In this document: piece by piece, positions 1 through 36,298 of the stretch | Numbering within the stretch: position 1 is the first letter of the stretch | How the letters are laid out: each line of letters starts with the position of its first letter | Assembly (NCBI GenBank): GCA_903861005.1 | Contig: CAIOSP010000056.1 | Coordinates: 1-36,298 of the forward strand | Reading direction: 5' to 3' | DNA from: an uncultured Pseudomonadota bacterium | Lineage (GTDB): Bacteria > Myxococcota_A > UBA796 > GCA-2862545 | DNA length: 36,298 bases | Made by a program: the position numbers and the translations under genes | Notes under the pieces: generated by a model | The model's input: the letters and a program-made list of their open reading frames with translations, nothing else | The model's database searches: none | What the model was told of the DNA's origin: nothing

Positions 1-195
1 CGACAGGCAGCTACGACGGGTTGACCGCGAAGGCGTAGGTGCGCGCGCGGGTCGGCGAGCGGGTTTGCGGTCCCGGTCGGCGCGGAGCGGAAGGGCTCGA
101 CAGGTCGGTGAGCCGGGGGTGCAGAAGGGGATCGCGGTCGCCAACTGGCTGTGGTAGAGCTTCGGAAGCGCGGGGGAGGATTTTGAACAGCCTGT
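1..195 (+). mobile_element. IS91-like 3'-end repeat, copy 1 (cut by window edge)
   Basis: This non-coding stretch matches about 4920-5378 and 6400-6790 over most of its length. Shared blocks include the CGACAGGCAGCTACG-type start, GTGACCGCGAAGG, the GTGGTAGA box at 151-158 and a small hairpin, GCTTC-G-GAAGC, at 159-169. The similarity stops just after GCCTGT at 190-195, where the lipoprotein gene takes over. The left part lies outside the window. Assignment to an IS91-like element comes from the longer copies, which carry a transposase C-terminal remnant. Repeat status is seen directly; family assignment is inference. Confidence 0.6.
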
Positions 196-710
196 CGTGT
201 GGCCTGGGGGCTCGGTCATTGACCGTATTCCTGCTGGCTTGCGGAGTCCGGGGACCTGACGACGGCGATTGCCTAGCGGTGATGGACAGTGATTTGCGGC
301 CTTTTGCGGCCACCCTCAATAATCGCGTGTGCGAGGCTTGCGATGCTCATCCGTTCGCATGGCCTCGCGGACTGCGGCGTATGCCGGACGGTACCATGTA
401 CGCTTGGCTTTCGGACAGTTCGGGTGGATACAATACAAGTTTCTACGCGGCAGACGGTCGTCAGGTTGCCTACCGAGCGTGTGGCGATGCGGGCGTGCCA
501 ATACCGCCCGAATGTCGGGCGCCTGGGGACACAGCGGAGGAGACGTTTTGTGCCTGGAAGGGCCTAGACCTTCGCGCCGCCGTTGTGACCTGCGAAGACC
601 GATCCGCATGCGACGTCGAACCCGCCAGCGGAACGCTCACCCTTCCCGATAGTTGCGGTCTGGCGCAGTTTTTCAACTCGGACGTTCCGTCATCGTGTCT
701 GGCGCCGTAA
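183..710 (+). CDS. Small cysteine-rich lipoprotein, function unknown
   Basis: Not recognised. With the TTG start at 183 the protein is 175 residues and begins with a short hydrophobic segment ending in a lipobox (FLLAC, Cys20), so it is probably a lipidated envelope protein. The mature part is rich in cysteine (paired CEAC, CEDRSAC and several singles) and has no domain I recognise. A longer frame opens at 39, but its first 48 codons lie in the repeat and read as Arg/Gly noise. The Shine-Dalgarno-like GGAGGA (175-180) and the TTG both lie inside the right end of the repeat, so the element may supply the translation start. The GGAGGA-to-TTG spacing is short (2 nt), which weakens this start. 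Confidence 0.5.
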   Translation: MNSLSCGLGARSLTVFLLACGVRGPDDGDCLAVMDSDLRPFAATLNNRVCEACDAHPFAWPRGLRRMPDGTMYAWLSDSSGGYNTSFYAADGRQVAYRACGDAGVPIPPECRAPGDTAEETFCAWKGLDLRAAVVTCEDRSACDVEPASGTLTLPDSCGLAQFFNSDVPSSCLAP

Positions 711-953
711 AGCGCCCCAACCTAAGATGACGCTATCAAGCGTAGAGGTTCGTCGGGATGCCCAGCCGAGTGACTTGGCTTCCCATCGGATCGGCCTCCT
801 GATCCGTATTCGACGTCGGGAGGCGGTCGGAGTCACCAGTCCGTTCGTCGGGCCGGACTCCGACAGCGCGGGCACGGTGGCCAAGTTGAGGCCTGACCTT
901 GCCCCCAAGTGCCGGACCGTCGGGTAGGTTCGACCCCTCTCGGCCGCGAAGCC

Positions 954-2009
954 TCATCCCGAGCGGCGACCACCACCCGTACGACTCTCCTCCACAGATG
1001 GAGTGACGTGGTGGTTGGCGACGGTCGGCGGCAGCGTGTGGCCGCGCGCCTGCAGATCGAGCGCATGGGGATGCCGGGCGTAGTGCTCGCGAAGGATTCG
1101 GCAGAACGCCAGCTTCTCGGCGTCGCCCACGGCGCCCGAGGCCGGCAGCGCGGCGACGAGGCTGCGCAGGAGCTCGTTCTGCGGCTTCGGCATCGCCGGC
1201 TCCCAGGACGCGAGCAGCGCGCGATCGACGACCGCCGGCAGCGATCCGAGGATGCCGAGATCGTTCTGATCGTGGACGAGCAGCCCGCTCGTCGTACCGC
1301 GATCGAGCGTCAGCACCTGGAAGAGGTAGACCGTGTGGTAGGCGCGCTGCGCTGCGGCCTCCTCTGGCGACGCCGGCTTCGCCGTCGCCAGCTTGTCGCG
1401 GAGGATGTCGCCGTACGCGTCGATCATGACCTCGCCGAACCGCCGCGGGAGCTCGTCGCCTTCCGCACGGAATTGCTCGAGGTAGAAGTGCGCGACGCCG
1501 CGATGCCGGCCCAGGGCCGGGATGCCGAAGTAGCGGTCGCCCTGCGCGATGCCTTCGTCGAGGTGGGCGCCGGATGCCGCCTTCAACGCCGCGAGGAAGC
1601 GGCTGGTGTCGGCATCGTCGGGCATCGATGGGTTGAGGTCGGCCATCAAGCGCCAGTAGCCGCCCCCCACCTTCATCTCGGTCCAGCTGATGTGGAGGTG
1701 CAGCGACGGCGCGCGCGGGTGCGCGGGGTGCACGATCGAGGACAGCGCGCTCGCCGAGCCGAGCGGTCGCTCCGGCCGATCGTCGTAGTGAACGTGCGAG
1801 ACGTTGAGCGAGGCGCGGTTGAACCGCTCCCCGCCGACGTACGTGAGGCGCGTGCCGCCACCGTGGCGACCGTCGTCGCGCTGCCAGCTGAACGGCTCAA
1901 AGCGACCCGGGTCGGCCCCGTCGTTCAGACGACGCAAGAGCTGGGTCTGAAGCGCCTGAATGAGGGAGAAGGCGGCCTGTGCGCGAAGGGAGCTTGAGAA
2001 CGTGGTCAT
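954..2009 (-). CDS. hemF: Coproporphyrinogen III oxidase-like protein (aerobic, HemF family)
   Basis: HemF oxidatively decarboxylates coproporphyrinogen III to protoporphyrinogen IX in haem synthesis, using oxygen. The 351-residue product shows the family pattern in order. SWQRDDGRHGGGTR (about 41-54) corresponds to the Gly-rich N-terminal motif. Next comes ASLNVSHVH (about 66-74), then a VHP segment and a HISWTEMKVGGGYWRLMADLNPS-like strand (about 106-128) aligning with the FGGG-DLTP region. A later GRHRGVAHFYLEQF corresponds to the HRGIGGLFYD motif. It is longer than typical HemF (about 300 residues) because of a C-terminal tail rich in His, Ser and Gly. Several family positions are diverged, so it could be a paralogue rather than the main enzyme. 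No other haem gene is nearby. The start is ATG 2009. Confidence 0.75.
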   Translation of the reverse strand: MTTFSSSLRAQAAFSLIQALQTQLLRRLNDGADPGRFEPFSWQRDDGRHGGGTRLTYVGGERFNRASLNVSHVHYDDRPERPLGSASALSSIVHPAHPRAPSLHLHISWTEMKVGGGYWRLMADLNPSMPDDADTSRFLAALKAASGAHLDEGIAQGDRYFGIPALGRHRGVAHFYLEQFRAEGDELPRRFGEVMIDAYGDILRDKLATAKPASPEEAAAQRAYHTVYLFQVLTLDRGTTSGLLVHDQNDLGILGSLPAVVDRALLASWEPAMPKPQNELLRSLVAALPASGAVGDAEKLAFCRILREHYARHPHALDLQARGHTLPPTVANHHVTPSVEESRTGGGRRSG

Positions 2010-2071
2010 CGCGGCATCTTAGACGGTCTGGTCGCGCGCGTAAAGGCTGGGCCGCGGCGACGGGACTCAGG

Positions 2072-2109
2072 GGTTTACACGGCTACCGGGACACTCTCGG
2101 TTTACACGG
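2072..2109. repeat. Direct repeat GGTTTACACGG x2, possible IS end remnant
   Basis: An 11-bp sequence occurs twice at 2072-2082 and 2099-2109, 27 bp apart. On the minus strand the block starts TGTCAGACGGCCC and carries CCGTGTAAACC twice. Repeated internal boxes after a TGT terminus are typical of IS21-family ends, and an IS630 fragment lies next to it. No IS21 gene is present, so this is at most a solo end. The repeat is seen directly; the IS21 link is a guess. Confidence 0.35.
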
Positions 2110-2129
2110 GCCGTCTGACAGACTCGCGC

Positions 2130-2405
2130 TCACGGTCGCGTCACGAGCCAGAACACGTCCCCCGTCGCGGGACGGACGAGCGCGTAGAGGTACAACCACT
2201 GTGAGCGCGGCTTGTGATCGCCGACGCGATGGTACTCGCGAGGCACCCACACGCGCCGGAAGATCGGCTTCAGGCTCATGCGCGCTTCGTCTTGCGCCCA
2301 GGTCTCCACGCGCGCGTTGGGGTGGTCTCCTTGGATCTGGTTGACGGCGTCTACGAGGCTCTCATTGTTTGAAGGCTTCCTGCTCCTCGTTGCCGGCGGT
2401 CGCAT
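2130..2405 (-). pseudogene. IS630-family transposase fragment
   Basis: This 91-residue frame contains ETWAQDEARMSLKPIFRRVW, the first catalytic-Asp segment of the IS630/Tc1 DDE domain (the D of QDE). It continues with the WLYLYALVRPATGDVFWL strand that normally leads to the second Asp. The N-terminal helix-turn-helix region and the downstream D and E residues are absent: the frame ends right after FWLVTRP. A full IS630 transposase is around 340 residues, so this is a decayed internal piece and cannot transpose. No matching terminal repeats or TA duplication were found. Confidence 0.7.
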
Positions 2406-2563
2406 GACGCGGGCGAGGAACCCTCAGGCTGACCTTGGCACCCGGGTGTCACCCACCTCGTGGCACGGGACCTTCTACGTAGACCTACGGATGTCGCCGC
2501 CGTTGAAGTCGGAGCGCAATCGGGTGTAGCGGTCTAGTCGATCTGGAGCGCGCGGAGGGGCGT

Positions 2564-3538
2564 ATGAACGTGGGCGGCGGGTGGCAGGTCGTAGGCGGAA
2601 GGTTCGTCCTGTTGCTGATCTTGGCTGGGAGCGCGCCACGGTCCGCCGACGCCGCAGGCCGGACATCGATGAAGGTTGTGTGCAAGGACCCGTCGACGGG
2701 CGAGCGCTGGCCGACCTTCGTGATCACGGATTGCCGCTCCAACTACGAGCAAACGGTCAAGACCGTCTCGACGCAGGCGTTTACGAGCATCGAGGTCCTC
2801 CGGCAGACGGTGGTCGCGGGTGGGGGGAGCACCGAGAAGGTGGAGAGCATGGCGAAGAAACTGGAGGGTTGGGTGAGCACCCAACGCGACCAGCTCGTCT
2901 CGTCGTGTGAGGCGCGAATGCATGATCCGTGCAATCGCCCTCGGCAAGCGCTCCTTGACCAAGCCGACGCGTCGATGCGGCAGACCTTCGCGTTGATTGC
3001 CCAGCAGAGCTTGGTGCTCTCCGATGCGCTCGATGAGGCGGATTCTCCGGTGTTTGGCAGCGCTGATGACGGAAGCGGCGGCCTGATTGCTCCGCCGGTC
3101 TCCCGCTCACGGGCCGACGCAGCTCACGCCCTCGTTGGGCTCCGCGCCGCCCGCGAACACGCGCAGGCCCAGCCGGTCGTCGTAGCTCACGCCCATGCCG
3201 CAGATCTGGTCCGCCGTGAGCGTGGCGACCTCGTCGGCGGTGAGGTTCTGCAGGTTGGCCCCCGCCAGCGACACGGAGCCGGTCGGCGTGGTGCCGATTG
3301 GCACACCGATCTCCCGGTTCCACGCGGGGAGAACGTGGAAGCTGACATACGCGCCGCTGTCGTTGACCACGATCGCGATCTCTCCGGGAGTGGCATCCAC
3401 CCAGGAGGTCGCGGACACCCGCTTCTTCCAGATCCACGACGCGCCGGTGATCGCACCCGCGGTGGTGTCGAGCCGGACGAACGGCAGCAGCGTGCCCTCG
3501 TTGGTGAACGACGCGTGCGAGCGCGTGATGACGTTTGA
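2564..3538 (+). CDS. Exported protein, function unknown; 3' part probably not real
   Basis: Not recognised. ATG 2564 has a good Shine-Dalgarno (GGAGGGG) and begins a clear signal peptide: hydrophobic FVLLLILAGSAP, cleavage near ADA-A around residue 31. The next 145 or so residues are a plausible secreted domain, largely helical, with Cys pairs (VVCKDP, TDCRSN, SSCEARMHDPC). From about 3105 onward the frame reads antisense through the neighbouring lipoprotein gene and turns into His/Arg/Ala-rich noise. The formal stop at 3538 gives 324 residues and a 432-nt convergent overlap. I infer that the original 3' end was lost and that only about 2564-3105 is native coding sequence. Confidence 0.5.
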   Translation: MNVGGGWQVVGGRFVLLLILAGSAPRSADAAGRTSMKVVCKDPSTGERWPTFVITDCRSNYEQTVKTVSTQAFTSIEVLRQTVVAGGGSTEKVESMAKKLEGWVSTQRDQLVSSCEARMHDPCNRPRQALLDQADASMRQTFALIAQQSLVLSDALDEADSPVFGSADDGSGGLIAPPVSRSRADAAHALVGLRAAREHAQAQPVVVAHAHAADLVRRERGDLVGGEVLQVGPRQRHGAGRRGADWHTDLPVPRGENVEADIRAAVVDHDRDLSGSGIHPGGRGHPLLPDPRRAGDRTRGGVEPDERQQRALVGERRVRARDDV

Positions 3539-4585
3539 GAAACTCAGCGCGGTCAGACTCTCATTGAGCCACCAAGTCAAGGTAGCCGGCCCTCGGCCGG
3601 TCGAGCCCGACATCTCCTGCTGGACGGCGTCGTTCCAAGCAAAGTCGAGGCCCCAGCCCCGCAGGCCTGCGAGGTGCAACTCGCTGAAGCCGGATACGTA
3701 GGTCGGCCCTGCGTCGGAAACCAGCACGTCGCCGCCATTCTGGTTCGTGCCGGTCTCGCTGACGTAGTCGGTGGGATCGAGCGCCTCATCGTAGATCACG
3801 TACATCGACGACAGGTTGAAGGCGGGTGTGGCGACGTCGGCTCCGTCGGAGGCCGGCCACGCGTCGACGAGGTCGTCGACCCGCAGGAGCGGTCCGTCGA
3901 CTCCTTGGTGAAGCTGCGCGCGCACGTGGACGTCGAAGGTGTAGTCGTGGCCCTGGAGCGCATCGATCACGCCGTCGCGGTCGATGTCGGGGTTGGCGTA
4001 TCGCAGCGAGAGGTCGTCGAACTCACCCAACCAGGCCGCCTCCGATACGGAGAGGCCAAGCGCCAATCTCAGCGTCGTGAAGTCAACACCGGCCGTGGCG
4101 ACCCCGCCCGCCAGGGTGACGGCGCCCAGGTCGAGCGTCGTCGCTCCGCGCGCGGGGAGGGAGTCCAGCGTGGACGAACGGAAGATCGCGACGACCATGT
4201 CGACACCGACGGCGGTGCCATCCACGAACACCAACACGTACGGCCGACCCGGTGCGAGCTCGAGGTGGAAGCTTCCGTCTGCGCCGACCTCGGCGATGCT
4301 CCGCTCCGGGCGGCTGGTCTGCGGATCGACGGCCATCACATGCGTGACGGTGGTGCCGGCGTCGACGCCGAGGCGAAGCGACGCTGCGGTCGGGACGCGG
4401 CCCTGCACGACGAATGCGGCGCCTGCTGGCGCGTCGGTGTCAACCGGCTCGTCGTTGACCGGATCGGTGTCCACGGTCTCCGAGTCGCCGACGCCAGCAG
4501 TGGTGTCGCCCGGCGCGTCGGGAGAAGGGGCGGAGCAGGCGGCGAGGCCGGAACAGACGAGGAAGGCCGGACAGAAGCGACGCAT
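3107..4585 (-). CDS. Large lipoprotein with calcium-loop-like segment, function unknown
   Basis: Not assigned to a known family. From ATG 4585 the product is 492 residues, with a lipoprotein signal (lipobox GLAAC) and a long Asp/Thr/Pro-rich linker typical of myxobacterial surface lipoproteins. Then follow beta-rich regions: one resembles a carboxypeptidase-regulatory-like fold (DGSFHLELAPGRPYVLVF), and an acidic NPDIDRDGVIDALQGHD loop resembles dockerin or thrombospondin-3 calcium sites. Start choice: a GTG 15 nt upstream (4600) is in frame, but AGGA sits about 9 nt before ATG 4585. It is probably anchored in the outer membrane. It converges with the exported-protein gene at 2564. Confidence 0.75.
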   Translation of the reverse strand: MRRFCPAFLVCSGLAACSAPSPDAPGDTTAGVGDSETVDTDPVNDEPVDTDAPAGAAFVVQGRVPTAASLRLGVDAGTTVTHVMAVDPQTSRPERSIAEVGADGSFHLELAPGRPYVLVFVDGTAVGVDMVVAIFRSSTLDSLPARGATTLDLGAVTLAGGVATAGVDFTTLRLALGLSVSEAAWLGEFDDLSLRYANPDIDRDGVIDALQGHDYTFDVHVRAQLHQGVDGPLLRVDDLVDAWPASDGADVATPAFNLSSMYVIYDEALDPTDYVSETGTNQNGGDVLVSDAGPTYVSGFSELHLAGLRGWGLDFAWNDAVQQEMSGSTGRGPATLTWWLNESLTALSFSNVITRSHASFTNEGTLLPFVRLDTTAGAITGASWIWKKRVSATSWVDATPGEIAIVVNDSGAYVSFHVLPAWNREIGVPIGTTPTGSVSLAGANLQNLTADEVATLTADQICGMGVSYDDRLGLRVFAGGAEPNEGVSCVGP

Positions 4586-4711
4586 GGGCGAAATCCTCAC
4601 GAAAATTCCTATCGTTCCCCTTCCGTGTCAACAAGGGTGAGACACCAGCCCCACCGATAAGTACTGTGCAGGGCGTCGCGGCAGTTCACCGGGACCCCGT
4701 CCGAAAAGCCG

Positions 4712-5002
4712 TTGCCGAAGCCGACCCCGGATCCCGAGGTGGCGGACGTGGCGCGCCGCCGATCGTTCACCGCCAAGTACAAACTCCGGGTCCTGCGTGA
4801 GCTCGACGCCGCGACCGAGGCTGGCCAGGCCGGCGAGTTGCCGCGCCGGGAAGGGCTGTACACGTCGCACGTCACCGACTGGCGGCGGAAGCGTGAAGCG
4901 CGACGTCGCGCGGACGTGCCCGAGGTGTACGTGGACCGCCCGCGGCGGCGCTGGATCGCCTGGGGTGAGCTGATCCTGCGGGTGCTCTTCCAGCCGGCTT
5001 GA
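4712..5002 (+). pseudogene. Chimera: IS3-family OrfA fragment joined to IS91-like transposase tail
   Basis: The first 60-65 residues are an IS3-type OrfA N-terminus with its helix-turn-helix: RRRSFTAKYKLRVLRELDA, then LPRREGLYTSHVTDWRRKRE. After KREARR the match ends, and the frame continues as RPRRRWIAWGELILRVLFQ and then a stop. This resembles the W.ELI.RVF segment that precedes the CPxCGG zinc ribbon in IS91-family transposases. That ribbon (TCPGCGG) is found about 30 nt further on in another frame. The open frame is therefore a junction of two dead transposase pieces. OrfA identity is good; the IS91 part is inferred from motif order. Confidence 0.6.
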
Positions 5003-5378
5003 AGCAAGACTCGCAGACCTGCCCCGGCTGCGGCGGCTGAATGCGGCAAGCGGCGACGTGCTGCGCTGGCTGGACGACGAGCGCGTCCTTCCGACCGGGC
5101 TGGCCCGGGGCGGCCTGGTTCTGATCGGGGCGCGGGCGCGCCGAGACCTACAGGCGACATCGTCGGTTCGGTGACGGGGCGAGGCGGCGCGGACATCGAC
5201 AGCCAGCTACGGCGCGGTGACCGCGAAGGTGCAGGTGCGCGCACGGGTTTGCGTTACCGGTCGGCGTGTCGCGCAAGGGCTCGACAGGTCAGCGAGCCTG
5301 GGATGCAGCAGGGGATCGCGCTCGCCGACTGGCTGTGGTCGAGCTTCGGAAGCGGGTGGAGGAGCTTGAACTGCCTGT
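4920..5378 (+). mobile_element. IS91-like 3'-end repeat, copy 2 (5'-truncated)
   Basis: The left end lies inside the IS3 OrfA remnant. The copy includes a frame-shifted transposase tail (WGELILRVLFQ, then TCPGCGG followed by a TGA where copy 3 has TGG), a stretch encoding DVLRWLDDER in copy 3's frame, and the non-coding block shared with copies 1 and 3. It ends with the GTGGTCGA box, hairpin GCTTC-G-GAAGC (5343-5353) and GCCTGT (5373-5378). Relative to copy 3 it has a deletion of about 22 nt near 5050 and a small insertion near 5090, so the copies diverged long ago. Confidence 0.6.
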
Positions 5379-5433
5379 GCTCGTGGTGGTCTCGAGGGGC
5401 ATGGGGGTTAGTAACGCCGCCCCCGGACGACGT

Positions 5434-6075
5434 ATGCCCTCCCTTCGCCTCCTCGTGGTCGGTGCCTCCCAGGGCACCGGTGCGCTGACTGTCTCGGCCG
5501 CCCTGGCGCGCGGGCACCAGGTCACCGCCTTCTCGCGCAGCCCGCAGAAGCTCACGATCGAGCACGCGTCCCTCACGCGGCGAGCGGGGAGCTTTCACGA
5601 TGCCGCCGCCGTGGATGCCGCGGTGGTGGGGCACGACGCCGTCATCATCACCGCCCATTCGTCGCTCGCGGGGTTCAAGGAGAACCCGACCTACGTCTCG
5701 TCGGGCATCGCGCTCGTGATCGAGGCGATGAATCGCCACCGGGTGCCGCGGTTGGTCGTGGTCAGCGCGCTCGGGTCAGGTGAGAGCCGCGTGCTGCTTG
5801 GCTGGTTCATCCGGACGATGCTGAAGGACGGTCTCCTCAAGCTGCCGTCGCAGGATCACGAGCGGAAGGAGGCCCTGACGCGGGCGTCCGACCTGGAGTG
5901 GGTCATCGCGCGTCCGGGTCGCCTCACGAATGGGCCGGCGCGCGGCCGCTACGTCAAACGGGCGGAGATATCTCCGGTCCCCGGCTCGATCTCCCGGGCG
6001 GACTTGGCGGATTTCTTGGTCACCGCCGCGGACTCGGACGCCTGGGTGGGCAAGGCCGTGCAGATCGGCGGATGA
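5434..6075 (+). CDS. NAD(P)-binding atypical SDR (NmrA/flavin-reductase-like)
   Basis: The product is a 213-residue single-domain Rossmann protein. The dinucleotide motif VVGASQGTG (residues 8-16) follows the first strand. Later come AAVVGHDAVIITAH (loss of the usual catalytic Tyr-Lys pair is typical of atypical SDRs), RLVVVSALGSG, and a C-terminal WVIARPGRLTNGP segment common to the YwnB/BLVRB-like group. Substrate unknown. ATG 5434 starts directly at the first strand. An in-frame ATG at 5401 with GAGG just upstream would add 11 residues, and the frame formally opens at 5266 inside the repeat. Its stop overlaps the next start (ATGA), so the two are translationally coupled. Confidence 0.75.
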   Translation: MPSLRLLVVGASQGTGALTVSAALARGHQVTAFSRSPQKLTIEHASLTRRAGSFHDAAAVDAAVVGHDAVIITAHSSLAGFKENPTYVSSGIALVIEAMNRHRVPRLVVVSALGSGESRVLLGWFIRTMLKDGLLKLPSQDHERKEALTRASDLEWVIARPGRLTNGPARGRYVKRAEISPVPGSISRADLADFLVTAADSDAWVGKAVQIGG

Positions 6076-6620
6076 GCGCAGAGGTCGGCGAGCGGCTGCG
6101 GGTGTTGCAGGCGGAGCTGCGCGGGTGTGCAAGGTGCCCCGCGATGACCGGGCCGCCCATCGTCGGGCGACCGACCCTGAGCCGCGTCTACCTCGTCGGG
6201 CAGGCCCCTGGACCGCGGGAGGGTGCGTTGGGGCGGCCGTTCGGGTGGACCGCGGGGCGCACGCTCTTCCAGTGGACGGGCTCGGTCGGGCTCGACGAGG
6301 AGTCGTTCCGCTCGTCGGTGTTCATCGCCGCCGTGTGTCGGTGCTTCCCGGGGACGGCGCCGAGCACCGGGGGCAAGGCGAAGGGCGACCGCGTGCCCGC
6401 GCCCGCAGACCTGCCCGGGCTGCGGCGGCTGGATGCGGCAAGTGGCGTTGGTTCTCGCGGCGAGCGGCGACGTGCTGCGCTGGCTGGACGACGAGCGCGC
6501 TGCCCAGGGCGGCCTGGTTCTGCTCGGGGCACGGGCGCACGGAGACCCACAGGCGACGTCGTCGGTTCGGTGACGGGGCGGGGCGTGGGAGGACATCGAC
6601 AGGCAGCTACGGCGCGGTGA
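6072..6620 (+). pseudogene. Uracil-DNA glycosylase (family 4/5-like), truncated by repeat
   Basis: Residues 1-112 are a convincing start of an iron-sulfur uracil-DNA glycosylase. CARC (Cys19, Cys22) supplies cluster ligands, YLVGQAPGPREGALGRPF (40-57) is the uracil-binding/catalytic motif 1, and IAAVCRCFPG follows with a further cysteine before GDRVPAP. At about 6400 the sequence enters repeat copy 3, and the frame continues as Arg/Gly noise to 6620. Motif 2 (the H-P-S/A loop) and the last cluster cysteine are missing, so the enzyme should be inactive. The start ATG overlaps the stop of the SDR gene. The damage is best explained by insertion of the repeat or recombination at it. Confidence 0.75.
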
Positions 6621-6790
6621 CCGCGAAGGCGGAGGTGCGCGCGCGGGTTGGCGAGCGGGCGGGGCGCGGTCCGGTCGGCTGCGTCGCGGCGCTCGACGCG
6701 CGCGTGAGTCGGGCGCGCAGAAGAGGAGCGCGGGTGCGGACGGGCTGTGGTAGACCTTCGGAAGCGTGGGGAGGGGCTTGAAATGCCTGT
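6400..6790 (+). mobile_element. IS91-like 3'-end repeat, copy 3 (5'-truncated)
   Basis: It begins inside the glycosylase gene at CGCAGACCTGCCC and carries the best-preserved transposase tail: TCPGCGGWMRQVALVL, then DVLRWLDDERAA, ending at a TGA at 6571-6573. The CPxCGG ribbon followed by a short tail is how IS91-family transposases end. The shared non-coding block follows, then the GTGGTAGA box (6747-6754), hairpin CTTC-G-GAAG (6756-6764) and GCCTGT (6785-6790). Similarity to copies 1 and 2 ends there, and an EAL-domain fragment starts about 30 nt later. Confidence 0.6.
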
Positions 6791-6818
6791 GGTCGTCGGA
6801 CACTCCCGTTTTGTCTGG

Positions 6819-6989
6819 TGCGTCCAGTCGATCCTGGCGATGAGCCGGGGCTTGGGCATCGAGGTGGTGGCCGAGGGCATCGAGACGGCCGACGCGCTGC
6901 GCACGCGCGGCCGCACCAAGTACCAGGGCTACCTGTTCAGCCGCCCCATCCCGAACAAGGACTACGAGAGCCTGCTGCACCAGAGCTGA
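6819..6989 (+). pseudogene. EAL-domain (c-di-GMP phosphodiesterase) C-terminal fragment
   Basis: About 56 residues match the end of an EAL domain: the helix SILAMSRGLGIEVVAEGIET with the conserved E of VVAEGIET, then KYQGYLFSRPIP with the Q of the YQGYLFSRP motif, and a normal-looking C-terminus (DYESLLHQS). Everything upstream, including the EAL signature and the DDFGTG loop, is missing: the sequence before it is repeat copy 3. There is no start codon or ribosome-binding site suited to this piece. It is a relic of a phosphodiesterase gene, distinct from the intact REC-EAL gene at 25435. Confidence 0.75.
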
Positions 6990-7176
6990 CGGGCATGGCG
7001 CCGGGCGCAGGCGCCCTGGTGCTGGCGACGCGCTGCGCTGCCTGGACGACCGGGGAGTCCTATGTCGACGGAGGGCGCGGAGGCGCATCCGACGGCGCGT
7101 CCAGGCCTGCGACGAGGCCGTGAGCGCGACGCCTGTGGCCCGCGCACGTTAACGACCGCGCCACGGTAGGAGCCGC

Positions 7177-8013
7177 ATGTCGATCAACTGGTTCCCCGGT
7201 CACATGTCGACGGCGCGCAAGGAGATCCGGACGGCCATGCCGTCGGTGGATCTGGTCATCGAGGTGCTAGACGCGCGGATCCCCTTCAGCAGCGAGAACC
7301 CGCTCGTCGCCGAGCTGCGCGGCCAGAAGCCGTGCATCCAGATCCTCAACAAGAGCGACCTCGCCGATCCGTCGGTCACGGCGGAGTGGCTCGCCGCGAT
7401 CGCCGCGACCTCCGACATCCGGGCGTTTACGCACCACCGGCAGGAGTCGAACCTGCTGCAGACGGTCACGCAGCTCGCCAAGAGCCTGGTCACGGCCAAC
7501 CGGATGCGCCCCATGACGGCGATGATCGTCGGGATCCCGAACGTCGGGAAGTCGACGTTGATCAACTGCCTGTCCGGTCGGACCATTGCCAAGACGGGCA
7601 ACAAGCCCGCCGTGACCACCATGCAGCAGCGCGTGCAGGTCGGGAGCGATCTGGTGTTGCTCGACACGCCCGGCTTCCTGTGGCCGAAGCTGAGCCCGGA
7701 GGAGTGCGGATACCGGCTGGCGGTGACCGGCGCCGTCTCGGACCGGGTGATCGACTTTCATGACATCGGCACCTTCGCCGCTCAGTTCGTGGCCAGCCGT
7801 TACCCCACGGCGGTGACGAACTTCTACGGCTTTGCCGAGCTTCCGACAGGCGAAGAGGCGCTGTTGGACGCGATCGGCCGACGCCGAGGGTTCCTCGGGC
7901 GAGGTGGCATCGTGGACCTGCCTCGGGCGGCGGAGCGGCTCATCCTCGACCTGCGTGCCGGGGCGTTCGGGCCGATCAGCTTGGAGCGGCCGAGCGACTG
8001 CGGGGGCCGGTAG
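7177..8013 (+). CDS. ylqF: Ribosome biogenesis GTPase RbgA/YlqF
   Basis: This is a circularly permuted GTPase that helps late assembly of the large ribosomal subunit. The 278-residue product starts with the family hallmark NWFPGHM (4-10). The G motifs appear in permuted order: NKSD (58-61, G4), then the P-loop GIPNVGKST (119-127, G1), then DTPG (163-166, G3). The length is close to B. subtilis RbgA (282), and the C-terminal RNA-binding part is present. ATG 7177 has AGGAG about 6 nt upstream. It appears monocistronic and intact, in contrast to the broken genes before it. Confidence 0.93.
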   Translation: MSINWFPGHMSTARKEIRTAMPSVDLVIEVLDARIPFSSENPLVAELRGQKPCIQILNKSDLADPSVTAEWLAAIAATSDIRAFTHHRQESNLLQTVTQLAKSLVTANRMRPMTAMIVGIPNVGKSTLINCLSGRTIAKTGNKPAVTTMQQRVQVGSDLVLLDTPGFLWPKLSPEECGYRLAVTGAVSDRVIDFHDIGTFAAQFVASRYPTAVTNFYGFAELPTGEEALLDAIGRRRGFLGRGGIVDLPRAAERLILDLRAGAFGPISLERPSDCGGR

Positions 8014-8037
8014 CGACTCGCGCCCCTCCCGCTCGGG

Positions 8038-8430
8038 TCAGTCCTGTCGCGCCGCCGCGCGGGCCTTCGCGCGCCGCTCGGCCTTTGGCGCCTTCGGCTT
8101 CTTGACGTTCGTCGGGAGCAGCAGCGTCCAGGCGAGCGCCTCAGCCGCGAGGCTCTTGAGCAGCTCAGCGTCGGCGGGGACGTCGACCTGCACGTAGTCA
8201 CCCCAGGCGCGCTCCGGCGTGGGCGTGAACACGCGCATCCCGGGCTGGCCCGCGAGCGCCGCCACCCGCGCGGGGCCGATCCGCGCGACCACGGTCTCCT
8301 CGAACGTTCCGAAGAACATCTGGCGATGGACGAACGCGCAGGGCACGCCGAACATCTTCTTGCTCTCGACCCGCGTGTCGGCGGGGAGGGCGGCCGCGAA
8401 GGCAGCGGCGGCGGCAGAGATCGGGTCCAT
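8038..8430 (-). CDS. TfoX N-terminal domain protein
   Basis: This is a small protein (130 residues) with the TfoX/Sxy N-terminal domain. The core SKKMFGVPCAFVHRQMFFGTF (about 23-43) and the following VVARIGP strand are diagnostic. The GAVDYV-like position appears as WGDYVQVDV. It lacks the C-terminal TfoX domain of the competence regulator, so a role in competence should not be assumed. The C-terminus is a Lys/Arg/Ala tail, which could bind nucleic acid. ATG 8430 is preferred: GGAG lies 7 nt upstream, whereas the alternative GTG at 8436 overlaps that site. It converges with ylqF. Confidence 0.8.
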   Translation of the reverse strand: MDPISAAAAAFAAALPADTRVESKKMFGVPCAFVHRQMFFGTFEETVVARIGPARVAALAGQPGMRVFTPTPERAWGDYVQVDVPADAELLKSLAAEALAWTLLLPTNVKKPKAPKAERRAKARAAARQD

Positions 8431-8687
8431 GTTCACTCCAGGTCGCGCCGTCTATCCGGATTACGGCGCTCCGGAGACGGGCGCGGCAAGTTGGCGGGGC
8501 TGTCGCGCGACGCACCGAGCGCGGAGCTTGGGCGCAGACCCGGTGCGGACTCGCGGCGATCGGGTCAAGAGCGCGCCCCGCCAAGGTCGCGGCGGATCCC
8601 TTCTCGACCGCAGCGAAGAAGTCTGGCATCCTGCAAACCACTCGCAGCCCGCGACGCTCGGGAACCCCACACTCTCAGGACCGAGCC

Positions 8688-9470
8688 ATGTCAAACCGCC
8701 CGCACACCTCCACCGCCGCGGCATGCAGCTCGCCCCTGCGTCCAGCTCTCCCCGCGCTCCTCGCCGCCCTGCACGGATGCGCGCTCGCCGAACCGCCGAC
8801 TTGCACCCCAGAGGCTGACACGGCGTGCTTCGTCGGCGCGTTTCGATCGCTGCTCGGTCAGCCGATGGACAGCGTGGAGGTCTGCACGCCCGATCTACCG
8901 GACGTGCCATGCACCACAACCGGGCCGGACGGGACGTGGCGGCTCCCAGGCCTGCCGCGCGACACCGACGTCGTCGTCACCGCCTCGCACGAGGGCACGG
9001 TGGAGACCGTCTTCCCCCAGTCGACGACGTTGGATTGGTACGACTGGTACAAGGTGATGGTCCCGCTCTCGATCATGAACACCAACGCCTCCAATGTCGG
9101 CGCCACGCTCGACCCGGCGCGTGGGAACATCCTGTTCATCGTCTGGGAGGGCTTGAACCTCGACGGCGTGGACACCGCGCGCGTACCCGACGTCACGGTC
9201 CGCTCCCTCAGCGGCGAGGGCGCAGTGTTCTACTCCAGCTCGATCGGCCTCGCGTCCGCGAAGGCCGAGGCCACGACCTCCAACGGATCCGGCGGCGTGC
9301 TCAACCTCACGCCGGGCGTTCACGAGCTCGAGTTCACCGCGCCGGGCGGCCCATGCTCCGAGCCGATGTTCCACTGGTCCTACACAAGCCCGAACGTGAT
9401 CCCTGTGCCGGTGCTGGCCGGACACACGACCGCGATCGACGTGCTCTGTCCGACTCAGGACGGCGGCTGA
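8688..9470 (+). CDS. Lipoprotein with regulatory-like beta-sandwich domain
   Basis: The product is 260 residues. The N-terminus (Ser/Thr-rich, then PALPALLAALHGC) reads as a lipoprotein signal with lipobox LHGC. The next region resembles a carboxypeptidase-regulatory-like (Ig-type) domain: a start with ACFVGAF, then TTTGPDGTWRLPGLPRDTDVVVTA, the usual GxxxTDxxGxYxLxGLP pattern. The remainder (about 120-260) is beta-rich with no family I recognise. It is probably an outer-membrane-anchored surface protein. Its 3' end overlaps the convergent metallo-hydrolase gene by 16 nt. Confidence 0.7.
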   Translation: MSNRPHTSTAAACSSPLRPALPALLAALHGCALAEPPTCTPEADTACFVGAFRSLLGQPMDSVEVCTPDLPDVPCTTTGPDGTWRLPGLPRDTDVVVTASHEGTVETVFPQSTTLDWYDWYKVMVPLSIMNTNASNVGATLDPARGNILFIVWEGLNLDGVDTARVPDVTVRSLSGEGAVFYSSSIGLASAKAEATTSNGSGGVLNLTPGVHELEFTAPGGPCSEPMFHWSYTSPNVIPVPVLAGHTTAIDVLCPTQDGG

Positions 9471-10474
9471 AAGCGGAAGCGGGCCCCAAACCCGGGAAAG
9501 AGGTACCGCTCGCCCCCGGGCTCGGCGCGCAGCGTCTCGCGCAGCTCTGGGAGGTCCACCTTCACGCCCTCGCGAGGGGCCTCGTCCACCGTGCGGAAGA
9601 AGTTGTCCCAGTGGCAGAAGATCACGTGTCGCGGATCGATGTGATCGAGGACCGACGGCGCTCCAAGCGCGCGGAAGTTGGCCGTGTCCATCGCGAGCAG
9701 CGCGACGTCGACACGACGCTCGTCGAGGATGTGCTTGGGCGCCACGCCTGAGGGGGGGCCGGTGCTGGACGTCTCCACGAACACCCGGTGCGCGATGGCC
9801 CCGTCGGCGTCGAGGAGGTCCACGAGCCACGCGGTGGTGTGCCCCTCTTGGTAGTGCGACGCGCGTACGGGCGGCTCGGTCCGGTCCTCGGTCAACACGT
9901 GGCGGAACAAGTGCACGCCGGGGATGTTGCACGGGTGTCCCGAGCGGATCGGCAGCACGCGGATCCGGCCGTCCGCGAGCAGGATGGGCGCGCCGTCTTC
10001 GGTGGGCGAAGCGAGTCGATCATCCACGAGCGCCCACGGACGCTCGAGGTGCAAGGGCGCGAAGATGTGGGCCACCGAGGCGTCGCCGCACAGCACCGCG
10101 TCGGCGTGCAAGTGAGGCACGACCACCGGAAGGTCGAGGCAATGGTCGTAGTGGCCGTGCCCGATCAGCACCGCGCGCACGTCTCCCATTCCCGCGACGA
10201 ACGGCGCTGAGACGCTGGGGTCCGGATGGGTCCGGCTAAACGCCACCCTAGGAAATCGGTCGCGGGTGAAGAAGGGATCGGTGAGCACGCCGAGCCCGCG
10301 CCAGCGGAAGACGAACGCCGCGACCCCGAAGAAGGACACGTCGAGCTCGTCCCCCTCGTCCGCGCCGAGTGGCCCCCAACCATCGAACGGGAACGTCGCG
10401 AGGGGCGCTCCGCAGGCACTGGCCGCCACGGCCGCTAAGCCCGAGACCAAGATCGCGCGACGACTCACGGACAC
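9455..10474 (-). CDS. Metallo-beta-lactamase-fold hydrolase, Tat/lipoprotein signal
   Basis: The fold resembles UlaG/NAPE-PLD-type metallo-hydrolases. After the signal come DVSFFGVAAFVFRW, VLTDPFFTRD (first strand pair), the metal motif HGHYDH, a SGHPCN segment with a further His, and EGHTTAWLV; a late HWDNFF may supply the last histidine. Lipid, sugar-phosphate or phosphodiester substrates are all possible. The N-terminus shows SRRAIL followed by a hydrophobic stretch and AASAC, so export by Tat and lipidation are both suggested. GTG 10474 is preferred (GGAGG 5 nt upstream, just before the twin Arg); the frame extends to 10528 but adds a non-signal stretch. Length about 339 residues. Confidence 0.75.
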   Translation of the reverse strand: MSVSRRAILVSGLAAVAASACGAPLATFPFDGWGPLGADEGDELDVSFFGVAAFVFRWRGLGVLTDPFFTRDRFPRVAFSRTHPDPSVSAPFVAGMGDVRAVLIGHGHYDHCLDLPVVVPHLHADAVLCGDASVAHIFAPLHLERPWALVDDRLASPTEDGAPILLADGRIRVLPIRSGHPCNIPGVHLFRHVLTEDRTEPPVRASHYQEGHTTAWLVDLLDADGAIAHRVFVETSSTGPPSGVAPKHILDERRVDVALLAMDTANFRALGAPSVLDHIDPRHVIFCHWDNFFRTVDEAPREGVKVDLPELRETLRAEPGGERYLFPGFGARFRFQPPS

Positions 10475-10526
10475 GAGGGCCTCCAAGGGGCGCGTGGCAA
10501 CTTCAGAGAAAACGCCCCTCGCCGAC

Positions 10527-10536
10527 AAGCTACCAC
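10527..10536 (-). promoter_or_regulatory. Candidate extended -10 box (GTGGTAGCTT)
   Basis: On the minus strand GTGGTAGCTT lies about 55 nt before the GTG of the metallo-hydrolase gene. TGGTAGCTT fits an extended -10 (TGnTAnnnT). The same GTGGTAG core precedes other genes here (31048, 15353). No clear -35 is visible. Confidence 0.25.
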
Positions 10537-10606
10537 AGCCCGCGGCACTCCCACCACGAACGCGCAGAAGCGGCCGTGTCGTGGTGAGTCCGGCGACGGG
10601 TTCCGC

Positions 10607-11452
10607 TCACGGCGCCTGCGCGTCCACGCCCTCGTAGATGAACACAGTCTGCGCCTCGAACGCGAGCGTCGCGCTCATGTGGGTGCACGTCGCGCCGCCG
10701 TCCAACGAGATGTCGGCCTTCTGGAACAACACGGTCTCGAGCACGCCCAGCAGCTGCGTGCCGATGCCACCCACGTCGCCGATCTGGGACCAGAGGTCGT
10801 CCACCGAGATGGCGCCGCCGGCTTCACCGGAGCCGGTGCCGTCGTCGTTGAGGTGGATGCGCAGCGACGCGAGCTCAAGCGTGAGGTTGATCGGCACCTG
10901 GAAGATCGACAGCGACAGCGGCAGCGAGAGCCCACGCGCCACCACCGTGTGCTCATCCTCGTAGGTGGCGCACTCAGTCGTGAGCAGCGGGCCGCCGTCG
11001 CGCACCGGGAGCGTCTGGCCGGTCAGGAGGTGTCCGTCCGCGCCCACAAGCGGCGGCTCCGACGCGCGGAACACGTCGAGGCCAGCGCACTCGGTGCCTT
11101 TCTGTCGAACGCGAACCACCAACAGGAACTCGCCCGAGTCGACCGTCCCCTGGATCAGGTCCTCGAACGCGGCGCCGCCGACCTGCTCCATCAGCGGGAG
11201 GAGCGTGGCGAAGACATTGTCGATGCCTGGGCGACCGTCGGGATCGACGTAGTCGTTGAACCCGCACGCGCCATCCACGCCGTCGAGGTCGAAGCCGCGG
11301 GCGACGCCGTCTGGTGTGGCGCGCGCGAAGTCGAGCACGTCCATGGCGCCGACCCACTCCGTGGCGGCCCCCGACGCCGCGTCGGTGTCGTCGTCGTGCG
11401 CGCTCGGCGCGGTGCAGCCAATCGTCAGAAGCAAGGGTAGGACGTGTCTCAT
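10607..11452 (-). CDS. Lipoprotein, last gene of the DUF1592/DUF1552 operon
   Basis: Not recognised. The product is 281 residues with a short signal and lipobox (LLTIGC), then an acidic HDDDTD linker. The body is beta-rich: CGFNDYVDPDGRPGIDN looks like a calcium-type Asp loop, and later come repeated SLSLSIFQVPINLTLEL strands. Cysteines occur singly and could form exported disulfides. Its ATG overlaps the stop of the DUF1552 gene (ATGA), so it is translationally coupled to the pair and probably acts with it at the cell surface; this functional link is inference. Confidence 0.75.
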   Translation of the reverse strand: MRHVLPLLLTIGCTAPSAHDDDTDAASGAATEWVGAMDVLDFARATPDGVARGFDLDGVDGACGFNDYVDPDGRPGIDNVFATLLPLMEQVGGAAFEDLIQGTVDSGEFLLVVRVRQKGTECAGLDVFRASEPPLVGADGHLLTGQTLPVRDGGPLLTTECATYEDEHTVVARGLSLPLSLSIFQVPINLTLELASLRIHLNDDGTGSGEAGGAISVDDLWSQIGDVGGIGTQLLGVLETVLFQKADISLDGGATCTHMSATLAFEAQTVFIYEGVDAQAP

Positions 11453-12750
11453 GCCTCAAGCTCTCCAATGCTCTCGGTTTCCATGCAATCGTCCTCGCCG
11501 AACGAGGCCGCCCGAACCCCGACCGCGCGCATCAACGTGAGCGGGATGGCCGCCGCGCTCGCCCCGACCTCAGACCGCACGTGAATGCCGGTGCGAAGTG
11601 CGCCGTTGGCGCCGCCCGCGATCATCGTCGGAAACTCATCCAACGCGTGCAGGCGGCCGAGCGACACGTCCGACGAGCACAGCAGCGCGCAGTGATCGAG
11701 TAGGGTGCCGTCACCCTCGGGCACAGCGCGGAGCGCGTCGAGGAACAGCGCGAGCTGCTCCATGATCTGCAGGACACACTCCTGCACGCCGGGCTGATCG
11801 CCGAGCTCGTCATGCGTCATCCGGTGGTGCCCGTCCTTCAGGCCGTCGTACACCCAGTTGTTGTTGTGCTCAGAGAACACGTAGGTGAACACGCGCGTCT
11901 GGTCGCACGCGAGCGCCGTCACCATCAGGTCGGTCATCACCGCGTGGCGCTCCTTGAACGCGGCAGGGTTGGACGGCTCCACGGTGGGCGGCACACACGC
12001 GTCGAGGGCGGGGGTGGGCAGCTGGAGCTGCGCGATCCGACGCTCGATCTCGCGGATGCCGTCCAGGTGCTGCTCCAGCCGCGTCGCGTCGTCGCGTCCG
12101 AGCTGACCCTTCAACGTCCCGAGGTGCCCCGTCACGACGTCGAGTACGCTCTGGCGCAGCGCGAGCTTGGGGTCGGGCGGCGCGTCGCTGCCTGGCGGAC
12201 GGAAGCTGTCGCCGAACAGGCGCCGGAAGAGCGCGGCCGGATCCGCCTGGGTCGGATTGCCAGCGTTCGGGCCGTTCCACGAGATCACCTGCTCGCTGGT
12301 GACGCCGCACTCGATCGACCGGAACGGGGTGGTGCCGCCGATCGCCGCCGCGATGATCTGGTCGAAGGTCGGCCCCAGCGCGTAGGTGCCGTCGCCGGAT
12401 CCACGGTTCGGATCGATCCCGGTCAGGAAGCCAAACTTGCCCGACGTGTGCGGGCTGATGTTCGGGACCTTCACCTCGTAGCCGGACACCACCGACAGCA
12501 CGTCGGTGTGCCGCGCGAGCGGGGCGAGGAGCCGCGACGGGGCCCAGCCGGCGCCGGTCGTGGCGGGCGTCCAGTGCTCGGGCACCATGCCGTTGCCCCA
12601 GTTGAAGTTTCCAAACCGCGTCGGGAACACGCCCTCGGCGGCCCGAGCCTGACCACGACGGCCAAGCGAGGGGAGGAAGGGGAGCGGGACAGTGATCAGC
12701 GCGCTGCCGAGCATGCCGCGGAGCACTTGGCGTCGGGACAACGGCTTCAT
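11449..12750 (-). CDS. DUF1552 family protein with Tat signal
   Basis: This family is widespread in Planctomycetes and Myxococcota and is almost always next to a DUF1592-type protein; its biochemical function is not established. The product is 433 residues. A twin-arginine signal (SRRQVLRGML, residues 5-14) is followed by a hydrophobic stretch and AxA before the mature N-terminus. Family features include RFGNFNWGNGMVPEHWTP, LSVVSGYEVKV, the HTSGKFGFLTG segment, SIECGV, HNNNWVYDGLKDGHHRMTH and the late LLCSSDVSLG. The His/Asn-rich segments suggest a metal-dependent hydrolase-like site (inference). Four-base overlaps with both neighbours mark one operon. Confidence 0.9.
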   Translation of the reverse strand: MKPLSRRQVLRGMLGSALITVPLPFLPSLGRRGQARAAEGVFPTRFGNFNWGNGMVPEHWTPATTGAGWAPSRLLAPLARHTDVLSVVSGYEVKVPNISPHTSGKFGFLTGIDPNRGSGDGTYALGPTFDQIIAAAIGGTTPFRSIECGVTSEQVISWNGPNAGNPTQADPAALFRRLFGDSFRPPGSDAPPDPKLALRQSVLDVVTGHLGTLKGQLGRDDATRLEQHLDGIREIERRIAQLQLPTPALDACVPPTVEPSNPAAFKERHAVMTDLMVTALACDQTRVFTYVFSEHNNNWVYDGLKDGHHRMTHDELGDQPGVQECVLQIMEQLALFLDALRAVPEGDGTLLDHCALLCSSDVSLGRLHALDEFPTMIAGGANGALRTGIHVRSEVGASAAAIPLTLMRAVGVRAASFGEDDCMETESIGELEA

Positions 12751-14375
12751 GGGCTCTCCAGGCGGCGGAACATCGGGCTGCGCACCAGGTCAAGCCAGAG
12801 CGGCTGAAGGCGCGCGTCCTGCTGATCGAATCGAGCGCGGAGCGCGTCCACCATCTCGTCCTCGCCGTCGCCGGGCGCGCGGCCAAGCGCGCGACGCACC
12901 ACCTGCAGCACCAGGCAGTCGGTGAGCATTGGATCGGCGGCGAGCAGGTCGGCCATCTCTGAGAGCCCGCGAAAGTCGACGCCGTCGAGCGTGCCGCTGG
13001 CGTCGATCGGGTAGCCGGCCTCGTCGTCGCGCCAGCGTCCGATCGCGTCGAAGTTCTCGAGCGGCAGCCCGATCAGATCCATGCGCGTGTGGCACGACGC
13101 GCAGGACGGATCCGCGAGGTGCGCCGTGACCCGGTCTCGGAGCGTAGGCCGCTCGGCGTCGGTCGCGGGGATGGACGTGTTCACGCCTGCCGGGGGCGGC
13201 GGAAGCGGCGAGCACAGGAGGGACTCCCGGATGGCCTGCCCGCGGAGCGTCGCGCTCGTGGCCGTGCTGTGGCTGTGGCTCGCGAGGAAGGACACCTGCC
13301 CGAGCAGGCCACGGCGCTCGCCCTTGGCCGGCAGCTCGATCTGCGCGAACGCGTCGAGGGATGGCGCTTGCACCCGGTACACGGCGGCGAGCTCGCGATC
13401 GACGAACGTGGTGCGGGTGGTGAGCAGTGTGCGCAGGTCCGTGTCCTTGTCGAACGCGACATACTCGCCGAGGCGCAGCGTCTCCTCGCGCGCGGACGCG
13501 CCGAGCGTCGCGCTGATGTTCGGGAAGAGCTCCGGATCCTTGTCCAAGTGATCCAGTGCGTCGAGCTTGAGGACGTCGGTCAGCCAGGCCCGCATCCCGC
13601 GGCGCGCCTCCGGCGACGCGATCAGGCGTCGCGCCTGCGCCTCCAAGCCCTCGGTGGTGTCGAGCTCGCCCGCCTCGGCGGCGTCGAGCAGCGCTGAATC
13701 GGGAGGCCCGTCGGTGATCAGGTAAGACAGGCGGGTGGCCAGCTCGAACGAAGTCCGGCGCCGCCCTCCATTTGGATCCGCCTCGCCGATCTCCGGACGG
13801 TAAAGAAAGTAGGGCGACTGAAGGACCGCGGCGATGCCGTACTCCAGCCCGCCCCAGAAGTCGTTCAGGGTTGACGCGGCGCCAGAGGTGACGGCCACTA
13901 GCGCGTCGACCTCTCCGTCCGTGACCGGACGACGCCACGCGCGCCGCGCCAGAGACGCGAGGGTGACCCGCGCGCAGTCCTCGTCCACGGTCGCCGCGGG
14001 CACGCACGGCATCCAGGCCTCGCGGCGCTCGGGGCTGAGCGCCTGGGTTGCAACCTCGTACGAAGCGACCTCGTACTCCTCCACGCCGCTCGGCGAGGTG
14101 GCCGAGATGCCCGCACCGAGCGCAGCGAGTCCGTCCACCCGCGTGTCCGGCTCCAGCGCGACTGAGAGCGTGATGCCCGAACCGAACAGCGCCTCCACTG
14201 AGGCCGCGTATTGCGCGCGGGAGAGTCGACTGGTGACCGCGGGGCCAGGATCTAACGGCACGTCGCCGAGATCGACCAAGGGCTCCGCCGGCGGAGCGGC
14301 GGTCCCGCAGGCCGACAACATCAGGACAAACAGCGCTGCTCGCACTCGGAGCTCCGGGAAAACCACGAGGACCAT
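12747..14375 (-). CDS. DUF1592/DUF1588-family lipoprotein
   Basis: This is the 542-residue partner of the DUF1552 protein. It begins with a lipoprotein signal (lipobox LMLSAC), then the DUF1587-like SRAQYAASVEALFG segment. Next is the DUF1595-like region (CARVTLASLARRAWRRPVT) and DUF1592 (YGIAAVLQSPYFLYRPEIG, LATRLSYLI). The DUF1588 region has RRGLLGQVSFLASHSH, AIRESLLCSPLPPPP and a CASCH motif (425-429) that resembles a c-type haem site, followed by MDLIGLPLENFDAIGRWRD. The C-terminal DUF1585 part has LVLQVVRRALGR. Only one CxxCH is present, so haem binding is possible but not proven. First gene of the minus-strand operon; the promoter should lie in 14376-14460. Confidence 0.9.
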   Translation of the reverse strand: MVLVVFPELRVRAALFVLMLSACGTAAPPAEPLVDLGDVPLDPGPAVTSRLSRAQYAASVEALFGSGITLSVALEPDTRVDGLAALGAGISATSPSGVEEYEVASYEVATQALSPERREAWMPCVPAATVDEDCARVTLASLARRAWRRPVTDGEVDALVAVTSGAASTLNDFWGGLEYGIAAVLQSPYFLYRPEIGEADPNGGRRRTSFELATRLSYLITDGPPDSALLDAAEAGELDTTEGLEAQARRLIASPEARRGMRAWLTDVLKLDALDHLDKDPELFPNISATLGASAREETLRLGEYVAFDKDTDLRTLLTTRTTFVDRELAAVYRVQAPSLDAFAQIELPAKGERRGLLGQVSFLASHSHSTATSATLRGQAIRESLLCSPLPPPPAGVNTSIPATDAERPTLRDRVTAHLADPSCASCHTRMDLIGLPLENFDAIGRWRDDEAGYPIDASGTLDGVDFRGLSEMADLLAADPMLTDCLVLQVVRRALGRAPGDGEDEMVDALRARFDQQDARLQPLWLDLVRSPMFRRLESP

Positions 14376-14682
14376 AGCACACGCGCTTGGTGGTGCCGGG
14401 CTGACGCGCCCCGCATAGCAGGAGAGTAGCGGCTGCCGCGCCAGAGAACGGGCGTTGCGAGGGCAGCTCGCGCGCCTAGCGAGACCTCGGGGGTGGAGAA
14501 GCTCGCGCGCCTAGCGAGACCTCGGGGGTGGAGAATTAGGGTGCAGCTCCGCGTCCGCACGACCGCGCGTGCCGTTGGCGCGACCCGCCCATCTGGCGCC
14601 ACGTCCGGCGGGACCCACGCGACGGTGACCCGTCCGTGGCGTGCACGGCGGGCGTCGAATTGCACGGTCGGCGGACGTCCTG
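14376..14682. other. Intergenic region with upstream signals and a tandem repeat
   Basis: This 307-bp stretch lies between the divergent DUF1592 and SGNH genes. It contains the exact 35-bp tandem duplication at 14466-14535. Open frames across it on either strand give only Arg/Ala-rich translations without recognisable motifs. No RNA gene was recognised. Confidence 0.5.
14466..14535. repeat. Exact tandem duplication, 2 x 35 bp
   Basis: Positions 14466-14500 and 14501-14535 are identical. Each unit holds a small inverted repeat CTCGC-GCGCCTA-GCGAG (14467-14483 and 14502-14518) followed by ACCTCGGGGGTGGAGAA. The duplication sits between two divergent genes, so it could double an operator or a transcript leader; no function is proven. 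Confidence 0.9.
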
Positions 14683-15228
14683 ATGCCGTGGAACGACGAC
14701 GCATGTGCGGGCATCGACGCCAAGGGTTCCGCCTTCGCGTCTTCCGTCGCCCGCTTTCAGGCTGAGGATGACCTCGCGGCGCCGCCGAGCGGACTCCTGG
14801 TGATCACCGGCAGTTCGTCGATTCGGCGGTGGGAGACCGCTTCGCGCTCGCTCGCCTCGTGGGGTGTCGTGCAGCGCGGCATCGGTGGGTCGCACATGCG
14901 CGACATCGCCGCGTGGGCGGAGCAGCTCGTCCTGCGTCACCATCCGCGAGGGGTTCTGGTGTTTGCGGGCACCAACGACATCGCGGACGGCGTCCCGCCG
15001 GACGAGGTCGTGCGGTCCTGGCGCTGTCGGGTGCAGAAGGTGCGCGGCGCGCTTGGGCGCGTGCCGGTGATCTACATCGGCATCACGCCCGCCCCGTCCC
15101 GGTGGTCGTTGAGGGAAGAGAACGACGCGGTCAACTCGGAGATCGCGCGGCTCGCGCGCCTGCATTGTGCGGGCAGCTCTAAGTCGACGTGCAGCAGGTG
15201 GACGGAAACCCGGCCTGCCTGTCGCTGA
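14683..15228 (+). pseudogene. SGNH/GDSL-type hydrolase, C-terminally truncated
   Basis: The frame matches SGNH lipase/acetyl-hydrolase proteins for about 150 residues. Block I is VITGSSSIRRW (nucleophile Ser), block II is QRGIGGSHMRD (Gly) and block III is VFAGTNDIADG (Asn), followed by VYIGITPAPSRW. After EIARLA the homology stops and the last 20-25 residues are out of character. Block V, with the catalytic Asp and His (usually D-G-L-H), is missing, so activity is unlikely. The ATG at 14683 is preferred over the GTG at 14641, which adds a basic stretch. Beyond 15180 another frame reads VDVQQVDGNPACLSLMELE, probably part of whatever fused here. Confidence 0.7.
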
Positions 15229-15352
15229 TGGAGCTTGAGATCGTGGCGCGGTAATCCGCGGCGCGGCCCGGCTGCGCTCCGAGGGGGCGGCGCCGTGCTG
15301 GTGGCGTGCGGTGAGACCGTAGGGGAGCGAGAGCGCGGGTGAAGAGCGCCCG

Positions 15353-15395
15353 TGGTAGACCCGCCCGAACGGGCGGGGGATCTGGAAACGCCTGT
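15353..15395 (+). mobile_element. Possible IS91-like terminal repeat, copy 4 (end only)
   Basis: Only the last 43 bp resemble the other copies: the GTGGTAGA-type box at 15353, a hairpin, a purine-rich spacer, TGGAAACGCCTGT and the same end. The hairpin is different in sequence (CCCGCCC-GAAC-GGGCGGG, 15360-15377) but sits at the same place as the GCTTC-G-GAAGC hairpin of copies 1 and 2. It follows the truncated SGNH gene and precedes the DUF4239 gene. Because the match is short, a shared promoter-leader motif is an alternative. Confidence 0.35.
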
Positions 15396-15410
15396 GCGCT
15401 GGAGTTGTTC

Positions 15411-16208
15411 GTGATCTTGTGGCTCATCTCGCTCCCCAGCGCGGTGCTCTTTTGCATCATCTCGCTGATCACGGTGGCGGTCTCCGTCGGAGGCCTCCTG
15501 ATGGCGCGCCCGATCGCGCGGAAGCTCCATCGAGGAACCGACGACGAAACCGAATTCGTGGGCTCATTCCTTCAGGCGACCAGCGCGCTCTACGGGATCC
15601 TGTTGGGGCTGGTCGTGGTCGCGGTGTGGAGTGACTACAAGGCGGCCGAAGACATGGCGTCACGGGAGGGGGCTGCGCTTGGAGCTTTCTACGCGGACGT
15701 GTCTGGCCTCCACGAGCCCGTGCGCGGCGCGCTCCGCGCCGTGACGGCTGAGTACGTCAACTACACGATCGACGTAGCCTGGCCCGCTCAGCGGCTTGGG
15801 GAGAACCCGCTCGAGTCCAATGTGTATGTGCGGCGGATCCAGGGCATCCTGCAGGCCTACGAGCCCGAAACCGCTGGCCAAACGAGCCTTCACGCGGAGG
15901 CCTTGCGAAAGATGAACGAGCTCATCGAGCTCCGACGAATTCGAGCCGAGATGCTCGGGGCAGCGCTTCCGTCCGAGGTCTGGGGCGTCGTTCTCATCGG
16001 GGCGCTCGCCACCCTCGCGATTACCTGGCTGATGCCGCACGACGGGCTCGCCCTTCACGTGTTCCTGGAGTCGCTGCTTGCGATGTACCTCGCACTTTCG
16101 TTCTTCATCCTCCTGGCGTTCGATCGTCCGCTCGTCGGAACCACCGCGATCGACGCCGCCCCGTACGTGCTCGTGCGCGATCGCCTGATCGCCCTCGACC
16201 CTCCCTGA
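15411..16208 (+). CDS. DUF4239 (bestrophin-like) membrane protein
   Basis: The product is 265 residues and appears to span the membrane four times. A hydrophobic N-terminus (residues 1-30) is followed by a second segment around SALYGILLGLVVVAVWSDY. Then comes a long polar loop with the family-typical ASREGAALGAFYADVSGL and LRKMNELIELRRIRAEM helices. Two C-terminal segments follow (WGVVLIGALATLAITWLM and LLAMYLALSFFILLAFDRP). DUF4239 proteins have no settled function. GTG 15411 is preferred: GGAG lies 6 nt upstream. The frame extends back to 15339, but that part is repeat copy 4. Confidence 0.8.
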   Translation: MILWLISLPSAVLFCIISLITVAVSVGGLLMARPIARKLHRGTDDETEFVGSFLQATSALYGILLGLVVVAVWSDYKAAEDMASREGAALGAFYADVSGLHEPVRGALRAVTAEYVNYTIDVAWPAQRLGENPLESNVYVRRIQGILQAYEPETAGQTSLHAEALRKMNELIELRRIRAEMLGAALPSEVWGVVLIGALATLAITWLMPHDGLALHVFLESLLAMYLALSFFILLAFDRPLVGTTAIDAAPYVLVRDRLIALDPP

Positions 16209-16309
16209 CGTCGAGCGCGCGTCGCCGTCGAGGAAGGTCGAGCTCGGCGAGCACGTTCGAAGGATCTTGATCAGACAAGAGGTCGGCGCGGCGTCGTAGG
16301 CGGTGTGCA

Positions 16310-16329
16310 CCCCGGGGTTGATCCCGGGG
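16310..16329. terminator. Bidirectional hairpin between convergent genes
   Basis: CCCCGGG-GTTGAT-CCCGGGG is a perfect 7-bp stem with a 6-nt loop, 3 bp from the stop of the glycine-rich gene and about 100 bp past the DUF4239 stop. There is no T-tract on either side, so it is a plausible but atypical terminator. Confidence 0.45.
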
Positions 16330-16331
16330 AT

Positions 16332-17312
16332 TTACAGCGCCGAGGTCAGCGGCCCGGTGTCGGTTGTGCCATTGACCTTGCCGGCAAAGGTGAACACCGG
16401 CGCTGACACGGCGCTCCCGGCGGTGCCGATGGCTCCGGCGGTGGTCACGCCCCCACCGTTCGTGGTGCCGGGAGGCGCGCCCGCGCCGCCCTGGCCTCCG
16501 GTCGCGACGAAGGCCCCAGCCTTGGTGCAGCCCTTCAAGGTGAGCGACCCGGCGTTCACAAAGATGGCCGGCCCCGCGGCCGCGCCTCCGCCTCCGCCGC
16601 CGGCGCTGTTGAAGTCGGGATGTCCGGTGCCGACCTCGCCGCCGGACCCTCCGAAGATCGTGGCGAGCGCTCCGCCCGCGCTGCCCACCGGCGACACGTG
16701 GGTTCCGCCCGCGCCGCCGCCGCCCGGACCGCCCGCGCCGCTCTGGCTGTTCCAGGTGCCGCCACCGCCGCCCCCGGCAAAGCCGCCTTCGCCACCGCTT
16801 GAGCGGCCCGCCTGGTTGTCGGCCGCGGCGCCGCCTCCGCCTCCGCCGATGGCACCTCCGCCGCCATTGCCGGCCTGACCGTCGGCGCCCGCGCCGTTTT
16901 CGGACGCGCCGAAGGCTTCACCTCCCGCTCCGCCTGCCGGTGTGGAGGCCCCTCCCATGAGGCTGAAGAGCACGCCACCGCCGCCGCCCGCGCCACCTGG
17001 GGCGCCCGCGCCGCCTGCGATCGTGGTCGGGCCGCTCCCAGCAGCGAGCACGCCGCCGCCACCGCCGCCCGCTCCTGACGAGCCGAGGAACGACGCGGCT
17101 CCGCCTGCGCCGCCCGAGGCTGCGGCATGGCGGATGGTCAGGTTTTGGATGGCGACGGCGCCGGTGTCCACGAAGAACGCCCGGTACTGGTTGTTGCCAT
17201 CGAGGATGACGCGGTCGGTGTCTCCACCGTCGATGGTGAGGTCGACGCTGATTGGCGGAAGTGCCCCGGAGAGCGTGACGGTGCAGCCGCCTCCGATCCG
17301 TGCAACGGACAC
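16332..17312 (-). CDS. Glycine-rich beta-helix surface protein, N-terminus missing
   Basis: About 60 N-terminal residues (TVTLSGALPPISVDLTIDGG, ILDGNNQYRAFFVDTGAVAI, LTIRHAAASGG) match the beta-helix start of polymorphic outer-membrane/CSLREA-type proteins. The rest is dominated by runs of Gly with Ala/Ser and recurring GGxGG blocks, like PE_PGRS proteins. Such proteins normally begin with a signal peptide and a longer N-terminal domain before this point. Here the frame opens just upstream without one, and the divergent gene starts about 100 bp away. It is therefore probably 5'-truncated and may not be expressed or exported. The antisense Pro-rich frame (16303-16878) is its shadow. Low-complexity DNA here could also hide assembly errors. 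Confidence 0.6.
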   Translation of the reverse strand: MSVARIGGGCTVTLSGALPPISVDLTIDGGDTDRVILDGNNQYRAFFVDTGAVAIQNLTIRHAAASGGAGGAASFLGSSGAGGGGGGVLAAGSGPTTIAGGAGAPGGAGGGGGVLFSLMGGASTPAGGAGGEAFGASENGAGADGQAGNGGGGAIGGGGGGAAADNQAGRSSGGEGGFAGGGGGGTWNSQSGAGGPGGGGAGGTHVSPVGSAGGALATIFGGSGGEVGTGHPDFNSAGGGGGGAAAGPAIFVNAGSLTLKGCTKAGAFVATGGQGGAGAPPGTTNGGGVTTAGAIGTAGSAVSAPVFTFAGKVNGTTDTGPLTSAL

Positions 17313-17414
17313 GCGCCCCGGCGGCGGTCGGACCGGGCGGATCGCGCGGACGTCGAACGGGGGCGCGAACTCACCCCTTGCCGCGCGCCCCTTTCGCGCC
17401 TACTCCCACGGCCC

Positions 17415-17951
17415 ATGACCCCGTTCCGCCTCACGGTCCGATCCCACCCGCGCGCCGACATCCCTGCGGACGTCGGCCCTGAGCGCTGGCTGTCGGGCTT
17501 GGTGGAGGCGGCGGTGAAGGCCGGGACGGCCGGCCCCGCGGGCGTCGTGCTCCGCGAGCGGCAGATCGACGTGGTCGAGTTGGCGGGCCCCCGGGCGGCC
17601 GGCGTGCGCACGGGCTGGCTGCTCGCCGGGCTGACCACCACCGAGACCCTGCCCGGCGGCCGCGCCGAGGCGGTGGGCGTGGTCGGCCGTCACACGCGCA
17701 AGCACAAGGGCGTGGACGTCGAGCTGGCCATGGTCTTCCTGGAGTGGTCGGACTGTTCGTGGTGGCTTTGGGAGGCCCGCCTGGACCCCCAGGGCAGAGC
17801 GCTGCTGGGCGCGCCCGCCATCTCGTCGGCCTCCGAAGGCGACCCGCTCCCGCCCGGCATCGGCCGGTGGTGGAGCGCCGCGCGCCGGGCGGGCATGCGG
17901 GTGGAGCTGGCCGCCGCCACCCAGGCGACCGACACGTCTGCGGTGCACTGA
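17415..17951 (+). CDS. Hypothetical protein upstream of ileS
   Basis: Not recognised. The product is 178 residues from ATG 17415; the frame runs back to 17127 only through the antisense of the glycine-rich gene. It has no signal peptide and no long hydrophobic segment. It contains ERWLSGLVEAAVKAG, VVLRERQIDVVELAG, a central VELAMVFLEWSDCSWWLWEARL strand pair and a C-terminal RWWSAARRAGMRVELA. Codon use and GC match its neighbours, so it is probably a real soluble alpha/beta protein. It lies 60 nt before ileS on the same strand and could share a transcript. Confidence 0.65.
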   Translation: MTPFRLTVRSHPRADIPADVGPERWLSGLVEAAVKAGTAGPAGVVLRERQIDVVELAGPRAAGVRTGWLLAGLTTTETLPGGRAEAVGVVGRHTRKHKGVDVELAMVFLEWSDCSWWLWEARLDPQGRALLGAPAISSASEGDPLPPGIGRWWSAARRAGMRVELAAATQATDTSAVH

Positions 17952-18011
17952 GGCCCGATCCCCGATAGTCGCGGCCGTTGCGTTCTCGTCCTGCGTCCCC
18001 TTGAGGTCCCC

Positions 18012-21000
18012 ATGTTCCCGCGCCTGTCCTCGCCAGTCCAGCTTGAAGAAGAGGTCCGCAAGACCTGGGAAGAGAAGGGCGTGTTCGCCAAGTCGCTGGA
18101 GGCGTCCGAAGGCCGCCCGGCCTGGGTGTTCTACGAGGGCCCGCCCACCGCGAACGGCACGCCGCACAATGGCCACGTGCTCACCCGCGTCATGAAGGAC
18201 GTGTTCCCGCGCTACCGCACGATGCGCGGCTACCGCGTGCTGCGCAAGGCCGGCTGGGACACGCACGGCCTGCCGGTCGAGGTCGAGGTCGAGAAGGAGC
18301 TGGGCGTCCACGGCAAGGAGGCCGTCCTCAACTACGGCCTGGAGGCGTTCAACCGCGCCTGCGTGAACAACGTCTTCACCTACATCCATGAGTGGGACGA
18401 GCTCACCCGCGACATCGGCTTCTGGGTGGATCTGAAGGACCCGTACGTCACCTACCACAAGCCCTACGTGGAGTCGGTGTGGTGGGCGTTGGCCCGGCTG
18501 TTTGAGAAGGGCCTGCTCTACCAGGGCCGCAAGGTGGTGTGGTGGTGGCCCCAGGGTGGCACCACGCTGTCTGCGGCTGAGGTCGGCCTTGGCTACAAGC
18601 AGGTCGACGATCCGGCGGCCACGGTCCGCTTCCGCGACCTGGACGATCCGACCGTCAGCTACCTAGCCTGGACGACCACCCCCTGGACCCTGCCGAGCAA
18701 CGTCGCGCTCGCGGTGAACCAGGACGTCGACTACGCCTACTGTGAGGATCCGGACGGCGGTGAGGTGGTCCTGGCGGCCGCGCTCGCGGCCTCCTACGAG
18801 CTGGTGCCCAAGCGCATCGTGAAGGGCCGCGATCTGCTCGGCAAGCGCTACACGCGCCTGTACGACTTTGGACCGCTGGTGGAGCCGGGCGAGCAGGGGA
18901 TCATCGTCCACGGCGCGCACGTCACCACCAAGTCCGGCGCCGGCATCGTCCACACCGCGCCCGCCTACGGCGAGGACGACATGCTCGTCGCCCGCGCGCA
19001 GGGCCTGGGCATGCACCAGTGGGTCGGCACCGACGGCAAGTTCGTGCCGGGCACGGGCTTCGTCGAGGGCATCTTCTGCAAGGCCGCCGACGCGCCCATC
19101 CTGCGCGACCTCAAGGAGCGCGGGCTCCTGTTCAAGCGCGAGACCATCCGCCACGACTACCCGTTCTGCTGGCGCGCGGGCGATGACCCCTTGATCCAGT
19201 TCGCGCGGCCCGCGTGGTTCATCCGCACCACGTCGGTGAAGGAAGGCGCGCTCGCCAACAACGCCGCGGTGAACTGGCATCCCGAGCACATCCAGGAGGG
19301 CCGCTTCGGCGACTTCCTGCGCAACAACGTCGACTGGGCGCTGTCGCGCGAGCGCTTCTGGGGCACGCCGCTCAACATCTGGACCTGCGGCGCCTGCGAG
19401 CACCGCGTGGCCCCGACGTCGCTCAACGATCTGCGCGCCCGCGGCGCGTCCGGCCTGCGCACCGACGTGGAGGAGAACCTCCAGGTGCACCGCCCGTGGA
19501 TCGACGGCGTCACGCTGCCGTGCCCCAAGTGCTCGGGCACCATGACGCGCGTGACCGAGGTCATCGACTGCTGGTTCGACTCCGGCGCCATGCCGTTCGC
19601 GCAGTGGGGCTTCCCGCACCAGAACGTCGACAAGTTCCGCGATCAGTTCCCCGCGGACTTCATCTCCGAGGCGATCGATCAGACGCGCGGCTGGTTCTAC
19701 ACGCTGCTGATGATCAGCACGCTCGTGTTCGACGACGAGACCTGCGCTGAGTTCGACATGCCGCCCGTGGGCTTCCCGCGGCCCTACAAGAACTGCGTGG
19801 TGCTCGGCCACGTGTGCGACAAGAACGGCCTGAAGGAGTCCAAGTCCAAGGGCAACTACACCAGCCCCAACCTGGTGATGACCGGCGTCACCTGGCAGGA
19901 CGCGGTGGCGGACGCCTCGCTGACGCCTGGGACCATGGGCATCAAGAAGGGGGCGATCGAGTCGCTCGACTGCGGCGACAGCCCGATCACGCTGTCGTCG
20001 GAGCGCCACGGCGGCACGCAGATCGCCTTCAAGGCGGTGGCGGCCAAGGTCGAACGCAAGGACGCGGTGCACCTGCACCCCGACGACCTCGAGCGCATGG
20101 GCCTGGACCGCACCCGCGGCGGCCGCCTGTGGTTCCACTTGCCGAGCGACCCGCCCGGCGCCGACGCGTTCCGCTGGCTGTTCTGCCATGCGTCGCCGCC
20201 ATGGACCAACACGCGCCTGTCGCTGCGCGCCATCCGCGAAGGCCAGCGCGAGTTCCTGCTGCGCCTGCGCAACGTCTACCAGTTCTTCTCGATCTACGCG
20301 GACATCGCGCAGACCAAGGGTCAGTTCGATCCGACCGGCGTGGCGCCGCGTTCGCCGTCCGATCGCACGCTGCTCGACCGCTGGATCCTGGCGCGTCTGG
20401 ACGCCACCGTTCGCACCGTCACCGAGAACCTGGACGCCTACCGCCTGTACGAGGCGAGCCGCTCGCTCGCCGAGTTCGTGGACGACCTGTCGAACTGGTA
20501 CGTCCGCCGCTCGCGTCGGCGGTTCTGGGGTGAGGGTGTGGAGCTCGAGGACTCGCTGTGGACGCTGTACGAGGTGCTCGTCACGGTGTCGCACCTGATC
20601 GCGCCGTTCACGCCCTTCCACGCCGATGGCCTGTACCAGGCGCTGGTCGTGGTGCCGGGCCGCGCCGACGCGAAGCTCAGCGTGCACCTGTCGTCGTGGC
20701 CGAACCCGGATGACGCGCGCGTCGACCGTCAGCTCGAGGCCGACATGGCGCTCGCCCGCGACGTCGCGTCGCTCGGCCTGTCCGCCCGCACCGCGTCCAA
20801 GATCAAGGTGCGCCAGCCGCTGCAGGCCATCACCGTCGTGCTCGCGGACCCCACGCGCGCCACCACGCTCAAGCCGCTCGAGGATCTGATCCTCGACGAG
20901 CTGAACGTGCGCGAGGTGCGCTTCGCCGCCGACGCCGCGACCTTCGTTAACTTCACCGTGAAGGCCAACTTCAAGTCGCTGGGCGCGCGCCTGGGGCCGA

Positions 21001-21530
21001 AGATGAAGCCGCTCGCCGCCAAGCTTTCGGCGATGGATCCGGTGGAGGTCAAGCGCGCGCTCGACGCGGGCACGCTCGCGATCGAGGTCGACGGCGAGTC
21101 GATCCCCGTGACCCCGGCCGACGTCGAGGTGCGCGTGGACGCCAAGGGCGGTTTTGAAGCCGCTTCCTCGCCGGGCGCCGTGGTCGCGCTGCACACGCAG
21201 CTCGACGACGACCTGCGCGCCGAGGGCTTCGTCCGCGAGCTCACCAACCGCGTTCAGACCGTCCGCAAGGACGAGGACCTGGGCTACACCGAGCGCATCG
21301 CGCTCCGCCTGGTCACGGACGCCGCGAGCGCCGACGCGATCAACCGGTTCGCCAGCTGGCTGACCGAGGAGACGCTCTGCACTGAGCTGCAGATCGACGC
21401 GACGCCGCTCGACCTGCTGGCGCTGGCACCCGAGTCGGTCGCGATCGTCGCGGGCGACGGCGTGACGTGGATGGCGCGCGACTGGGACGTGGACGGGCAG
21501 GTGGTGCACGGGTTCGTGCGGCGCGCGTAG
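18012..21530 (+). CDS. ileS: Isoleucyl-tRNA synthetase, eukaryote-like (type 2), with insertion
   Basis: This enzyme charges tRNA-Ile. The 1172-residue product has the class-I signature PPTANGTPHNGH (HIGH motif as HNGH, 52-55) and GWDTHGLPVE. The editing domain has AWTTTPWTLPSN and GIVHTAPAYGEDD. Zinc-type pairs CGAC and CPKC are followed by EVIDCWFDSGAMPFAQW. The KMSKS equivalent is KESKS (608-612) within KSKGNY. The tRNA-binding end has LVRELTNRVQ-like FVRELTNRVQTVRKDEDL. About 100 residues separate KSKGNY from GADAFRW (about 716-722), where the family normally has about 15, so roughly 85 are inserted. Type 2 enzymes are often naturally tolerant of mupirocin (known of the class; untested here). 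Confidence 0.95.
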   Translation: MFPRLSSPVQLEEEVRKTWEEKGVFAKSLEASEGRPAWVFYEGPPTANGTPHNGHVLTRVMKDVFPRYRTMRGYRVLRKAGWDTHGLPVEVEVEKELGVHGKEAVLNYGLEAFNRACVNNVFTYIHEWDELTRDIGFWVDLKDPYVTYHKPYVESVWWALARLFEKGLLYQGRKVVWWWPQGGTTLSAAEVGLGYKQVDDPAATVRFRDLDDPTVSYLAWTTTPWTLPSNVALAVNQDVDYAYCEDPDGGEVVLAAALAASYELVPKRIVKGRDLLGKRYTRLYDFGPLVEPGEQGIIVHGAHVTTKSGAGIVHTAPAYGEDDMLVARAQGLGMHQWVGTDGKFVPGTGFVEGIFCKAADAPILRDLKERGLLFKRETIRHDYPFCWRAGDDPLIQFARPAWFIRTTSVKEGALANNAAVNWHPEHIQEGRFGDFLRNNVDWALSRERFWGTPLNIWTCGACEHRVAPTSLNDLRARGASGLRTDVEENLQVHRPWIDGVTLPCPKCSGTMTRVTEVIDCWFDSGAMPFAQWGFPHQNVDKFRDQFPADFISEAIDQTRGWFYTLLMISTLVFDDETCAEFDMPPVGFPRPYKNCVVLGHVCDKNGLKESKSKGNYTSPNLVMTGVTWQDAVADASLTPGTMGIKKGAIESLDCGDSPITLSSERHGGTQIAFKAVAAKVERKDAVHLHPDDLERMGLDRTRGGRLWFHLPSDPPGADAFRWLFCHASPPWTNTRLSLRAIREGQREFLLRLRNVYQFFSIYADIAQTKGQFDPTGVAPRSPSDRTLLDRWILARLDATVRTVTENLDAYRLYEASRSLAEFVDDLSNWYVRRSRRRFWGEGVELEDSLWTLYEVLVTVSHLIAPFTPFHADGLYQALVVVPGRADAKLSVHLSSWPNPDDARVDRQLEADMALARDVASLGLSARTASKIKVRQPLQAITVVLADPTRATTLKPLEDLILDELNVREVRFAADAATFVNFTVKANFKSLGARLGPKMKPLAAKLSAMDPVEVKRALDAGTLAIEVDGESIPVTPADVEVRVDAKGGFEAASSPGAVVALHTQLDDDLRAEGFVRELTNRVQTVRKDEDLGYTERIALRLVTDAASADAINRFASWLTEETLCTELQIDATPLDLLALAPESVAIVAGDGVTWMARDWDVDGQVVHGFVRRA

Positions 21531-21546
21531 GTGGTTGTTCGGCAGC

Positions 21547-21573
21547 CCCGGACCTGAACGTCGACGGTCCGGG
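21547..21573. terminator. Hairpin downstream of ileS
   Basis: CCCGGACC and GGTCCGGG form a perfect 8-bp stem around an 11-nt loop, 16 nt past the ileS stop. Only a weak CCTT follows, so it is a likely but atypical terminator that would separate ileS from the cupin gene. Confidence 0.5.
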
Positions 21574-21600
21574 TACCCTTCCTCAAGGAGCGAGAATTTC

Positions 21601-22038
21601 GTGAGCAACCCCTTGATTGTGTCGACGGAGCTGCGGCCTGCAGCGTTGAATGTCGGCGGATTCCTGATCACCGTGCTGGCCTCGCACGGCGACGCCGGTG
21701 GGTACGAGATCTTCCATCAAGCTGGTGCTGAAGGGAAAGGCCCGGGCCCTCACTTTCACCCATGGGATGAGTCGTTCTATGTGCTGAGGGGCGAGCTGCA
21801 CTGCGGCGTGGGGGACCGTGAGGCGGTGGCCCAAGTGGGGACGTTGGTTCACGTGCCTGGCGGGGCCACCCATTGGTTTCGCTTTGGTGAGGGGGGGGGC
21901 GAGGTCCTCGCGATCACCTCGAAGGGGAACGCGTCGAGCATGTTTGCGGACTACGACAAGGGCGTGAACTGGGAAGCTCCAGACCGAGAGGAGCTGATCG
22001 CGCTCGCGGCGCGCCACGGACAGGTGGTGCTGCGGTAG
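21601..22038 (+). CDS. Cupin-domain protein
   Basis: This is a 145-residue single cupin, the beta-barrel fold of metal-dependent dioxygenases, isomerases and binding proteins. Motif 1, GPGPHFHPWDESFYVLRGEL, gives metal ligands His51, His53 and Glu57. Motif 2, GTLVHVPGGATHWFRF, gives His91, so all four usual ligands are present. The pattern is closest to quercetinase-like small cupins; the substrate cannot be read from sequence. GTG 21601 has AAGGAG about 9 nt upstream. It is separated from ileS by a hairpin, so it probably has its own promoter. Confidence 0.85.
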   Translation: MSNPLIVSTELRPAALNVGGFLITVLASHGDAGGYEIFHQAGAEGKGPGPHFHPWDESFYVLRGELHCGVGDREAVAQVGTLVHVPGGATHWFRFGEGGGEVLAITSKGNASSMFADYDKGVNWEAPDREELIALAARHGQVVLR

Positions 22039-22452
22039 GGGGCAGGCGGGGCGGCGCCCATGATGCAGCGCCTGCCTCTCTGGCCACGCTAGCGTGATGG
22101 CTCCCGTGGTCGTGCGGTGCTGGTAAGTACAAGCGCGTATCTTCGGCCCAGGGCCCGTGCGTCGCTGGTATGTCCCAGGTATTGCCGTTTCAGAAGCTCT
22201 TCGGAGCCGGGGGTCGATTGACCCGTGGCGGGTCCGATGCGGTTTTCCGCCCTTCTCGGAGCCGATGAGAATGCGCCTGCACACCGGTCGCGGCTTCGGA
22301 TGCGTTGAGAATGGCACCCGCCGCTGTGCAGGGCTGAACGGACGTGCGCGGGTGCGTGAGTCGTCGACGCATGTCGGGGAAGCTCTCCGCGGTCGTGACT
22401 CTGGACGGCGGCTGGTTGCCCCGGAGCGCGTTCATGCGGTGGGCGGTCGGCC
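22039..22452. other. Intergenic region, nothing coding recognised
   Basis: This 414-bp region precedes the GST-kinase operon and should hold its promoter. The frame at 22157-22456 gives an Arg-rich product with no motif and a poor start. A perfect 12-bp palindrome lies at 22085-22096. No RNA gene or repeat copy was recognised. Confidence 0.5.
22085..22096. promoter_or_regulatory. 12-bp perfect palindrome CACGCTAGCGTG
   Basis: The sequence is fully self-complementary and lies 47 nt after the cupin stop and about 360 nt before the GST start. It could be an operator for a dimeric regulator. There is no second copy in the window and no direct evidence of function. Confidence 0.25.
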
Positions 22453-23073
22453 GTGACCGATTCGGCGCAGCTGCCCCGCTTGACCTACTTCGACTTTCCC
22501 GGAAGGGGGGAGGCTGTACGCGACGCGCTCCGGATCGGGCATGTCGCGTTCGAGGACGTGCGCGTCTCGGCGGCCACGTTTCGCGAGCTGCGCGCCGCGG
22601 GCAAGCTGCCGACAGACACGCTCCCCATGCTTGAGCTGCCGGACGGGACGCGGATTGGCCAGAGCAACACCCTGCTCCGGTGGGCGGGCGCTCAGGCGGG
22701 GCTCACGCCGACCGACCCCGTCGAAGCCCTTGAGGTGGAGTCGCTGCTGGATTGCATCGAGGACTATGGTGCGCGACTGAGCGTCAGCATTCGTGTCGAG
22801 GACGAAGCTGTCCGCGCTTCGCTCCGATCCGCCTTGGCGGCCTCGTGGCTCCCTCACTTCTACGAGCTCCTGGACCGCCGCTTGCGCGATGGCGAGGCGT
22901 GGCTGGCGGCCGGTCGGCTCACCGTCGCCGATCTCAAGGCCGTGCACCTGCTGGACAAGCTCATCAACGGTTCGCTCACGGGCCTGCCTACGGACGCGCT
23001 CGTGGCGTTCCCGAGGGTGGTCGCCTGGCGGGCTCGCGTGCACGACGAGCGTCGTCTGCGGCTCGGGGAGTGA
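22453..23073 (+). CDS. Glutathione S-transferase (sigma-like)
   Basis: The 206-residue product has both GST domains. The N-terminal thioredoxin-like part shows LTYFDFPGRGEAVRDALRI (Tyr12 at the usual catalytic Tyr position of alpha/mu/sigma classes), then LPMLELPDGTRIGQSNTLLRW (cis-Pro loop and the QS motif that binds the gamma-glutamyl group). The C-terminal helical domain carries RLTVADLKAVHLLDKL, the usual ADL cap with its Asp. It should bind or conjugate glutathione, or act as a non-enzymatic GST. Start GTG 22453. The next gene begins 4 nt after its stop, so it is co-transcribed with the sensor kinase. Confidence 0.88.
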   Translation: MTDSAQLPRLTYFDFPGRGEAVRDALRIGHVAFEDVRVSAATFRELRAAGKLPTDTLPMLELPDGTRIGQSNTLLRWAGAQAGLTPTDPVEALEVESLLDCIEDYGARLSVSIRVEDEAVRASLRSALAASWLPHFYELLDRRLRDGEAWLAAGRLTVADLKAVHLLDKLINGSLTGLPTDALVAFPRVVAWRARVHDERRLRLGE

Positions 23074-23077
23074 GCGG

Positions 23078-25438
23078 ATGGCTTCAGGGATAGCGGCCGA
23101 ACCAACACCTCAGGGCGATCGCAGCGCGTGGCGAAACGCCGAGCGCTACTCGACCTCGGACGCGGGCGGGCGGGCGGTCTTGGAGCAGCTCGACACCGAC
23201 CTTCGGGGGCTTCGCATCCTCGATACCCCGGTCTGGGTGTTCGACGCCGAGAGGTGCCAACTTCTCTGGGCCAATGCGGCCGGGCTGGAGGTGTGGCGGG
23301 CCGAGTCCGTGGCCGAGCTGCAAGCGCGCGACATCGCGACGAAGCAGTCCGAGGCGGTCTACGCGCAGCTCAACGACTATCTGGCTCGTGTCCTCGCTGG
23401 CGAGCAAGTGGGCGTGTGGGTCAAAGTTGAGCCGAAGGGCACGAGTCGGCGCTTCTACCAGAGCCATCATGCGCTCCGTCTCGCCGACGGTCGCCAGGTG
23501 TTGCTGATCGAGGCTCGAACCGAGCCGCCACCTGAGGAGATCCTCGCGCTCGCCTCCAGCTACACACTCACGCTGGGCTTGTATTCTGAGGACGGGAGGC
23601 TCCTTAGCGGCAACGCGGAGTTTGGCGCTCTGGCGGCCGTCAACTCGCTCGCCACGTTGCAGGATGTGATCCCACGCGACGGCTCGCTCGCCGATTGGCC
23701 CTCGCAGCTGGATCTCAATGCCCGGCTTCGCTTTCAGGTCGACCTCGTCACGGATCGCGGGACACGGATCTTTCGCGCGGACCTTCGACGTGTCCGGACG
23801 CGCGGCGAGCCCCCCCGCGCGATGCTCACGCTCTACGACGTGACGGAGGAGCGGGTCGCCGAAGCCGAGCGGGGCCGGGCCAAGGCTGAGGCCGCGATGG
23901 CTGCCCGAAGTGAGCTCATCGCGTGGATGAGTCACGAGCTCAGGACGCCGCTGAATGGTGTGCTGGGGTACCTCAATCTGTGCCTCGCCACCGACCTCGG
24001 GCCGAAGTCACTCGGCTACGTCCGCAACGCAGAGCGTGCGGGGCGCAGGCTGCTTGGCGTCGTCTCGGACGTGCTTGACCTCTCAAAGGTCGAGGCGGGC
24101 GCGATGGTGATGGAACAGGTTCCGTTTTCGTTGGAGTCCACGCTCGGTGACGTGGAGTCGACCGGGGCGCCGATCGCGAGTCAGAACGGCGTGGAGCTCC
24201 GCGTGGTGCTCGTGGCGGACACCCCGTTTCGCACCCGCTACGCCGTTGGCGACGCGGCGCGGCTCGTCCAGATCCTGCTCAACCTTGTCGGCAATGCCCT
24301 CAAGTTCACGGAGCGCGGCCACGTGGAGCTGCGGGCGGAGGTCCACGCGGCCGAACCCTCCGCCGATCTCCGGGACGCTGTCGACCGCGCCGCCGTGACC
24401 TTCACCGTGACCGACACGGGAATGGGTATCGAGCCGGCCGACCTCCCACGGATCATGGAGCCCTTCGCCCAGGCGGACGGCAGCATCTCACGCCGATTCG
24501 GCGGCACGGGCCTCGGGTTGTCGATCGCCCGACGGCTCGTGGAACAGCTTGGGGGGCGGCTGTGGGTCACCAGCACCCCTGGGGTGGGGAGCCGATTCGG
24601 GTTCACGTGGATCATGGAGTTCGTCGAAAGCCCCGTCGCCGAGACATCTTCAGCCGAAGCGTGGGTTGAAGATCGCGACCGGCTGCGCGGCGTCCGGGTC
24701 CTCGTGGTCGAGGACAACCCCTTCAACGCCGAGGTGTTTACCGAGCTGCTGCGCCATGCGGGCGCCGCCGTGGACACGGCTTGCAACGGTGAAGAGGCGC
24801 TCGCGAAGTTCAAAGAGCTGCCGTCGGCGGTCGACGTCCCCTACGATGTGGTCATCATGGACGTCCAGATGCCGCGGATGGATGGCTACGAGGCGACGCG
24901 TCGGCTGCGCGCACGGCCAGAGCTCGGCGAGCTTCCCATTCTTGGCATGACGGCGAACGCGGGCCTCGAGGACCTGCGGAGCTGCATCGCGGCCGGGATG
25001 TCTGAGGTGGTCACCAAGCCGATCGTGCCGGCCAAGCTGTTCGACGTCGTCTCACGTTGGTCGCCGGTCAGGTCAGCACCCCGGACACACGAGAAGAAGC
25101 CTTCGCACCTGCCGGACATCACGGTGCTGATGGCGCTCAGTCAGGGCGATCGCGCGAAGGCGCGGCGGCTGGCGGAGCTCTACTGCCGCACCACAGGTGA
25201 GGGGCTGGAGGAGCTGTCCGGAGCGGTGGCGGAAGAGAGGCCGGCCGAGGTGTCGCGCATTGCTCACCGCCTTGTCTCGGCGTCGGGCACCGTAGGCGAC
25301 TACCCCTTGGCCGCCACGCTAAAGGCGATCGAGGCGAACATGTTGAGCCTCGCGTTTGGGGAGGCGCGACCACTCCTGGACGTGGCTTCCCGACAGCTCT
25401 CGAACAGCGTTCAGGTGTTCAGGGACGGACTGGAATGA
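23078..25438 (+). CDS. Hybrid sensor histidine kinase: PAS-PAS-HisKA-HATPase-REC-Hpt
   Basis: The product is 786 residues and cytoplasmic (no membrane segment). Order: a PAS-like domain (LDTPVWVFDAERCQLLWANAAGLEVW, about 45-160) and a second PAS-like region (about 165-260). A short coiled linker leads to HisKA (WMSHELRTPLNG, phospho-acceptor His286). HATPase_c follows (NLVGNALKFT, DTGMGI, GTGLGLSI), then a receiver domain (LVVEDNPFNAEV; Asp595 in MDVQMPRMDG; KP near the end). An Hpt domain (IAHRLVSASGTVG, His730) closes the chain. This is a complete internal phosphorelay. ATG 23078 is chosen: the frame opens at 22793 inside the GST gene. Its stop overlaps the next ATG, so the REC-EAL protein is the likely output. 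Confidence 0.92.
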   Translation: MASGIAAEPTPQGDRSAWRNAERYSTSDAGGRAVLEQLDTDLRGLRILDTPVWVFDAERCQLLWANAAGLEVWRAESVAELQARDIATKQSEAVYAQLNDYLARVLAGEQVGVWVKVEPKGTSRRFYQSHHALRLADGRQVLLIEARTEPPPEEILALASSYTLTLGLYSEDGRLLSGNAEFGALAAVNSLATLQDVIPRDGSLADWPSQLDLNARLRFQVDLVTDRGTRIFRADLRRVRTRGEPPRAMLTLYDVTEERVAEAERGRAKAEAAMAARSELIAWMSHELRTPLNGVLGYLNLCLATDLGPKSLGYVRNAERAGRRLLGVVSDVLDLSKVEAGAMVMEQVPFSLESTLGDVESTGAPIASQNGVELRVVLVADTPFRTRYAVGDAARLVQILLNLVGNALKFTERGHVELRAEVHAAEPSADLRDAVDRAAVTFTVTDTGMGIEPADLPRIMEPFAQADGSISRRFGGTGLGLSIARRLVEQLGGRLWVTSTPGVGSRFGFTWIMEFVESPVAETSSAEAWVEDRDRLRGVRVLVVEDNPFNAEVFTELLRHAGAAVDTACNGEEALAKFKELPSAVDVPYDVVIMDVQMPRMDGYEATRRLRARPELGELPILGMTANAGLEDLRSCIAAGMSEVVTKPIVPAKLFDVVSRWSPVRSAPRTHEKKPSHLPDITVLMALSQGDRAKARRLAELYCRTTGEGLEELSGAVAEERPAEVSRIAHRLVSASGTVGDYPLAATLKAIEANMLSLAFGEARPLLDVASRQLSNSVQVFRDGLE

Positions 25439-26685
25439 TCTTGACTGGACCGACTGAAGCCACGATGGGGGCCTCAGATTCATATGCCAGCCTGCGCGTG
25501 CTGGTGGTGGACGACGACGAGCTTCTGCACGCGGTGGTCCAGCAGATCCTCAACGGGTTGGGCGTCGTTCATGTTGGCATCGCGCTGTCGGGCGCCGAAG
25601 CGCTCTTGGCCGTGGACCGTGCCGAGTGGGACCTGATCCTGTGCGACCTTTGGATGCCCGGGATGGACGGAATCCAGTTCGCGCGGCACCTTGGCGTCCG
25701 CGGCTTTGCCGGCGGCGTCGCCTTGACCTCCGCCGCAGACGGTCGACTGCTCGCGACGGTCGGTCACCTCATTGAAGCGCATGGCTTGAGGTTCCTGGGG
25801 GCATGCGAGAAGCCCTACGGCTGGCGGGGAGTCCGAGAGATCCTCGGCGCGGTGAACGGGCAACGTGCTCGCGCTTCATCCTCGGTGGTGCCCGAGCTCC
25901 TGCCGGTGGACGTCGTTCGCGAGGGGCTCTGCCTTGGCGGTCGTCTGCAGGTTTGGATGCAGCCGACCCTGGATGCGCGCTCTGGAAAGGCCCTCGGCGC
26001 GGAGTGTCTTGTCCGTTGGCAGGATCCGGGAGGGGCGCTGCACCCACCTAACAGCTTCATCCCCGTGGCTGAGCAGCATGGTCTGATCGATCAGCTCACG
26101 GACCAGATGTTCGTGCAGGCTGTCGCGCACATCGCGCGGTGGCGTGACGAGGGGCTGAGGGTGAAGGTCTCGGTAAACCTGTCCATGGAAAACCTGGCGG
26201 ACATTGGGTTGACGGACCGATTGCTGGACGTGGTCTCCGCGGCCCGGCTCTCGCCGTCCATGTTCACGTTGGAGCTGACCGAGACGAGTTTGTTGGAGCG
26301 GCTGCAATCCTCTTTGGAGGTGCTCACCCGCATGCGGCTGCATGGATTCGGCCTCTCGATCGACGACTTCGGGACCGGACACTCCAGCCTCGGTAGGCTC
26401 AAGCTCCTCCCGTTCACCGAGTTGAAGGTGGACCGCGCGTTCGTCAGCGGAGCGGCCCGGGACCGGAGCGCGCGCGTGATCTTGGCGTCGAGCGTGCAGA
26501 TCGCTCATTCGCTCGGAATGACGGTGGTCGCTGAGGGCGTAGAGACCACGGACGACGCGGCGATCGCCACCGACCTCGGCTGTGATGCGCTCCAGGGCTA
26601 CGGGATCGCGCGACCGATGCCTGCGGTCGAGTTCGAAGGCTGGTTCCGTAGGCACGCAGGGGCTGGGCCTGTGCTGACGCGCTGA
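25435..26685 (+). CDS. Response regulator c-di-GMP phosphodiesterase (REC-EAL)
   Basis: The 416-residue product has an N-terminal receiver (VLVVDDDELLH, acceptor Asp71 in CDLWMPGMDG, Lys in CEKPY) and a C-terminal EAL domain. The EAL signature reads AECLVRW (Glu190), and the other metal/base positions appear kept: SVNLS (Asn), LELTET (Glu), IDDFGTGHSS (both Asp), ELKVDR (Lys), VVAEGVET (Glu) and LQGYGI (Gln). It is therefore expected to hydrolyse c-di-GMP to pGpG. Its ATG overlaps the kinase stop (ATGA), which argues that the hybrid kinase phosphorylates it. A second ATG at 25465 would also leave the receiver intact. Confidence 0.92.
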   Translation: MILTGPTEATMGASDSYASLRVLVVDDDELLHAVVQQILNGLGVVHVGIALSGAEALLAVDRAEWDLILCDLWMPGMDGIQFARHLGVRGFAGGVALTSAADGRLLATVGHLIEAHGLRFLGACEKPYGWRGVREILGAVNGQRARASSSVVPELLPVDVVREGLCLGGRLQVWMQPTLDARSGKALGAECLVRWQDPGGALHPPNSFIPVAEQHGLIDQLTDQMFVQAVAHIARWRDEGLRVKVSVNLSMENLADIGLTDRLLDVVSAARLSPSMFTLELTETSLLERLQSSLEVLTRMRLHGFGLSIDDFGTGHSSLGRLKLLPFTELKVDRAFVSGAARDRSARVILASSVQIAHSLGMTVVAEGVETTDDAAIATDLGCDALQGYGIARPMPAVEFEGWFRRHAGAGPVLTR

Positions 26686-26760
26686 ACCTATTGAGGGTCG
26701 CAAGGTCGAAGCATTCAAGTTCACCCCGCTGCGCCTTGTGGTTCTGATCGACGTTGCGCC

Positions 26761-28254
26761 GTGAGCGACGGCGAGCCGGACGCGGGGGCGGGTGCCGCGC
26801 GGTTGGGCGCGCCCACCGGCTGCGGCACGCGGGCGGTCGCGCGGGTAGAGCCTCAACCGCGAGGTCGCGTGGCCGCCCCCGTCTCTGTCGAATCCGCTCT
26901 GCATACGCCGGACGCGCCGCAGGCCATGGCGCGCGTCGCTGCTTGGATTCTGGGCGCGATCGCCGTGCTCGCGTGCGTGGGCTGGGCGGTCGTCCACGCT
27001 TGGATGGATGCGTCCCAGCCCGGCGCGTTGTGGTTCGTGGCGCCGCTGTTCAACGGCGTGCTCACCTGCCTCGCCGTGCTAGGCGCGGCGCTCTGGACGC
27101 AGGCTCACTCTGCCTCGATCTCGCCCCGCGCGGCCAGGCTGATCGGCCTAGGCGCGGTGGGCGCGGGCGTCACGGTCACCGCGGCCACGTTGCTCGTACC
27201 ACCCGCGTGGCTCTCGCCGGTGTGGCTTCAGCAGCTGACGCTGCGGTCGGTCGACGCGATCGTGCACGCGCTCTACGCGGACGCGGTGTCGGACCTGTTG
27301 GTTGCGCGGGTTGGCACCAGCCTGTTCACGGTCCGGGTGCTGACGACGTGCTCGGGCGTCGAGAGCCTCACGCTGGGGGCTGGGCTCAGCGCGCTCTATT
27401 TGTGGCTCGCTCGCGCGCGGCTGCGCTTCCCCCGGGCGCTGCTGCTGCCGCCGCTCCTGCTGGTCACGTTGTACGCGGTGAACGTCGCGCGCATCGTGCT
27501 GCTCATCGCCTATGGACGACATGCGTCGCACGCGGCGCTCGACGCGTTCCATTCGTCGATCGGCTGGCTGCTGTTCGCGACCGTGGTGGGCGTCGGGATC
27601 CCCGCGGCGGAGTCCATACTGGCGCTGGCCAAGGCGAGCGGGGGCGAGGAGACCCGAGCGGCAAACCCGGCCTCGCCCTACCTTCTGCCGTTCATCGCGA
27701 CGCTCGGAGCCCAGACGACGCTGGCGCTGCTCAACGCCACGAACGGTCCGTGGGCGGCGGCGCGCTACGCGGCGGGCGTGGGGGCGGTGCTCGCGACGCG
27801 GCCGCTACGCTCGATCTGGGTGGGCGCGCGGTCCCCGGTGGCGATCGCGCTGGGCGTGCTCACCGCGGCCGCCTACGTGCTTGCGTTGGCGCCAACCGGA
27901 GCATCAGACGGTGCGCCGATCGTGGAGCAGGCGCTCCACGTGCTCGGCTACGCCCTGGTGACGCCGCTGGTCGAGGAGCTGGCGTTTCGCGGCTACTTGA
28001 TGCGCGCGCTGTCGTCGGCGCGGTTCACGTCGGTCGATTGGCGCCAGGTCGGTCCGGGCCCGCTGCTGGCCTCGTCGCTCGCGTTCGGGCTGCTCCACGG
28101 CGACGTCGGGCTCGCGTCGCTCGCGGGGCTGGCGTTTGGGCTGGCAGCGCGGTGGTCTGGCGGTCTCGGCGGCGCGATCGTGGCGCACGTTGTGGCGAAC
28201 GGCCTGCTCGCCGTGGTCGCGCTGGCCTGGGGCGCGCCCGGACTGATGCGCTGA
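26761..28254 (+). CDS. xrtE: Exosortase E/CPBP intramembrane protease fusion
   Basis: The 497-residue polytopic membrane protein joins two processing enzymes. The exosortase half carries the catalytic set: TTCSGVESL (Cys197), NVARIVLLI (Arg244) and FHSSIGWLLF (His264). The C-terminal half is a CPBP (CAAX-like) protease with EELAFRGYL (Glu405, Glu406, Arg410), FGLLHG (His446) and HVVANG (His476). This arrangement matches the exosortase E/protease type that in other bacteria handles VPEID-CTERM proteins. About 50 low-complexity residues precede the first helix; ATG 26926 (residue 56) could be the true start. No target with a C-terminal sorting signal was found in the window. The gene stands alone after the REC-EAL gene. 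Confidence 0.85.
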   Translation: MSDGEPDAGAGAARLGAPTGCGTRAVARVEPQPRGRVAAPVSVESALHTPDAPQAMARVAAWILGAIAVLACVGWAVVHAWMDASQPGALWFVAPLFNGVLTCLAVLGAALWTQAHSASISPRAARLIGLGAVGAGVTVTAATLLVPPAWLSPVWLQQLTLRSVDAIVHALYADAVSDLLVARVGTSLFTVRVLTTCSGVESLTLGAGLSALYLWLARARLRFPRALLLPPLLLVTLYAVNVARIVLLIAYGRHASHAALDAFHSSIGWLLFATVVGVGIPAAESILALAKASGGEETRAANPASPYLLPFIATLGAQTTLALLNATNGPWAAARYAAGVGAVLATRPLRSIWVGARSPVAIALGVLTAAAYVLALAPTGASDGAPIVEQALHVLGYALVTPLVEELAFRGYLMRALSSARFTSVDWRQVGPGPLLASSLAFGLLHGDVGLASLAGLAFGLAARWSGGLGGAIVAHVVANGLLAVVALAWGAPGLMR

Positions 28255-28351
28255 GTCGGGCGCCGGGCGGCGGATTGCGGGCCTCGTGCGCGCGCCGCCT
28301 GCCACGCCCGCCCGTCCGCGTTACCCGGGCGGCCCGAAGCTTGGAGCCCCC

Positions 28352-29371
28352 ATGTCGAACGACCTCCCCACGCTCAACCTCATCCTGACGCACTACCAGA
28401 ACTTCAACGCGCGCGCGCTGAAGTCGGCGACGGTGTCCTACTGGCGCCACATCGAAGGCGGCGGGAAGATGTTCTGGGCGGTGGCGGGCGCCATGTCCTC
28501 CGCGCAGCTGGGCCTGTCGCTCGCCCCGGCCATCCGTGAGGGCCTGATCCACGGCCTGTCCGTGACCGGCGCCAACCTGGAGGAGTCGCTGTTCCGCCTG
28601 GTGGCGCACCACGGCTACAAGGACTTCCCCGAGTACCGCTACCTGACCAAGCACGACGACACCGTCATCTTGGAGCAGGGCATGCGCCGCGTGACCGACA
28701 CGTCCATCCCCGAGGACCAGGCGTTCCGCGCGGTCGAGAAGGTGATGGTGCCCATGTGGCAGCGCGCCGCGGCCTCAGGCGAGCGCCGGTTCTGGCACCA
28801 GTACTTCTACGAGCTGATCACGGTCCTCGACCCCGCGATCTACGAGGGCGACCCTGAGGCCTGCTGGCTGCTCGCCGCCGCCCGCGCGGGCCTGCCGATC
28901 GTCGTCCCCGGCTATGAGGACTCCACCTTCGGCAACATCTTCGCGAGCTACGTCCACACGGGCGAGCTCAACGCGCAGATCGCCAAGTCCGGCATCGAGT
29001 ACATGGTCGACTTCTACGCGCGCTACCGCGAGATGTCTGAGGGCGCCGGCGTCGGCTTCTTCCAGATCGGCGGCGGCATCGCGGGTGACTTCCCGATCTG
29101 CGTGGTGCCGTCCATCCGTCACGATCTCCAGCAGGAGGCCAAGCCGTGGGCCTACTTCTGCCAGGTCAGCGACTCCACGACGTCCTACGGGTCGTACTCG
29201 GGCGCCACGCCGAACGAGAAGATCACCTGGGACAAGCTGACCGAGGACACGCCCATGTTTGTGGTCGAGTCCGACGCCACCATCGTCGCCCCGCTGATGC
29301 TGCAGGCGCTGCTGGAGTGCAAGCGCAACCCGGTGGCCGCCAACGCGCTGCTGGCCAAGCACGGATTCTAG
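28352..29371 (+). CDS. Deoxyhypusine synthase-like protein
   Basis: The 339-residue product belongs to the deoxyhypusine synthase fold, which in archaea and eukaryotes transfers aminobutyl from spermidine to a lysine of eIF5A. Family segments seen: LSVTGANLEESL (68-80), FGNIFASYVHTGEL (NAD-binding region) and FFQIGGGIAGDFPICVVP (237-254). In true DHS this last motif is GGG-x-x-K-(H/N), with the lysine that holds the intermediate. Here Ala-Gly-Asp follows GGGI, so the lysine is absent, as in a group of bacterial homologues. Bacteria lack eIF5A, so another polyamine reaction is likely but not determined. ATG 28352, no clear Shine-Dalgarno beyond GGAG at about 10 nt. Confidence 0.85.
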   Translation: MSNDLPTLNLILTHYQNFNARALKSATVSYWRHIEGGGKMFWAVAGAMSSAQLGLSLAPAIREGLIHGLSVTGANLEESLFRLVAHHGYKDFPEYRYLTKHDDTVILEQGMRRVTDTSIPEDQAFRAVEKVMVPMWQRAAASGERRFWHQYFYELITVLDPAIYEGDPEACWLLAAARAGLPIVVPGYEDSTFGNIFASYVHTGELNAQIAKSGIEYMVDFYARYREMSEGAGVGFFQIGGGIAGDFPICVVPSIRHDLQQEAKPWAYFCQVSDSTTSYGSYSGATPNEKITWDKLTEDTPMFVVESDATIVAPLMLQALLECKRNPVAANALLAKHGF

Positions 29372-29682
29372 GACAGCGTCCGTGCGTTGGGGCGGGCGGG
29401 CGCGCGTCTCGCGGCGGTCCAGTGCCGCCCTTGCTTGCCCCGCCGCTAGACGCCACGGTCGGTTCTCGAAGCACTCGTGGACCCAGGGGCAGCCGTCGGG
29501 TGAGTCCGAGTCGGCGGCCCTGCCTTCGTGACAGCACAGCCAGCCTGGTCGACAGTCGTCGTCGATTGGGTGGAGCCCAGCGCGCGGGGCGCGACGCCCG
29601 CACGCCCGAGGAAGGCTAGGGAGCGACAGAAGCATGCGTGTGGCGCGGCGCAGTCCGAAGCGTCCGCCCCTTGGAGACCGCG
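29372..29682. other. Intergenic region with a possible antisense Cys-rich remnant
   Basis: This 311-bp region lies between the DHS-like gene and the aldo/keto reductase. On the minus strand, from ATG 29635, one frame reads a short hydrophobic start and then IDDDCRPGWLCCHEG and DGCPWVHECF, a Cys pattern typical of small exported proteins. The frame then runs antisense into the DHS-like gene without a stop of its own. It looks like a truncated gene piece rather than a working gene. The promoter of the downstream group should lie in the right part. Confidence 0.35.
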
Positions 29683-30558
29683 ATGATCGACCTCAGCCCC
29701 GCCGGCACCTTCACCCTCGGCGACCGGACCGTGCGCCGCATGGGCTACGGCGCGATGCAGCTGGCGGGGCCGGGCGCGTTCGGGCCTCCGAAGAATCGGG
29801 CCCGGGCGGTTCAGGTGCTGCGCGAGGCGGTCGCGTCGGGCGTCAACCACATCGACACCAGCGACTACTACGGGCCGCACGTCACCAACCAGGTGATCCG
29901 CGAGGCGCTCCACCCATACCCGTCCAACCTCACGCTCGTGACCAAGGTCGGCGGCGCGCGAGGAGCAGACGGCTCCTGGCTGCCCGCGCAGCGCCCGAAG
30001 CAGCTGATCCAGGCCGTGCACGACAACCTCCGCAACCTCGGCGTCGACACGCTCGACGTGGTGAACCTTCGGCTGATGGGATCAGGCCTTGGCACCAGCG
30101 AGGGCTCGCTCGCGGAGCGGTTTGAGACGCTGGCCCAGCTGCAGCGCGAGGGGCTGATCCGACACCTCGGCGTGAGCAACGTGACGCCGACGCAGGTGCG
30201 GGAGGCCCAGACGATCGCGCCGGTGGTGTGCGTGCAGAACCTGTACAACCTGGCGCGCCGCGAGGACGACGCGCTCGTCGACGAGCTTGCGGGGCAGGGG
30301 ATCGCGTACGCTCCTTACTTCCCGCTCGGCGGCTTCTCGCCCTTGCAGTCCTCCACGCTGTCGGACGTCGCCGCCCGCCTGGACGCGACGCCGCTCCAGG
30401 TGGCGCTGGCGTGGCTGTTGCGGCGCGCGCCCAACGTGCTGCTCATCCCGGGCACCTCGTCGCTCGCTCACCTGCGCGAGAACCTGGCGGCCGTCGCGTG
30501 TGTGTTGTCGGACGACGTGATGTCCGAGCTGGACGGCGTCGGAGGCAGCCACTCCTGA
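29683..30558 (+). CDS. Aldo/keto reductase (YdbC-like)
   Basis: The 291-residue TIM-barrel oxidoreductase uses NADPH. Active-site residues: Asp58 and Tyr63 in HIDTSDYYG and Lys88 in LVTKVGG. The usual catalytic His position is Asn129 in VVNLRLMG, a substitution typical of the YdbC/pyridoxal-reductase-like subfamily. HLGVSNVTPTQV, QNLYNLARRED and VLLIPGTSSLAHLREN (cofactor-phosphate binding) complete the pattern. Substrate not determinable. ATG 29683 has GGAG 6 nt upstream; the frame opens 45 nt earlier without a ribosome site. It leads four same-strand genes with short gaps. Confidence 0.9.
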   Translation: MIDLSPAGTFTLGDRTVRRMGYGAMQLAGPGAFGPPKNRARAVQVLREAVASGVNHIDTSDYYGPHVTNQVIREALHPYPSNLTLVTKVGGARGADGSWLPAQRPKQLIQAVHDNLRNLGVDTLDVVNLRLMGSGLGTSEGSLAERFETLAQLQREGLIRHLGVSNVTPTQVREAQTIAPVVCVQNLYNLARREDDALVDELAGQGIAYAPYFPLGGFSPLQSSTLSDVAARLDATPLQVALAWLLRRAPNVLLIPGTSSLAHLRENLAAVACVLSDDVMSELDGVGGSHS

Positions 30559-30600
30559 GCGTCGTCGGGACGTTAGAGGTGTCCTCGCCTCGAGTTCACG

Positions 30601-30975
30601 ATGCTCCCGTCTCGCAATGTCCTTGGTCAGCCTCTGGTCCCTTGCTCACACGCGCCCCGCACGGGCTGGCGCAGGGACGGGTGCTGCAACACCGACGCGC
30701 AGGACCGCGGCTCCCACACCGTCTGCGCGCGCGTGACGGCGGAGTTCCTCGCCTACCTAGCGTCCCAGGGCAACGACCTGATCACGCCGATGCCCGACTA
30801 CGACTTCCCCGGCCTCAAGCCGGGGGACCAGTGGTGCGTGGTGGCGCGCAGCTGGCTCGACGCGTTCAAGGCGGGCAAGGCGTGCCCCGTGGTGCTGGTG
30901 TCCACCCACCAGGCTGCGCTCGACATCGTGCCGCTCGACGCGCTGCTCGCGCACGCGTACGCCGAAGAGACCTGA
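30601..30975 (+). CDS. DUF2237 family protein
   Basis: The 124-residue product belongs to the DUF2237 family of unknown function. Diagnostic parts are NVLGQPLVPCS (6-16), TGWRRDGCCNT (with two adjacent Cys), DRGSHTVCARVTAEFLAY, FPGLKPGDQWCV and the C-terminal THQAALDIVPLDAL. The conserved Cys set could bind a metal or form disulfides. ATG 30601 is followed closely by the family start, so it is likely complete. It lies 42 nt after the aldo/keto reductase and may be co-transcribed. Confidence 0.9.
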   Translation: MLPSRNVLGQPLVPCSHAPRTGWRRDGCCNTDAQDRGSHTVCARVTAEFLAYLASQGNDLITPMPDYDFPGLKPGDQWCVVARSWLDAFKAGKACPVVLVSTHQAALDIVPLDALLAHAYAEET

Positions 30976-31047
30976 TCGCGGCGGTGGGCGTGGTCGCGCC
31001 GAGAAGGGCTGCATCTTGCCCGCTCCCCACGCCGCTCCGGAACAACC

Positions 31048-31057
31048 GTGGTAGGGC
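31048..31057 (+). promoter_or_regulatory. Candidate extended -10 box (GTGGTAGGGC)
   Basis: GTGGTAGGGC lies about 22 nt before the aldehyde dehydrogenase ATG. The same GTGGTAG core precedes the metallo-hydrolase gene (10536, minus strand) and occurs in the repeat ends. No convincing -35 is visible. Confidence 0.25.
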
Positions 31058-31078
31058 TTGAGGGTAGGTAGGTACCCC

Positions 31079-32494
31079 ATGAACTCCCAGAGCCCGATTC
31101 GAGCGGCCTTCCAGCAACAGCGGGCGACCGCGCTGCGCCTCCGCACGTCTACGGCTGCCGAGCGGATCGCCAAGATCGTTCGGCTGCGTGACGCGGTGAT
31201 CGCGCGTCGTGAGGTCTGGTACAAGGCCGGCGAGGACGACTTCCGCAAGCCGCCCGGCGAGGTGGACCTGGCGGAGATCGCGCCGGTGATCGCGGCGGCC
31301 AACCACGCCATCCGCAACCTGGCGTCCTGGATGAAGCCCAAGGGCGTGTGGCCCACGATGATGCTGCTCGGGACGCGCTCGCACCTGCGCTACGAGCCAC
31401 GCGGGCGCTGCCTGATCATCTCCCCGTGGAACTACCCGTTGAACCTGACGATCTCGCCGCTGATCTCGGCGATCGCGGCGGGCAACACGGCGATCCTCAA
31501 GCCGTCCGAGCTGACGCCCCACTTCTCGACCGAGATCCGCAAGCTCATCGCCGATCTGTTCACCCCCGACGAGGTCACGGTGTTCGAGGGCGACGCGGTG
31601 GTGTCGACCGAGCTGCTGGAGCTGCCGTTCGACCACATCTTCTTCACGGGCAGCCCGGCGGTCGGCAAGATCGTGATGGCGGCCGCGGCCCGCAACCTGA
31701 CCTCCGTCACGCTGGAGCTGGGCGGCAAGACGCCGGTGGTGGTGGACGCGAGCGCGGACCTGGACCTGGCGGCGCAGGTCGTCATGTGGTCGAAGTGCAA
31801 CAACGCAGGCCAGACCTGCATGGCGCCCGACTACCTGTTCGTGCACGCGTCGGTGAAGGAGGCGTTCCTGGAGAACTGCCGCAAGCAGCTGACGGCCGCC
31901 TACGGCGTGACGAACGATGGCCGCACGCACGTGCCGTTCTTGGCCCACGTCGTGAACCGGCGGCACACCGAGCGCCTGAAGGGCCTGCTCGACGACGCCA
32001 TGGCGCGCGGCGGGCGCGCCCTGACCGGCGGCGTGGTCAGCGTAGATGACTGCTTCGTCGCACCGACGATCGTCGACGGCGTGGACTTTGACGCGCGCAT
32101 CCTTCAGGAGGAGATCTTCGGGCCGCTCCTGCCGATCGTCGAGTTCCACGATCTGGACTCGGTGATCGACCGCATCAACGCGGGCGAGAAGCCGCTGGCG
32201 CTCTACATCCACAGCACGGACGACCGCGCGATCCAGTCGCTGATCGAGCGCACGTCGTCGGGCGGCGTGTGCGTGAACCACGCCATGATCCAGTACTTCC
32301 ACGCCAACCTGCCGTTTGGTGGCGTGAACCACTCGGGCATGGGCACGGCGAGCGGCTTCTACGGGTTCCGCAGCTTCAGCCACGAGCGCGCGGTCGTCCG
32401 TACCCAGCTGTCGATGGCGCCCAAGCTGTTCAAGGCGGGCGAGGTGCCCGGCTGGCTGCGCAACGTGCTCAACCGCTTCATCACCTGGATCTGA
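31079..32494 (+). CDS. Aldehyde dehydrogenase (ALDH3-like)
   Basis: The 471-residue NAD(P)-dependent aldehyde dehydrogenase has the catalytic Cys247 in NNAGQTCMAPDY and the general base Glu213 in TLELGGKTP. Asn118 lies in SPWNYP, the cofactor-binding KPSE (141-144) is present, and FFTGSPAVGK is the Rossmann turn. The short length and N-terminus fit the ALDH3/coniferyl-aldehyde group, which oxidises medium-to-long or aromatic aldehydes. The C-terminus ends in an amphipathic helix (WLRNVLNRFITWI) that may hold it at a membrane, as in fatty-aldehyde members. It precedes a small-molecule/lipid methyltransferase-like membrane gene, which suggests lipid-related metabolism (inference). Confidence 0.93.
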   Translation: MNSQSPIRAAFQQQRATALRLRTSTAAERIAKIVRLRDAVIARREVWYKAGEDDFRKPPGEVDLAEIAPVIAAANHAIRNLASWMKPKGVWPTMMLLGTRSHLRYEPRGRCLIISPWNYPLNLTISPLISAIAAGNTAILKPSELTPHFSTEIRKLIADLFTPDEVTVFEGDAVVSTELLELPFDHIFFTGSPAVGKIVMAAAARNLTSVTLELGGKTPVVVDASADLDLAAQVVMWSKCNNAGQTCMAPDYLFVHASVKEAFLENCRKQLTAAYGVTNDGRTHVPFLAHVVNRRHTERLKGLLDDAMARGGRALTGGVVSVDDCFVAPTIVDGVDFDARILQEEIFGPLLPIVEFHDLDSVIDRINAGEKPLALYIHSTDDRAIQSLIERTSSGGVCVNHAMIQYFHANLPFGGVNHSGMGTASGFYGFRSFSHERAVVRTQLSMAPKLFKAGEVPGWLRNVLNRFITWI

Positions 32495-32548
32495 GCGACG
32501 ACGCCGGGCCTAGCACCCCGTCACCCCGCCGAGGAGCTTGAGCTCACG

Positions 32549-33268
32549 ATGACCGAGACGTCCCCGCCCGCGCCGATGTTCTTTCGCAAGATGGCGTCGT
32601 TGAACGCCTACCTTAGCCAGGACTTCCTCGGCGGCCCGCGCCTGCTCAAGCTGGCCTGGGTGGTGAACTTCCAGAAGACCGGGACCTTCGCCTGGGTCCT
32701 GCTGCTGATGACGCTGTACGGCCGCTGGACCACCGACGCATGGGTCTACCTGGCGCTGCACGGCACCTACGGCATGCTCTGGCTGATGAAGGACGTGACC
32801 TTCCCCGACCCCAACTGGCAGAAGCGGGTGACGTTGGGCGGCGCGTTCATGAGCTTCGCGCTGGTGCTGGGGCCGTACTGGTCGTTCTCATGGCTGCTGA
32901 TCTCGGACGCCATCCGCGTGCCGGCCTCCAACCTCACGCTCTGCGCGGCGATCGTGCTGCACACGCTGGGCGTGGGGATCATGCTCGGCGCGGACGCGCA
33001 GAAGTTCTTCACGCTGCAGGTGAAGCGTGGGCTGATCGACACGGGCTTCTTTCGCTACGTCCGCCACCCCAACTACCTGGGCGAGATGATGATCTACGGC
33101 GCCTACGCGCTGCTGGTCGGCCACTGGTTCCCGTGGGCGGTGCTGGCCTGGGTGTGGCTGGGCGTGTTCCTGACGAACATGGTGATGAAGGAGGCGAGCA
33201 TGTCTCGCTACCCGCAGTGGGCCGCCTACAAGGCGCGCACCGGGATGCTCCTGCCCAAGCTCTGGTAG
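32549..33268 (+). CDS. Membrane protein, ICMT/DUF1295 (steroid reductase-like) family
   Basis: The 239-residue polytopic membrane protein has about five hydrophobic segments. The C-terminal core RYVRHPNYLGEMMIYGAYALL matches the isoprenylcysteine methyltransferase/DUF1295/steroid-5-alpha-reductase superfamily, in which the RHPxYxG motif binds the cofactor (SAM or NADPH). A late LTNMVMKEASMSRYPQWAAYKART corresponds to the conserved KExxLxxxF..Y..Y end. Whether it methylates or reduces cannot be told. ATG 32549 has GAGGAG upstream at about 13 nt. It lies 54 nt after the aldehyde dehydrogenase and ends 13 nt from the convergent gene. Confidence 0.8.
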   Translation: MTETSPPAPMFFRKMASLNAYLSQDFLGGPRLLKLAWVVNFQKTGTFAWVLLLMTLYGRWTTDAWVYLALHGTYGMLWLMKDVTFPDPNWQKRVTLGGAFMSFALVLGPYWSFSWLLISDAIRVPASNLTLCAAIVLHTLGVGIMLGADAQKFFTLQVKRGLIDTGFFRYVRHPNYLGEMMIYGAYALLVGHWFPWAVLAWVWLGVFLTNMVMKEASMSRYPQWAAYKARTGMLLPKLW

Positions 33269-33281
33269 GCGACCGCGACGA

Positions 33282-34352
33282 CTACTGCGCCGGATCGACC
33301 AGATCTTCCCACAGGGCGTCGGCGCGCTTGCGGCCGATGCGGACCTCGCCGCAGAACCATTGCCACAGGGCGATCGGGTCGCCGCCTTCGGGCGGGAGCG
33401 CGTCGCTCACCAGCACAGCGTGGGGCTCGGCGTCGACGAAGCGGCCGCCGAGGAAGCGGAACACCTGGAGCATCTGGCCGTTGGCGTCGCCGTCGCCGTC
33501 CGCGCGCAGCGCGTCGCGCAGCGCGAACGCCACGCTGTCTTCCGCGGCGCCAAGCGGCGGCAGGATGCTGTGCACCGGCAGCTGTGCCAGGTGGCCCGCG
33601 ATGTCGGCCAGGGCGTGGAGCAGGACCAGATCACGGCCGTCGTCTTCCGCGGCGAGGGTGAGGGCGGTCGACACCCACTCGTCGACGCGGTCGCGGATGG
33701 CCGGGGTGATGCGGTCGAGGATCCACTGGAGATCGCCGCGCTGGATGGCCTCGGCCAGGGCGGTGGGGGTCATGGTGGGATCGATCGGATCGCGGGTGGT
33801 CTCCATGCCGCCGACCAGGAAGCGCGTGACCGACTCGCCACGGCCGCCGCTCATCGCGCGGCCCGCGCGCAGCGCCAACGCCAGGCGGAGCAGGGGCGGG
33901 ACGGGGGCGCCGAACAGCACGTCGAGCACGGCCGCCTCGGGCGCCATGCCGAGGGACTCCAGCGTGCGGCGAAGGTCCTTGGCCAGCTTGCGGGCGGGCA
34001 CCCGCGGGTCGACCGACATGCGCGTGTAGGCGCGGGTGGCGGGGTGCGCGCCGTGGCCGGTGCGGTCGACGACGAACCAGCCGCCGACGCCGTGCGGCGC
34101 GACGGTGACCAGCAGCGACTCGCCAGGGGGCCCGGGGACGACGACGGTGGCGCCCGATCCGTGCTCGCGGCCCACGCCGCACGAGGCCAGGACGGGCGCG
34201 TAGATCACGGCGGGTCCGCGGATCGCGGTGACGGTCTTGGCGTCGCCTACGATGCTGACTGTGAGCGGGAACCCGAGCTGGCGGGCGCGGGTGAGCAGCA
34301 TGATCCCTGCGGTCACCGTGCTCGGGCTGTTTCCGGTCAGCGTCACGTCCAT
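33282..34352 (-). CDS. Hypothetical protein downstream of KptA-Nudix gene
   Basis: Not recognised. The product is 356 residues. It lacks a signal peptide and membrane helices. The N-terminal half looks like an alpha/beta domain (DVTLTGNSPSTVTAGIMLL, LTVSIVGDAKTVTAIRGPAVIYAP, SLLVTVAPHGVGGWFVVDRTGHG). The C-terminal half is mostly helical (LQWILDRITPAIRDRVDEW, DLVLLHALADIAGHLAQL). It starts 16 nt after the KptA-Nudix gene on the same strand, so the two are probably one transcript and may act together. Codon use is like the neighbours. Confidence 0.7.
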   Translation of the reverse strand: MDVTLTGNSPSTVTAGIMLLTRARQLGFPLTVSIVGDAKTVTAIRGPAVIYAPVLASCGVGREHGSGATVVVPGPPGESLLVTVAPHGVGGWFVVDRTGHGAHPATRAYTRMSVDPRVPARKLAKDLRRTLESLGMAPEAAVLDVLFGAPVPPLLRLALALRAGRAMSGGRGESVTRFLVGGMETTRDPIDPTMTPTALAEAIQRGDLQWILDRITPAIRDRVDEWVSTALTLAAEDDGRDLVLLHALADIAGHLAQLPVHSILPPLGAAEDSVAFALRDALRADGDGDANGQMLQVFRFLGGRFVDAEPHAVLVSDALPPEGGDPIALWQWFCGEVRIGRKRADALWEDLVDPAQ

Positions 34353-34368
34353 GATTGCGGCCTCAGGG

Positions 34369-35367
34369 TCAGGTGGCTTCGCCGTAGGGGAATGCAGGGG
34401 TCAGGCCAAAGCGCTCGATGAGCGCGCGGGCGCGTCCCATCGCCGGCTGCAGGCTGGAGTGGGTGACCATGTGGCACGCCTCAGCCGGGGTGAACCAGCG
34501 CACGGCGCCGATCCCTTCGCGCTCGCTGGGCTGGAAGTCGTCCATGGAGCCCTGGGGCGTCATCAGGAACAGGAAGATGGTCTTGAGGCGCGGCGCGCCG
34601 CCGGGCGCAAGGAACCCGTAGCGGATGTCGGCCACGTGGCGAATGACGCGGAAGGTGGCGTCGACGCCCATCTCCTCGCGGACCTCGCGGACGGCGCTGG
34701 CCTCGGGCGGCTCACCGGGCTCCAGCTTGCCCTTGGCGACCTCCCAGGTCACGCCCGAGCGACGGGTGACCTGGATGAGCGCCAGCCGGATCTGTCCGTC
34801 CGGATCACTCCGAACGGGGATCCCGCCCGCCGACCACTGCTCGGCGTAGCCGTCCCGAAGGTTGAGCAGGTGGCGGTCTGGGATGGGGGAGGACACCCAA
34901 AGGCCGGGCTGCTGTCCGCGACCAAAGCGCACCCCAGCGCGACGCGCGCGCAGCGTGTCGACCACCACCACGCGGGGCGGGCCGTCCAGGCGGTGGGCCG
35001 CACGCCAGGCGCTGTGCTCGTCCGCCGACAGGAAGATGCGACGCCGGCCGCCGATGCACAGCTCGCCCGCGGCGCGGATGCGGCTGAGGCCCGCCTCGGT
35101 CGTGGCGTGGAACAGGATGTCGGGCGGGTGGATGACCGGCGCCCACACGCGGATGTGGGTGCGGGTGACCTCAAAGCCCCGCGTGGACTGCGTCACGCCG
35201 TAGACGTGCTCGGAGCAGACCTGGATCTGCAGCACCTGCTGCATCACGTGGACCAGCTGATCGATCGGGGCCCAGCCGTCCTCATCCACCGACAGACGTG
35301 CCGGGGCAGGCTCGCGCAGCAGCTGCTGGATCGTGTCTGCGAGCAGAGCGTGATCGAACGAGGTCAC
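34369..35367 (-). CDS. RNA 2'-phosphotransferase (Tpt1/KptA)-Nudix hydrolase fusion
   Basis: The 332-residue product has two domains. Residues about 5-175 resemble Tpt1/KptA, which uses NAD+ to remove an RNA 2'-phosphate. Matches: LLREPAP then LSVDEDGWAPIDQL (the LRH.P..L.LDE.GW pattern; Arg18 kept, His replaced by Glu19), ILFHATT (His87; HGT reads HAT), RIFLSADEHSAW and GLWVSSPIPDRHL. Residues about 190-332 are a Nudix hydrolase with a perfect box GX5EX7REUXEEXGU (213-235, Glu231/232). Part of the Tpt1 catalytic set seems altered, so that half may have another ADP-ribose-related role. The start is GTG 35367 without a clear Shine-Dalgarno. The divergent region to 35468 is about 100 bp. Confidence 0.8.
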   Translation of the reverse strand: MTSFDHALLADTIQQLLREPAPARLSVDEDGWAPIDQLVHVMQQVLQIQVCSEHVYGVTQSTRGFEVTRTHIRVWAPVIHPPDILFHATTEAGLSRIRAAGELCIGGRRRIFLSADEHSAWRAAHRLDGPPRVVVVDTLRARRAGVRFGRGQQPGLWVSSPIPDRHLLNLRDGYAEQWSAGGIPVRSDPDGQIRLALIQVTRRSGVTWEVAKGKLEPGEPPEASAVREVREEMGVDATFRVIRHVADIRYGFLAPGGAPRLKTIFLFLMTPQGSMDDFQPSEREGIGAVRWFTPAEACHMVTHSSLQPAMGRARALIERFGLTPAFPYGEAT

Positions 35368-35467
35368 GACGAACCGGGAAGGATGCTACTTCATTTTGCG
35401 GGTAACCCGGCGGGGCCTTGGGGTCGATCCGCTCGTCCGCCAGCCCCCGCATGGATAGCTCCAGGCC

Positions 35468-36298
35468 ATGATCGACGCCCAGACGCCCCTCGACGCGCTC
35501 GCGAGCGCCCTCGCCGTCGCCTTCCCAAGCTGGGAGGACCGCGCCGAGCTCGCCCGTGAGGCCGGCCTGGGCGACGTGCAGCTCACCGGGGACGCGCTCG
35601 CCGTCTGGAAGGACCTGGTCGACGAGGGCAAGCAGCGCGGTCGCCTTGAGGCGCTGGTTCGCGCCGCGGACGCACGGCGCGCGGGCTGGCGCAACGCGCG
35701 CTGGACGCGGTTCTTGCCGCTGGCCGGCCTAGTGGTGGTCCTGGGCGTGGTCGCGCTGCTCTACCGCTCGACGGCGACCGTGGAAGACATGGCCGCCGAG
35801 GACGTCGGGACCGCGCGGACCCCGGTCGAAGCGACGGCCGCACCCGACGCGCTCCCGGCGGACGGCGCAGGCGGCGCGGCGTCTCCTGGCGCGTCGGCCG
35901 ATGAGGCGCGCGACAAAGCGAAGCCTTCCGATCGGCCGAACGGCGCGCCCGCGGCGGGCGTCGCGGCACCCGACGCCGCGTCGACGCCTTCGGCGGCGCC
36001 TCCGTCCGCCGCGCCCTCCGCTGCGACGACGACCAAGCCGACGCCGGTGGGTACCGCGCCCGCGACCGTCGCGCAGCCGTCCGTCCGCGACCCGGTGACC
36101 CCCGGCAACTGCGGCGGCAAGCGAGGCTGGGCGTACCTGGGCGAGACCACCGACGTGGTCGCGTCGGACGCGTGGACCGTGACCCGCTCGTACAACGTCC
36201 GCACCGACTACCCGCGCCACGACAACCACTACGCCATGGCGCCCGCGATCTGCGTGCTCCATCCGGGTGATGTCGCCGCGATCCCGGACGGTCCGACG
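35468..36298 (+). CDS. EAD1-like effector-associated domain membrane protein, partial
   Basis: The gene is open to the window end (277 codons, no stop). Residues 1-70 resemble the effector-associated domain 1 (EAD1) of bacterial conflict/signalling systems, a death-fold-like adaptor: LASALAVAFPSWEDRAELAR, then LEALVRAADARR. A single membrane helix follows (82-98, FLPLAGLVVVLGVVALL). Then comes about 110 residues of Ala/Pro/Thr-rich linker, and from Cys215 a beta-rich domain (CGGKRGWAYLGE, WTVTRSYNVRTDYP, ICVLHPGD) that looks like an SH3-type wall or ligand-binding fold. The adaptor would be cytoplasmic and the C-terminal domain outside. ATG 35468; the C-terminus is unknown. Confidence 0.7.
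   Translation, partial: MIDAQTPLDALASALAVAFPSWEDRAELAREAGLGDVQLTGDALAVWKDLVDEGKQRGRLEALVRAADARRAGWRNARWTRFLPLAGLVVVLGVVALLYRSTATVEDMAAEDVGTARTPVEATAAPDALPADGAGGAASPGASADEARDKAKPSDRPNGAPAAGVAAPDAASTPSAAPPSAAPSAATTTKPTPVGTAPATVAQPSVRDPVTPGNCGGKRGWAYLGETTDVVASDAWTVTRSYNVRTDYPRHDNHYAMAPAICVLHPGDVAAIPDGPT

Follow-up and report, generated by a model that had tools for sequence, protein, structure and literature searches.

One-ended transposition has been described for IS801, a member of the IS91 family, in Pseudomonas syringae (PMC3189936, PMC6354349). In the sections of the former source used here, right-end fragments of 229 to 679 nt account for 26.3% of the trapped IS801 insertions, upstream DNA is mobilized as well, one-ended products are judged by a left end lying at a target-like tetranucleotide, and natural fragments are mostly regarded as reorganizations (PMC3189936). 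The ISCR elements make up the second system for comparison (PMC13023784, PMC13393415, PMC12772301), and the excerpted account of ISCR28 describes gene capture between two successive oriIS ends (PMC12772301).

Here we describe a mostly dead family of what are, to judge from their sequences, IS91/ISCR-type rolling-circle elements encoding a predicted zinc-finger HUH transposase. Like IS801 as portrayed in those sections, the family has right-end fragments of varied length, a constant right end, an adjoining tetranucleotide, and mobilized pieces of neighboring genes. Unlike IS801, for which the same sections give GAAC, GGAC, CAAG, and CGAC, it has GCTC as that tetranucleotide, its left ends generally come without a matching one, and it is known from sequence and not from observed movement. 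It resembles the ISCR elements in that its top NCBIfam profile is ISCR clade Ia, and differs from them in staying under the full-length cutoff of that profile and in the dozens of decayed copies that a single genome carries. Since the behavior is known from IS801 and ISCR28, the truncation series represents a new family member showing known behavior; the new part, without placement among known systems, is a set of 14-nt inserts carried by the copies.

Results

The window, i.e., the whole stretch of 36,298 nt that was analyzed, is contig C56 read from its start and belongs to a genome of 5.81 Mb in 223 contigs. The original prediction had recognized in its first part three copies of an IS91-like element sharing their right end, and the alignment bore this out: the common DNA occupies positions 1 to 195, 4901 to 5378, and 6402 to 6790, all on the plus strand, with GCCTGT in each right end (190 to 195, 5373 to 5378, and 6785 to 6790). 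Copy 1 (1 to 195) is a right-end fragment 92% identical to the full-length reference over reference positions 2133 to 2329 and is directly followed by CGTG (196 to 199). Because contig C56 starts at base 1, the left limit of this copy is that of the assembly and not a biological end; contigs C30 and C31 likewise start within the same repeat, which makes the repeat the probable cause of the assembly break and leaves copy 1 uninformative on the biological left end. An apparently whole coproporphyrinogen III oxidase gene (954 to 2009, minus strand; PF01218, E = 4.5e-21) lies between copies 1 and 2.

Copy 2 (4901 to 5378, plus strand) is a 5'-truncated IS91/ISCR-like fragment extending from reference 1829 to the right end, which is adjoined by GCTC (5379 to 5382, plus strand); in the window this tetranucleotide follows copy 2 only, GGTC (6791 to 6794) standing directly after copy 3. 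The start of copy 2, formerly placed at about 4920 and inside an IS3 OrfA fragment, moved in the alignment to about 4901, and the IS3 assignment gained no support: the directly adjoining stretch on the left (4712 to 4900, plus strand) has no Pfam match and only a subthreshold NCBIfam match to IS66 TnpA (E = 0.0013), which leaves it a helix-turn-helix-like, transposase-type fragment of uncertain identity. Copy 3 (6402 to 6790, plus strand), also 5' truncated, runs from reference 1938 to the right end with 85% identity to the reference and, as had been proposed, cuts the 3' side of a uracil-DNA glycosylase superfamily gene (6072 to 6401, plus strand; PF03167, E = 5.9e-10, profile positions 4 to 61 of 141). 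Copies 2 and 3 enclose an apparently whole gene for an NAD(P)-binding protein (5434 to 6075, plus strand; PF13460, E = 2.7e-40).

To the right of copy 3 lies an EAL-domain gene piece without its 5' part (6821 to 7015, plus strand), 86% identical to C80:3793-3996 and matching PF00563 with an E value of 3.4e-7 and 30.3 bits, under the cutoff of 31.3. A longer EAL frame on C80 matches this piece, and in both places an element remnant then follows, in the window as a weak fourth remnant at 7024 to 7061 (plus strand; 84% identity over 38 bases, with 27 bases at 92.6%). Most of the first 8.6 kb of the window was not found in the genus mate, G001; from position 8633 to 9500 the window is 100% identical to G001:C63:8-875, near the start of that contig.

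A search with C28:17959-20299 as the reference gave 48 matches in the same genome, beyond chance, totaling 14,370 bases or 0.25% of the genome; the copies differ by 10 to 25% and are frame broken. Since the copy on C100 starts at reference 593 and that in G001 at 597, and since the DNA upstream is not the same in the two cases, we set the left end of the element at about 593 to 597, and its length is about 1.74 kb. The earlier guess that the parent gene was an IS91-family transposase proved right: Y2_Tnp (PF04986) was matched on C31 with an E value of 3.9e-27 and Zn_Tnp_IS91 (PF14319) on C100 with one of 2.6e-7, and the NCBIfam profiles ISCR_clade_Ia (E = 5.2e-42) and transpos_IS91 (E = 8.4e-16) both scored under their full-length cutoffs. 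The frames of C31 and C100 have the HUH (His-x-His) motif as LNLNVHFHV, and a tyrosine within ICRYVLRP is a candidate catalytic residue. The longest open frame read, on C31, has 327 codons from stop to stop and includes LNLNVHFHV; no intact transposase was found among the copies read. In the N-terminal zinc-finger region, the C28 and C100 copies (L063 and L117) have the same frame break near SCxGRAFWSC, where a GGTC-GTGCGC-GACC stretch resembles a second kind of hairpin insert. Directly to the right of the long C28 copy, C28:17790-17969 holds two more right-end-like tips, TTGAAATTCCTGTGC and TTTGAAATACCTGTGATC.

The two ends of the element fared very differently. The right end (reference 2325 or beyond) was reached by 20 of the 48 matches and the left end by 2 (Fisher p = 1.5e-5), in keeping with the prediction of one fixed and one variable end. 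Contig edges cut four matches on the left and three on the right, the latter being among the 28 without a right end. The constant flanking tetranucleotide expected at the right end turned out to be GCTC, which followed 27 of 32 right ends located with a right-end profile, the seeds of which all carried GCTC and thus biased the search toward GCTC-flanked matches. Seven contigs have at least two right ends each, 22 in total, and within each of these contigs all the ends point the same way; smaller remnants on C87 and C92 have the opposite orientation. The left-end fold was somewhat better than that of shuffled sequences (19 of 200 equally good), and the right-end fold was no more stable than its shuffles.

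At most left ends, those of copies 2 and 3 included, no target-like tetranucleotide was present. Judged as IS801 products are, by an intact right end plus a left end at such a tetranucleotide, copies 2 and 3 would not be counted as one-ended products, while the fragment at C87:15468-15899, which sits between two GCTC, would be. The idea that the window copies arose by an early stop of transposition consequently found no backing in the window itself, copy 1 ending at the contig edge and the other two having no such tetranucleotide on the left.

For 22 right ends, comprising 6 on C30, 3 in the window, and 13 others, we then searched the DNA that follows them on the right. Transfer of neighboring DNA, as originally proposed, gained support from gene pieces beside some of them that have relatives elsewhere. 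At 3 of the 22, a piece of at least 180 bp with a relative elsewhere in the genome or in the genus mate begins with the first base past the tetranucleotide: C30:3975-5047 (92% identical to C3), C30:408-661 (85% to C130), and C139 from 27288 downward (83% over 441 bp to G001). The first of these stops where the next right-end fragment starts, and its gene is not continued past either end of the piece in C30. GCTC is absent from the relatives at all three exact boundary points, and the donor DNA therefore did not end in GCTC. Two weaker cases have an exact start (C92:29127 and C92:30475) but only 71% identity or a length of only 42 bp, and three others are offset from the right end, by 10 bases at C30:5146, by 26 at window 6794 (the EAL piece), and by 75 at C142:688; at the remaining 14, nothing was counted.

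On C142, a 126-nt right-end unit comes directly after a gene piece 97% identical to C92. The idea that this unit had inserted cleanly into a gene was rejected, as no convincing frame came from joining the flanks and as the gene, by comparison with C92, does not continue in the right flank. An integron attC reading of the repeat rows was likewise set aside, on the ground that these right ends are those of an element that bears a transposase and has a parent of 1.74 kb. A separate repeat of about 90 to 100 bp, with copies 88 to 95% alike, occurs several times outside the element on C87 (L065; 9545 to 13692) and C142 (L073; 3766 to 4769).

The reading frame of the element is broken at about nine sites, in different copies, by the 14-nt insert GTCCTTCCGACCGG. 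Exact occurrences numbered 16 in the same genome and 6 in the genus mate, against none in either for the reversed control and 0 to 2 in each of 91 other relatives. All 16 lie in or beside the element family: 10 inside the 48 reference matches, 3 within 30 bases of one, 2 (on C37 and C147) beside other element matches, and 1 (on C179) known only from flanks like those of site D. The 12-base core occurred 18 times, i.e., in the exact set of 16 and at two places elsewhere (C2 and C68). Both filled and empty forms were seen for sites B, C, D, E, H, and I. For site A, three copies have the insert, and the empty form is taken from the copy alignment, as the unfilled matches fall at a different place in the element; F and G were recognized from their flanks only. 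In most cases, site C contains a related 14-mer, GCTCTTCCAGCCGG. In copy 2, GCTCTTCCAGCCGG occupies site C (4984 to 4997, plus strand), as filled and empty forms together with exact copies show, and breaks the frame after WGELILRV, and the copy comparison places GTCCTTCCGACCGG at site E (5085 to 5098, plus strand). The remnant WGELILRVLFQ had been taken for the C terminus of an IS91 transposase; the parent family was named correctly, and the remnant itself is a product of the 14-nt insertion.

At site D, seven copies showed no mismatch in 98 insert positions versus 31 in 189 flank positions (Fisher p = 1.2e-6), whereas at site E the inserts vary. A nearly unresolved tree of 18 copies required at least six changes at site D, four at site C, and three at site E, counts that are weak evidence because no branch is starred. 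The 14-mer GTCCTTCCGACCGG had no stable fold, no occurrence of it was found in the papers searched, and no form within two substitutions was present at 17 remote transposase-relative loci, one of which (L148) is from the genus mate.

Discussion

We consider it reasonably probable that IS91-style one-ended transposition with gene capture produced the truncation series, right-end fragments having been reinserted at or near an earlier GCTC. The right end, CCTGT followed by GCTC, would be the presumed oriIS side; with transposition starting there, right ends would be retained and left ends would differ from copy to copy. Reinsertion of right-end fragments, some of them together with part of a neighboring gene, at or beside the GCTC of earlier copies would build up rows in which right ends, all of one direction, take turns with gene pieces. 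We infer that many of the left ends were made by one-ended transposition and not by later deletion or recombination.

Ordinary decay, in which old full-length IS91-like insertions were later worn down by recombination and deletion with little one-ended transposition, would account for the many copies truncated at the right or at both ends and for their divergence and broken frames, and it is the verdict reached for most natural IS801 fragments in the cited sections (PMC3189936); we nevertheless hold it to be unlikely, as it predicts neither the excess of right ends (20 versus 2 of 48), nor the uniform orientation within contigs, nor pieces that start exactly past the tetranucleotide. That the short right-end pieces are MITE-like nonautonomous elements with two fixed ends, moved in trans, is highly improbable. 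In its favor, the 126-nt unit is identical on C87 and C142, a 129-bp unit is common to C87 and C147 at 94%, and the genus mate has related pieces; against it, the longer copies start at many different element positions, and what had looked like a shared left end at reference 2239 proved to be a subfamily difference.

The 14-nt inserts would be a separate process from truncation, acting on the same family. The site D comparison suggests recurrent insertion of GTCCTTCCGACCGG at the same site; the chief rival explanation for the identical inserts is that copies recombined over short tracts. Only tentatively, with more doubt than confidence, do we propose that about nine sites of one IS91-like family and, by exact matches, no other place in the genome received GTCCTTCCGACCGG as a blunt insertion, in one orientation or the other and with no duplication of the target, the identity at site D reflecting repeated insertion. 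The 14-mer may be a tiny mobile sequence homing into the transposon, a by-product of the strand transfer of the element, or a means of targeted inactivation. Very short, identical, inserted-looking sequences without a gene of their own recall the small dispersed repeats of cyanobacteria, reportedly dispersed and 21 to 27 nt long according to Elhai et al. in 2008; unlike these, the inserts here are 14 nt long and confined to one element family.

Because IS91 and ISCR elements move resistance and virulence genes, a genome such as this one, with its dozens of right ends and its displaced gene pieces, documents in nature how they capture DNA. If the 14-nt inserts were placed by a mechanism and not by descent, they would be, to our knowledge, among the smallest mobile sequences, and they would indicate that a rolling-circle transposon is subject to an unknown process of insertion or silencing.

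Follow-up and report, generated by a model that had tools for sequence, protein, structure and literature searches.

A KptA/Tpt1-like domain fused to an ApnA-type Nudix domain is inherited across a bacterial order and paired with an uncharacterized gene family

The window analyzed here is a 36,298-nt stretch of DNA from an uncultured bacterium. Close to its end, two genes lie in tandem: one encodes a Tpt1/KptA-like half and a Nudix domain in a single chain, and the other encodes a protein of an uncharacterized family (Table 1). Sequence profiles and a confident structural model concur that the first chain consists of an RNA lobe, an NAD+/ART lobe, and a Nudix domain. The Nudix domain was recognized by Pfam PF00293 (residues 187–297, E 9.4e-14). 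The KptA half scored 24.3 bits against Pfam PF01885 (PTS_2-RNA), just below the cut-off of 26, which many relatives passed. The NCBIfam KptA model matched residues 16–168 at E 7.9e-11 (42.1 bits vs. a family cut-off of 239), CthTpt1 (6e3a) aligned to residues 4–167 at E 8.4e-11, and a profile of the fusion family matched this 6e3a chain at E 1.8e-24. An AlphaFold2 model of the fusion, built from 54 sequences, reached a pLDDT of 94.4 and a pTM of 0.81, and a Foldseek search with it returned two kinds of match, the Ap4A hydrolase 3i7u, which ranked best, and Tpt1 6ede. Profiles, model, and Foldseek thus all place the overall two-lobe Tpt1 fold in the window protein. The initial annotation, made from the letters of the window, had read a Tpt1/ART fold and a Nudix domain in this chain and an intact Nudix box; the fusion is real, and the box lies exactly where it had been placed. 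A mis-called start as the origin of the N-terminal part was rejected: an N-lobe profile built without the window's genus matches residues 3–75 with 45 bits.

Table 1. Features of the fusion gene and its neighbor in the window
Feature	Residues	Coordinates	Strand	Description and basis
KptA/Tpt1-Nudix fusion gene		34369..35367	(-)	332 aa, GTG start; Pfam, NCBIfam, and 6e3a matches; AlphaFold2 model
RNA lobe (winged-helix lobe of Tpt1), degenerate	1-78	35134..35367	(-)	profile, alignment
NAD+/ART lobe	80-170	34858..35130	(-)	Pfam, alignment
Nudix domain, ApnA-hydrolase type	174-322	34402..34848	(-)	Pfam, profile, Foldseek, structural comparison
Nudix box, intact, GKLEPGEPPEASAVREVREEMGV	213-235	34663..34731	(-)	motif GX5EX7REUXEEXGU
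Partner gene		33282..34352	(-)	356 aa; 16 nt downstream of fusion; uncharacterized family

Surveying genomes for the fusion and its neighbor, as the initial annotation had proposed, we found the fusion in 58 of the 63 genomes of the order, far more than chance would give, and the neighbor's family in 57. The fusion is nearly always present in a single copy and is usually the sole Tpt1-like protein of its genome. It was absent from the eight other genomes of the class, where the lone match (in G065) proved to be a stand-alone Nudix protein. In 71 more genomes from the phylum we saw no fusion; there, Nudix and KptA occurred as separate proteins, and KptA on its own was common. Phages, plasmids, and viral contigs gave no match to the fusion at the sensitivity used, and a mobile or viral origin was set aside on this ground. 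Presence in nearly all genomes of the order, together with absence from these class and phylum genomes, identifies the fusion as an inherited gene of the order and not a local accident.

We then compared the KptA half with characterized enzymes. The essential tetrad of CthTpt1 is R18, H19, R68, and R121, while H101 and R139 of Tpt1 contact ADP-ribose; in RslTpt1, R64A (equivalent to R68 of the CthTpt1 tetrad) slows step 2 by ∼210-fold, the H99A-T101A double mutation severely impairs the enzyme, and R137A costs it activity at low NAD+ (PMC6333775). Like the Tpt1/KptA 2'-phosphotransferases (CthTpt1 6e3a/6ede, RslTpt1 7kw8), the window protein has an RNA lobe, an NAD lobe, an HxT motif, and an equivalent of R139. 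Unlike them, it has acquired a C-terminal Nudix domain and lost several key residues. Its RNA lobe keeps R18, with S10 replaced by A, K11 by D, H19 by E (E19), and R68 by G (G64). R108 and R109 occupy the Arg121 loop, in which most of the family has its Arg one residue further on. The Arg-His-Arg-Arg tetrad is therefore incomplete, with two of four essential residues changed, in line with the modified chemistry that had been suspected. The NAD pocket is kept (H87 for Tpt1 H101, T89 for T103, and R126 for R139), and Tpt1 R140 is replaced by L127. Arg18, His87, and the altered LRE and HAT motifs are all as first described, with the refinement that HAT is common to the whole order and LRE is private to the window's genus. 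In that genus, the putative 2'-phosphotransferase activity is probably absent.

The order as a whole spans a range from near-intact KptA to the NAD lobe alone. Counted by eye, R18, H19, and R68 occur together in 25 of the 40 members that have an RNA lobe (nine of 19 in family f1, 16 of 19 in f2, and neither of two in f3). The Arg of the R121 loop is nearly gone from f2 (1/19). In the nine f1 genomes that keep R18, H19, and R68, mostly with an Arg at or one residue from R121, Tpt1 activity may persist, judging by these residues. The NAD pocket is more uniform: H101 is found in 51 of 56 fusion members and R139 in 55 of 56, the histidine being missing in the two genomes of f3, and the NAD lobe carries invariant residues specific to the fusion (D83, W121, and R140). 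The RNA lobe is absent altogether from 16 of 56 members, a distribution that well-supported branches force into three changes on the tree (one in f5, one shared by f4 and f6, and one in genome G016). No RNA-lobe remnant was found at the f4–f6 and G016 loci in six frames at E up to 10, which rejects a frameshift or assembly error as the source of the missing lobe. These members begin with a short basic stretch, for example GRRRGG before PPDILYHAT. In families keeping all three parts, mean pairwise identity was 56% for the Nudix domain, 47% for the NAD lobe, and 36% for the RNA lobe. The KptA half is thus a KptA descendant under selection.

The Nudix domain is the most conserved part of the fusion and is kept in every member, and G213, E219, R227, E228, E231, E232, and G234 of its box are invariant in 54 aligned sequences. 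The top 24 structural matches of this half were all ApnA hydrolases or MutT1/Rv2985 (Z 16.4–20.0), the best being 3i7u with a Z of 20.0 and an rmsd of 1.6 over 134 residues. A profile search likewise gave 59 bits for 3i7u, the best Nudix match, vs. 30.7 bits for the ADP-ribose pyrophosphatase 1v8i. With the ApnA hydrolases (Aquifex aq_158 3i7u, CT771 4mpo, and Rv2985/MutT1) the window family shares the Nudix box, the fold, the SAGG start motif, and a downstream Tyr and Lys, those of IRYGF and PRLKT aligning with their Aquifex counterparts; it differs from them in its fusion to KptA and in its family-wide motifs WEVAKGKLE, RYGF, and PRLKT. By fold and sequence, and among Nudix enzymes of solved structure, the Nudix half is closest to Ap4A/ApnA hydrolases and not to ADP-ribose pyrophosphatases. 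Fold likeness does not fix the substrate, which we can only infer. An ADP-ribose-directed Nudix is possible by analogy, since human NUDT16 removes the ADP-ribose that TRPT1 adds to RNA (PMC6582358), and the fusion protein may act on an ADP-ribosylated RNA end. NUDT16 and the archaeal Saci_NudT5 resemble the fusion in being Nudix enzymes that undo TRPT1/KptA RNA ADP-ribosylation or remove ADPR caps; unlike it, they are separate proteins, and the closest Nudix relatives found here are ApnA hydrolases.

Of the same 63 genomes, 37 have RtcB and 25, the window's genome not among them, have macrodomains; genus g19 of f6 has the fusion with neither. Presence of the fusion is independent of both kinds of gene; a role in canonical 2'-phosphate repair or with Appr-1''-P would lead us to expect closer tracking. 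An RNA-repair operon was likewise rejected, as the fusion does not co-occur with RtcB or macrodomains and its neighbors have no RNA-repair theme: named by eye, those in relatives include IleRS, purine genes, a secreted nuclease-like protein, and an aspartyl-protease-like protein. In many f1 relatives (L098, L099, L100, L101, L103, L104, and L114), the gene immediately upstream of the fusion encodes a secreted thermonuclease-like protein, probably as mere conserved synteny. A few members also have a separate canonical KptA, which in G020:C8 (38190–43370) lies 4 kb from RtcB and in G037:C97 (146181–148874) 2 kb from a macrodomain gene; the fusion has other neighbors.

The gene downstream of the fusion had been put forward as a possible partner, and the comparison across the order bears this out. 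In the 55 genomes with both genes, 43 pairs share a strand and lie no more than 3.2 kb apart, 37 of them within ∼300 bp; two of the remaining pairs are divergent and ten are split between contigs. The fusion comes first in f1 and the partner first in f2, f4, and f6. The pairing survives although gene order differs, which suggests that the two are functionally linked; the proteins probably work together, as far as gene neighborhood can tell. Family f3, with only two genomes, has neither the partner nor the NAD-pocket histidine. The partner family gave no significant match to Pfam or to PDB sequences. Its model is confident (pLDDT 94.5), and a Foldseek search with it gave no match at E < 0.001. 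The N-terminal part is weakly Rossmann-like, with a weak likeness of the model to FAD-type Rossmann proteins (Z up to 9.0); this is too weak to assign the partner to that class, and the GxGxxG motif is absent.

Because the Nudix domain is always kept while the RNA lobe has been lost about three times, the fusion protein has probably taken on a putative new job. Our favored reading, to which we give a probability of roughly 0.45, is a Nudix hydrolase of dinucleoside polyphosphates or RNA caps that operates with a repurposed, nucleotide- or RNA-binding KptA half and with the partner. The Nudix domain would cleave a phosphoanhydride bond, either within a dinucleoside polyphosphate (ApnA type) or within a nucleotide cap at the 5' end of an RNA. 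The NAD lobe retains the histidine for the adenosine ribose and one of the arginines that bind phosphate, and would hold the substrate by its adenine-nucleotide portion or sense NAD+/ADP-ribose. RNA would be brought by the RNA lobe or by the short basic tail in its place, and the fusion would act together with the neighboring partner protein. More tentatively, we can picture an order-specific RNA-end/dinucleotide enzyme in which the KptA ART fold, as a binding or capping module, the ApnA-type Nudix, and the new partner family would form a self-contained cap-and-decap or alarmone-control device.

Other readings have to be weighed against these data. The fusion might be a one-chain switch for reversible ADP-ribosylation of RNA or DNA ends, its ART half capping a 5'-phosphate from NAD+ and its Nudix half decapping it. 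Tpt1/KptA enzymes do ADP-ribosylate 5'-phosphate ends, which NUDT16 reverses in vitro (PMC6582358), an archaeal Nudix decaps ADPR-RNA (PMC10663502), and the NAD-pocket H101 and R139 are retained; however, many members have lost or altered the residues by which the RNA lobe holds nucleic acid, f3 lacks the pocket histidine, and we consider such a switch unlikely. The proposal of the initial annotation, a working Tpt1 whose ADP-ribose product is processed at once by the Nudix half, fared worse and strikes us as improbable. It gains from the same proposal for the same two domains in Bodo saltans virus (PMC9503650) and from the several f1 relatives that retain R18, H19, and R68. Against it stand the three lineages that lack the RNA lobe yet keep the Nudix domain, the incomplete tetrad of the window's genus, the loss of the R121-loop Arg from f2, the lack of any RtcB or macrodomain link, and the ApnA hydrolases as nearest Nudix kin. 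Quite improbable is an NAD lobe turned ADP-ribosyltransferase or NADase with a different target, whether the partner itself or some other protein, and with a Nudix half that cleans up after it or reverses it, for although this lobe has its own fusion-specific invariants, can exist without the RNA lobe, and has the partner adjacent in both gene orders, the phosphate-cage Arg121 and Arg140 are displaced or lost, and f3 lacks both pocket histidine and partner.

A KptA-Nudix fusion has been reported from Bodo saltans virus, with the Nudix domain proposed to process the ADP-ribose product (PMC9503650). Going by its published description, it is alike in joining a KptA ART domain and a Nudix domain in one chain and unlike in belonging to a giant virus instead of being an order-wide bacterial gene; the available text of that report mentions neither RNA-lobe loss nor a partner gene (PMC9503650). 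In the open-access literature, to which our search was confined, we found no report of a bacterial KptA-Nudix fusion, and the one described here looks new.

The order-wide fusion bears on an open question: what KptA naturally does in bacteria, organisms without yeast-like tRNA splicing. A KptA-derived lobe has remained under selection across the order despite repeated loss of RNA-gripping residues, always with an ApnA-type Nudix. The range of forms provides a natural mutant series through which the question could be tested on a handful of purified proteins, and the pairing brings an uncharacterized partner family into view.

Several other genes of the window were also noted. Consecutive ORFs of 357, 281, 433, and 542 aa at 9455–14375 (-) have no NCBIfam match. 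The gene at 26761–28254 (+) is exosortase/CAAX-protease-like and resembles the exosortase E/VPEID system, just below the cut-off, and that at 28286–29371 (+) encodes a divergent protein of the deoxyhypusine/homospermidine synthase group that scores under every cut-off. Divergent from the fusion and cut by the contig end, the gene at 35468–36298 (+) encodes an N-terminal effector-associated domain, EAD1, scoring right at the cut-off (24.2 bits); a hydrophobic stretch and a Pro/Ala-rich linker come after it.
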